64,000 bases of DNA from Cannabis sativa (lineage: Eukaryota; Streptophyta; Magnoliopsida; Rosales; Cannabaceae): assembly GCF_029168945.1 (NCBI RefSeq), contig NC_083601.1, forward strand, positions 16,706,160 to 16,770,159. The letters are read 5' to 3'. Position 1 is the first letter of the stretch, and each line of letters starts with the position of its first letter. The notes beneath the pieces were generated by a model. It did no database searches. It saw only the letters and a program-made list of their open reading frames with translations, and was not told the DNA's origin. The position numbers and the translations under genes are program-made. This document shows positions 1-64,000 of this stretch, one piece after another.

Positions 1-582
1 ATAGTTCATATAACATTTTTTTGTATATCTTGATTATTTAAAATTGTTCTCATCATTATACATCACCTGTTGTTATTACTGTATCTCATTAACTCGTTAT
101 CATTTTGGCTTACTAAAAATAAATCATGAGTTAATATTAACTTTTTATACAATTTTTCTTTGAATAATATGCTAAGTTAGGTGTGAAAAAAAAAAGTTTA
201 AAAAATTGTTTAAAAAAGTTTAAAAGTAGATATTTTTTGTAGTGTAAATATTTGTGAGTGGCTAGTATATTATTAGCTAAAAAGTAAAACTAAAAATCTC
301 CTATTCTATTCTATTAAGAAAGGAAGCAAGAGGGAAGAAAACTAAAAAAAAAAGTAATTAATTTTAAAGCTTGTGATGCATGCATGTTGTTTATTATTTA
401 TAATGATGTGAAAGTTTAGAGAAGTTAGAGATATAATATCTTTTAAAATTATTATTGGAAAAAAATGAGAAATAGGTAATTGATAGTTAGAGTTTATCCG
501 AGGAGAAAAAATCAATTTAATTATTTTTTGTTTATTTTGTTTTATCTTAATTCTTAGAGAAATAAAAAGAGAAAATTAGTGC
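1..582. other. AT-rich intergenic, no gene seen
   Basis: Low-complexity AT-rich DNA with many short A and T runs. I see no open frame with plant-like coding character, no RNA gene and no clear repeat borders. Confidence 0.6.
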
Positions 583-892
583 ATGTTTGGCATCATAACT
601 AAAAAATTGTTTTTTGTTTTTAAAAACAGAAAATTATTTTTAAAAACAATTTGGCTTGTTTGGCCTTGTTTTTTAAAAACAGTTTTCAGAAAACAAAGTT
701 ACAAAAAACAAGAATTTTGAAAATAACAAAATGTTATTCTCTGTTTTAAAAACTAATTCACTTTTGGTCAATATTATTTTTAAAAATCACTATCTAAACG
801 TAACTTGTGTTTAAAAACTTCAAAAACTATTTTTTGTTCTCATTTCTAAAAGTAATTTTTTAAAACAAAAAACAGAAAACAATACCAAACAT
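583..892. repeat. MITE-like repeat, copy A
   Basis: Starts ATGTTTGGCATCATAACTAA and ends in CAATACCAAACAT, so the ends form an imperfect terminal inverted repeat (ATGTTTGGnAT). The interior is runs of TTTTTAAAAACA and its complement. A second copy lies at 10221-10528 with the same order of motifs. Size and structure fit a non-autonomous DNA transposon. I could not define a target-site duplication, so the superfamily is open. Confidence 0.55.
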
Positions 893-2342
893 AGAAAATA
901 GAAGATATTTAGATAATAAAATATTTTCTTAATTAATTAATCAAATTAATATTTATAAATCTAATAAAAATTATAAAAATGAGAAAATTAAAGAGAGAAT
1001 AGATAAAAGTGATTAAAACAATTTTAAGCTGCCATATCACCGCATCATACTTTTCTTATATATATAGATTTTTGAAGGGAAATGACATTCTTCATTCAAA
1101 GGCAATAACCAATAAATAATGTAAAAATTAATATATATAAAGTAATATTGTAAAATTTCATGAAAAAATTAATTAATTAATTACCACATGATCAAGAGGA
1201 TATATCATTTGCATACCTTATTACTATTATTTTCTATTGTCTTGGGAATTGGATTTCATAACTCAGTTATTCAAAATAATAATTACAATCCACAAAGTTA
1301 AATAAATTCAGTGATACATAATAGAGCTCGTGGGATTAATTAATTAATTTTCAAATAATAATAAAAAAAAATACAAACACTTATGCATGAATAATTTCTC
1401 ATTAATTTATTAACTTTGTCAAATTATAAAGCTCTAGTGTAAACTTGACTTGTGAAATGGTGGTCCATTAATAATTAGTCACCTAAATAGCTAATCCATG
1501 TCCTATGTATATATTTTTGTTAGGTATAATATATACTAGATAGATGTTACGTGTCAAGTCACGTATGTTAATTTTATTTTAATTTTTAGTTTTTTTTAAT
1601 ATCATGGTTTTAAAATTAATAATATTCAATGTAGTGATAATCTTTGAAATTTGAAAGCATAATAGTGATTTAAATAAAAACAAAAATCGCTATTATACTT
1701 TGTAATAGTAATTAAAAAAGATTATTATTTGTCAAATTTATCTTCGCAAATAATGAAAATATTCATCTAGTTAAACTATCAAAACATTCAAATTTAATTT
1801 AAAATTTAACTAATTCTAAATATCAAAATTTTGAAAATAATTTTTAATAAAAAATAAACAATATGATCACAAATTTATTATTAATTGCAATAGTTTAGGT
1901 GGATTAATTATATTCAAGTTTAACTAACTACATGGATGCTGACCCTTTAGGAGACAACATCTAATAATTTGTTATTATTTATTTTTTTTTTTTTAAAAAA
2001 AGTCACTCAATAATTTCTCATAAACTAAGAATTCTGTTATATAGCCACATTTTATATAGAATAGATATATATATATATAATTAATTTGCTTGTTCTTGAC
2101 TCCCTCTCCTTATTGTATACGTACGGGTAAAACAAATTATGCACTTTTCATTAGAATTATGATATATCATGAATAATAATTTTATAATTTAAATTATTTA
2201 AGCTAGGATTCCTATAATTATAATAACTAAAGTATATCCGAGTTGAGCTATGGTTTGTCATATTTACTTAGGGTGAGTTCATGTAATAACTGTTAGAAAT
2301 AATTTTTTGTTTTTTTGAATTAGAAAAGTAAACATATTTAGG
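893..2342. other. AT-rich intergenic, no gene seen
   Basis: Contains TA-rich stretches (for example near 2065-2080) and a poly-T/poly-A patch near 1980-2000. I see nothing I can name. Confidence 0.55.
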
Positions 2343-2864
2343 TGGCGTTTAATAACACCTTTATTTTAAAAAAATTTAATCATAAAAATAAATTTTTATT
2401 TTTAAAATTTTAATTTTGAAAAACAAAAATGTGTTATATAACCACTTTTATTTTTTGTTTTTTGTAAATTTTATTTTCATTTTTATTTATTGATTTTATT
2501 TAAGTCGGATCCGGAGTCAAGTCCAAGGTCAGGACCAAGGGCAGGTCCAAGTCCGGGGTTGGAGTTGGGTTCGGTTTTCAAGGTCTAAGTTGGGATCAGA
2601 ATCAAAATATTAATTAAAAAAAAGTTTGAAAAATATTGAATGATTTTTTTTTTTTGTTTTTAAAATTTAGATTCTTAATTAAAAAAATAAAAAGTAAAAA
2701 CAGTTTTATAATACATTATATTAGAAAATATTTTTACTTTTTTAATTTTAAAATTAAAAAATTGATTAAAAAATTAGTATTTACTTCAAAATGAGAATTA
2801 TTGAAAAAAATAATTAATTCCAAAATTTATTTAAATAGCTAATATTCTTTTAATAATAGACTAT

Positions 2865-3354
2865 TGTTAGACTTTTATTTGGGCTTACATTAAATTTTAT
2901 TGGTTTTATTAAAACTTAGGTTGATTGGATAGTTCTTTGCTGTGTTAGCCCATGTTGTTGGTGATCAATTGTTAATGGGCTTAGCATCTGTGTGTAAAGT
3001 CTAGGTGAAGCAGAAGTGTGGGCTTTTCTAGTTGACTGAAGCCTTTGATGAGCAGGTCCAGCCCAACTAGGGTTTTGTAGCTAAGTCCCCTCCCTAATTC
3101 TATAAATACATATTGTCTCATCACAATTGTATACCTTTTGATAATCAGATAAAATAAACTGCTTCTGATTTAGAGATCTAGGGAGGAAGACTTAGTTGAT
3201 AGTATTGCACTATCGAATTGGAGTAACTGCTGTGGATCAAACTGAGATAATTGCTATGGATCAATCAGGTACACATACCTAATTATTATATCTTATTATT
3301 GTATTCTATGTTATATACAAATAGATCTTGGGTTAATTGTTAATTTATCTAACA
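2865..3354 (+). repeat. 5' LTR of the copia element
   Basis: 490 bp, TGTTAGAC...ATCTAACA. A TATA-like box (TATAAATA at 3101-3108) follows a C-rich stretch and is the likely pol II promoter of the element. About 98% identical to the right LTR by eye. Confidence 0.93.
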
Positions 3355-3356
3355 TG

Positions 3357-3366
3357 TGGTATCAGA
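3357..3366 (+). other. primer binding site
   Basis: TGGTATCAGA lies two bases after the left LTR. This is the usual plant copia primer site, complementary to the 3' end of initiator-methionine tRNA. Confidence 0.85.
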
Positions 3367-5117
3367 TTGCCTATTGTATATGATTTAGAACCTATAATTA
3401 GTATAATTAATTTGTATATGTTAATTATCCATAATTACATATTAATTTCGTTATTATTTTATGTTGAATTTTTTGTTTTTAAATCTTAAAACTTTAGGGG
3501 TTTTGTTTATCATTAAATTCTCGTTCTATTGATATATTATATGAATGAAATCATTATGTATATTATGAGAATTTTAAATTTAAAGTTTTAGGGTTTATAT
3601 AATTATATTATGAAATTATAATTTGTGTGTTTTGATTTTATTGTTTTTAATCTAAAATTGATTATAGATAACTCATTATCAATTGTTTAAGAATGTTCCT
3701 ACATGATTAATTTCGGATTCAAACCGAGATTGGCATTACAATTTTTTTTTTCTGTTGTGTTCTTCAATTTTCGGATTGGTTTTGTCATGAAATCTAGAGA
3801 TTTAATCCTTAATACCCGAAATTAGTAGTGTACATGTATTAGAAATTGTAAACCAATCAAAATCCCTCTTTTTCCCGTCCGTTTCGTCACTTTTTTGGCC
3901 GGAATTTCGTCCCGACCCGCTCGGGTCTGAACCGGGTCGCACAAAACCCATTTTTTTCAGCCATGGAGGTTGCTGGAGGTTGAAGACAACCTGTTGAGAC
4001 GAAGCCCACTCGCGGCTGCCGGAGAGTGAGAGAGAGTGAGGTAATTTCGTGACTCCGTTTTCGACGATTCTTTTTTCTAGCATTATTAGAATTTGATTTC
4101 TGATTTTTTGGTGATTTTTAATTAATTTTTTGACGCCGTTTAATAATTATTATTTTAATGATAATTATGCAGTTAAAAAACTATTAAAAATAATTTTTGA
4201 TGATTTTTCAAAATCCGTAAATCATAGAAATTTTTTTGGGTTTCTTCTCGTTCCATATGACATAGTCACTCTCTTATTTAATTTATTTTGACTATGTAGT
4301 CTCCACCAATTTTCTTATATTCACATCTTTTGATTATTTGTTGTTCTAAAGTTATAAAACTTGGTTGTTTGATACAAAAATAATGTGTTATGGTGGACAC
4401 TTTATTTTTTGATTATCAATATAATAAAAGCAATTATATATCTCTTTTGAAAATTTGGTTGAAAATTATTAATTTTCAATGATTGTTTTATCACCAAATT
4501 TCACATGTTGAAGAAAATATTATATCTTTTAGTTGACTATATGTGTAATTACTTGCCCAAAGGTAGTATTTACATATATTAGTTCACATTCCATGAAGTG
4601 AGTTAATATTAAATGTATATATTTTAATTATTTGCCCAAAGGTAATAATTTAAATATATAAATTTATTATTAGTTTTTTGCTTGAATTAATACATATTTT
4701 TAAGAATTTTATTTGCCCAAAGGTAATAAAATTCTTAAATGATATGTATTTTTTCTTTGTTGTTAACTTCATGAAGGTAGATCATGTGTGTGTTATATTC
4801 TCACCCCAAAGGGGAGTTTATAATGACCAGTTGACTCTATAATATTTTCTAATGCATTGCTCATATTGCTTATTCAAGTTTTAATTTTTGGATTTTTCGG
4901 TCTCCTTTCTGCGAACAACAATAACGTTTTCATCTGAATTCTGAATGCTTCCAACTTTAAGACATGAAAACGAGATGTGAAAATTACTTTAGGCATAATA
5001 GATTTGGACTTATGCTTTCGAGAAGAAAAATCTGCTGATCTTATTCTAATATCAGAATTGTTGCCCAAAAATTCTTCATGCACATTGGAAAAATTCAAAT
5101 CATCTTAGTCTCATTGC
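3367..5117 (+). other. long untranslated leader of the copia element
   Basis: About 1.75 kb between primer site and the first gag-like codons, long for a copia element. It holds several repeats of a TGCCCAAAGGTA motif between 4550 and 4730. No coding sequence recognised. It may contain packaging or regulatory sequence, or captured DNA. Confidence 0.5.
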
Positions 5118-5760
5118 TATGAAACGTTTAATTCCTGAACATCTTTTGGTGGTTTGCCAAACACCACAAATGCTAATGAAATATTTCAAAGCAGTGAAAA
5201 AAAACTATTTAACATTGGTGAAAACGCTGAAGCTGGACATCTTATGGATGAAATGACAACCATTAAGTATGATGAATTAAAAGGAGTGAGATATTTTATT
5301 CTGAAATTGGTGAATGTTCAGTCCAAGTTGAAAGATCATAATATTCCTCTTCCTGACTCTTTCATTATTCATCGCGCTCTTCATGCACTTCTTGCCTCTT
5401 TCAGTCTTATCAAGACAGCCTACAACACTTATAATAAAACATGGAGTTTTAGTGATCTAATTTCTCAGTGTGTAGCTGAAACAAGCAAGCTAACAAAATG
5501 AAAAGAATGAGTCTTCTCACTTTGTTTCTCAACTCAAGCCCAACAAAGGATAAAGAAAATATGAAGAGAAACAACAACAACCAGAGGCTAAGGGATTTCA
5601 AGAAGATAAGTGAGAAGGAGTCAAAGCTTAAAGTGGCACTTATGTTAGCGATGATGTTATCTATGTTGGCATATTTATTCTTGAATTACAGTTTAGTGTT
5701 CAGATTGTCTTGAACAGTACTTTCTTGATTCTTACTTTTAAAGTAATTCAGTTTCGCTTC
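5118..5760 (+). pseudogene. copia gag remnant (UBN2-like) and decayed nucleocapsid/protease region
   Basis: The frame at 5154-5501 encodes 115 residues that read like the UBN2 gag domain. Features are AEAGHLMDEMTTIKYDEL, then the ILKLVNVQSKL helix and a LISQCVAETSKL end. A frameshift near 5500 moves the Lys/Asn-rich tail to another frame. The CCHC zinc knuckle and the DSGA protease motif expected next are not visible, so this part is deleted or mutated beyond recognition. No gag product of normal size can be made. Confidence 0.8.
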
Positions 5761-5956
5761 CGCGTTTAGTTAAACAATGATTTTCTTTTCGTTTTACCAA
5801 TTATAGTGTTAACATTATGTTTGACTCCGAATAATTGGAAACTGTTTTTACTCTGATATTCTTTTCAAATTATCATTGACTTCCTTAGCTTCCTTTTTCA
5901 ATGCTGTGAATATTGTGGGTAAGAAATCTTATATTAAGATAACATCCTTATTATTA

Positions 5957-6788
5957 TGGCACGATATATCGGGTCATATTTCTAAACAAAAAATGATCGA
6001 TTCCTTCTAGCTAAAATTCTTCCTCCTGTTGATGTTTCTGGTTGGAATACTTGTGCTGATTGTACTTGTGAAAAATTGACTAAAATAAGAAAGCAGACTG
6101 CTATCTATAGTCACTCTTTATAAGAGATTATCCACACTGACATTAGTGGACCTTATTCCACCACGTTATGCAGAAACAAGTATTTATCACTTTTATCAAT
6201 GATTTTTCTCGTTATGGATTCACCTATTTAATTAAAGAAAAATCTGACGCCCTTGATAAATTCAAAATTTTTCGAAATGAGGTTGAGAAACAATTAGGAA
6301 GAGTCATCAAAGTTGTTCATTCTAATCATGGAGGAGAATATTATGGTCGTTATACAGAATCTGGACAACACATGGGGCTTTTTGCAGAGTACTTACAAGA
6401 AAATGGTATAGTTGCTCAATACACTATGCCTGGTTCACCTGAGCAAAATGGCGTTGCTGAAAGAAGAAATCGCACTCTCATGGATATGGTTAGAAGCATG
6501 ATGAGTAGAACAAATCTTCCAGAGTTTTTATGGGGTGAAGCACTTATGACTGCAACTTATATTTTAAATCGTGTTCCCAGTAAATCTGTTCCCAAAACCC
6601 CTTTTGAGTTGTGGACTGGGCGGAAGCCTAGTCTAAATCATCTTCGTGTATGGGGTTGTCCAGCTGAAGTAAAGATTTATGATCCTAATTTGAAAAAGTT
6701 AGATCCGAGAACAAATCGTTGTTATTTCATTGGTTATCCAATGCGCTCAAAAGGCTATCGCTTTTACTGTCCTACTCGTGGTATGTGA
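5957..6788 (+). pseudogene. copia integrase remnant
   Basis: Begins with a GAG_pre-integrase-like stretch (LWH near 5957), then a stop at about 6121. The integrase core follows: HTDISGP keeps the first Asp, and [14 protein letters not shown] keeps the Glu. The second catalytic Asp, expected in an SDRGGEYYG motif, reads SNHGGEYYG here (residue 53 of the frame starting at 6168). The C-terminal [19 protein letters not shown] segment is well kept. Asp-to-Asn and Arg-to-His are both G-to-A changes. DNA strand transfer is predicted to be lost. Confidence 0.88.
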
Positions 6789-6860
6789 ATTGTTGAATCG
6801 CAGACTGCTAAATTTCTGCAATTTGATGTTGCTGAAAATATTTCTTCAACATCTCTTGAA

Positions 6861-8549
6861 ATGGGGGAGTCATCTAAAGGAATTTTTATTCCTATGTCAT
6901 TTTCAAGAGATGATAATAGTAGTCTCAATCCTAATCCAGTTGGTAATGCTCCCATTGTTGATGAATACATTGCTCCCGATATCGAAGATGATGAAGGTCC
7001 TATTATTGATGAAGGGCCTATTAATGATGAAGCTCCTATTGTTAATGAGAATCCAGTTATTGAAGAAATTCCAGTTGTGGAAGATGTTATTCAAAACAAT
7101 GATCAACAAAGAGAAGTTATTCCAGAAGTACCTCCTCTAAGAAGATCTCAGAGACAAAAGAAGTCAACAAAGTGTCATGATAATTTTATTTATCTTGGGG
7201 AAGGAGAATATGATATTGATCATTTTGTGGATCCAGTCACTTTTAGTGAAGCACTTAATAGTCCACAATCTTCAAAATGGTTAGCAGCTACGGATGATGA
7301 GATCGACTCCATGAAGAAAAATGGTGTATGGGAGCTAGTTTTATTACCTGATGGTTTTGAACCAATAGGTTACAAATGGATTTTTTAAGAACTAAAAGGG
7401 ATAAAAAGGGACAGATTGAAAGGTTTAAAGCGTGTTTAGTGGCTAAAGGCTTTACTCAAAGAGAAGGTATTGATTACACTCAAAATTTTCTCACCTGTTT
7501 CCACTAAAGATTCATTCATAATTATTATGGATTTAGTTGTGCACTCTGATTCAGAGTTGCATCAAATGATTGTTAAAACTGTTGTTCTGAATGGAGAATT
7601 GAGTGAGCAAGTCTATATGTCTCAACCTGAAGGCTTCGAGGAAAATGGAAATGACAACTTGGTTTGCAAGTTAAAACGATCCATTTATGGTCTCAAACAG
7701 GCATCTCGCCAGTGGTACTTGAAGTTTGACAAGGTTGTGACATCGTTTGGTTTCGTAGAGAACAAGTTTGATCAGTGTATTTATATGAAGATCAGTGGGA
7801 GTCGTTATATTTTTCTTGTTCTTTATGTAGACGACATTTTACTTGCCAGCAGTGATTTGTCATTACTAAATGAGACCAAAAATTTTCTGTCTTCCAATTT
7901 TGATATGAAAGATCTTGGAGAGGCATCCTATGTTTTGGGGATTGAGATCCATCGTGACAGGAATCGAAAAGTTCTTGGCTTATCTCAAGAAGCTTACATT
8001 AATCGTGTGCTCAAAAGGTTCAACATGAATTTGTGTAAAGCTGGTTCTGTTCCTATTCTGAAAGGGGACAAGTTCACTAAGCATCAATGTCCTAAGAACG
8101 ACTTGGAAAGAGGAGCAATGAAGAACATCCCTTATGCAAGTGTAGTAGGGAGTTTGATGTATGCTCAGGTTTGCACTCGACCTGGCATAACTTTCGTAGT
8201 AAATGTTCTTGGGAGATATTTATCTGATCCTGGCCATGATCATTGGGTTGCAGCCAAGAAAGTTTTGAGATATTTGCAAAGAACGAAGAGTTTTATGCTT
8301 GTGTATAAGCATGTTGACAATCTTCGAGTTGTTGGTTATTCAGATTCAGATTTTGGTGGTTGTGTAGATGATTTAAAGTCAACTTCTGGCTATATTTTCA
8401 CATTGGCAGGTGCTGCTATTTCTTGGAAGAGTGTCAAACAGACTTTGATCACATCATCTACTATGTATGTTAAATTTGTTGCATGTTATGGGGCATCTTT
8501 GCAAGCTTTGTGGCTGAAGAATTTTATTTTCGGAGATACGAGTAGTTGA
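6861..8549 (+). pseudogene. copia reverse transcriptase remnant
   Basis: An acidic Pro/Glu/Asp linker (6930-7110) leads into RRSQRQKK and the start of the RT domain (YKWIF at about 7370). A stop at 7386-7388 and a frameshift near 7480 separate this from the main RT block. That block keeps the SIYGLKQASRQWY region, the catalytic LYVDDILL box near 7828 and the start of RNase H with the YSDSDFGG motif. In the RNase H part the usual STMEAEF signature is STMYVKF, so an acidic residue is gone. Frame ends at 8549. Confidence 0.88.
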
Positions 8550-8565
8550 TTCTATTTCCACACCT

Positions 8566-8817
8566 ATGCTAATCTATTGTGATAATAATGCTGCTGTTTT
8601 CTTTTCAAAGAATAACAAGATTAGTAGTGCTTCTAAACATATGGAAATAAAGTATCTCACTGTCAGAGACTTGGTCAAGAAAGGAGACATTGTCATTGAA
8701 AATTGCAAGACCGAGTCGATGTTAGCTGATCCTCTAACCAAAGGGTTAAGTGCCGTGTTGTTTAATAAACATGTTGTTAATATGGGCATTTTAGAATCTT
8801 TTGATCTTTTGGGTTAG
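8566..8817 (+). pseudogene. copia RNase H C-terminus
   Basis: Frame after one more shift. IYCDNNAAVFFSKN (third Asp), SKHMEIKY and MLADPLTKGL are hallmark copia RNase H segments. The frame ends close to the normal pol stop and is followed by about 650 bp of untranslated sequence before the right LTR. Confidence 0.88.
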
Positions 8818-9462
8818 TGGGAGTTTTGTTTTCTGTTTGTTTTTAGAAATTATTATTTATAATTTTCTGAATAAAGTTATGAACTACATTTTTTGTTTCA
8901 ATATTTTTTATTATTTATTGGATATGTTTTCAATTATGTTTTGTTATATTCTCGAGAATGATTGAAATTGAAAGCATGTGGTTCATGTTGTTGTGTTCAT
9001 TGTCTTTTAAATTTATTTGCTTATTGACAATGATATGTTGTTGGCTTAATTCTTTAAGCATATTTAGTGACACTAACTTATTTTAAGTAGTGTATGTTTA
9101 ATTTCACTGGCTTATTTATTAAGCATCACGGTATCAGTGAAATTGAGGACTGATAAGGATATTATGTTATTTTAAATTGATCACATGTTGAACATAATTC
9201 CTTACCACACTACTAGACTTATTGACCATGTCGATTTAATACTTTGGTATTTGTGATTATGAATGTCTTTTGTTGAGTTAAAAACAATATGATTGTCATA
9301 GTTCATTATCAAAGGTTAAAATTAGACCGGTATGTTGAGATGCTATCAGAGAACTATCATTTTTTAAAGTGGCCACAAATGTTTTCCTGTTGTTCAACCC
9401 ATGAGTCGTTTTCAAACAAAAATATTTTAATATAATATATATGTATTAAAATCAATGTAGCC

Positions 9463-9474
9463 CAAGTGGGAGAA
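9463..9474 (+). other. polypurine tract
   Basis: CAAGTGGGAGAA directly before the right LTR. This is the standard primer site for plus-strand synthesis in plant copia elements. Confidence 0.8.
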
Positions 9475-9964
9475 TGTTAGACTTTTATTTGGGCTTATAT
9501 TAAATTTTATTGGTTTTATTAAAACTTGGGTTGATTGGATAGTTTTTTGCTGTGTTAGCCCATGTTGTTGGTGATCAATTGTTAATGGGCTTAGCATCTG
9601 TGTGTAAAGTCTAGGTGAAGCAGAAGTGTGGGCTTTTCTAGTTGACTGAAGCCTTTGATGAGCAGGCCCAACCCAACTAGGGTTTTGTAGCTAAGTCCCC
9701 TCCCTAACTCTATAAATACATATTGTCTCATCACAATTGTATACCTTTTGATAATCAGATAAAATAAACTGCTTTTGATTTAGAGATCTAGGGAGGAAGA
9801 CTTAGTTGATAGTATTGCACTATCGAATTGGAGTAACTGCTGTGGATCAAACTGAGATAATTGCTATGGATCAATCAGGTACACATACCTAACTATTATA
9901 TCTTATTATTGTGTTCTATGTTATATACAAATAGATCTTGGGTTAATTGTTAATTTATCTAACA
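9475..9964 (+). repeat. 3' LTR of the copia element
   Basis: 490 bp, same length as the left LTR with nine base differences and no indel. Followed by the ACTAT target duplication. Confidence 0.93.
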
Positions 9965-10220
9965 ACTATTTCTTTTTAACCTCACTTATAAATGAAAGTT
10001 ACCAAGCACATTTTTATTTTAAAATAAAAAAAAAATAAAAATAGCATCAAACAATAAAATTTCAAAAACAAAAATTGTAATTTCAAGTATCAAAAACATA
10101 AATAGCCTCACTAGTTAATTGTAAAACAAAAATTGTAATTAGTTTGGCTACTACAAGATGCTCATAGCAATATTCTATAAAATAAAATAATAATAATAAT
10201 AAAAATGAAAGTATCTATGT

Positions 10221-10528
10221 GCATGTTTGACATCATAACTAAAAAACTGTTTATTGTTTTTAAAAATAGAAAATTATTTTTGAAAACAATTTGGCTTTTT
10301 GGCATTGTTTTTTAAAAACAGTTTTCAAAAAACAAAGTTATAAAAAACAAGAATTTTGAAAATAACAAAATTCACTTTTAAAAACCAATTCACTTTTGGT
10401 TAATATTGTTTTTAAAAAATACTAACCAAATGTAACTTGTGTTTTAAAAACTTCAAAAACTATTTTTTATTCTCATTTCTAAAAATAATTTTTTGAAAAC
10501 AAAAAATAGAAAACAATACTAAATATGC
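10221..10528. repeat. MITE-like repeat, copy B
   Basis: Diverged copy of the repeat at 583-892, starting GCATGTTTGACATCATAACT and ending CTAAATATGC. Same alternating T-run/A-run interior. Differs by several substitutions and a deletion near 10370. Confidence 0.55.
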
Positions 10529-10544
10529 TATAACTTTCCTGCAA

Positions 10545-10687
10545 AATAAGGTAAAAATAGTTTATTAACATCCTTCCCAAAATATGTGGTGTAGTGGTAG
10601 GAATTTTGGATTAAGGGTTCGACCCACAGCAGGGCCGGCCCAAGCATTGGCCAGCTTGGGCCATTGCACAAGGCTCCCATATTTCTA
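10545..10687 (+). repeat. 143-bp perfect direct repeat, copy 1
   Basis: Identical base for base to 12319-12461. Within it, 10545-10629 is the left part of a SINE-like repeat and 10630-10687 is the left end of a hAT MITE, so this copy of the hAT is cut off at 10687. Pol III-type boxes are present: A box TGGTGTAGTGG (10587-10597) and B box GGTTCGACCC (10616-10625). Confidence 0.85.
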
Positions 10688-12318
10688 GAGGAAATTACAC
10701 TTAGTATGGGATTTTAAAAGTTCTTATGATAAATATGGCACATTTAAGTTTGGCCAATTTATATGGTATTTTTTTATTTTTAGGTTTTTGTATGGTATTT
10801 GATATGCCATATATATGTAATTAGGTTTCTAAATCCCATATTTACTGTTTTTATTTGTTTAGGAAGTTTTATTTGTCATTGGTGTCGGAAAAGTCACCGG
10901 AGTTTGCTGCCGGTGCCGGAAAAGTCACCGGAGTAGCGGTCGGTGCCGGAAAAGTCGTCGGAGTTGCTGCCGGCGCCGGAAAATTCGTCGGAATTGGCAT
11001 TTTCGCCGGAAAAATCACTGAAAAATCACCAAGAAACCGGTTTCTTAAAGTCTAAGAAACCGGTTTCTTGAAGTCTAAGAAACCGGTTTCTTGGTGATTT
11101 TTCCGTTGACAATGCCAATTTTGACGACTTTTCCGACGCTAGAAATACTCCGGCGACTTTTCCCAAGACCGACAAGAACTTCGTAAAAGTCATTAGAATT
11201 GGCATAGTCGCTTTAAAAAAATTACCAAGAAATCGGTTTCGGTTTCGATGAAGAAACCGGTTTTTTGGTAATTTTTCCGGTAATTTTTCTGACGACAATG
11301 GCTCGACGAATTTTCTAGCGTTGGTAGCAACTCGACGACTAATACACCGACGCCTACTCCGTGACTTTTTCGCACTAACAAGAAACTCTAGGAAATTCGT
11401 CAAAATTGTCATTGTCACCGGAAAAATTATCGGGCTAATCACCAAGAAACCGGTTTTTTTCGTTTTCTTAATGAAGAAACCAGCTTTCTTGGTAATTTTT
11501 TTATATTTTTTTCTCTATTTGGTTGATTGATGAAACCGGTTTCAATTATTTTCGTGTATATCATTTTTGTTTTGTTTTCATAATCTTTATTATTGTTGTG
11601 TAACAAAATTAGTTCCGTGATGAAGAAACCACTTTCTTGGTGAAGAAACCAGCTTTCGACGAAAAACCACTTTCGGTGATTTTTCTAATGATTTTCATTG
11701 GCGACAATGCCAGCTTCGACGACTTTTTTACGCCGCAATAACTCCGGCGATTTTTCCAACACCAGGAACTACTCCGCAACTTTTTCGCACCGACATCAAA
11801 CTCAGAATAGTCGTCGGACTTGGCATTGTCATCGTAAAATTACCGAAAAATCACCAAGAAACCGGTTTCTAACATCAAGAAACCGGCTTTCTTGGTGATT
11901 TTTCCACGACAATGCTAATTCGACGACTTTTTCAGCCGGCAGAAGAACTCCGACGACTTTTTCGCACCGACGGCTACTCCGACGACTTTTCCTGAAGCCG
12001 ACAAAACTCCGTGACTTTTCCAAAGACGAGTGACAACTTCGGCAATCACTATAGTTTTATTTGTTTTATTTTTTTTAAAAAAATAAATATGAAGGGAATT
12101 TTAATATTTTTTATAGTAATTTAATTAAGTTTTTAGTTTTTATGAATTTTAAATGCAGATTTCTTTTTAATGTTTTGTATGGTTTTTTTTAGAAAAAAAC
12201 CATATTTTTAGTTTGATTGGTTAGATAATGCCATATTTAGTGGTATTTACTTTTTATGCCATATTTATCATAACCTTAATAATTTTTCCCATATTTTTCC
12301 CATATTTATCATAACCTT
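10688..12318. mobile_element. foldback-type element with long, module-rich inverted arms
   Basis: The outer parts are inverted copies: TTATGATAAATATGGCA near 10725 answers its complement near 12255-12275. The GC-richer inner arms also mirror each other (units like GGAAAAGTCACCGGAGT near 10890-10990, inverted near 11920-12020). The centre holds many copies of the palindrome AAGAAACCGGTTTCTT and variants (about 11030-11090, 11225-11265, 11855-11895). Short open frames through it are by-products of these repeats. No transposase is visible. It is probably a non-autonomous DNA transposon, perhaps MULE-like. Confidence 0.65.
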
Positions 12319-12461
12319 AATAAGGTAAAAATAGTTTATTAACATCCTTCCCAAAATATGTGGTGTAGTGGTAGGAATTTTGGATTAAGGGTTCGACCCA
12401 CAGCAGGGCCGGCCCAAGCATTGGCCAGCTTGGGCCATTGCACAAGGCTCCCATATTTCTA
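12319..12461 (+). repeat. 143-bp perfect direct repeat, copy 2
   Basis: Second copy of 10545-10687. It runs on into the complete hAT MITE, so this copy is in the ancestral context and copy 1 is the duplicate. Confidence 0.85.
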
Positions 12462-12625
12462 AGACCCATTTTTTTTTTTTTTTAAAAAAAGAGGCCTATT
12501 TTTTTTTTTCTTTTTTTCTTATTATTTATACATAAATAAAAAAAAATTAATTGAAAATTTATGAAGCAATTTAAAAAAAAAAAGAAAAAAAAAGCTACTA
12601 ATAGAATTGTAGTTTTAATGTACAT

Positions 12626-12661
<36 letters not shown>

Positions 12662-12760
12662 CTCAATTTTAAAATTTCGCACAAGGCTCTCAAAATGCTT
12701 AGGCCGGCCCTGACCCACAGAGGCTAACTGCTGTAAGTAGTGTTATGTAATAATTTTTTT
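12344..12760 (+). repeat. SINE-like tRNA-related repeat, split by a hAT MITE
   Basis: A pol III A box (12361-12371) and B box (12390-12399) with tRNA-like spacing lie in the left part (12344-12403). After the hAT MITE the body continues (AGGCTAACTGCTGTAAG) and ends in a T-rich tail near 12750-12760. Ends are not sharp and I found no target duplication, so a decayed tRNA gene fragment is the alternative. Confidence 0.5.
12404..12712. mobile_element. hAT-type MITE with 8-bp TSD
   Basis: Ends CAGGGCCGGCCCAAGCATT and its inverse (one mismatch over 19 bp) are typical hAT termini. Flanked by the 8-bp duplication ACCCACAG (12396-12403 and 12713-12720). Interior is low complexity, with poly-T runs at about 12470-12510 and 12628-12654. 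Too short to encode a transposase. Confidence 0.88.
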
Positions 12761-15104
12761 TAAAGTAATTATCGATAATTTTATTAATAGAGACTAATAT
12801 AATTTAAGTTTCTATAGCTGACACTTCGTCCTCTAATTTATCAAAATGACTAAAAAAGAAAAGATAAAAATAGTTTTATGAATGAGCATTAGTTTTTGTA
12901 AAATTAGTTTTGTAAAAAAAAATATGTATATAAATAGTAATAATTAAATTGCTATATTCTTTTTTTCCTTTGAGGACAATAAATTTGCTATCTTTACCCG
13001 CGGAAGAAGAGTACCAATGAAATTTCAATCTAGAGAGTTAATGGTAAATGTACCTCCACGTGGCAATAAATTATTGGATTTCGGTATTAAAAGGGTCTGC
13101 TGCGGAGTCAAAGTATGATACAAAAAACGCGGCAACTTGCCCATTATATCAAAAATTTTTATTCAAGTTTTCACATTCACCATCACCAATCCTTTTAATC
13201 TATCTTTTTCTTTTCTTCTCAATAAAATAATCTAAATTGGTAATTACTATTTTTTTTTCCAAAAAAAGAAGAGAAACTATTAGTTAGAAAACTAACTTGT
13301 CAAGAGATGAGATCATTAACTATTTTTCACGTATCTATCAGTTTGTTAAAAAAGAAAAAAACTCATCTATCAGTTACATACAGTCAACAGCAATGACTAA
13401 GCTGGAAAGATGTATGATATGAGTCACCTATTCGCAGAGTTACCTTCATTGTAATAGAGAAAAAGAAATCTACTAACCAAGAGTAATTCTTAAATTTAGT
13501 TACTAGGGCCTTATTAAAGAAATTTTGAATTAAATAAAAAAAGAATATTCGTGACAATTATTTTTTCTAAAAAAAACATTTTATTTGTGAATTAATAATG
13601 AATAATTAATTAGGACAAAACTTTTAAATTCAACTATAATTAATGGATGACAATGTATTGTAATATAAATATTAAAAAATAGTTGGTATATTAAATATTA
13701 GTGAAGTGGGTAGATGGGCATTACGAGGCTCAGCCTGAATGAAATTTTCTAACAATATATATGCAAGTCAAACTATGCCTAATATGAGTTCCTTCCTAGT
13801 TCCTACAGCTAATTACAAATTAATTAGTTCCCTATATATGTAAGTGATTAACATTTCTCCATATTGTATATGTAACTAAAGAAAAAAGACAAGAATCTTA
13901 CAAAAAAAACAGAAGAAGAAGAAGAAGAAGAGAATTTTAGAACTTTGTGTTTCTTATCTTTTATGATGAAAACGGGTAAAATGGAAAAGAAATAAAATGT
14001 GGGAATGAAGTGAAACAAGAGTAAAGTTGTAAAATGTTTTTTGTGGGTATCTTATATCCAAAACAAAATTCTAGAATCTCATTTTTGTTTTTTCGTTATA
14101 TAAAAATATTCTATCCATGAAATGAAAATGAGGATCCTTATCTTAAAGAGAAAGTCTTTATTCCCTCAAAAAAAAAAAAAAAGTCTTTATTTTATTTATG
14201 GATAAGCAAATGTAAGCCCTTGCTCATTTCATGGATCACGTTTCTCCAATCGAGCAATACCAATAAATTTCCAAATAAAAAAAAATATTTTTATAAATGT
14301 GAATCCATGTTTGGTAATTCATAATCAAGTATTTTTCTTTTTGGTCCCAACCAAAACTTAATTTATAAACACTAATAATACACTTTCAAGTAACAATTTT
14401 TCCATTCTTCAAAACATTGCATAGCTTGCCAAAAATCACACAAATTACATCCTCTCAAGTAACTAAATCTTCAAGTTACACTTCGTTGCTATGCATAAAG
14501 CCAACACTTATTTGGTTGAGTACAAAATAGAACAAAATAATAATAAACAAAAAAAGAAATCCCAAAACTTTCTTATACAATCCAAAGTTTTAAAAGATAC
14601 AGATATTACTAACCTACTTGGGATTTGTGGTACAACATTTGCAGTAGAAAGATGACTTTTTAAGGTACCAAACAAAGATGACATAATTTTTTTTTTTCTG
14701 TTGGGGGTATTATGTAGTACCAATACCATATGCTTTACTCAATAGAAATAATATAGTACCTAAGATTACCAAAGAATAAAGTATACTTGAATAGTAAAAA
14801 ATAGTCCAAGTTACGTGTCAGAGATAGAGAGTGGGAGCCACCAACCCCAACTCTCACTCTCCCTCCATTCTTCAAATGTTTATAAAGCAGAGTTGGCTTT
14901 GGAGAAACCTCCCAAGTCCCAAAATCAAAGTACCATAATTTCCTCTCCTCTTCATGATATCTATTTGTTATAAAAAGCATCAAACTTGAGGGAAAATAGG
15001 AAGAGTGCCTAAAAACAGAGGTCCCTATCTAAATTTTTATTTCTATTCTTTCTCATATATTATCATATATAAATGAGATAAAAGGCTAGAGCTTTAAGGC
15101 AAAA
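12761..15104. other. intergenic region upstream of the first beta-galactosidase
   Basis: AT-rich. Holds a GAA run (13915-13930) and CT-rich stretches at 14825-14870. TTTATAAAG at 14879-14887 is a possible TATA box at a sensible distance from the start codon at 15105, but nothing confirms it. The TATATAAA at 15066-15073 is probably too close to the ATG. Confidence 0.45.
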
Positions 15105-18100
15105 ATGAAAGAAAAAAAGATGGGTTTTCTTAGAGGTCAAATGGGCAACATCTTGTTGTTCATTTGGTTGGTGGCATTTTCATGGCTTTGTTCTTCGGCA
15201 AATGCTTCTGTGGGTTATGACCACAAAGCTATAGTGATTAATGGGAAGAGAAGGATTCTCATTTCTGGCTCTATTCATTACCCCAGAAGCACTCCTGAGG
15301 TACTTCTTGTACCAAATAATGCCAATGATCCAATGTGGTTCACGGGTCTTATTGCCAATATTATTTTTTCTTCATCACTTTTTGACTTGTGGGGTGGAGT
15401 TTTTGCCTTTTTCTTGCATTAATTAAGAATAAAGTTTTATTCTTTTTGTGGGTTTTTTTGGGGTTGCAGATGTGGCCTGATCTTATACAGAAAGCCAAAG
15501 ATGGAGGTTTGGATGTTATTCAAACCTATGTTTTCTGGAATGGGCATGAACCTACTCAAGGAAAAGTAAATATTAATGCCTTTTTTTCTTCTTGTTTTGT
15601 ATTTGTTTTTTCTATGCTTTGAATTTACACTAATGAAAATTTTCAAATGGTTTTTGTTTTTTTTCTTTTTCTAATTTGCAGTTTAATTTCCAAGATAATT
15701 ATGATTTGGTTAAGTTCATTAAGCTGGTGCATCAAGCTGGCCTATATGTTCATCTCCGAATTGGTCCCTATGTTTGTGCCGAATGGAACTTTGGGTAAAA
15801 AAATTTAAAATTAAAATTAAATAATTTATTGGGAAAAAATATAAATATGAAATAATTTGTACTCTGTTTTTTGAAATTCAGAGGATTCCCTGTTTGGCTC
15901 AAATTCGTCCCTGGAATCGCTTTTAGAACAGACAATGGACCTTTCAAGGTAAACCCACCTTGAATATTTCATTTCATGATTAAATTCTTTTCTTGTTTGT
16001 TTTTTTCTTAATTAATAAATAATTAATGTGTATTATCTTTTTTAATTAAATATGATGAAGGCGGCAATGCAAAAATTCACAAGTATGATTGTAAATATGA
16101 TGAAAGCTGAAAGACTGTTTGAAACTCAAGGGGGTCCCATTATTCTTGCACAGGTATGTTATGGAAAACCAAACTCTGTTTTCTAGAAGAAATAAAAATC
16201 TTAACTATCTTTGAAAACTACATTTATTATTTACTTAAAAGTATTTATTTGTTTTGGGTTTTTTTTTTTTTTTGAGATATTTATTTGTTTTGGGGTTAGT
16301 CAAAGGTATAAACTTTGAGTTTTAAAGTTAATTTTTTTTTTACAGATTGAAAATGAATATGGACCAACAGAATGGGAAATTGGTGCTCCTGGCAAAGCTT
16401 ACACCAAATGGGCAGCTCAAATGGCTGTTGGCCTTAACACAGGTGTCCCATGGGTTATGTGCAAACAAGAGGATACCCCTGACCCACTTGTAAGTATTAA
16501 TTAATTAAGTAATTACTATATTTTTTTTAATTTTGTAGAGAAATAACAAAAAGAAAAATAAAAAAAGAAAATTTGGGGGCCTGTTTAGTATCACTTCACT
16601 TTTAATTTATTGTATGAAAAATACTAATGAGTGAGTTGAGATCGTGTCAAATTAAATAAACTGAAAATAAGAAAAGACACAGAACATGCACAAAATTTTC
16701 TTGTAGGATTTTATCATTCTGTTGCTTATTATTGGCTATATTAATATTATTTTCTTCACTTCATAATGTTTTTTTTGTACAAGAGACGATTGGCCCTCTG
16801 TATAAAGTGCCCTTCATTTAAAGTCATACTTCTTTGTTGGTGGGGTTTATAAAGATCAAGTTGTTTGCTTAGTTGTTTCTTTTACTTATTTATTTATTTT
16901 ACATTCTTATTTTCTTCTTCTTATTTTATATAATCATATAGCTATGGGACATGCTATTGCCTGTTTGCCCTCATATCTGTTATATGATTATTAAGGGTCC
17001 TACTTGATTTGAAGCTTGAATTCGGATTTTGTTTTAATAGAACAGACTGGTGATTTGTGAAACCATAGAAAGCCAAGAAAATGACCCCCTTTTTTTAATT
17101 GTTTGATATAATTACTTTTAAGCCTCTTTTTATTCTGAAAAATGAGGTATCAGCAGCAGCCAAGAGGGTAAAAACCAGAGAGAAAATGTGAACTTAGTTA
17201 TGAAGTTTAATAACAAGTAACATGGTTTCAAAATAAATTCTCAAAAAAGCTGTATCATTTATGGTGTGACAGATCGATGCCTGCAATGGTTACTACTGTG
17301 AAAATTACAAGCCAAACAAAGTCTATAAACCCAAACTATGGACAGAAGCATGGACTGGCTGGTGAGTCACACCCATTGCCTGATGTACACCTTAAATTTC
17401 TCATTTTCACTTCTTTGAAATGCTTCTCATAATGTGTAACATTAATGTTTTGTCCTATTGTGATTAAAGACATTTTTGCATAAGACAGCCTCCTTGACCA
17501 TGTAACTGGTTTATACAGGTACACAGAGTTTGGTGGGGCAGTTCCTCATAGACCAGCCGAAGACATGGCCTTCGGTGTTGCAAGGTTTATTCAAAATGGT
17601 GGTGCCTTCATTAATTACTATATGGTTAGTAATTATTTATTGACCTAGGTTGTAATTATTTTCACCCTTTGTATTTATTTATTAAAATCTATATTTATGT
17701 AATTTTGTTCCAGTATCATGGAGGAACAAATTTTGGCCGCACGGCTGGTGGTCCCTTCATTGCAACTAGCTATGATTATGATGCTCCTCTTGATGAGTAT
17801 GGTAAGTGAATAGGCTTATAACACAGATGAAGTTCTAGAAAACCTTTATGTTTGCTCCATAAGGTTGCCTAACATCCTGGAGATAAGAGAAAGAAAAGTC
17901 AACTACTTGTTTTTCCTAGTTTAGATTATCTTAAAAAATGCTTACAAGGTTGCCTCTTCTTTTTTGGTAGGATTAATAAGGCCAAAATGGGCACATTTGA
18001 GGGACTTGCATAAAGCCATCAAGGCATGTGAGCCAGCTTTAGTAGAAACTGATCCTGCAGTGACATCACTTGGAAAAAGTCAAGAGGTAAATTTTATAAG

Positions 18101-19993
18101 CTAAGCTAAAACAATGACCTTTTGCATGTATTAATAGTTTTTTTTACTGTGGTTCTTCTCACAATCAAACTATTTCGTGTATGTCTAGGCTCATGTATTC
18201 AGAGGAAAATCCGGGGCTTGTGCTGCATTCCTTGCAAATTATGATACTAAATCAACTGTAAGAGTGAGTTTCAACAATTTGCCGTACGACCTCCCAGCTT
18301 GGTCCATTAGCGTTCTTCCTGACTGCAAAACTGTAGTTTACAACACTGCAAAGGTAAGAAAACTACTAATGATTATGTTAAACATATAAAGTTCTATTGC
18401 AATGGGCAAAGTGGGTTTTAAAACCACTATTAGGTTTTACAAAATCTGATCTGCGGTGATGCATTTAACATGAGGCTGTAATTTTTTACAGGTAGGTGCT
18501 CCAAACTCACTGGTACAAATGACACCTGTGGTTAAGGGGTTCTCTTGGGCATCGTTCAATGAAGAAACTGCTTCTTCCAGTAGTACTGGTACATTTTCAT
18601 TGGAAGGGTTGCGAGAGCAAATAAGCCTCACATGGGATAAAACAGACTATCTTTGGTACATGACAGAGTAAGTATTGGCAGGCAATGACATTCTTATGTG
18701 TTGACATTGTTAACTTTGTTTTAGTTTGTCGAATTGTAATCCTCTTGCTATTTTTCTTTTTCTACTTGTTCACAGTATCACAATAGGTTCAAATGAAGGA
18801 TTTCTCAAGAATGGGCAACTTCCTGTTCTGACTATTTTTTCAGCAGGCCACGCCTTGCATGTTTTCGTCAATGGCCAACTAGCTGGTAAATGAAACTGCA
18901 CCGATTTCAACTTAAATTTCCAGGCAATAATTGGAATTATTACTAAATACATTTCTTTAACAGGAAGTACTTACGGATCATTGGCCAATCCAAAACTAAC
19001 ATTCAGTCAAAAAATAAATCTGAGAGTTGGAATCAACAAGCTTGCTATACTAAGTGTTGCTGTGGGTCTGCCGGTTAGTTCTCTCACCTATTGGTGTGGA
19101 CTGGTTATATTAGTTCCGTACACTATTCTATAATAGCAGATGAACTTGACCCTTTTCTCTTCTTTGATCATCAGAATGTTGGTCTGCATTTCGAGACATG
19201 GAATGCTGGTGTTCTTGGCCCGGTCACACTGAGGGGTGTCAACTCAGGAACATGGGATATGTCAAAATGGAAATGGTCATACAAGGTTAGTTGACAGTCA
19301 ACATTTCTTGTTTCATATTCTGCCTATACAATCAAATTGAATATGACCAAGTATCACAGAGAGCTAAAAACTAAACTTGTCCATGATAACAGATTGGTTT
19401 GAAAGGAGAATCATTAAATCTACACACAGTTAGTGGGAGTTCATCGGTTGAATGGAGGCAAGGTGCACTCTTGGCTAAAAAACAACCAATGACATGGTAC
19501 AAGGTGAGAGAATAACTCCAAACACGAAAACCTAACCACTCTTTGAATTTCTTCATAGAGTTCATTTCATTGCTTCTCCATTTCCAGACAACTTTCAATG
19601 CACCAGGAGGTCATGCTCCATTTGCTTTGGACATGAATACCATGGGAAAAGGACAAGTATGGGTAAATGGTCGGAGCATTGGACGCCACTGGCCAGCATA
19701 CACAGCACACGGCAACTGTGCGCCTTGTAATTATGCTGGAATTTTTGATGAGAATAAGTGCCGGAGCAACTGTGGAGAGGCCTCTCAAAGATGGTGAGTC
19801 TAAGTTATGGTTTACATAGTTGTACTCTGTTTGTTCAGTTGTAGAAAGTATGTGATGATGATCTGTTATTTTCAGGTACCACGTTCCACGGTCATGGCTG
19901 AACCCAACCGGGAACTTATTGGTTGTGTTTGAAGAATGGGGTGGCGACCCTAGTGGGATTTCTTTGGTCCTAAGAACAAGAGGGGGCCAGTAA
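15105..19993 (+). CDS. beta-galactosidase (GH35), secreted, no lectin domain
   Basis: Plant GH35 enzyme predicted to remove terminal beta-galactose from cell-wall polymers in the apoplast. Eighteen exons: 15105-15299, 15470-15565, 15682-15794, 15882-15948, 16061-16153, 16346-16489, 17273-17361, 17519-17624, 17714-17801, 17971-18086, 18189-18353, 18492-18667, 18776-18885, 18964-19073, 19175-19285, 19393-19503, 19588-19793, 19876-19993. All borders are GT..AG, the frame is continuous and the product is 737 aa. Residues 1 to about 34 form a signal peptide. The GH35 signature [14 protein letters not shown] puts the acid/base at Glu192, and TEAWTGW puts the nucleophile at Glu261. The C-terminus ends after the galactose-binding-like fold, without the SUEL lectin domain of longer plant paralogues. 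An in-frame Met6 is an alternative start. Next to a tandem paralogue at 24211. Confidence 0.95.
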
Positions 19994-20703
19994 AAATAAA
20001 TAAAAAGGGTTTGGAGGACATCAATTTCCAACCAGCGTATAGCAACATTTGTATTTACGAAAACTAAAGAAAAAGAATAAAAAGAAAAATAAAGTTCCAG
20101 ATTGATTCAATAGCAGCTGCACATTAATAATAATTGAAGCTCAGAAGATTCCAGAGTGCCTTACCAGTCTGATTCAACATGGACAGAACGCAACTTCAGA
20201 ACCATACAATGTTTAATCCTGGAAATAGAAACTGTAGATAGTGTGACGATGTTTGAGTTTGTACAGACATTTTGTATGTCAGAAAAAGAAAAGAAAAAAA
20301 AATTAAGAAGAAAGCTTCATACATATACATACGTTACCAGTAAAGAGTAAGTCCTCAACTTGCTGAGTCTCAATGGCTGTAACATTCTAGGGAAAGGCAA
20401 TTAATTGCTTTTTCTTTGCAGAAAGAAATGGAATAAAAATAAAGTTTGACTATAAAGTTTATATTGATCTTGCCACTTTTGATCTATGTTCCTCAAAAGG
20501 GGTACAATAGTTAATAGCTAACGATTTTCTCAGCATAAAATATATATTTGTTATATACAGTATTAAATATTCACAACAGAGAAGGGTATTCTCTTACACA
20601 TTCACCTCGCAATCTCTTTCAACATTGGCGTTACACCATTACGACCCACTATAAAAATTACACTGGCAGAGCTGAAATCATAGGGCAAAACTTCTTTATT
20701 CTT
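19994..20703. other. intergenic between convergent genes
   Basis: Shared 3' region of the + beta-galactosidase and the - unknown gene. AATAAA-like signals (for example AAGAATAAAAAG near 20070 and GGAATAAAAATAAAG near 20430) may serve polyadenylation. No further gene seen. Confidence 0.5.
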
Positions 20704-23497
20704 TTACAGAGAAGAGTTATTGCTCAAAACTTTAATGAGTTCATCAACATATTTGTTAATATCTAATACTCTGTGACCTTGATGCAACCACTGCTTCAAC
20801 CTTGCACAGAGATCCATCACCAATTGTTTTCCATCTTCTTCAATTTTAAGTTGAATTAGCCTATTGATGCACTTTGTCAAGAATTTTCCCACTCTTATTT
20901 TCACTAGGCAAATAAAATCAACCCCATCATCTTCGGTCTCAAATAATGAAGCAGACATACTTTCAACAATATCAGTTAAACTGAAGACAAGACTGGCACC
21001 TGATATGGCCTCATCCTTAGTGTAATTATCAACCCGCACGAGTATTTCTTCATTGTTAGATTTTATATTTTTCAAACTTGAAATCTCAATTTTCCTTGAC
21101 TGGGGTATTCTATCAGTGGCAGCATAATGCAGCAGCAATTCACACACCTCTTCGTCTAGATAATTCAGGCAACCAAGCAAGATACCTAATGGGATTCTCC
21201 TGAACAATGTATTTTTCCGCATACTAAGATCACAAGATGATTTTGTGTCACAGTACTTTGCGGTTAAGCTTTTGAATTCCTCAAGCCAAAGTGCAACGAG
21301 TTGACAGTCAAATTGTTCTGAATAAGTATTATACTTGCTACAATTTTTGGGTTTTTTCAGTATCTTTCTGACACTAGCTGTCTTCTTCTTACATGAACCT
21401 GAATCAATCTGCTTAAAAGCCATAGATATTGATATCTTCACCAGAAGATTGGCTAGTAAATCCTGATCAGATATACTAACAGGGTTCAGAATCCACGCGA
21501 TGTACCTTGCTGCAGCAGAAGAATGTGATTCTTCATAACCAATTTTGGATGTGTCTGTTATACATTTCGAATATACCTTGTCTTGAAAGCTTTTGTCAGA
21601 GAAGAGCAAAGCAGAAGCAAAGTAAAACCAATTCGGGAAGTTGATTGCAAGAGCCCTGATATTTATGCACATATTAAAGTAAGTGTTGATAGGGAGGATT
21701 GTTATGGTGCTCATGCCAACTAGTTTCACAAGGACATAAGAAGTGGGAATTTACCAGTAAGATTTATGATCTATATTTTCAGCCATCATTCCAGGTGTCT
21801 TCATATTAGAAACAAACTGTTTGCTGGAGCAAGACATCAATTCACTTGTACCAATGTCCAAATGTAGAAGACTAACTTGAGAGATGGGTCCAGCCAAGAT
21901 CCTAAAAAAGTGGTAGTGATAGGGAAAAAAAGAATTAGCAAATGGAAGCTTTGATCCTAAGACCATTGAGAAGTCCCACCATGTTGGTGTGGAAATTACA
22001 TCTAGCATCACTAAGCACAATGCATTTAGAAGCTCTAACACAGAAGACAGCCCCCTGCAGAACAAGAACTTCATTAATAAGATATATTTGTTCATTCTGC
22101 TAAAATCAGTTGAAATGAACAAAAGTATTGTCAATAGTAACTATCGTTAAACAAGTGGTGTCCACTATAATAACATCAGCACACAAATACCTCATATCAT
22201 ATCACTTGTTCCAAAACAAAAATTTTGAGATGCTTAATGACAAAAGGTAAATTTAAAATTAGCAACTTATAAACGTATCCGAACTTAAATTCAAATTGGA
22301 TAATTATAACTAAGAGAGCAAAAAGAATTCAACAATTTCAACTGTTAACTAGCAACAAGTGGGAGAACGAACAATGGAAAATATTCATATTGCTGAACAA
22401 GCAATGAATAATCTTATCCAAAGCTATTTACCGAAATTCCTTACAGCAAACAAGGTCAAATAATTGATGAAGAAATTAACTCACGTCAACAGAAACCATC
22501 TGTGCAACAGAGCTCTTGTTTCAATAAACATAGCAGGAGAAAGTACTAAGCATTTTACGATATCACGCCAATCGATTCTCTCATGAAATTCTTTGCACAG
22601 AAAGAGGAAAGGCCTCTCCATAGATTCGTGCAAAATTTTTAAAATATCATTCTTTAAAGTTAGTTGGTCAACAAACCAGGACATCAATCTGCAGAGGGAC
22701 ACAGATGAACTAAGTTAAACTTTAAAAATAAAGAATACAGGGGAAGAAATGAAGATAATAGTAGCACATACCTAAATGGAATATTACTATTGTCAAAGGA
22801 GAGACCTTTAGGACAAGTACTGAGAAGCTTAGAAACTGCAGTGGCCCTTACATCAAGGGATTTAACTGAAAGAATAGGTCTTGATGGATACGGAAATCGA
22901 TAGCAAGATGATGAAATTGCAACTCTTAGAACAGAGTATAACAGGTCTTTATACTGAGTACCTGCAAGATACCAAAATTAAACTAAAAAAATCATTACGA
23001 TCGAATAGTACAAGTGAAAGTAAAGGAAATAATGCTTGAGATCGAGTCTCATACCATGTCTCTCTAGTTTTTGAAGAACGTCGGAGCAGGCTTCGATCAA
23101 ACCGGGGAAATCTCGGCGAGAAATGGAGGTTCCGATTAACAAAACCTCGTCTTTGTGAAACTGAAAAACCTTGCAGCTAATCGATGACGAGAGAACGCTG
23201 ACAATGGTTTCCATCAAGTATTTAACTGTTGAATCAAAAACCTGAGAAAGAAAATGAAGGCGAGGATCAAGAAACTGAAACCTAGCAGAATTTTTATCGA
23301 ATTAATAATAGAAAAACCTGTGGAGCTTTGAAGCACATGAGAGACAGGGCGGTATCCAAAACCCTAACCCTAGAACGAGGGTTGAGGTTGAAATTGGAAA
23401 TGGAGAGTTGCAGAGCTTGTTCATGGCAAGAAGAGGGGGAGCCATTGAGGTGGGAAGCGAGCCTCTCGAAGAGGTCGGTTATTTCAGCCGCCGTCAT
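20704..23497 (-). CDS. conserved-looking plant protein of unknown function, 670 aa
   Basis: Six exons on the minus strand in transcript order: 23497-23318, 23241-23055, 22961-22772, 22688-22485, 22054-21755, 21655-20704. Each intron is GT..AG and the frame is unbroken for 671 codons, which strongly supports a real gene. The product looks helical and leucine-rich (N-terminus MTAAEITDLFERLASHL; a FHERIDWRDIVKCLVLSP stretch in exon 4). I see no signal peptide, membrane span, zinc site or catalytic motif. The last exon holds nearly half the protein and includes a Lys-rich patch. I do not recognise the family. It starts 714 bp from the second beta-galactosidase, head to head. A nuclear or cytosolic scaffold-type role is possible but unproven. 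Confidence 0.85.
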
Positions 23498-24210
23498 GTT
23501 TGGTCACCGCCAAAACAGGCTGAGGTCTTTTAGAGGATTTTCGCGCCAAAATCTTCCAACGACTACAAGCTCCTTTGCCCCCCGCCAATTCAAAGCATAC
23601 ATTTTTTTTTTTAAATTTTCAAAATACCATTTTTTATGTTTTATTTATAATTTTACCACTTAAAATTTTTATTTACAAAAATATACTTTCAAAGTCTCAT
23701 GTTTTTGTTTTTAGTTAATGTAATACTTTAAAAAAAAAGTCTCATATACGCAAAATAAAACAAACTAAAAAACCTGAGCTTGCAGTTGTATTTTTGGCTT
23801 CAACAATTTTTATTTAACTACTTATTTTGTATTGAATAAGAGTAGGACAAATAATACAATAGGTGGGTGCGTGAGACTAACAGTTTCAGTTCATTATTTA
23901 TTTTATTGAAAAGAAAAAGCGTGTAGCTCATTTCTCACATATTTTAGCTAGATCTTTATTTTTATAAATTAATAAATAAATTAAAAGAGACTTGACAATG
24001 ATTCAATATATAAAAGCCATTGAAAGTTTCAGCAGAATAGTAGTTGAGTCATTACTCAGCACTTCACTTTCTCTATTTGTTCTGTGATAAACAAAACCAA
24101 GAATGTAGGTGTATAGAATAAAGTAAAAGAATAAATGAACAAGAAAAGCAAAAGATTTTGATTCATTTCATTCTGTTCCTATAAATTAAGTCTGGTGTTT
24201 AGAAGCTTCA
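23498..24210. other. bidirectional intergenic region
   Basis: Separates the divergent 670-aa gene (minus) and the second beta-galactosidase (plus), so both promoters should lie here. AT-rich, with no repeat borders recognised. Confidence 0.5.
24007..24016 (+). promoter_or_regulatory. candidate TATA box of the second beta-galactosidase
   Basis: TATATAAAAG, about 195 bp before the start codon at 24211, would leave a 5' leader of roughly 165 bases. Position and sequence are typical. No other support. Confidence 0.45.
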
Positions 24211-27200
24211 ATGTCAAATACAATGAGAAAGAATATGTTTATATTGGTGGTCTTTTATCTGTTAAACTTATGGGATTTACAACAAGTACTAGCAATAGTA
24301 GCAGGAGAAGCCAATGTGTCTTATGACAGTAGAGCTATTCTCATCAATGGCAAAAGGAAAATACTTATCTCTGGCTCCATTCATTACCCAAGAAGCACTC
24401 CTCAGGTAGTATCTATCTATGTATATATTAGTTTTTTAGTTATTCTTACTTTTTTCTATATTTATTATTGACATTCTTTATTATTATTATAATTATTATA
24501 GATGTGGCCTGAGCTTCTACAGAAGGCCAAAAATGGAGGGTTGGATGTTATACAAACCTATGTCTTTTGGAATGGACACGAGCCTTCTCCTGGACAAGTG
24601 AATTGATCAACAAGCTCTTATCTTAATTACTGCTAATTAAACAAATGTGTTCATAATCTCTATAGTTATTATTGTAATTATTTTTTTTGGGATAAATTTC
24701 AGTATTATTTTGAGGGAAGGTATGATCTAGTTGGGTTCATAAAGTTAGTGGCAAAAGCAGGTCTTTATGTTCATCTTCGCATTGGACCATATGTATGTGC
24801 CGAATGGAATTTCGGGTAATCAAACTATATAATACTAATTTTGTTGTGTTTATTAATTATCATTATTTGATTTAGCCAGACAATTTTTGATACAGGGGCT
24901 TTCCAATTTGGCTAAAATATGTTCCAGATATGGTGTTTAGAACAGACAATGAGCCTTTTAAGGTAATGCTTGGGCCATCTTCCTCTCTTTGTTACACTTT
25001 TAATATAATGTAATGTAATATTAAGTACCAATTTTTTTTTTCCTTTTTTAATATTTTTTTAAGGCTGCGATGAAGAGGTTCACAGAAAAAATAGTCCATT
25101 TGATGAAAGAAGAAAACCTCTTCTATCCTCAAGGAGGTCCCATAATTTTGACTCAGGTAGCAATATATGTTTATTTGATCTCCCTTTATTAAAAAATGGG
25201 TTTTTGAATTTTGATCCTCACTAAATAAATTTATTTTAATAATTTTGAGACAAATAGAAAATGAGTACGAATTGATAGAATTTGAAGCTGGTAAAGCTTA
25301 TGCAAAGTGGTCAGCTCAGATGGCTGCAAATCTTGGAACCAATGTTCCATGGGTTATGTGCAAGCAAGGGGATGCCCCAGATCCAATAGTAACAAAATTC
25401 TCACTATAAAACTCCAAAAATAAACATGGGCATTATAACAAAAATACTCTATTTTTGTTTTTGGTTACTAGTATCGTTTTATGTATGATAGATAATGTGA
25501 AAGAGGCTATGCTAAATACTTTTATTAAAGCACAATTATTTTTTGCATAAATTTTACATAAGAGGTAATTATTAGAGGATAATAACTATAGAATTTCTTT
25601 ATACATGTATTTTCTTTTTAGTCATATATAAAAATACAATTTTGTTTTAAAAATAATTTTATATGGTAATTACCCTTTAACAAAAAGAAATTTTCCCATG
25701 TTTTACTAAATGCATTGCATTATTTCAATAATAAAAGTAGTTTTCCCATGCAGATAAATACTTGCAATGGATTCTATTGTGAAAACTTTTCACCTAACCA
25801 AAATTATAAACCCAAAATGTGGACAGAAGCTTGGACTGGCTGGTAAAAAACATGAATTTTCACAACACAAACTCTTTTTTTGAAAAAATCATTGTATTAA
25901 TTTGCTTCTACTGCTTACATTCCAGGCTATTGCATTTTGGTGGTCCAACCCCTTATAGGCCAGTAGAAGACTTGGCATTTGCAGTGACAAGGTTCATACA
26001 GAACAATGGTGCATACATAAATTATTACATGGTAAGTTAGATTCTTCATCTTAAATGGGAATGAAAAAATGAACAGACATTGATTGTGTATTTATTATAA
26101 TGTACTGTATATTTATTCTTCAGTTTCATGGAGGAACCAATTTTGGAAGGACAGCTGGTGGACCATTCATTTCCACTAGCTATGACTACGATGCTTTAAT
26201 TGATGAATATGGTATTTATTAATTTATTTTGTGTGTAACAAAATCTTGCCTAATAAGGGTCTCTTGTCCATATTTGCAACAAGTGTTTGAAAAAGAAACA
26301 GTAGACATGTGATTAAGATTTCAACTACTTCACTTGCACATGGATCTAATAACATAATTATTGACAAGGATTCAAAAAACACACCAAGTACCTCATGTTA
26401 AAACAAATGAATTTAGTTGTGAATTCAATGATGGGATGTAGTATTTTTGTCATGATCATATATAGGACTAACAAGGGAACCAAAGTATAGCCATTTGACA
26501 GCTTTGCATAAGGCCATAAGGCTATGTGAACCAGCTTTGGTGTCTGCAAATCCCATCAGAATGTCACTTGGCAAAAACCAAGAGGTACACTAACTATTCT
26601 CTCACAGCTTCCCAGCTTAAGCATTGATCATAAAAAAATGGCTAATTAGGATTTTTTCCCCCTAAACTTTGACAACCAAATCATGCATCCTGAACTTTTA
26701 AGGTGGTTAAAAATGTCCCATAAGCTATTAAGGTTGTTGAATTTAAGGACTTTTGTCCAATTTTAGTAAAAAAAGTCTAACATAGATGAAAGTTCAGGAG
26801 GCATGATTTAGTATATGTCAAAGTTTGAGGAGCATGATTTGATAGATATCAAAGTCTGAGGAGCATGGTTTAGTACATAAACAATCACTGAAATAGTAAA
26901 AATTGAATGAAATTAGACAAAAGTTCTTAAATCTAATAATCTCAATAGTTCACGGGGAATATTTTTTAACGGCTAGAAAAGTTCAGGGGGCATGATTTAG
27001 TACATGTTAAAGTTTAGGGGGGCAAAATCCTAATTAACCTAAAAAAAAGCATCAAGTAATTCAATTTATATTCTTAAGGCTCATGTTTTTGATACTCAAT
27101 CCGGGACTTGTGCTGCATTCCTATCAAACTACGACCCCAACTATTTTGTGAATGTGACCTTTAGGAATAGGCAATATGGCCTTCTTCCTTGGTCCATCAC

Positions 27201-29008
27201 CATTCTTCCTGACTGTCAAGAACCAAGTTTCAACACTGCAATGGTGAGAAAACCACTACCAGTACACTTATTATAAAGACATGTTTTTGGCCAACCAACA
27301 TTATTTTCTTTTATGTACAGGTTGTTGCACCAAAATTCACTGTAAAGATGGAACCTGCAAAGAAATTCTCTTGGCATTCATATACTGAAAAAGTTCCCTC
27401 TACAAATGACAAAAGTTCATTTATATCAACTCGATTACTTGAGCAACTAAATGTCACTAAAGATGCCTCAGATTATTTGTGGTACACAACCGAGTAAGTA
27501 TTCATTTGTCAGCATCGAAGAGCAATTTTCTTGAAACATTGTGACCAATCAACTGTTGCCGGTAATAATTACATATTCTCTTGCTGTGACAGGGTCAATA
27601 TAAGAGCAGATGATGCCTTGTTAAAGAATGGAAATCTTCCTGTACTACTCCATGTTTTGTCAGCTGGCCATGCTTTGCAAGTTTTTATCAATGGTCAATT
27701 ATCTGGTACTATACAAGTACATGACTACATTCTTGTTTTTATAACTTTCAAGGACCATGTTATGCAAGCATTTTTCTTCCTCTTTTTCTTAGTCTCTAGT
27801 TTCTTATTCTATTGCAGGTACTGCTTATGGAGGTTTTGAAAATCCAAAGTTGAGTTTCATTGGCCAAGTGAAGCTCATAGCTGGTATTAACAAAATCTCC
27901 TTGTTAAGCATTACTGTTGGTCTCCCGGTCAGTTTTCCCATCTCTTTTTCTCTTTTTTTTGGTATTGTCTTCTCAAGTCAATTCTCATAAATTTTCCAAT
28001 TTTAGAATGTGGGCCTGCATTTTGAGACATGGGATGCTGGTATTCTTGGGCCAGTGAAGTTGGATTTACTAAATGGGAGACTATGGAATGATCTGTCACA
28101 ATGGAAATGGTCTTATAAGGTTTGCCAATTGCCACACCTTGACCATATAAGAAATCTAGTTTGTAGTACACAATTTCAGCAGTACACTATTTAGTTTGTA
28201 GTACACAATTTCTGTCCTATTTATATATAAACTGTTGAAATATTGTTAAGCCATAATTGTTTATTTAGCATTACAAAAATGAAGAACTAAAGAAACAACT
28301 AATACCCAAGTGACCTCTCTAAGCAGATTGGTGTAGAAGGGGAAACTTTAAGGCTCTACTCATTCAAAGGAAGCTCCTCAGTCAAATGGGCTCAAGGATC
28401 ATCTGTACCTAGAAAGAAATCCTTAACATGGTACAAGGTTAGAACAATTGAAACACCAATCGAAATTCTCCATCTTTACTCAAGATCATGCATTTTTCCA
28501 AGTTGTATAAGAAATCTTTAAACACCTTTTCTTTAAAAAAAATATGTATATATCTTTTTCCAGACAACATTTGATTCACCAGAAGGCAGAGATCCACTAG
28601 CATTGGATATGAGTAGCATGGGAAAAGGTCAGATATGGATAAATGGACAAAGTATTGGACGATATTGGGCTACATATAATGCAACTGGTAGCTGTAATAA
28701 CAAGTGTAGATACAGTGGAACCTATCATGAAAAAAAATGTTTGGTTGGTTGTGGAGAGGCCTCTCAAAAATGGTGAGATACATGTCTTTCAATCATTGAT
28801 TATAATACTTCACTATGTCACATTTTATACTAAGTTATACAATAGAATATAATATAATGCAATATATTCTTGGTGTAACAATTATAGGTATCATGTTCCG
28901 CGATCTTGGCTGCACCCAAAGGGTAACTTATTGGTGGTGTTTGAAGAACAAGGTGGTGATCCAAGTGGGATTTCTTTGATGAGAAGGATAATACAAAAAA
29001 ACATGTGA
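24211..29008 (+). CDS. tandem beta-galactosidase paralogue (GH35) with an AA splice acceptor at intron 5
   Basis: Same 18-exon plan and intron phases as the gene at 15105. Exons: 24211-24405, 24502-24597, 24703-24815, 24896-24962, 25064-25156, 25254-25388, 25754-25842, 25926-26031, 26124-26211, 26466-26584, 27079-27243, 27321-27493, 27593-27705, 27818-27927, 28006-28119, 28327-28437, 28564-28772, 28888-29008. Joined, these give 738 aa with no internal stop. Signal peptide 1 to about 28; nucleophile Glu258 in TEAWTGW; no lectin domain. Intron 5 ends CAA instead of CAG at 25251-25253, and the exon it opens carries the acid/base motif IENEY. That exon is three codons shorter than in the paralogue, reading EYELIEF for EYGPTEW. 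After the nucleophile WLLHFGG replaces WYTEFGG. Intron 10 carries a MITE. Either a gene losing function or an active gene with an allele-specific splice lesion. Confidence 0.88.
26649..27030. mobile_element. MITE in intron 10 of the second beta-galactosidase
   Basis: Ends GGATTTTTTCCCCCTAAACT and its inverse (AGTTTAGGGGGGCAAAATCC), with inverted similarity running on for over 60 bp. Flanked on both sides by TAATTA, which is itself palindromic, so it could be duplication or part of the inverted repeat. Not in the first beta-galactosidase intron 10, so inserted after the tandem duplication or lost there. Confidence 0.7.
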
Positions 29009-29530
29009 AGAGTAGCACACATATTTTGACCACACACAGAACATTGATCATACCTAAAGTTTCTTTCTTTCTTTCTTTTTTGAAAGTTGATAGAGACATA
29101 GGATAGGAGTGACATGTTTTTAAGTTGATATGTAGAAGTAATAATAAGAACAAATTGATTAAAAGGTAGAATTAAATATGTCCGCCATTATAATTAATTT
29201 ACAGACACAATCATTCTCGAATTAAATTATATGAATGTTGCTTTTACATTCTCTTCTCTGTGTTGAAATTTTTCTTCATTGATAAGTTTGGCATAATTAA
29301 ATCTGTTTACGAAACCTTACAAAAAAAAAAATTGTTTATGCTAGAAAGAAATTGTGGGGGTTTCTTTTATTTTCAGTACAATTATTAATAATGATTCTGA
29401 AGAGACTTCGCCAACAAAAGCTGTCTTAAAGAGGTTATGTGTATATGTTTAGCAAATTGGAAAAACAATTGAGGTGATATTGTTTACTTTTCTTTAATTA
29501 TAATTCTAGGAGAATGTAGTATATACTATC
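29009..29530. other. 3' flank of the second beta-galactosidase
   Basis: AT-rich, with a CTTT run near 29060-29080. No gene or repeat border seen. Confidence 0.5.
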
Positions 29531-29953
29531 GGGTGATTCTACAATTCATCCCCTTATAAGGGATGTACTGATCTACCATCTACTTGTTTCGGTATCTAAA
29601 AAAAATTTTTAGTCTATTTTTTTTTTTTTTATATTCATGTACGTTATAGCTATTTTAGATATTCTACAAAATTTTGAAAAATTCGGAATAATTTACAATA
29701 TAGAAAATAATGTCCAAACAATCTATTTTACACGCGTATAAAATAAAATAGTTACGCGTGCAATACACTGTTTGAACATAGTTTTTGGCGTGTTAAAACT
29801 TTTCTAAATTTTTTAAAATTTTGCAGGATGTCTTAAATAACAATAACGTACATGACCATGAGAAAAAATTTGATTAAAAAATTATTTCGGATGCTAAAAC
29901 AGATAGAGATACATCAATATATTTATTTTAAAGGGTTCATTGTAGAATTTTCC
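29531..29953. mobile_element. MULE-type MITE with 9-bp TSD
   Basis: Left end GGGTGATTCTACAATTCATC and right end (inverted) GGAAAATTCTACAATGAACC are related, and the inverted similarity continues through CATGTACGTTAT near both sides and an ACGCGT pair in the centre. Flanked by TATACTATC (29522-29530) and TATACTATT (29954-29962), eight of nine identical, the size expected for Mutator-type insertion. Confidence 0.72.
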
Positions 29954-30032
29954 TATACTATTTGTTAATGTTGCAAAATGATTTACATATATATATAATA
30001 TTTTGAAAAATAATATTTAGAGAATTTGCAAA

Positions 30033-30150
30033 GGGAAATTTCATTATTTGCCCTTAATAATATAACCTATATCAAAATTTATACCCTTTAATAATTTGTA
30101 CAAATTTATTCCTCTAATTTTAAAAGATTCCTAAAATACCCCTAAATTAA
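30033..30150. repeat. left terminal inverted repeat of the MULE
   Basis: Pairs with 40975-41095 in inverted orientation with many substitutions and small indels. It is followed by CT-rich low-complexity blocks with repeated CAGACGTTCCCTCTCTC units (30165-30275), mirrored by the GA-rich tract at 40889-40935 on the right. Confidence 0.85.
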
Positions 30151-30579
30151 ACTTTCCCTCTCTCAGACGTTCCCTCTCTCTTTCTGACGTTCCCTCTCTC
30201 TCTCTCTCTCTCTTCACGAACCAGTCCTCCTCTCTCTCTCTCAGACGTTCCCTCTCTCTCTCTCTCTCTCTGTCCTCCTCACCCCTCACGAACCCACGAA
30301 CCCACGAAACCCAAGGCGACCGACGACAACGAAGAGGACGAAGACCCACGGCGGCCCACGGCGATCCACGACCACGACCACGAACCACTGAACCACTGAT
30401 CCAATCCAATCCAACGGTAAGTTTTTTTCTGTTTAAATTTTAGAAATTTCAATGCGAATTTGTGTATGTTCTTCAGATAACATTGTTTTAGATTGTATAT
30501 GCGAATCTAGATGTCAATTATTGCATGTTGTATATGTTGGATATGTTTCAATGGTGTTTGTGTGTTTTTACAGCGTTAT

Positions 30580-30910
30580 CGATGAAATGTCGATAGGATA
30601 TCGATATGTATAGGTTTCTGTTTATGTGTTTGAGCATTGTTGTCGACAAGTTGTCGACAATTTGTCGATGGTTTTACCTTGTTGATGTTATGTAGCTTTG
30701 CCATGTAATGTCGACAATTTGTCGACTATATGTCGATAGGTTGTCGATAATAAGTTGTATATGGTAGTTTACTGTTATAACGTCGACAATTTGTCAACAA
30801 TATGTCGATAGGTTGTCGATAATAAGTTGTAGTTGATTCTTTTGGTAGTTTACTGTTAGAAAGTCGATAATTTGTCGACTATATGTCGATAGGTTGTCGA
30901 TAGGGAAGTT
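30580..30910. repeat. TGTCGA-motif array, left outer
   Basis: Dense irregular repeats of TGTCGA, TTGTCGACAA, ATGTCGATA and GGTTGTCGATAA. Two longer units of about 65-80 bp (TAGTTTACTGTTA... plus four motifs) are repeated in tandem. Same motif family as the three other arrays of the MULE. Confidence 0.8.
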
Positions 30911-30934
30911 AGAGTTGATTCGTATGGTAGTTAA

Positions 30935-32825
30935 TGTTGGAAATTATTTTACCAGGATCTTAGATCTACTCACAAGTATGTTTATTAACATCCTAAATAA
31001 GAACTTTCTAAAACGATGAAATAAACACATATAAAGTTTAAGAAACCTTACATTGGGTGCAGCGGAATATAATGACTCCTTCCGTTCAGATATCTAGCCC
31101 TTGATTCCTTTCTGTAGCAGAGCATTATCAATATCTGAACCTGGATCTCTTTCTCTGAATCCTTGATGCTGAATCTCCTTTGCTGATGATCTTTCTTCAC
31201 GATCTTCCTCACTATGATTGAGGTATCACTTGCTGTGTGTGGGCACTACTCATACACTAAGGATTTCGAAATATTGAACAAGAAGAGAGAGAGTGGTCAG
31301 CTAAAGATAGGGAGAGAGAAGGCTCAGTTTTTCTGATTCAGAAAGTCTGAAGAAAAGTGTTATTTTCCTGAAGCCTTCACTATCTATTTATAGCATTCCA
31401 CTAGGGTTAGATTTGAATTATATGGCATTAAAATAATGAAAAAATCAACTTAAAATAGCTATAAAGGTGGCCGGCCATACACTTAGTGGATTGGGCCTTG
31501 GGCTTTGCAATTTTACAATTTTAACACCTTTTGTATCTGATTTTCTCAAAAATGCCAATTTCCTAATTCAATCATTTAAATGCCAATTCTAACTATTTAA
31601 TAACTATAAATAATTATTAAATAATATTGTCATTTATCATATTTATTAATTGAACCATACAAAGTATCATAATTAACAAATATGCCCCTATAAACTCTTT
31701 CTTTACAATTTCGCCCTTACTTAGTGAAAAATTCACAAATAGACATAGTCTAATTTGAGAATTATAATTGATTAATCAAAACCAATTACATGAGTCTTAC
31801 AAGCAATATTATCTCAACTAGTGGGGGGACCATGGGTCTATATAACCGAGCTTCCAATAAGTAGATCAAGAATTTAGCACTAAAATTCACTAACATATTA
31901 ATTCTTCGTTGAATCCACGCATAGAACTTAGAATTGCACTCTCAGTATATAGAATGCTCTATATGTTCCACCATATAGACACATCATTAGTTATCCATTG
32001 TTATAATCCTAATTTGATCAATGATCCTTTATATGAATGATCTACACTGTAAAGGGATTAAATTACCGTTACACCCTACAATGTATTTATTCCTTAAAAC
32101 ACTTGACCCCGTATAAATGATATTTCAGCTTATGTGAAATGAGTACTCCACCATTTATGTTCGTTTGGTCAAGCTCGAAGGAGATCATCCTTTTCTTACT
32201 ATTTGCCAGATAGAAGCTATAGATTCCATGTTTATGATAGCGCTCCCACTCAATTGCACTACCGTGTTCCCAAAATGTACGTATCACCCTGACCTAAAAG
32301 TAGGCTTAACTAACAAATCAAAGAACACGAATAGCCTTTCAAGATTGAGCCTAATCATAACAGGATTAAGATCATTTGATCTAGGATCAACTAGGCGATA
32401 TTGACTTGAATAGATTTTACGGTAAGTTTAATTAAATCTAAGTCAAAGTTCAATATCGGTCCCTTCCGATGCATACTCCATGCATCCAACCTGAGCTTTA
32501 CTTTAACCAATGTTCTGGAAAGAACATAGTATTTCTCCAAATACAAGTAAACTCTTGTTGTAGATTATCATATCAGTAAAACCCTGTGTCTGATAAATCT
32601 AGGAAACTTTATTCACATAGTCATGTTTACTTTCCAATGTGTTGACGGCACAATAAACAGGATCAAGTATGTGAAAAGGGTTTCAGATGAATTTATACAT
32701 TATGTACATATAATTATGAAATAAATCATGTGAACCATGCAACATTAAATGTTATTTCTGATCTATATTAATAAGTAAATCTGATTATATTGAAATGAGT
32801 TTTATTTAGGGCATAAAACCCAACA
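30935..32825 (-). mobile_element. solo LTR (1.9-kb copia family) inside the MULE
   Basis: Reads TGTTGGAAATTATTTTACC... to ...ATAAAACCCAACA, the reverse complement of the LTRs at 47949-49842 and 56097-57989. Flanked by the 5-bp duplication GTTAA (30930-30934 and 32826-32830), so it is an independent insertion reduced by LTR-LTR recombination. It splits the left TGTCGA array of the MULE and is therefore younger than the MULE insertion or arrived with its donor. Confidence 0.93.
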
Positions 32826-32830
32826 GTTAA

Positions 32831-33010
32831 TTGGTATAATGTCGACGATTTGTCGACTGTATGTCGATAAGTTGTCGATGTTGGTCGTTTGTCACTGCTC
32901 TTATGATAATGTCGATAGCATGTCGATTGTATGTCGACGATTTGTCGACCAGTTATGAATGTTTGATAATGTCGACAGAATATCGACATGATGTCGATGT
33001 TATGTCGACA
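32831..33010. repeat. TGTCGA-motif array, left inner
   Basis: Continuation of the array at 30580-30910 beyond the solo LTR. Contains GTCGACGATTTGTCGAC, ATGTCGATT and GTCGACATGATGTCGATG-like repeats, and ends 50 bp before the Ulp1-like start codon. Confidence 0.8.
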
Positions 33011-33059
33011 TTTCTTAACTTTTTTGACATTTAAATTTTTTTGGTCTTTGATTTTTCAG

Positions 33060-35931
33060 ATGGCTCCCAAACTCATAATTTCAGCACCCGAGCATTTTAC
33101 TGGCCGCGTCACATATAGAGGCACTGGAATTTTTGCAAAAATCAAAGCTCGGTTTGAGGAGTTCAATCTGAATAACACGGCGAAGGAAAGCCGTTTCGGG
33201 AGCTTTTTGAATGCCGTACCCTTGACATTCTCCTCGGTGTTATTTCACCAGCTTATGCTCCACAAAATGAAGGTGGATGCCCAGGAGGAGTTGAGGATGC
33301 GGTTTTACGTTGGTCGGAAGGAGGTCAGATTCGGGGTGCTGGAGTTTGCACTCATTACAGGCCTGGACTTCTCCTCGGGGCCAACAGAAGAGGAGAAGGC
33401 TGCGCAGGTCGCGCGCTCGGGGTCAGACCGATTGATCAACAAATATTTCAACCGGTCTGATAGTGTGAAGACAGAAGCACTCCAAGATAGGTTCACAAAC
33501 TGTGAGAACCCGGAAGACTTGTACAAGGTCGGCTTGTGCTTGTTTGTGGAGTCAGTGCTTCTGGGCCGCGAGGCAAACACGCTGATTACGCCTCACATAC
33601 TTAGATATGTGGAAGACCTCGAGTTCTTCTTCCGGATTCCTTAGGGGAAGCACTCATTCGCCAGACTCATGCACTCGCTTCAAAAAGACATGTTGAAACA
33701 GAAGGCCAACTACGAGAAGAAGCTGAGTTCGGATATTCAGCACGAGTGCAAATACACAGCATATGGCTTCGCACCTGCAGTACAATATTGGGCGTACGAG
33801 GCCATTTTGGAGGTTGGGAAGAGGTATGGCAAGAATCACAGGATTCGGTTCCCCAGGATGCTTAGCTGGACGAGCAAGGGCGATATTGGGAAGAAAGACG
33901 TCAGCGCATTATTTTCTAGACGGGTATGTCGTTCACTTATGTTCAGAATAATTATTTAACATAAATGCTTGTAATAAATGCTAAATGGTTCTATTTTGAT
34001 ATTTTTTGAACCATAAACAGAATCTTGAAGTGGTGAAGGGACTACTTCCACGGACAGAGGAGGAGGCATTTGTGAGGACCATATCTTACGATGGTGTGGA
34101 GAACCTGGTTGATGATGGTGTGGATGACACAGAGGCTGAGGCAGGTAGTCAGGTACCAGAGACTCAGGTCCCAGACACTCAGGAAACAGACACTCAGGTA
34201 CCAATTTTTGGAACTTTTATTTTTATGTCTTTATTTTTTATTGTTTTTGTTTTGTGATATTTGTTACATTGTGGAATTATCGTATGCTTACCGTATTTTT
34301 TTGATATATATTTTTTCAGGCCACTGGTTCAGAACCTCAGCCCAGTGCACCATCTTCATCAGGCGTTCGGGGTGCTGAGTACACTGATTTAGTGGCGAGG
34401 TTGGATAGGATTGAGGCTGACACTCAGGGTCTGTATGCTGCTCATGTCGAGCTGAAGAAGGCATACGAGACCAGCCATGTAGAGCTGAAGGGTGGTCAGA
34501 ACGTAATTATGGAGCAGCTCAGAGACATATTGGCCATGTTGAATCGTCCGCCAACGACGGCCTTCAAGCACGGAGGCCCCGGCAGATCCATCTACCCCAC
34601 CACCACCGCTTCACCCCCGCAGAAGAGGAGGAGGTCTTCCCCGACGATTACGATCCTTATGAGGGAGCTCCAGCGACTCCGATCGAGGCACAACCTGTTA
34701 TCCATGTACATGACACCGAGTCGCAGGGTGAGATTCTGTCGATAGAGGCACAACCTACAGTGGTTAAGAGTCGGAAGAGGAAGAGAAAGCCTCCTGTATG
34801 GTTCGGTGACTATACGGAGATGAAGAGGAGACATAGGCCATCTTTGACTTTTGATCCCCTGGAGCCACCGGATGAGAAATTGTTAACCACTTTCCGAAAG
34901 TGGTGTGTTGGACTCATTCCGAACCACCGACTTCGGGATTTGAGAAGTGGTGATTACGGTCCAGGATTCTTTTGGATAATGCTCACACCAAAGGAATGAC
35001 TTACAGATGACGTAAGTAAAGTATTTTTTAATATTACTTCACTTTACAACTTTATGTGCAATTAATATATTTTTTTGTCTAACTGACATTTCCCTTTATA
35101 TGCAGCATATAGATGCAGCAATGCATATGCTGAGGAGGCGACGCACCGACTATCCACTGACATTTCCTCAGAAGGGTGTCATTCTCTCCACATTCGTGAC
35201 CAGCATGATCAGCAGTGCATGGACGAGCCACAAGGGTCCGAGGAGAAACTTTGTGTGGGAGGATTATATCCTGGACTACTGCAGAGGGGTTCATAAGGTA
35301 TTGTTTTAGTAAGATTTTAAATGTTAATTGTTTGGGAGGATTATTATGGTTTGTTAATTGTTTCGTTGTTCTCTGTAATTACAGTCCCAAGTCTTTGAGA
35401 GATGGAGGGGTAACAAGTTTATTTACTTCGTTCTGAACCTTCCCGAGGTAAGGCACTGGGTCACACTTGAAGTCGACATAGAGCTGTGGAAAATTAATGT
35501 CTACGACTGTGATTCCAGCGTCTGTCATTGGACCGCCATGGAACCCATCCTGAAGACTTGGGGAGAACTGCTGCCCTCGCTAATCCTTGCAACCGGGGAA
35601 TTTCCACATAACAACCAGATCATGGCGTTAACTAACAGGGACATCACGGTGCTTCCAAAAATGCATTCGACTCGAGCCACTCACGACTTAAGTCCGAAGT
35701 CAACAACCAGGTACATAGCGATAAAAAAGTACTATAGTATATCAATATGTTTTACGTTAGACTGACTTTACATTTGATATATTTGCATTTAGTGGTGATT
35801 GTGGCGTCTATTGCATTGAGTATGTGGAGCATCTCATGATGCAACGTGGATTGACCGATGTGACGCCAGACCGGATAGCTATGTTTCGTCAACGGTGGTG
35901 TGTTGATTTATTTTACCAAAATGTCGGCTGA
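33060..35931 (+). pseudogene. DUF1985 / Ulp1-like cysteine protease gene of the MULE, broken
   Basis: Exons as read: 33060-33923, 34021-34197, 34320-35011, 35106-35297, 35385-35710, 35793-35931, all with GT..AG. The first exon looks like DUF1985 (FGSFLNAVPLTFSSVLFHQL, then VRFGVLEFALITGL). The middle is an acidic, Gln/Thr-rich linker, then a basic KSRKRKRKPP patch. The last exons hold the C48 protease fold: His in VRHWV (about 35450), Asp in INVYDCD, Cys in SGDCGVYC (about 35800). The catalytic triad is intact, but two stops (TAG at 33642, TGA at 34997, both where Trp is expected) and two frameshifts between 34560 and 34620 disable it. Such proteases cleave SUMO-type modifiers. Their role in transposons is unknown. 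Confidence 0.85.
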
Positions 35932-36596
35932 TTATATGTGTAATTATTGGGACATTGTATATTTTGTGTAATTAACATTACAGTTATGTATATATAGACT
36001 TTCTCTTCGTTCAAATTATGATAATTATTCGTGGTTTCAAATATAAAATATCGATATTATTCAACAAAAATAACTATTAAACCTAAAAATAATTAAAATA
36101 TTTAAAAAATATTCAACCTCGACATTATTTTAAAGCAGTTTCGAACCTGAAATAGCGATAATTATTCATAGTTAGACCAGTTACTAGTGAAGACACTCCC
36201 CATACTTCAGTATTATATATTAGACCACTCTCTATCACTCACATTACAGTTATGTTAGACCAAGTGAAGGTAAATTGGATAATGAAGAATTATATATAGT
36301 ACTTATATATTCAATATACCATATATATGTCTATTATGCTATATTATATAGGTAGATAAATTAATATGAACTGTGGTAAGTAAAAAAGATATATTTTCGG
36401 AGAATGTGCGCCATTTAGATATTTTCGAGCAATAAAGAAACTCAGGAGGCTGCAAATGAACTCATTTAGATATATATATATATAATTTCGTTAGCACATG
36501 AAAATAAAAACAAATGATGACAAAATATGCATCATTATAGTATATCAAATTTCCCAATAGAAAACATGTTATTACAACGAATAAGTACAGGACGCC
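35932..36596. other. AT-rich spacer between convergent MULE genes
   Basis: No coding sequence seen. Serves as shared 3' flank for the Ulp1-like gene (+) and the transposase (-). Confidence 0.5.
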
Positions 36597-38627
36597 TCAA
36601 ATGCGGGCTTTGCATGTTGCTCTGTTGTGGCCTGAACTGCCACAGCGGCTGCAGTTTCGTGGTACGAAACCTTTTTTATCACCAGACGGGAAACAGTTCT
36701 CCCGTCTTCTTCCAGCGTTGCTTTTTCTTGGACGACCTACAGGCTTCTTTTCCACAGGTACCCCAACTTTCATATTCTTGATGTGTTCTGGGAGAACCCA
36801 ATCATCCTCGTCACCAGCAAGATTGATGGTATCATCATAAATCTTCCTCCACGTTTCCTTTGAATAATAAGGTGAGCAAAGCGTGTACACACTTGTGTTC
36901 GTTTTCAATGCCGCGGCACATGCATGAAGGCAAGGGAGTTTCAATAACGTGAACACGCCGCATGTGCATGTTCTTTCAACTAGATTCACATCACCACCTC
37001 TTTCACCGTTAGGTCCCCTACCAACGTTATAGAAATTGGCTCCATTTCGTTGGACGCGCCTGTACCTTGCATTTTCATGAATTTTTGCCAAGTTTTTTTC
37101 AAAGAGCGTGGCCAAAGGGGTGGTACATTTGTCAGCATTTTCGAGGCGATCAGCGAACCACGATTGGAGTGTGAACCTGATAAATTCAACCAAAGTAGTT
37201 ATTGGATATTTCCTGAACTCTTCTGTGACACTATTGAAGCTTTCAGCAGCGTTGCTCGTCATGATGTTGTATCTATCGCCCAAACAATAAGGGTGAGCCC
37301 ACTTCTCAAACCCTATACTCTCCACATATGCAGCAATGGCCGGATTCATCTTTCTAAGCTTCTCGAACTCTCTATCGCATTCAGTCTTCGACCATGCGTA
37401 AGCAACATTATATATTTGGTTGTGAAAAGCATCAGTCTTGAATTTGGCGTTCACGTTCATAACAATGTGGTGATAGCATGCACAGTGGACTGCTTCGGGA
37501 AAAACGAGTTCAACAGCATGATCAATGCTTTGATGCCTATCTGACACAAACACTAAGTTCTCAACCACGCCAATTGCTACCCTCAACTTCTGTAAGAAAT
37601 ACGTCCAGGAGTCGTTATTCTCACTGTCAACGATACCATAAGCAACCGGCAACAATTGGTTGTTCGCATCGTATGCCACAGCAACTAACATTATACCGCC
37701 GTACTTCGTCTTCAAGAAGGTGCCATCGATACTCAAAACAGGACGACAAAAAGAAAAGCCCCTTCTACATGCACCGAGTGATATAAAACAGTACTTGAAC
37801 CGCTCATCCTCTAAGTACAAGTCAGTAATGGTACCTGGATTCTTCTGTTCCAGCATGTACAAGTACCCAGGAAGCTTCATGTATGAAAACTCAGGCGTAC
37901 CCCTAGCATACGTAAGTCCCATCTCCCTGCACCTCCACGCCTTCACATAACTCATACTGATACCATAGTTGTCAAACATGTCCCTCTGTATGTCTTTAGC
38001 CTTGTACTTAGTTCCATCTTGGGTGTACTTCCCCTTAATAAGGTGGCCAACTACCCATGGTGCTGCTTGACGGTGATCTGAACGTCTCGCATTCAAGTTA
38101 CATGTGTGTTCATTGTGAAATACAGTGACCTCAAAGTTGTCAGAATTCATCTTCTTCCTCCCCCTCAATCTCCATTTACAATCTGGAGCCTTGCATGTAA
38201 CGTACAACACATCAGGGGATGACTTCTTCACCATCCACTCGAAATTGTTATTAAGTGCAAACCTACCCACTACTTGTCTCAGTTCTTCCTTGTTTTCATA
38301 AAAATTACCAAGCTCTATCACCCCTGCTTCCTTACTTTGTAAACAAGTAGTTAGCTCATGATTTTCCATTATATCTTCCTTTGTCCACATGGGAGCTTTG
38401 AACTTGGTACAAACTTCAAAAGAGGAGAACGTTGAGAAGGTTGCATGACGAGCATGTTCTTCAGTTCTACCTTGTCGACTACTGCTAGTTCCAGGTGTAG
38501 TGCGATTTTCACTACGAGGTTGTCGTTCTCGCTGTGTACCTTGGTTACTCGGTACACATTCTAACCTCAACGATGGTCCCGCTACGGCTTCATCAACTGC
38601 CAAATCATGTTCATCGTCCATATTCAA
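36597..38627 (-). CDS. MULE transposase (mudrA-like), 676-aa open frame
   Basis: Uninterrupted 676-codon frame. Residues 105-180 match the MuDR N-terminal DNA-binding type with a Cys/His site (CKAPDCKW, then FHNEHTC). Residues 295-400 are the MULE transposase domain: SIDGTFLK gives Asp301, FVSDRH gives Asp363, and Glu462 in NAAESFN is the likely third acidic residue. A SWIM zinc finger follows (Cys554, Cys556, Cys566, His568), then an AT-hook-like GRPRK and a C-terminal CCHC knuckle (Cys659, Cys662, His667, Cys672). The original protein was longer: an in-frame TAA at 38697-38699 separates this frame from about 170 more N-terminal residues. All catalytic parts survive, so a truncated product could still be made. 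Confidence 0.92.
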   Translation of the reverse strand: MNMDDEHDLAVDEAVAGPSLRLECVPSNQGTQRERQPRSENRTTPGTSSSRQGRTEEHARHATFSTFSSFEVCTKFKAPMWTKEDIMENHELTTCLQSKEAGVIELGNFYENKEELRQVVGRFALNNNFEWMVKKSSPDVLYVTCKAPDCKWRLRGRKKMNSDNFEVTVFHNEHTCNLNARRSDHRQAAPWVVGHLIKGKYTQDGTKYKAKDIQRDMFDNYGISMSYVKAWRCREMGLTYARGTPEFSYMKLPGYLYMLEQKNPGTITDLYLEDERFKYCFISLGACRRGFSFCRPVLSIDGTFLKTKYGGIMLVAVAYDANNQLLPVAYGIVDSENNDSWTYFLQKLRVAIGVVENLVFVSDRHQSIDHAVELVFPEAVHCACYHHIVMNVNAKFKTDAFHNQIYNVAYAWSKTECDREFEKLRKMNPAIAAYVESIGFEKWAHPYCLGDRYNIMTSNAAESFNSVTEEFRKYPITTLVEFIRFTLQSWFADRLENADKCTTPLATLFEKNLAKIHENARYRRVQRNGANFYNVGRGPNGERGGDVNLVERTCTCGVFTLLKLPCLHACAAALKTNTSVYTLCSPYYSKETWRKIYDDTINLAGDEDDWVLPEHIKNMKVGVPVEKKPVGRPRKSNAGRRRENCFPSGDKKGFVPRNCSRCGSSGHNRATCKARI

Positions 38628-38696
38628 ATCTACAATAGGATCGTTATTGTAGAAGGGTGTATCGAACTCTTCAAACTGATGAAATCCTGTCGCTTC

Positions 38697-39205
38697 TTAT
38701 TCTTGCCCTACATTGGTCGGAACCTCTAAATTGGTCGGAACCTCTAAATTGGTCGGAACCTCTAAATTGGTCGGAACCTCCTCATTCACACCAATCCCAA
38801 CATCTGTTTCGGGAACGCAAGACCCTACCACACTTCGAGGGAGAGGATTAGTAGGCGGCGTAGGCTCCGAATTCCCAACTTTTCTCACCTTGGTCACGAA
38901 TAATGGCATAAACTCTGTATTTGACATTGTTGCCCTCATCTCTAAGAACGTTCTCAGTTGGCGTTCTCTCTTAATAACCTCTGGCGCAACCATTTTTCCC
39001 TTCATGTACAAGGAACAAATCTCCAACTTTAAATCATACGCTACCGGATCAACTTCCAACTCTTCATATAAATTTTGTCGCAGTTCTTGTAGGGTATTCT
39101 CAGTTGTAACTGTCAATGTCAAGCTGCTATTTGCTTTGTAGATCCAATTATAATTCTCACATAACCAAACACCATCGTACGATACAACAAGGAACACTTT
39201 CTCTC
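38697..39205 (-). pseudogene. N-terminal part of the MULE transposase, cut off by a stop
   Basis: In the same frame as the 676-aa transposase, joined to it through one TAA. Starts after a splice-acceptor-like TTGCAATTGCAG, reading EKVFLVVSYDGVWLCE, a PB1-like N-terminal domain usual in this MULE group. Its end carries four EVPTN-type hexapeptide repeats from an 18-bp tandem repeat (38717-38780). The upstream non-coding exon was not located. Confidence 0.75.
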
Positions 39206-39264
39206 CTGCAATTGCAAACCAAAAAAACAAGGTGAGTAAAGGAAAAAACACCCAAAAAAAATAA

Positions 39265-39660
39265 AAATCGACATCCCATCGATATCAATCGACATAATGT
39301 CGATAATCACAACAGCAGAAATTAGGGCACTAATTGTCGACATTGTGTCGACATAATATCGACATAACGTCGACAACCACACCAAGCATGCTCGCCATCG
39401 ATATAACATCGACATACCATCGACATTCAATCGACAAACACACAGTGCATGCGTTTCGTGTTTTTACGGTTACACATTTAATGTTAATAAATTTTACCTA
39501 CGTTCCAAACAACCCTTCCCAACTGACACGTTGCATGTCAGACACGTGTCCTATCGACAAGCTATCGACATGACGTCGACATGGTATCGACAAATAAGTT
39601 AGCAGTGTCACTAAATTGGCATGTTGTCGACATCATGTCGACATAGTATCGACATTCAGT
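39265..39660. repeat. TGTCGA-motif array, right inner
   Basis: Many copies of TCGACAT, ATCGACAT, GTCGACAT and TGTCGA in both orientations, in two blocks (39265-39440 and 39550-39665). Lies between the divergent transposase and 110-aa gene, so it occupies their shared promoter region. Confidence 0.8.
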
Positions 39661-39751
39661 CGACAAATACACCATTTCATGCGTTTTACCTGTACAGTTA
39701 CACATTTAATGACCATTAAATTTTCCTACATTCCCAACATGTTTACTGCTC

Positions 39752-39759
39752 TATAAAAG
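39752..39759 (+). promoter_or_regulatory. candidate TATA box of the 110-aa MULE gene
   Basis: TATAAAAG, 92 bp before the start codon at 39844, followed by a CT-rich leader typical of plant 5' UTRs. Confidence 0.5.
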
Positions 39760-39843
39760 CAAATCCCTTTCTTATTCATAAGTGCTCTTGTCTTCTACTT
39801 CTCTCTTACTCTTAAAAATTTCTCTTATTCTTAAGTTCTAAAT

Positions 39844-40176
39844 ATGGCCCCAAGAAAGAACAAAGGCAAATTCCCCATCTTAACTCCTGAAGAGCTGAAG
39901 CAGGAGCCTGATGTTGGCATAATTACTCCTGAAATGCAGAAAGTTTTTGACGCCCAAAGAGCTTTCGAAAGAGAACGATGTGGGAACGAGTTCAGGTTCA
40001 GGCAACTTGAAGCACATTTTTGCAAAACTGGTGTATGGCCGGCTCCACCACCAGGGTTCCCCGAAGGATGCCGTCGTTGCAAACTAGGCATCTTTAACGG
40101 TAAACCGGTGAAGCCTGGAACATTATGCAAGTATTGCAAGGCTCACCCACAAGCCAAAGAATTTAAAAAAAAATAA
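39844..40176 (+). CDS. third MULE gene: 110-aa basic protein with paired CxxC
   Basis: Intact single-exon frame starting MAPRKNKGKFPILTPEEL and ending in a Lys run. The N-terminal half is charged and helical (ITPEMQKVFDAQRAFERER). The C-terminal half holds Cys76-x2-Cys79 and Cys95-x2-Cys98, separated by GIFNGKPVKPGTL, which resembles a small zinc ribbon. It sits divergent from the transposase between two TGTCGA arrays, with its own TATA box. No stops, although the neighbouring Ulp1-like gene is broken. I do not recognise the family. Position recalls the accessory gene mudrB of maize MuDR, but I see no sequence link. A DNA-binding or regulatory role is a guess. Confidence 0.72.
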   Translation: MAPRKNKGKFPILTPEELKQEPDVGIITPEMQKVFDAQRAFERERCGNEFRFRQLEAHFCKTGVWPAPPPGFPEGCRRCKLGIFNGKPVKPGTLCKYCKAHPQAKEFKKK

Positions 40177-40340
40177 TTTGTTATGTTATGGCTTGTGGTG
40201 AGTTTTATTTAATGTTTGTTTTTTTTTTATGAACTTTATTTTCTGTTTTTTTAATGTTTTTTTTTTCTTATTTTAATGAAATTTCCCTTTTATTTTATGT
40301 TATTTTAATGTTATGTTATGTTATTTACGGCTTTTTTTCA
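40177..40340. other. 3' flank of the 110-aa gene
   Basis: T-rich, with repeated TTATGTTATTTTAATG units near 40255-40320. No gene seen. Confidence 0.5.
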
Positions 40341-40575
40341 TTTTCATCGATATTTTGTCGACATGGTGTCGATAAAATATCGACAACTTCTAAAAAGAGA
40401 TAAATGCTTGTTGTCGACATGCTGTCAACAACTATCGACAAAATGTCGACAAATTGTAAATAATATGTTTGTTGCTTATTGTCGACATAACGTCGACATT
40501 ATGTCGACATAACGTCGATAATGGTCGTCACTGACTTTTCCTTTTGTAATCATCGACAAACCATCGACATATTAT
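40341..40575. repeat. TGTCGA-motif array, right outer
   Basis: TGTCGACAT, GTCGATAAAATATCGACA, ATGTCGACATAACGTCGA and related repeats. Mirrors the left outer array in position relative to the terminal inverted repeat. Confidence 0.8.
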
Positions 40576-40974
40576 CGATAACACTGGAAAACCCAGAATT
40601 CGACTGAAAACCAGATCTGCCAGATCTCAACAATTTCAGACCAAAAAGTAGCAGTTCCAACAAATAACACACATATAACAATTTTAAACTACATAAAGTC
40701 AAACAAAATGCTTAAAACACAATTTACCCATTATAATGGTGTAAGATTCTTGAGTGATATTGGGTTGTGCTTCGGTTTTCCACCAACACCCACCGAGAAA
40801 ACAACCATTCAAGAGGAAAGAAAGAGAGGGACGAGAGAGTGGGACGGACAGAGGGAATTTTTTTGATAAATTTTTCAGTTTTTTCTAGAGAGAGAGAGTG
40901 GTGCACGAGAGAGAGGGAAGAGAGAGAGAGAAAGATCAATTTCAGATTTTAGCTATTTTATTTATTTATTTTTT

Positions 40975-41095
40975 TTGAAAAAAAAAGGGTAAAATGGGAA
41001 GTTCATGTAATTAATGGACTAAATTTGTACAAATTAAGGGAGGGTATAAATTTTGATATAGCTTGTATTATTAAGGCCAAAAAGTGAAATTTCCC
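40975..41095. repeat. right terminal inverted repeat of the MULE
   Basis: Inverted partner of 30033-30150, ending GTGAAATTTCCC. Followed at once by the TTTGCAAA duplication. Confidence 0.85.
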
Positions 41096-41184
41096 TTTGC
41101 AAAAGGGTGTGGAAATGTATGTAGAAAATCATTTGGTAAATGATTATCATAAAGACACTAGTGTGTGTACACAAAATGTACAAA

Positions 41185-41188
<4 letters not shown>

Positions 41189-41246
<58 letters not shown>
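41189..41246. repeat. (CT)n microsatellite
   Basis: Uninterrupted CT dinucleotide tract of about 29 units just outside the MULE. Likely length-polymorphic. Confidence 0.95.
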
Positions 41247-41249
<3 letters not shown>

Positions 41250-41734
41250 AACGAAACATCTACTCAATGTCATTGATCGTTTTGGAAAAAATTGTGGAAA
41301 AAAACTGAATAGTGTGTTAGTTTTTTTTAGATGATGAGAATTATGTTATTTGCAGAGGACTGAGCATTCTTGAGAAAACTTGCTTTCATAAGAAATTTTG
41401 ATGAGATACTGGTAACACTTAAGTAACACACACAATCCTTTCAAAAAAAAAAAAAGTAACACACAAAAAAAAATTAAATATAAATTAAATAAAGAAATTA
41501 TTAAATTTATGTTGTCACTTATTTTAAGTATAAGGCACGATTTTAAACCATCGCATATAAGCGACGATTTTAAACCATACCTTATAGTACATGTTACGTG
41601 TCTTTACTTTAAATAGTTCTTTTCAACGATGATTTTTTTTCAATCGTTACATTGGAAAAATAAAGAGAAAATGCAAATTTTTAGGTATTTTTTTTCCTGC
41701 ATTAATTTTAATTTTTTTTTTTTTACAAATATGT

Positions 41735-42125
41735 ATAGTCACAATAACTAAACTAACACTAATATGATTTTGTCCCGTGATGTACTTTCACGGAATGTAT
41801 TCCGTGGTACATTAGAGGGGTCTCAGGGTACGTTTTTACTTTTTAACCCTAATTACCCCTAGATCAATCTCAGCCGTCAGATCAAATAACTCCCTCATCT
41901 GACGGCTGTCGTACATCATGGATTACAATCCGTGAAAGTACAATAACGGGACAAAATCATATCCCTATCATCTAAATATATTTAAAAAACTATGTTGTCA
42001 CAATAATTAAACTAACGCTATGTATCATCTAAATATATACTTAAAAATAATCTATATAGTAATAATTAAGCTAACACTAATAATCATCTAAATATATTCA
42101 CAAATCCATATAGTAACAATAAACT
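41735..42125. repeat. degenerate tandem repeat, probable CACTA subterminal region
   Basis: About three copies of a 60-75 bp unit with CACAATAA..TAAACTAACACTAAT..ATCATCTAAATATAT. The first copy is split by a MITE (41762-41962). Just upstream (41536-41570), GCACGATTTTAAACC and GCGACGATTTTAAACC recall CACTA subterminal motifs. Confidence 0.55.
41762..41962. mobile_element. 201-bp MITE
   Basis: Ends ATATGATTTTGTCCCGT and its inverse; inner parts also pair (GTACTTTCACGGA, GCCGTCAGAT with its inverse ATCTGACGGC near the centre). It interrupts one unit of the tandem repeat, which confirms insertion. Target duplication not resolved. Confidence 0.75.
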
Positions 42126-43967
42126 GAAATATATTACACACTGATTAACAAGACAACTGTTATCGCTCTACTTCTGCTTTCATGTAAAGAATACCGATCA
42201 CACATAGCATTTATCTCGTCATTTGTGTATAAAGTGGAGAACCGATTCTGTAAAATAAAGGTATATATTAATTAGTAAATACTATTATCATATGCTATTT
42301 AATAAAGAATAATATTTATTATAATACTTATTAATTATTTTACCGGTTGTGTCAATACGCGTATTGGATCTTTTACGGTCATGAAACTTTCAATGAATTT
42401 CATGATATAATATCCACATTATTTGTTGTCAGGTTGTTTATGACATATAGGAGTTATCCACTTGATAGTTCTATCAAGCCGTCCTATCATTTGATTGTAT
42501 GTGGTGAACGATCTACACAAAAAATAAAGTTAGCATATATACATTTATAAATATAAACAAGCTTAATGTTGGGATGTTAATTATAGAAATTACGTGGGAA
42601 TGATGAATTTCAAATCATCTGGTACATCGCCATTGCCTGATTCCAAGTATGCCACTGTCTGCGTACTTGGTTGGATGAGTACAAGCAACCAGTAAAATAT
42701 TATCTTGCACAAATAAATGTGTAAAGTTGTTAATATATACACAATAATTAATATTATGAAAAGTTATAAATACTAAAATTATTTATTTTAAATCTACATA
42801 TACTAATTATTGTATGGGACAATAAGCCATTTATCTAGATTGGTCACCCTAGTCATACGAGTGACTAGTGCTTGACAACAGTTACTGTCAACTCCTGCCT
42901 TGGTTGGACCACGTCAGTATTTTGCTACACAAGCCGATGCGCTTCTTAACGATCAACTTGACTTACACCACAAAGAGAAATACCCCTACTCCCTCTACTT
43001 ATTTCCCTATCGACCCGAGTAGGGCGAGAGCCAACAGTGGCAATCTCTGACAAGTAGTCTGAGCAGAATTCAATCGTCTCTTCAACGATGTATGATTCAA
43101 CAATACAACCATCAAGCCTACTTCTATTTCTGACATAACCCTTCAAGATTTTTATGTATCGTTCAAATTGGTACATCCATCTCAAGTACACAGGTCCACA
43201 CAACTTTACCTCTCTCACCAAATGTACTGTAAGGTGAACCATTATGTTGAAAAAGGAAGGCAAAAAAATTGTTCTAAACAACACAAAACTTATATAATTT
43301 CTAATATGAGATTCTCTAACTTAGTCACATCAACCACTTTATAACAAAGATATTTGAAGAATAAACACAACCTCGTAATTGCATATCTAACTTTCTTAGG
43401 CAACACAGAATGGATACTCACTAGTAGAATGTGTTGAATCAATATATGATGATCGCGAGATTTCAGACCACTTAAAATTAATTTGTTCATATATATCCAA
43501 TCAAAGACATTTGAGGAGTACCCTTCAGGTATTTTTACCTGGGAGATAGAACCACATAAAGATTTTTTTCTGGTTTAGTTAGAGTATGACAGGTTGGTGG
43601 TAAGAACGTTTGTTGACCAACAACTTGTCGGTGTATGTTGGCCGAATCCCTAACTCTTTCAAATCTAGGCGAGATTTGATTCCATCTTTGCTCTGCCCAA
43701 GAATATTGAACAAGATATTAAGCAAGCTGTCTGACACATTTTTCTCAATATGCATCACATCCAGATTATGACGTAACAACAAATGCTTCCAATACTCGAG
43801 CTCAAAAAATATTGACTTCTTCTTCCATGGTCGCTTAGGTTCATTTGTAACAACGTCACTTTTCTCACGCCAATCTTTTCTTTTCTTTGGGTTTGCTTTT
43901 CGCTTTCCAAGGTGGAATTGAACTTTATTCAACTTTCTAACACTTGTTCCCCTTGCAGAGGTTGCGG

Positions 43968-44390
43968 TGTAACGTCCCCGCTTCAAGCCTCCATTGGGCC
44001 CTTACACCCACAGACTAATGGCTCTTATACACGAGTACGCCACTCTGGCTGCTTTATGGACTAATGACTGACCCTACAGACCAACACGAGTGTTTCCAGC
44101 GTGCTTTGTCCTCACTCGCACGCTTCTTTCCCAGGAGGTCACCCATCCTGAAATTGCCCCAGGTCAAGCACGCTTAACTGTGGAGTTTTTTCGAGATAGG
44201 CTACCGAAAAATAAGATGCACCTTGTTGATATAAGTAGTACCAATCAATCCATTTAAGCTCTCTTCAACAGTGTAGTCCCATACCTACATAACCTCAGAA
44301 TCATCCCACTTGACCTTCCCCAAGCGGTGTGGGATTGCACAACATACCCGGTATTTCCCCTTACGGATCACGGGACTACTGACTGTCACA
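43968..44390 (-). repeat. Cassandra LTR (3' in element orientation)
   Basis: 423 bp; lacks a block of about 10 bp present in the other LTR just before the 5S-like segment (TGGGAAAACTTTCT at 44623-44636). The 5S-like segment spans about 44132-44195. Confidence 0.85.
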
Positions 44391-44463
44391 ATCACCCCCC
44401 CCTTACGGGGTCCGACACCACCGTCGACCACACTACTGACTGGGTCAAGGCTTTGATACCATT

Positions 44464-44896
44464 TGTAACGTCCCCGCTTCAAGCCTCCATTAGGTCCTTA
44501 CACCCACAGACTAATGGCTCTTATACACAAGTATGCCACTCTAGCTGCTGTATGGACTGATGACTGACCCTACAGACCAACACGAGTGTTTCCAGCGTGC
44601 TTTGTCCTCACTCGCACGCTTCTTGGGAAAACTTTCTAGGAGGTCACCCATCCTGAAATTGCCCCAGGTCAAGCACGCTTAACTGTGGAGTTCTTTCGAG
44701 ATAGGCTACCGAAAAACAAGATGCACCTTGTTGATATAAGTAGTACCAATCAATCCATTTAAGCCCTCTGTAACTGTGTAGTCCCATACCTACACAGCCT
44801 CAGAGTCATCCCACTTGACCTTCCCTAGGCGGTGTGGGATTGCACAACTTACCTGGTATTTCCCCTTACGGATCACAGGGACTACTGACTGTCACA
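44464..44896 (-). repeat. Cassandra LTR (5' in element orientation)
   Basis: 433 bp; 5S-like segment at about 44638-44702. Shares the internal pol III-like sequence with its partner LTR. Confidence 0.85.
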
Positions 44897-47800
44897 AGCG
44901 GTGGCAATTTAAATTCTTGCTTACAGTTAAATGTTTTTTTCTAAGTCTGAAACACATGTTCTTTTGGCAAAAACCTTCGGTGTCCCATATAACACATTTT
45001 CTCCTCGCAAATATGACATGCTTTGTACCTTTTCACACTGTATTCAGAAAAATTTATGAAAGCTGAAAAATCATTAATGGTCTACAGTAATATGGCCTTA
45101 AGATTGAATTCTTCTTTCCTAAAGGCATTGTATGTAGGAACATCCTCATACCACAATTGACTCAAATCATCAACTAGAGGGGCTAGGTACACATCAGTGT
45201 CATTACCAGGCTGTGAAGGGTTTGATATCAACAATGTAAGCATAGTGAGCTTTCTCTTCATTACCAACCAAGGCGGCAAGTTATACATCAAAAAAAAAAA
45301 AAAATTGGCCAGCAACTATATTTACTGCTAAGAGTGGTATGTGGATTGATTCTATTCGTAGAAAGACCAAGACATATATTCTTAGGTTCATTGCTAAATT
45401 CAGGCCACCTAGCATCAATTGATTTTCAAGCGGGTGAGTCAGCTGGATGTCTCATCTTAGCATCTAACTTTCTATTACTGGCATTCAAATTTTTTGCATG
45501 ATTGACATTTCAAAAAAACTGAACCAAACAAGGTATTTGGGGTAAGTACCATAATACTTTTGCAGGGACACCAACCTTTACCTCGTCAGAATTTTTTTTC
45601 TTTTGCCACCTAGACTCACCACAAGTGGGACACGATATTGCATCCATAAACATCTTATGGTATAGGATGCAATCGTTGGGATATGCATGTATTTTTTCCA
45701 TATTGCATGCCTAAGGAAGAAAGTGTCTTCTTCGCCTCATAGAAAGATGAAGGCACATTACCTTTTGGTAATAACTCTATTAAGAAAGCTAATAAATTCT
45801 TAAAACTCTTATCACTCCGCCCGTGTTTAGCTTTTATATTGCATAATCTAATAAGTGTCGATGATTTAGTAACCTATTACAATTAAGGTAAATAAGCTTC
45901 TCGGCATCCTCTACAAAACTTTAAAATTTCAATAGATCGACATTTAATTCAAATTGTACATCTCCTATCATTTCTGGAATGTGATCATCCTCATAGTTCA
46001 AATTTACACCCTTAAGCTTGTTAGACTTAGACATTCCCTCGCCCGAAATTCTATTCTTTTCCCCGTGGTGAACCCAAACCTTATAACTCTTTTCTATTCC
46101 GTTCCTAAACAAATACTCATTTATCTTAGTAATGTCTATATATATGCTCCATGTTACCATATTTAAGACAAGGACAAAGAACTAATTTAGGATTTTTGGC
46201 ATACTTCTAATAATAGTCCAAGAAATGGTTAACACCTTAACTATACTCCGCCGATAATCTATTCGCACTCATCCAATTTCTATCCATTTCAAAACTTCTA
46301 AAAAAAAAAAGAAATTTATTCAATTATTTGTGTTGACTATGTGTAGTAAATAATTAGTTAAATTAATTACCACACATATATATATTGCATTTTTAGTAAA
46401 ATTTATCATAATTCTAGCAAAATTTCAACAGCATAACGGTTGTAATTGGACGTTTTCGAAAATTTTAAACATGAAAAAATAATTAATAAACACATAAAAC
46501 AATAAAATAATAACAAAATAACATTAACAATACAAAAGTATACACCCATCCGATCACAGTACATGTATTCGCAGAACCTACTTCACTACAGATGAATTTT
46601 TAAGATATTCAAACTCATCTAACATGCATATTCCACCCATTCGACCGCAGTTCGATTAATCGCAGAACCTAGTTCACTACGGATGAATATCTAACATATT
46701 CAAACTCCACTAATAAAGAATTTTAAAATTTTAGTGATTATATATTTCTGTTGGGTTTTATGCCCTAAATAAAACTCTTTACAATCTGATTAGTTATCAA
46801 TATAAGAAATTTGAAGTGATTGATGTTTGCATGAATTTTACATGCTAATGGTTTAATATGTTTGATATGTTTATTACATTCATACACACAAAATCAGTTA
46901 AATCCAGATCATATGTTTATTCACAATTACAGTATCGTCAACACAGTGGAATGTGATTGTGATCATATGGATCAAAAGACTTGGTCCCTGTTTCATCAGT
47001 GTTATTGGATTTACACTAATGTGATAATCAGCGATGATGTGTACTTACACTTGGAGTAAGTGTTATGTTCTTTCCAGGACATTAGTAAAGTATACTAGTT
47101 TCGAATGTATGGAGTATACATTGGACTGGACCGATATTACAACTAAGTTAAGATATTACAAACTTACCGTTATACATATCTTTCCAAGTCAATATCAGTA
47201 GTTGATCTTAAGATTAAAAGAATCTAAATCCTGATATGCTTAGGCTCAACTCAGGAGTGCTATTCATGTTCTTAGATTTATTAGTTAAGCCTACTTTTGG
47301 GTCAGGGTGATACGTATATTTTGGGAACATGATAGTATGATTGAGTGGGAGTGCTGAACATAAATATGGAATCTATAACTTCTACTGGTGTATAGAAGTC
47401 AAGTGATGATTCCCTTCGAGCTTAGCAAATAGAAGTAAATGGATGAGCTCTTGTTTAACTGACTAATCATTAGATCATTAAACACCATTTACAGGTAGCT
47501 AAGTGTTTTAAGGGGCAAAATACATTGAGGGGTGAGAACGGTAAAGAAATCCCATCTCGATGTAGATCATCTATATAGAGGATCTTTAAATCACAATAAG
47601 ATTATAACAATGGTTAAATGAGATAGCATATTGATATCGTGGAACATACAATATGCTCTATATAAGTCTGAGAGTGCAATTCTAAGTTCTAAGAGTGGAT
47701 TCAACGAAGAATTAATAAGTAGGAATTTACTTGGTAAATTTGGTTCACTTATTGGAAGCTCAGCATATAGATCCATGGTCCCCATTCTAGTTGAGAACAT

Positions 47801-47948
47801 TCTGCTTGCAAGACTCATTAATTGATTCGTGATTGATCAATTATATTTCTAAAGTTAGACTATGTCTAATTTTATGAATTTTCACTAAGCAGGGGTGAAA
47901 TTGTAAAGAAAAGAGTTTCTAGGTTTATTTATTTATTAATGGACTTTA

Positions 47949-49842
47949 TGTTGGGTTTTATGCCCTAAATAGAACTCATTTCAATATAATCAGATTGACT
48001 TATTAATATAGATCAGAAATAACATTTAATGTTGCATGGTTCACATGATTTATTTCATGATTATATGTACATAATGTATAAATTCATCTGAAACCCTTTT
48101 CACATACTTGATCCTGTTTATTGTGCCGTCAACACATTGGAAAGTAAACATGACTATGTGAATAAAGTTTCCTAGATTTATCAGACACAGGGTTTTACTG
48201 ATATGATAATCTACAACAAGAGTTTACTTGTATTTGGAGAAATACTATGTTCTTTCCAGAACATTGGTTAAAGTAAAGCTCAGGTTGGATGCATGGAGTA
48301 TGCATCGGAAGGGGCCGATATTGAACTTTGACTTAGATTTAATTCAACTTACCGTAAAATCTATTCAAGTCAATATCGCCTAGTTGATCCTAGATCAAAT
48401 GATCTTAATCCTGTTATGATTAGGCTCAATCTTGAAAGGCTATTCGTGTTCCTTAAATTGTTAGTTAAGCCTACTTTTAGGTCAGGGTGATACGTACTTT
48501 TTGGGAATACGGTAGTGCAATTGAGTGGGAGCGCTAGCATAAACATGGAATCTATAGCTTCTATCTGGCGAATAGTAAACAAAGGATGATTTCCTTCGAG
48601 CTTGACCAAACGAAAATAAATGGTGGAGATCTCATTTCACATAAGCTAAAATATCATTTATACAGGGTCAAGTGTTTTAAGGATAAAATACATAGTAGGG
48701 TGTTACGGTAATTTAATCCCTTTACTGTGTAGATCATTCATATAGAGGATCATTGATCAAATTAGGATTATAACAATGGATAACTAATGATGTGTCTATA
48801 TGGTGGAACATATAGAGCATTCTATATACTGAGAGTGCAATTCTAAGTTCTATGCGTGGATTCAATGAAGAATTAATAAGTTAGTGAATTTTAGTGCTAA
48901 ATTCTTGATCTACTTATTGGAAGCTCGGTTATATAGACCCATGGTCCCCCCACTAGTTGAGATAATATTGCTTGTAAGTCTCATGTAATTGGTTTTGATT
49001 AATCAATTATAATTCTCAAATTAGACTATGTCTATTTGTGAAATTTTCACTAAGTAAGGGCGAAATTGTAAAGAAAGAGTTTATAGGGGCATATTTGTTA
49101 ATTATGATACTTTGTATGGTTCAATTAATAAATATGATAAATGACAATATTATTTAATAATTATTTATAGTTATTAAATAGTTAGATATGGCATTTAAAT
49201 GGTTGAATTAGGAAATTGGCATTTTTGAGAAAATCAGATACAAAAGGTGTTAAGATTGCAAAATTACAAAAAGCAAGGCCCAATCCATTAAGTGTATGGC
49301 CGGCCACCTATGTAGGTATTTTAAGTTGATTTTTTCATTATTTTAATGCCATATAATTCAAACCTAACCCTAGTGGAATGCTATAAATAGATAGTGAAGG
49401 CTTCAGGAAAATTACACTTTTCTTCAGACTTCTGAATCAGAAAAAACTGAGCCTTCTCTCTCTCTATCTTTAGCTGCCACTTCTTCTTTCTCTTCCCTCT
49501 TGAATTTCGAAATTTCTTAGTGTATGAGTAGTGCCCATACACAGCAAGTGATACCTCAATCATAGTGAGGAAGATCATGAAGAAAGATCATCAGCAAAGG
49601 AGTTTCAGCATCAAAGATTCAGAGAAAGAGATCCAGGTTCAGATATTGATAATGCTCTGCTACAGAAAGGAATCAAGGGCTAGATATCTGAACGGAAGGA
49701 GTCATATTATTCCGCTGCACCCAATGTAAGGTTTCCTAAACTTTATATGTGTTTAATTTATCGTTTTAGAAAGTTCTCATTTAGGATGTTAATAAACATA
49801 CTTGTGAGTAGATCTAAGATTCTGGTAAAATAAATTCCAACA
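47949..49842 (+). repeat. 5' LTR of the 10-kb copia element
   Basis: 1,894 bp, TGTTGGG...CCAACA. A TATA-like CTATAAATAG lies at 49381-49390, followed by a CT-rich leader, probably the promoter and transcript start region. Confidence 0.9.
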
Positions 49843-52800
49843 ACTGGCCTCAGAGCCATGGTAATTGATTTACTTGCAAGAAATTTGGACTTTAAAACGA
49901 TTGTTTGTATGTTTTTGGATGGTATCATGTTGTATTGAGTGTTATTTGATAAGTGATTGATGTTTGTAAATTTTCGTGAAAAATAATTGCGATTTTGTTT
50001 CTGGAATTATTTTTATTGGATAGTATGGGAAAAATTAAGCAAGTTAGGCTTTTACAGAACTCAATTTCGATTTTATTTGAATTAGTTATGAATTTTTGAA
50101 GATTTGAAAAAATCGCCGAAATTTTCCCAACGATCGCGAAACTGTTCGTACAGTTCACAATTTTTTTTGTTTTTCTTCAATTTTTCATGCTTTTTCATGG
50201 AATTAACTTTCGATTTTTGGTATAGTTTTGTACTTATACTATTACTATTCCTAATTCAATTCTAATTATCATTTTGAATTAATTTAATATTTTTTAAATT
50301 TAATTCAAGATATTAGTGTAATTTGAATTTGAATAGAATTAGTATCTATCTTCTTGCTTAAAAATCTATCTTATTTTAAAATTTGATTATATCTTATCTT
50401 ATTTTAAATTTAAAAATAAGATATTTATAATCATGTAATTTTTAAATGATATAAGATATTTTGCTAATTTTTTAAATTTTGTTATTTTATTTATTTAAAT
50501 TACATTTAAAATTTGAAAAAGATATTTATTTATCTTTTCTAATTTTTTATTTAATTTTTATTTATAAAATAACATTTAAATTTTAAAAGTAGTTAGCAAA
50601 TTTTGAAATGATATTTAGGTTGGTTGAAACCTAATTTTTCAAAATTGTAGGTTTAATTTTAAATTTAATTTTTTTAAAAAATTTTGAATGATTCAAATTT
50701 TTTTAAAATTTTCGAATTTTTTTTTTTTAAATTAATTATTTTTCGAAATTTTTTTATTTAAAATTAAATAAATCCTACATCCAACTATCCAGCTAACCTT
50801 GTTGCAGGAGTATGTGTTTTAGCTTGTTTGTAAGTTTTCAAAACCTATTATTACTTGATTGCAAATAGCCATGGTTACTTTTTACCAGATCTAATGATCT
50901 GATGGCTCCCTTGGTCAAGTTAATAATTTGTAACAGGTATATTTACAATCTTCTTTCATCTGTGTACGACCTAGCAACATGATAGGATCCATCCAAAGTG
51001 TGCCTGTGTGAGCCTATGTGTTTAATTTTATTATAGATGCATATAGGTTAATGTTGCTAAAATAAATTATCATAGTTATTGATAGAATTTATTTAGGCCC
51101 ATTTAGTTTTTGGGCCTATTCAATTAATAAGAGTTGTTCTTATTAAGGTTAAATTCCTCTCTTTTGGGCCTTGTGTGAGAGTTGGGAGCCATAGAAGTGG
51201 GTACGACATACTGAACCCAGCACCCCCTCACACAAATCACCCCAATTGTGAAGGCCCATTTGCCTGATTTGAACAACTGTACTAGGTTAATTACACTAGT
51301 TTAACCTAATTAAAATTGATTAGCAACATAATTAATTTCATTTATTTTGAAATTAATTTAAGAAAAATTATAGTTTAAAGAATTTTTATTCTAAGCTAAA
51401 CTATATGTATTTTCTTGTATTTAATTAAATATAGAATTATAACCATCTAGATTCTTTCTGGAGCTTAATTTAAATTTTTCATTAAATATTTCTATTTAAG
51501 TTGATATTTAGTTATCTTCAACTAACCAACTTAAATCTGAATATCTTTTGGATTTAAAATTTCAAAATTAAGTTGAGGAATTTTAGGCATTGGTTATTAA
51601 GATTCTTTAGATATTTTTTAAGTTAATATCTTTTCAAATATTAACTTAAAATGGAATATTTTCAAATTAAGTGGTTACAACTTAATTTTTGATATTTAAT
51701 TAAATTTAAATTTGAAAAATATTTAGGTTCTAGATTTTTTCTAATACAACCTAAATTAGATATTTTTTCAAATTTTGTGGAAAAGATACTTAGTCAAATA
51801 AGATATTTTCTAGATAGTTATTTCTAGACTACTTATTATTTCTAATATTAAATAGGAAAATATTATAAATTGTGAAATTAATTATTTAATTAATTTTGGT
51901 ACAATTTATTTTAAGTATATTTTTCCTAGTATTAAACTAGAGATTAATAATTAAGCCTTCTCTACACTTAATTATTTATTTCTTGAATTTAATACATTTA
52001 ATTAATTTAAAAATTAAATATCTAAGTTGATTTTTATCATCATACTTAAATATTTCTTTTTCATGACATTTAATTAAATAGAAAATTATTTTTAGTTGAA
52101 ATTTATTTTTTCAACTAAATTTAAATAATTTTCAAAATATATATATTTTTTATTATTTTATTAATCAATTTTCGAAATTGCATTTCTTAAATGCTAGAAT
52201 TTCGAATTTTATCTTGAAAAATAGATTAAGTTGTAAATTAATTATTTATTTTAATTAATTCTTGGATCAACTTAAATCAATGATTTTTTCATTTATTGAT
52301 TAATTTAAAATAAATTAAATTAAAGTATATTATTAGAAATTGAATTAATTAGTCAAAGGAAAATCTAGATAGATGATATTTTTGCTTGAAGTATTTTTCT
52401 AGTGTATTTAATTAAATAGAAAATTAATATTTAAGTTGATTTTCATCATCATACTTAAATATTTGAAATTTTTCTTATATATTTAATTAAATAGGAAAAT
52501 TATATTTTTTGTTGTAAATTAATTTTATTAATTAATTTTGCGCCAACATTAAATTATAATAATTCCAGGATTTATTTTTTATTTTAATATGCATTTTTCG
52601 AAAATTGTATTCCTATATACTTTAATTTTTCGAAATGCAATATATATTTATAGAAAATTAAATTTGAGTTGTAAATTAATTTAAATTAATTTTGTAACAA
52701 CTTAAATTGAATATTTTTCTAAATATTTATTGGAAATTATTACTAAGATGGAAATAATTCATGTTATTTTCATATCCATCTAAGTAAAATTTATAAATAT

Positions 52801-54180
52801 TAAATTAAAATTTATATTTGGAATTTTTCATTCTAAATTGGAAATTTTAATTAAATAAATATATATTTAAAATAAATAGAATAAATAAAGAGAATCAAAG
52901 AAAATACAACTCACTTTAAATAATGAGCTTGATTATTATTAAGATATTCGATCTCCATTGTGGGTTTTACACCGCGTTTGTTTTAGTGAGTAATCCTCCC
53001 TAATGGAGGAACGTTCATTAGCAATTTCGCACCGTTTAACCTCGCATGATAAGTAGTTTGTAAGTGTTTTGTATGGTATAGATCACCCTAATGGTGGCGA
53101 CCATACTTGACTTGCAAATTATGAAACAATGGTGGAAGCTCATAAGATAGAATTGCCTTGACTCTCGCCTAAACGGGACAACGCTGAATTCCAATCTTGA
53201 TCGAATAAAAGGTTGCTAGAATGGTTATCATTTTAGATGAGCTGACAACTCTATTCAATGGATGATGCTTTGACTCTCGCCTAAACGGGACACTGTATCA
53301 GTTTGTTGAAAAACCTTAGAAATTATTTAGGATTGTATGTTTTAGTATTTTCACTTGTCATTCCTACTTGCTATATGCTTATAATTTCTGAATTGTGTAT
53401 GAATTTATCTTGAACTATGTTATTTTCTGTTATTAAGTTGTAGTTTAATTTCGAATCTTCATTGTTGGTCTAACATGTTTGTTTTTCTAATGAGATAAAT
53501 CCCTAATGGATTTTCACCATTAGACATACATAATAGTGTAAGATCTCGAAAGATAAATATTGTATATGCAACATCTAGCTGTTCATCAATTGATGACACC
53601 TTAGACTAGTATTTTTACAATATGAAACAAGAAGATTACATAAATAAGATTACTTTGTCTTTCGCTAATCGAAGCATCGTCGGATTCTTATTTTAAACGA
53701 AATTATCCTAATTCCTCTTAGCTTATTCATTTCGAATTAGCTTTCAAAATATATCATTGGATGAATGGTCTATAAATCATTTCATGTCATTTTATATGAC
53801 GCATATGATTATTATCCCAAAATTCTATTCCCAATTGATATAAATCCTCAATCTTAGAAATCTCCTACTTGTATGGGCAAATCTGACTTAGAGTTTGTAT
53901 TAGTAGTGGTGGTCCAAGAAAGAATTACTCATTATATTTGGTTGAATTTAAGTCTTTGACTTTAATTTTAGAATCCAAACAGAAATTTTCTTATATTTCT
54001 AATTCCAGATACAATACAGTTACACTTTCTCAAGTGTTTAATATCCATCTTTTATTAATGGATTCAAACTGTATGGAATATGAGTTAGGTATTCTGTGAC
54101 CAGGATCCACTTGCACTATTCTAAGAATTCTTTTACAAACCTATATCATCAAAAGACACTACCACATCTTTTTTAATCTA
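49843..54180 (+). other. leader and decayed gag region of the 10-kb copia element
   Basis: Very AT-rich (50200-52900 especially). TGACTCTCGCCTAAACGGGA occurs twice, near 53158 and 53273. No gag domain could be recognised, although position suggests it lay between 53400 and 54100. Confidence 0.5.
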
Positions 54181-55700
54181 TGGCATTTGTATCTTCTTCA
54201 TAGTGGATTTGACAAGATCAATCTCTGCAAAGAGTTAATATGCTTATATCCACTGAAAGTAGTTCATCTCATTCGCAGATGGATGTACATTCAGGGGTGG
54301 ATATGATTTTTTCGTTGTATTCTTAAAACGATAACTCTAGATTATACCTTTTAGCAAAGAAATTTGAAATATTTAAAAAATTTCATTAATTCCTAGCAAT
54401 GGTTAAAACCATTAAGGTAAGTGGTTAAAGATCTTGCGAACTGATAGAGGTGGAGAAATAGTTAGTAGATATGCAGTTCAAAGATCATTAAATTGATTTT
54501 TGAATTATATCCAAACTTACCTCCCCAGAAATTTCGAGTTGCATATTGATGATTAGTTACTAGTCGTTGCCTAAATCCTTCTATGGTAATACAATTTCAG
54601 AATGATGTAATGGTTGGGTACTTAATGTAAATCATTACTAGATTCATGGATGACCTAATCAAAATCTTAAGAAAAGCTAGAACTGTTAACCATGGTTTGT
54701 TAGCTATTCTAAGTGATTAGGGGTGGACCATCCCATTTTCAATAGATAAGAAAGTGTTTGTTCAAACAAATACTACTTTTCTAAGAAAATGACTAAGTCT
54801 GAAAACAAGTAGCAAATAAAGGAGATATTTAATTCTTGATTCCAAAAGTGTTCTATCATCTTATTTAACATATGATGATCCCACTGCCTCTGTTGTCTTG
54901 TAACAACCGAAGAGGTCAATACCATTTAGTTTTCTTCGACATAATTCACGGTACCTTGTCGTAGTGGGAGAGTTTCTAGGAACTCACCTTCTTATGACTT
55001 GGGAGACACTAGTGATTAAAATCCATTGTGAGTTTAAACAAGTAATGGATTCTCAAGATAAGAAAATAAGAAGAAAGCCAATAGAACTATGGTTTAATCC
55101 ATTCACATGGAGTAACCTAAAGTTTTCTATTACAAGGACATAAAAGGAAATTTTCGTTTATAAGTCTATTCAATGGACTTAACAAAACTTCCTGTTCCTA
55201 GTATTATAGGTTTGAGTTTATCTAAACCTATGGCTTGTGGTATACCTGGTAATTACTTACTCTAATGCAAGCAACTTACTTTAGTAAGATGCTGAAGCAT
55301 TTTCTTTCTAATGGCAATCTATAGAAGCTTCACAACTTCTTAGGTATAGATTTTATTTATCTAAGGAAAAGTCTTAACTATTCCAGAAAAGATAAAGCCA
55401 TGAAAGAATTTCTTATATCAACAGTGAGAGGTCTTAGATATGCTTTTGTATGCCTTAGACCAGACACCTGCTGTTGAGTGGGAGTAATGAGTAGGTATCA
55501 GATTAATCCAGGAGAAGAACATTGGAAGACAATCAAGTAAATCCTAAGATTAAGAAGAGGAACTATATATTAGTCTATAAGAGTGTGTTTAAAACTCTTA
55601 GACTACACCACATCAGATTTCAAAATTTGCCTATGTGCTAGTAAATATTTCTGATAAGATGGTGGTTACTCTAGGGGTGGAATAGTGATTTTGGAGAAGT
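54181..55700 (+). pseudogene. integrase and RT/RNase H scraps of the 10-kb copia element
   Basis: Translating short windows by eye gives LWH..LLHSGFDKINL (pre-integrase, 54180 onward) and LRTDRGGE near 54432, with the catalytic Asp kept. Further on come YAFVCLRPDT and SRYQINPGEEHWKTIK near 55435-55540, typical of the RT/RNase H boundary. They are separated by many stops and shifts; no protein can be made. Confidence 0.75.
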
Positions 55701-56096
55701 GTAAAAACCTATCTGAAGTCTCTAGGTCTACCAGAGAGGGACTGAATGTTAAGGTTGCAGGAAAGGTACTTATTCAATCTAAGGAAAGTTCTATACATTT
55801 TTGGCATCATTCCAAATTGCCTTAAACTACTAATGTTAATTTCCTGATTAACCAAAAGTAGTTGCCAAAAGGTATAGAATCCAGTATCCCAAGAGAGTAG
55901 ACATATAGAGAGGAATTTCACATTATCAATGATTTTGTGATTAAAGGAAGAGTAATAGTGGAGAAAAGGTTGTGGTTAATTCAACCTTTCAGATCCTATT
56001 ACGAGGAGTTTACTACTACTACTCTTGATTTGTATATCAAGGTGTTGAGATTATTTGAAACACACTTTTTGTTTTATATTAGTGCAAGTGGGAGTT

Positions 56097-57989
56097 TGTT
56101 GGGTTTTATGCCCTAAATAAAACTCATTTCAATATAATCAGATTGACTTATTAATATAGATCAGAAATAACATTTAATGTTGCATGGTTCACATGATTTA
56201 TTTCATGATCATATGTACATAATGTATAAATTCATCTGAAACCCTTTTCACATACTTGATCTTGTTTATTGTGCCGTCAACACATTGGAAAGTAAACATG
56301 ACTATGTGAATAAAGTTTCCTAGATTTATCAGACACAGGGTTTTACTGATATCATAATCTACAACAAGAGTTTACTTGTATTTGGAGAAATACTATGTTC
56401 TTTCCAGAACATTGGTTAAAGTAAAGCTCAGGTTGGATGCATGGAGTATGCATCGGAAGGGACCGATATTGAACTTTGACTTAGATTTAATTAAACTTAC
56501 CGTAAAATCTATTCAAGTCAATATCGCCTAGTTGATCCTAGATCAAATGATCTTAATCCTGTTATGATTAGGCTCAATCTTGAAAGGCTATTCGTGTTCC
56601 TTGAATTGTTAGTTAAGCCTACTTTTAGGTCAGGGTGATACATACTTTTTGGGAACACGGTAGTGCAATTGAGTGGGGGCGCTAGCATAAACATGGAATC
56701 TATAGCTTCTATCTGGCGAATAGTAAGCAAAGGATGATTTCCTTCGAGCTTGACCAGACAAAAATAAATGGTGGAGATCTCATTTCACATAAGCTGAAAT
56801 ATCATTTATACAGGGTCAAGTGTTTTAAGGATAAAATACATAGTAGGGTGTTACGGTAATTTAATCCCTTTACTGTGTAGATCATTCATATAGAGGATCA
56901 TTGATCAAATTAGGATTATAACAATGGATAACTAATGATGTGTCTATATGGTGGAACATATAGAGCATTCTATATACTGAGAGTGCAATTCTAAGTTCTA
57001 TGCGTGGATTCAACGAAGAATTAATAAGTTAGTGAATTTTAGTGCTAAATTCTTGATCTACTTATTGGAAGCTCGGTTATATAGACCCATGGTCCCCCCA
57101 CTAGTTGAGATAATATTGCTTGTAAGTCTCATGTAATTGGTTTTGATTAATCAATTATAATTCTCAAATTAGACTATGTCTATTTGTGAAATTTTCACTA
57201 AGTAAGGGCGAAATTGTAAAGAAAGAGTTTATAGGGGCATATTTGTTAATTATGATACTTTGTATGGTTCAATTAATAAATATGATAAATGACAATATTA
57301 TTTAATAATTATTTATAGTTATTAAATAGTTAGAATTGGCATTTAAATGGTTGAATTAGGAAATTGGTATTTTTGAGAAAATCAGATACAAAAGGTGTTA
57401 AAATTGCAAAATTGCAAAAAGCAAGGCCCAATCATTAAGTGTATGGCCGGCCACCTATGTAGGTATTTTAAGTTGATTTTTTCATTATTTTAAGGCCATA
57501 TAATTCAAACCTAACCCTAGTGGAATGCTATAAATAGATAGTGAAGGCTTCAGGAAAATTACACTTTTCTTCAGACTTCTGAATCAGAAAAAACTGAGCC
57601 TTCTCTCTCCCTATCTTTAGCTGCCACTTCTTCTTTCTCTTCCCTCTTGAATTTCGAAATTTCTTAGTGTATGAGTAGTGCCCACACACAGCAAGTGATA
57701 CCTCAATCATAGTGAGGAAGATCGTGAAGAAAGATCATCAGCAAAGGAGTTTCAGCATCAAAGATTCAGAGAAAGAGATCCAGGTTCAGATATTGATAAT
57801 GCTCTGCTACAGAAAGGAATCAAGGGCTAGATATCTGAACGGAATGAGTCATATTATTCCGCTGCACCCAATGTAAGGTTTCCTAAACTTTATATGTGTT
57901 TAATTTATCGTTTTAGAAAGTTCTTATTTAGGATGTTAATAAACATACTTGTGAGTAGATCTAAGATCCTGGTAAAATAAATTCCAACA
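56097..57989 (+). repeat. 3' LTR of the 10-kb copia element
   Basis: 1,893 bp, nearly identical to the left LTR. TATA-like CTATAAATAG at 57529-57538. Confidence 0.9.
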
Positions 57990-58819
57990 CTTTATATGTC
58001 TAATTAATAATTAAATTAAATGACAATATTATTTAATAATCTATTTTAGTTATTAAATAATTAGTTTTGGCATTTAAAAGGTTAGAATTGGAAAATTGGC
58101 GTTTTTGAGAAAATAGAGATAAAATTTGATAAAACTGCAAAATAAAGTGAGGCCCACTAACACACCATGGCCGGCCACTTAAATGGGTTTTTTCAAATTA
58201 ATATTTTCATTATTTTAATGCCAAATAATTCCTAACCTAAACCTAGTAGTTGCCTATAAATAGAAAGTGATGGCTCAGTCACAATGCATGCTTTCATTAG
58301 TAATCTGACAGAAATTTCTCTCTTCAGAAAAACTGAGCCTTCCCCACTTTCTATACCTGGCCGAAATCATCCCTCTCTTTTCCCTTCATCAATTTCGTGA
58401 CCCTAGTGAAAGAGTGAGTGCCCACACACAGCAAGCAGTAACTCAATCATAGATTGGAAGACTGTGAATGATCAAACTTGAAGAAGAAGGACATTCGGGC
58501 TCAGATCTTGATTATACTCTGCTACAAAAAGGATACAAGGGTTAGAGATCTGAGTGGAAGGAGACATTAATTCCGCTGCATCAATGTAAGGTTTTCTTAA
58601 CTTTATATGTGTTTAATTTATCGTTTTAGAAAGTTCATATTTAGGGTGGTTAAACAACATACTTGTGAGTAGATCTAAGATCCTGGTAAAATATATTCCA
58701 ACAATTTCTCCAATAAAGATAGCTACAATTATGCACTCTTTAATCAACAGAAAAAACTCGATTCTTATAAAATATTTAAAATATTAACTTAAAAGCTTAC
58801 TCGATCAACATCACACTAA

Positions 58820-59106
58820 CACTACAAAAAATCTTACTTTTAGTCACAGCAAAACTTGTGACTAAATGTAAAAAAGTTGTGACTAATTATAAATTTTTAT
58901 TGCTACATTGTGACTAAAAAGTCCGTGGCTAAAAGTATTAGTCACAAAAATTACTTTGTTGTGACTAAATGTGTTTTTAGTCACAATACTTGTTGTGTTT
59001 TTAGCCACAAGAAACTTTTTTGTTGTGACTAAAAGTCACATTTTGTCATAAATTTTTTTTGTTGTGACTAAAAGGTTGTCACTAAAAGCAGTCTTTTTTT
59101 GTAGTG
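58820..59106. mobile_element. CACTA-type MITE with 3-bp TSD
   Basis: Starts CACTACAAAAAATCTTACTT and ends with the inverse TTTTTTTGTAGTG. Flanked by TAA on both sides (58817-58819 and 59107-59109), the 3-bp duplication of CACTA elements. The 287-bp body is full of TTGTGACTAAAA-type palindromic repeats, so it would fold strongly. Confidence 0.9.
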
Positions 59107-59296
59107 TAATACCTACACATAATTGAAATTAACATTTTTCTAATATTTTTAAATATTTAATAAAAAAGTTTAAATAGATTACCAATGCTAATATAGCATC
59201 TCAAATTTTTTCAAACGGTATCTCCACAAATAAACACCTATAGAAATTAAATAATACATAATTAAAAATTTATTAAATCAAACTAATTAAAATTAA

Positions 59297-60448
59297 GGAA
59301 TATTGGCAGCTAAACCACCTGAACTTTACGGTTTGTAATAGTTAACTACAAAAATTAAAATTTTGGCGGCATAACTACAAACCCCAGTTTCATTTTGCTC
59401 TGTACACCTCTGTCCAAAAACTACAGTTAAGTGCCACGGTGGACTGTCCACGTGTACACACTTGTACACGTAGCAAATTTTTAATGGTCCACGTAATATT
59501 AGTTTTAAAAAATAATTATAAATATTTAAAAAAATTAAAAAATCAGAAAAAAAAAATTATAAATTATAAAAATAAAAAAATTATAAAAAAAAATATCTTT
59601 TATTTTCATTTTTTCTTTTTTTTTTCTTTCTTTTTCCCTTTCTTTTTTCTTTTCTTCTTCTTCTTCTTCACTAAAAAACCCTAGCAAACCCTAGCCAACC
59701 CTAACGCCAACGACACCCCGATCCCCTTGTGCGGCGTCGGAGCCACCAACGAACCTCCTCCTCTCCCCAATCTCTTAACCCAAAACCCGAGACCCAAAAC
59801 CCCGAAACCCAAAACCCCCAAGCCCTAAAACCTAAAACCCCGACCTTCTCCTCTCCCCAATCTCGCGACCAACCTCCGGCGACCACCACGTACGAAGAGA
59901 GAGACAGAAAGAGAGAGACAGAGACAAAGAGAGAGAAGAGACGAGAAAAGAAGAAGAAGAAGAAGAAAAGAAAAAGGAGAAGATCAGGAGAGAGAAAGAG
60001 ATCGCCTCTGGCCTGGTGCTTCGGCTTCGGTGGTGGGACAAGAGAGAAAGAGGGCCTGGCATGGGAGGGTTCTGTAGAAAAAGAAGAGGAAAGAAGAAAG
60101 AAGAAGAAGAAGAAGAAGAAGAAGAAGAAGAAGAAGAAGAAGAAGAAAGAAGAAGAAAGAAGAAGAAAAAGAAACATAAAAGAAAATAATAAAATCAAAA
60201 AAAAATAATTTTTTTAAATATTTATAATTATTTTTTAAAACTAATATTACGTGGACCCCTAAAAATTTGTCACGTGTACAAGTGTGTACACGTGGACAGT
60301 CCACCATGACAGTTAACTATGATTTTTAGATGGAGGTGTACAGAGCAAAACGAAACTAGGGTTTAGGTAGTTATGCCACCAAAATTTCGGTTTTTGTGGT
60401 TAACTGTTATAAACTGTAAAGTTCAGGTGGTTTAGCCACTAATATCCC
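59297..60448. mobile_element. MULE-type non-autonomous element with 9-bp TSD
   Basis: About 240-bp terminal inverted repeats (GGAATATTGGCAGCTAAACC against GGGATATTAGTGGCTAAACC) with a shared GGACTGTCCACGTGTACACA block. Flanked by TAAAATTAA (59288-59296 and 60449-60457), a perfect 9-bp duplication. The interior is unlike the arms: CCCTAGC/CCCAAAACCCC repeats (59685-59840), a duplicated CCTCTCCCCAATCTC and a long GA/GAA tract. It may be captured gene-leader sequence (Pack-MULE style), but no protein is recognisable. Confidence 0.85.
60077..60170. repeat. (GAA)n-rich purine tract
   Basis: Near-continuous GAA/AAG repeats inside the MULE-type element. Open frames on both strands here are low-complexity artefacts. 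Confidence 0.9.
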
Positions 60449-60457
60449 TAAAATTAA

Positions 60458-61393
60458 ACTTATTACATTAATATTAACTAAACTTTATTTTTTTTTACCT
60501 AAATTATTATAATTAATTTTTTTCCCTCACAATGCTAATTAAACTTTTTTTACCTAAACTTAAATCTTCACTTTTAATTTTTTTTTCAAAATATTTTTTA
60601 CTCATTAAGTCTTTTACAATAACAACCAACTTTAAATTAAACACACTAATTATATTTCTTAAAACATATCAAATTTTTACACATTAAATTTATATAATAA
60701 CACAACTTTGAATTAAACACATTTTATATATGTTTTACCTAAACATATACATAAATAAATATAATATATATACCAGCTTAAGACGAATGGGAGTATGTAC
60801 GATGGTGGTGGAGATGAACGGTGGTGCGACAGTGGTGGTGGGAGGAAGTCGCGAAGGTGGTGGTTGGAGGAAGTCGAGAATGGTGGGTAGCGAACACCGG
60901 TGTGGGTTCGTGGGTGTGAGTTGCTGGGTTCGTGGGCATGAGTAGGTGGGTTCTTGTGGGTGTGGGTTCAAAGGTTTAGGGTTTGTGGGAGAGGGAGATT
61001 AATGGTGGCGGTGGTGTGTGTGGAATGAGGCAGCTGCTAGAGCAGGCGGGTTAGGGTATATTGATATGGGTTGGGCTTTTAATACCCGACGGTTTTAGGG
61101 GTTTAGTTTTTTTTTTTTATTATTATTTTCCATTTTTTTTAACAATAACTGTCGCTTATTTTTGTAGTTATAGTTCCAAACCGTCGGGAATACTCATTTT
61201 CTCAACAGTTTTAAACAATTGCTTGATTTTTTAGCGACGGTCCCTAAAAAAATCACTTTTAGGAGCGTCGCGAATACCAACTTTTGTAAGTAGTTTTTGT
61301 TTTCTTTTTCGATAGAATTTAAGCCTTCTTTCTTTATTATGATTTTCACCAAATAGAATTTAAGAATTTAGTTGTTTGGTAATTAATTACAGT
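60458..61393. other. probable distal end of the CACTA element
   Basis: 60780-61080 is GT/GGTGG-rich and unlike its AT-rich surroundings. 61085-61270 carries repeated CCGACGG / GCGACGG-type motifs (CCCGACGGTTTT, AACCGTCGGGA, AGCGACGGTCC), as in CACTA subterminal regions. TTTTGTAAGTAG near 61283 could be a decayed terminus. The opposite terminus would lie near 41520. Inference only; I could not find a clean CACTA end or duplication. Confidence 0.4.
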
Positions 61394-62631
61394 TGTTAGG
61401 CTATTTTTAGCCTATGTTTTGGATCTAATTTATGTGCGTTTTTAGCTGTGTTAGGACGGAATTACGCTTGTTTTCTATGTTTTCAGGTTCTTTGGAATAA
61501 AAGATGTCTCGGGGGCAAAAATTCAACAAAAGATGGGCTGAGCCAAGAAAACGCGAATTATGGGTTATTTTGCACATCTGGCCGCGGCTAGATCACAAAA
61601 TAATCAAAATTTGGAGGCTGCTCCAGTAGCCGCGGCGAGGTTTTATATGGCCGCGGCTAAAAGCTCCTTACAGAACAGCCTATTTTTTCCACTCATCTGG
61701 CCGCGGTGAGAGTGTATATGGCCGCGGCGAGATCCCGTACGGACCAGGGGCATTTTCGTCCATCGAACCCTAAATTTTAGTTATAAATAGAAAACTGCGA
61801 TTGGAAGTTTGGGAGAGCGATCAGAAACTCTAAAATACAGCTGAGAGCGGCAGGAAGAGCGCAGAGATTGAAGTGAAGATCCAGAATTCATCCACCAACA
61901 GTTCTTTTCTTTATTCCTCTTTAATTTATTTATGTTGAATATTGCTATAGGAATGGTTATGGATTTATTTCTGAACTGAATTTCCCATTTAGGGAGGATG
62001 ATGATTGTTGTTTAATGTTTTGCCTAGTTAATGCTTAATTACCATTCCTCAATTCTTGTGTGTGAAATTATCTTAATTTGTTCTTAATTTCATGTTTAAG
62101 ATTGATCACCTTGTGCATGCTCTATGATCTCAATTCGAAATCTGAAAAGTGAGAATTGAGAATGCTAAAATTAAGATAATCGATGTTCTATGTGAAACGA
62201 AAGTATTTGCATGACTTATGTGACGAGTAGATTATTACTTAATGCTGATTTCATGTTAGTTTAATTAAGGAATTAATTAGATAACATGTGATTTAGAATC
62301 TAGAAGATCTGAAAGGAGCTAGGTTATTTCATAATCTGTCATTCACTCCAAGAATAGGATAGTAATTAAGCATTAACGATTTGGGTAAACAACAACAGGA
62401 TTCTCCTCCCTATTATCTCATCTTGCTCAACTCTCAATTGTGTTAATAAGTTTTCTGAATTTCTTTCATATTTTACTGTTTTTAAATCATAATTGCTTTC
62501 GATTTACCGAATAGAATCATAAGTATAATTTAGTGGTATTTAATCCAATTTCCTGTGGGATCGACCTCACCTGTGTGAGATTTACTACTTGATTGCGTAT
62601 ACTTGCGTAACATTCATAAAATATAGCAACA
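61394..62631 (+). repeat. 5' LTR of an Athila/Tat-like gypsy element
   Basis: Starts TGTTAGGC and ends TAGCAACA. TATAAATAG lies at 61782-61790. A GC-rich block at 61575-61735 repeats GGCCGCGGC five times. The 3' border is fixed by the primer site seven bases downstream. The second LTR is absent from the window. Confidence 0.8.
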
Positions 62632-62637
62632 AGTTTT

Positions 62638-62655
62638 TGGCGCCGTTGCCGGGGA
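62638..62655 (+). other. gypsy primer binding site
   Basis: TGGCGCCGTTGCCGGGGA, the conserved sequence just after the 5' LTR of many plant Athila/Tat-type gypsy elements. Confidence 0.88.
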
Positions 62656-62778
62656 ATTGTTAAAGATTAATATTACATAAAATTATACTAACTTCTACTT
62701 TGGTATATTTTCTCTTGCTGATTTTTCTAACCTTTTTCTTGCAATAATTTCTTGATCTATTTCAGGAATCCTAAGTGC

Positions 62779-63174
62779 ATGCGCCGTCAAGGACAAACAG
62801 TCATATTACTAGTTGATCCTGAAATCGAGAAAACTTGCAGGAGGAATCGAAAGAACAAGAGGCAAGAAAGAGTTTCAGCAACTGCTGAAACATCAGAAAT
62901 CATGGCTGCCAATGTGAACAATAATGCTGGAAATAATGGGGGTAATAACGGTAATAATGGAGGTGTCGTGGAAGATCAAGCTAATGGTCGTAGCTTGAGA
63001 GATTACATTCTCCCTACTCTGACGGGAGTGCAGTCATGTATCAGGCCACCGGCAGTGGATGCAAATAATTTCGAGATTAAGCCTGCCATCCTTCAAATGG
63101 TGCAGTCTTCAGTTCAGTTTGGTGGCCTCCCTTCTGAAGATCCTAATCTGCATCTCCCTAACTTCATGGAACTC
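62779..63174 (+). pseudogene. truncated gypsy gag
   Basis: First ATG at 62779 begins [11 protein letters not shown]. An Asn/Gly-rich run follows, then [20 protein letters not shown] and [17 protein letters not shown], which are typical of the gag N-terminus in Athila-like elements. Similarity stops at about NFMEL (63174), where AT-rich DNA begins and the frame closes at 63234. The rest of the element is missing, so this is a 5' remnant left by deletion or truncation. Confidence 0.85.
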
Positions 63175-64000
63175 ATGGGAACGATACTTTATTTATCATC
63201 ATATTACTTGATTCGACTATGTATAATTCCGTAATAGAACTTTGGAAAACTTACAAAAATACTGGAATTTGGGTTAACTTTTACAAAAATACTGTCACAC
63301 GAAAATCTTTTCAAAAATACTCTGTTTTTATAAAACACCAGTAAAACACAAAGCAGAACAACTCAAAAACAACAGTAGAACAACTAAAAAATACAAGTAG
63401 AACACCAGTGAAAACTTAAACATAGTATACTGCAATATGAAACTTAAGAAAAAATACAGTAAAAAATACCGCCTGATAGTCTTTTTGTAAGAAAATAGCA
63501 AAAGTTAGTATACCATATAAATTTTTCTAAAATTTTTACAACAGGCTAGCCCAAAAATAATTATTTAAGTTTAAATCCTTACAACCGAGTCAAATGTAAC
63601 GTGAAGTGACTGCCCCCACTTTAATTGTGGCTTCGCCCATGATAGTATATATTATTATAATCTATTTAAATAATTTTTTAATAATAAAACTTCTAACACT
63701 TCCATCTCTAGATAGCCTACCGTTATTGTTATTAGATCTTCTATGCATTCTGTAATATGTAATATGTGTAGTATAGAACCACAATATGTCGTATATAGCA
63801 TTAACCAAAACATGATGGAAATTTCTTTGAGAAAAAAAAACATAATCGATAGAGTTTTTTTTGGCTAACTATCGATAGTGAAAATGTTGATATATGCATA
63901 TAAGACAAGTCAGGGTGTGGGGGTCTGCTGGTGGACTGGTAAGTAAAATGAAAAAAAGTTTGAAAATGGACATATTAGTGTTTCTACAAAAAGATAATTA
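63175..64000. other. AT-rich intergenic, no gene seen
   Basis: Contains short repeats of ACAAAAATACTG and AGAACAAC-type motifs (63250-63450). No frame, RNA gene or clear element borders. Confidence 0.5.

Follow-up and report, generated by a model that had tools for sequence, protein, structure and literature searches.

A Cannabis sativa MULE combining a VANC-like DUF1985 gene with tetrads of a CpG-cored motif in predicted introns

The MULE at positions 30033 to 41095 of a 64,000-nt window of Cannabis sativa DNA (the whole stretch analysed; GCF_029168945.1, NC_083601.1, 16,706,160 to 16,770,159, forward strand) carries a DUF1985 gene, a mudrA-like transposase gene, a third small gene and arrays of the motif WTRTCGAY, whose sites follow one another every 11 bp, form groups of four (tetrads) and point along transcription. 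We consider it likely that this is a VANC-type MULE bearing terminal inverted repeats (TIRs) and a Ulp1-like domain, whose ORF1 product is a VANC-like anti-silencer acting through the tetrads. This assignment builds on the genes, the copies, the low variation of the motif cores, and homology and fold match to VANC21, from which we infer the introns, protein-motif binding, cooperativity and anti-silencing.

Results and discussion

Alignment of the element's ends and comparison with other copies place the TIRs at 30033–30150 (plus strand) and 40981–41095 (minus strand), flanked by the 8-bp target-site duplication TTTGCAAA at 30025–30032 and 41096–41103. The inverted arms (30025–30141 and 40987–41103) span 117 nt and are 81% complementary. 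Twenty copies were fetched for the border test, 14 of them showing both ends within the stretch, and in 11 of these 14 an exact flanking repeat of 7–10 bp adjoins GGGAAATTTC...GAAATTTCCC or a close variant; none was found in L012, L021 or L026. One of the 11 sits in a TA repeat, leaving 10 informative cases of the target duplication, about 8–11 bp beside fixed ends, by which a MULE is recognised, and the inverted ends, duplication and borders proposed in an earlier sequence-only reading therefore stand. Because flanking repeats elsewhere are copy-specific, TTTGCAAA is the window copy's own duplication, palindromic though it is, and does not belong to the inverted repeat. The search for further full-length copies recommended in that reading retrieved 16 copies showing both ends; every one of them has the three genes and the arrays, and one (L016) lacks the C48 exons.

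ORF1 (33060–35930, plus strand), defined by profile matches and copy comparison, encodes a VANC-like DUF1985 protein with a C48 (Ulp1-like) C-terminus. Its predicted exons, from copy comparison, lie at 33060–33923, 34021–34197, 34320–35011, 35106–35297, 35385–35710 and 35793–35930, and are preceded by a predicted 5'UTR intron (30417–33059; AACG|GTAAGT ... TTTTTCAG|ATG) whose donor is present in all 8 and whose acceptor in all 9 of the sequences compared, which are close copies. The DUF1985 domain scores well above threshold in the window (Pfam, E 8.4e-15, 55.4 bits against a cut-off of 35.1) and is homologous to VANC21 in sequence and fold, as a VANC protein should be; missing matches to other folds in VIA carry no evidential weight. 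This upholds the DUF1985 half of the proposed DUF1985/Ulp1-like protease. The Ulp1/C48 match in the window exon is weak (Pfam, E 0.016, 15.5 bits, below the cut-off of 20.7). In the window copy a stop and a frameshift break the ORF1 frame. Residues resembling a His-Asp-Cys triad are visible in the C48 region by eye only, and the Cannabis relative P0034 carries PF02902.

The main exon of the mudrA-like transposase (36597–39205, minus strand) matches the Pfam profiles MULE (1.8e-26), DBD_Tnp_Mut (3.4e-8) and SWIM (3.3e-8), all above cut-off and as expected of a MULE, which confirms the domains noticed earlier. An in-frame stop breaks the frame in the window copy. Translation is predicted from copy comparison to start at ATGG|GT (40728–40731, minus strand), immediately before a predicted first intron (39206–40727, minus strand) with its donor in 14 of 14 and its AG acceptor in 14 of 16 compared sequences. 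Selection on the coding regions was gauged by pN/pS, given here as pooled pairwise, tree-free values. Values below 1, the mark of purifying selection that the earlier reading had proposed as a check, were obtained for the DUF1985 exon (0.294, 22 sequences), the C part of mudrA (0.377, 15 sequences) and gene 3 (0.538, 17 sequences); the middle of ORF1 gives 0.640 (20 sequences). The two C48 exons tested (1.02 and 1.08, 20 sequences each) speak against the selection claim. Because the tested C48 exons show values near 1, the protease half of ORF1 may be dispensable.

In a motif scan, array A occupies 30577–30904 (left part) and 32840–33010 (right part, three tetrads) on the plus strand; array B (39266–39665, five groups) and array C (40345–40580, four groups) are on the minus strand. 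The element contains 74 occurrences of TGTCGA/TCGACA, whereas 100 first-order Markov simulations yielded 5 on average and never more than 12, which confirms the TGTCGA arrays noticed earlier. Fifteen groups with at least three of four sites are present, against 0 in each of 200 first-order Markov simulations; the remaining window contains 0, and genome-wide there are 8,036 matches to three-site runs against 0 with a reversed control. Their description as divergent promoter arrays has to be abandoned, because they sit between conserved splice signals: array A is bounded by the donor and TTTTTCAG|ATG, arrays B and C by ATGG|GTAAGT and GCAG|GAGAGAAAG, which puts them in the first introns predicted for ORF1 and mudrA. 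We reject slippage of tandem repeats as the only cause, because it would give varying run length, and runs end at four in distinct A, B and C tetrads of the main copies; the related loci L031 and L042 are less strict, 10 of 22 and 3 of 5 runs of at least two sites, respectively, being four long.

Motif cores are about four times less variable than spacers. A point against our reading is that CpGs outside the arrays do not change fast everywhere, with 0.010 at 12 positions of the right subterminal part and 0.035–0.078 in genes. The half-site TGTCNN of the auxin response element DR5 requires its G2. In the arrays, G2 of TGTC is as variable as the spacers (84% G, 15% A, pi 0.113), whereas A6 hardly varies (pi 0.017); TGTCNN recognition would predict the reverse. 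We rejected a DR5 identity on these grounds, and it is highly improbable that the tetrads are natural DR5-like elements bound by host auxin response factors, even though two TGTCNN in the same direction with 5-nt spacing, as DR5 is described in the part of PMC10690724 consulted, give exactly the 11-bp pitch seen here.

The arrays aim inward from both ends and start some 0.54 and 0.52 kb inside the element, and a 2.5-kb derivative without the transposase gene retains inward arrays at both ends. Both features would suit subterminal transposase binding sites that pair the two ends in transposition, with ORF1 a VANC relative reading something else. Such a role is unlikely, as array B lies 1.4–1.8 kb from the right end, the perfect tetrads of array A range from 3 to 8 among copies, and the VANC21 match predicts motif arrays at such places.

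Gene 3 (39844–40176, plus strand) is nested antisense in the predicted first mudrA intron and encodes a 110-aa CxxC...CxxC protein. It is the third small gene of the sequence-only reading and is conserved (150 matches scored among 452 candidates). This conservation, its location between arrays B and C and a zinc-binding-like pattern recognised by eye make it a candidate reader of tetrad DNA, which would leave ORF1 to act elsewhere. We think this decidedly unlikely: the protein has no Pfam or PDB match and no recognised fold, its predicted model being too poor (pLDDT 58), and relatives 72–74% identical to P0004 sit 3.5–3.8 kb downstream from a different type of DUF1985 gene, as at C9:8752929 (3.8 kb). 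Among the C1 matches listed, the one DUF1985 match with the same profile span (10.241 Mb) lacks a three-site run in its vicinity, although gene 3 itself was not seen at that locus.

Judged from sequence comparison, it is probably the ORF1 protein that reads the intronic tetrads; the link between motif and protein is correlative, and the transposase or gene 3, sharing the same family history, could be the reader. The DUF1985 domain would bind WTRTCGAY, and sites spaced by one helical turn, four to a group, would seat several ORF1 molecules side by side on one DNA face. Bound within the ORF1 and mudrA first introns, these would remove silent marks from this MULE family only, both genes would stay expressed, and the transposase would mobilise the element and its coding-deleted derivatives. 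Same-direction arrays of a short motif in non-coding regions are what VANC action calls for, though family specificity here rests on few families: the other DUF1985 families compared are few and distant (27–28% identity), and a search for target motifs in them found none, the candidate GTTGTT being dropped as it occurs in their introns at chance level. Families at middle distance include database relatives 41–66% identical to P0006. A bolder and rather doubtful version makes the tetrad a quantal docking site, on which four VANC-like molecules interlock along one side of the DNA and together read four CpGs, or shield them. If true, the anti-silencer would sense or protect exactly the cytosines methylated by the host, through a cooperative target code built on CpG cores, for which the portions of the literature consulted give no counterpart in VANC21 or VANC6. 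For working out how VANC-type proteins single out a particular transposon family and lift its silencing, the tetrads offer a defined target, and a solved VANC21-DNA structure is available for comparison. The Cannabis search gave 132 DUF1985 loci. More than 100 copies in a crop genome carry this sharply defined, apparently selected target beside its likeliest reader gene, and the motif could act as an address for locus-specific demethylation.

The element was compared with VANC and MULE systems in sections of PMC5735166, PMC10398659, PMC6446971, PMC13317346, PMC12859917 and PMC12844716. Like VANDAL21/Hiun with VANC21 in Arabidopsis, it combines a transposase, a third gene and a homologous DUF1985 protein with same-direction short motifs in introns and other non-coding regions that show tandem-repeat turnover. 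It differs in its CpG-cored WTRTCGAY (YAGTATTAY in VANDAL21) and in the grouping of sites by four at 11-bp pitch, groups that the sections consulted do not describe for Arabidopsis VANC targets. VANDAL6 likewise has a related VANC, VANC6, and tandem motifs specific to its own family, AGTTGTCC and AGTTGTAC, which lack CpG (PMC5735166, in the part consulted). VANDALs often lack the clear inverted ends seen here (PMC6446971, in part). VANDAL denotes a Brassicaceae MULE clade whose members group by their transposases, and we file the element only as VANC-bearing and not as a VANDAL. ORF1 differs further from VANC21 in its C48-like domain, and the element also in having gene 3 nested in the predicted first mudrA intron. 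MuDR of maize Mutator has TIRs, 8–9-bp duplications and two large genes that run inward from opposite ends, a layout the Cannabis element shares; the second gene of the Cannabis element is VANC-like instead of mudrB, and its predicted introns hold the tetrads. In gene content, motifs aside, it would resemble Arabidopsis KIU/Kaonashi, a three-gene MULE having a VANC-type gene with a Ulp1 domain (PMC13317346, in the part consulted), given its putative C48 domain; the tested Cannabis C48 exons are weakly constrained. Ulp1 also occurs in MULEs of melon, rice and grapevine. As far as these sections go, Ulp1-bearing VANC genes in MULEs are already known, and what sets this element apart from VANC21 and VANC6 is the CpG-cored tetrads at 11-bp pitch. 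Judged by listings, the literature on DUF1985 or Cannabis Mutator MULEs yielded no published description of the element; for TGTCGA in Cannabis the one item listed was, by its title, unrelated. The sequence-only reading did not include the link to VANC anti-silencing proteins or the arrangement of four sites at 11-bp pitch.

The window copy is disabled by stops in ORF1 and mudrA and the ORF1 frameshift, and in 0 of 23 sequences are all three genes open together when exon borders are held fixed. The 11-kb length supposed earlier is not native: a nested LTR-like insertion (TGTTGG...CCAACA, 30935–32825) contributes 1,891 of the 11,063 bp. It interrupts array A and is flanked by the duplication GTTAA (30930–30934 and 32826–32830); without it the element measures 9,167 bp. 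Sequences resembling the insertion are also present in L012 (partial), L013, L020 and L025.

Results and discussion

The ends of the window MULE (30033-41095) are inverted repeats, and in a searched genome of 770,685,239 bp, in which the window lies on contig C1, the left end has at least 53 matches (best 40 of 927 first-look candidates scored). Twenty copies were fetched as 9.9-kb stretches, and two diverged copies were added later. Both ends are present in the stretch in 14 of the 20, and 11 of these are flanked by exact repeats of 7-10 bp, one of them uninformative because it falls within a TA repeat. Because other copies bear their own such repeats, TTTGCAAA beside the window copy is its own target duplication, bearing out the inverted ends and duplication proposed in the sequence-only reading. 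The 11-kb size proposed there is not native: an LTR-like insertion of 1,891 bp (30935-32825, TGTTGG...CCAACA, 5-bp duplication GTTAA) splits the left array, and without it the element measures 9,167 bp; 11 of the 14 two-ended copies span 8.7-9.0 kb and three are shorter. Sequence like this insertion is also present in L012 (partial), L013, L020 and L025, all fetched stretches.

Matches to ORF1, mudrA and gene 3 are all present in 16/16 two-ended copies among the 22 fetched, some with internal deletions, so that the three-gene content stands in other copies except that one of the 16, L016, lacks the C48 exons. For six of the 22 (L009, L013, L015, L020, L022, L025) the right part lies outside the fetched stretch; each has, by eye, a gene-3 match on the same strand ~13-27 kb downstream, as if insertions interrupted the element. 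The left flank in L020 (280-289) ends AATTTGCAAA, letter for letter as at the window copy, which may reflect chance or an insertion preference common to both.

Six coding exons are predicted for ORF1, the first (from 33060) encoding DUF1985 and the last ones the C48-like domain; P0006, a protein of the family, is LOC115696517 of Cannabis sativa, apparently on contig C8. In the window copy, ORF1 is interrupted by a frameshift and an in-frame stop, and mudrA by a stop. An open frame of each gene is found in some copy, and none of 23 sequences has all three open with exon borders held fixed. The predicted mudrA start, ATGG/GT near the right end, is followed by GCAG/GAGAGAAAG, the spliced product giving MGEKVFLVVSYDGVW; the donor of this predicted intron is conserved in 14/14 sequences and the acceptor AG in 14/16. 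Inside it, on the opposite strand, lies the 110-aa gene 3 (39844-40176, + strand). The mudrA N-terminal part contains an 18-bp tandem repeat (38708-38797; E-V-P-T-N-L repeated).

The purifying selection (dN/dS below 1) that the sequence-only reading set as a check is supported by pooled pN/pS for the DUF1985 exon (0.294), mudrA (0.377) and gene 3 (0.538), but not for the two C48 exons tested (35106-35711; 1.02 and 1.08, where the gene's own DUF1985 exon has 0.29), the protease half of ORF1 being relaxed or diversifying. Genome-wide, gene 3 has at least 150 matches (best 150 of 452 candidates scored) and the DUF1985 exon, searched as P0006, at least 132 (best 132 of 1,817). A gene-3 match lies downstream on the same strand within 30 kb of at least 84 of the 132 listed DUF1985 matches, 70 of them at 3-8 kb; among the matches listed, one of the 132 has a gene-3 match on the other strand and none has one upstream. 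The protein database yields five matches to gene 3, four from Cannabis sativa.

In arrays A (30577-33010), B (39266-39665) and C (40345-40580) the TCGA core repeats every 11 bp in groups of four, or tetrads, with a typical step of 60-84 bp between successive groups. In 23 sequences, perfect runs have at most four sites; with one mismatch allowed, 292 of 341 runs have four sites, 26 three, 17 two and six five, counts that come from related copies and are not independent. The window's 11 perfect tetrads have differing spacers, and in copy L041, whose arrays B and C match the window's at only 73-77% in alignment, all eight runs of at least two sites have four. At less regular loci the four-site share falls to 3/5 (L042) and 10/22 (L031). 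The arrays had been read as divergent promoters; instead, array direction follows transcription of the surrounding gene in 276/278 called groups (21 undecided). Genome-wide, TRTCGAY-N4-TRTCGAY-N4-TRTCGAY has 4,042 forward and 3,994 reverse matches, which include overlapping and both-strand matches and so represent fewer actual groups; the backwards-read control pattern has none on either strand.

Array cores are constrained. Between-copy pi is 0.026 in the core, versus 0.110 for within-tetrad spacers and 0.114 outside (Mann-Whitney p 1.4e-12, positions taken as independent; 23 sequences for A2, the right part of A, 18 for B and 17 for C). The core mask follows the window copy, which biases this comparison mildly. 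In the oriented profile W T R TCGA Y, pi is 0.018 at the first T, 0.113 at R, 0.010-0.040 over TCGA and 0.085 at Y, with R and Y swapping almost only purine for purine and pyrimidine for pyrimidine. Within arrays, CpG variation is 0.013-0.050 in cores versus 0.109-0.341 at other CpGs (28 positions in all); outside arrays it spans 0.010-0.078, and therefore no general CpG effect is demonstrated. The 11-bp TGTCGA pitch (30577-33010, 39266-40580) is that of the DR5 auxin element and may mislead motif scans. The constraint pattern of array positions argues against auxin factors as array readers.

A 2,472-bp derivative (L031:57-2528) is bounded on each side by a left-type end and flanked by the duplication TTTCAAAA; it retains a DUF1985 fragment and 12 groups, 11 of them callable and 11/11 inward. 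Retention of arrays despite gene loss fits a cis role, in anti-silencing or transposition alike.

A second, distant DUF1985 MULE family, with an intron-rich gene (identity 28% in DUF1985, 37% in mudrA), adjoins L016 (L016:1-3260) and occurs in L032. Tetrads are absent from 13.2 kb at the element beside L016 and from 3.4 kb at each of eight DUF1985 loci of that type, and no target motif of its own was found for the family in L016:1-3260 and L032. On C1, as far as pattern places were listed (to 12.76 Mb), runs adjoin each of the listed own-family gene matches, which lie at 10.760, 12.757 and 12.761 Mb and make up two elements; among the matches listed, those of other DUF1985 types (4.634, 7.187, 10.241, 11.745 Mb) have no run within 0.5 Mb. 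Further C1 runs lie at 2.09, 2.84-2.86, 5.34, 6.05-6.06, 8.45, 10.77 and 12.70 Mb, of which only that at 10.77 Mb adjoins a listed gene match (the 10.760 gene, 6-7 kb away). These comparisons link the motif with the MULE family and its relatives, but as yet with no single one of the family's three proteins. The cluster of motif runs at C1:6052929-6060581 has a full-element layout and no gene match among those listed; it may represent a relative that has diverged further.

The kinship of ORF1 with VANC is well supported, and the best, though unproven, explanation has ORF1 reading the tetrads. Eudicots are already reported to have VANC genes that bear Ulp1 and come with family-specific motifs (PMC13317346, citing Sasaki et al. 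2022). Within the literature searched, a target combining a CpG core, helical phasing, four sites and measured constraint appears new, as does a conserved small gene nested in a transposase's predicted intron. Another DUF1985 type has a gene-3 relative 3.5-3.8 kb downstream (C1:26893298, C6:61023553, C9:8752929, C11:231409), probably too short a distance for the rest of ORF1 and a mudrA gene, and may represent a transposase-less family.
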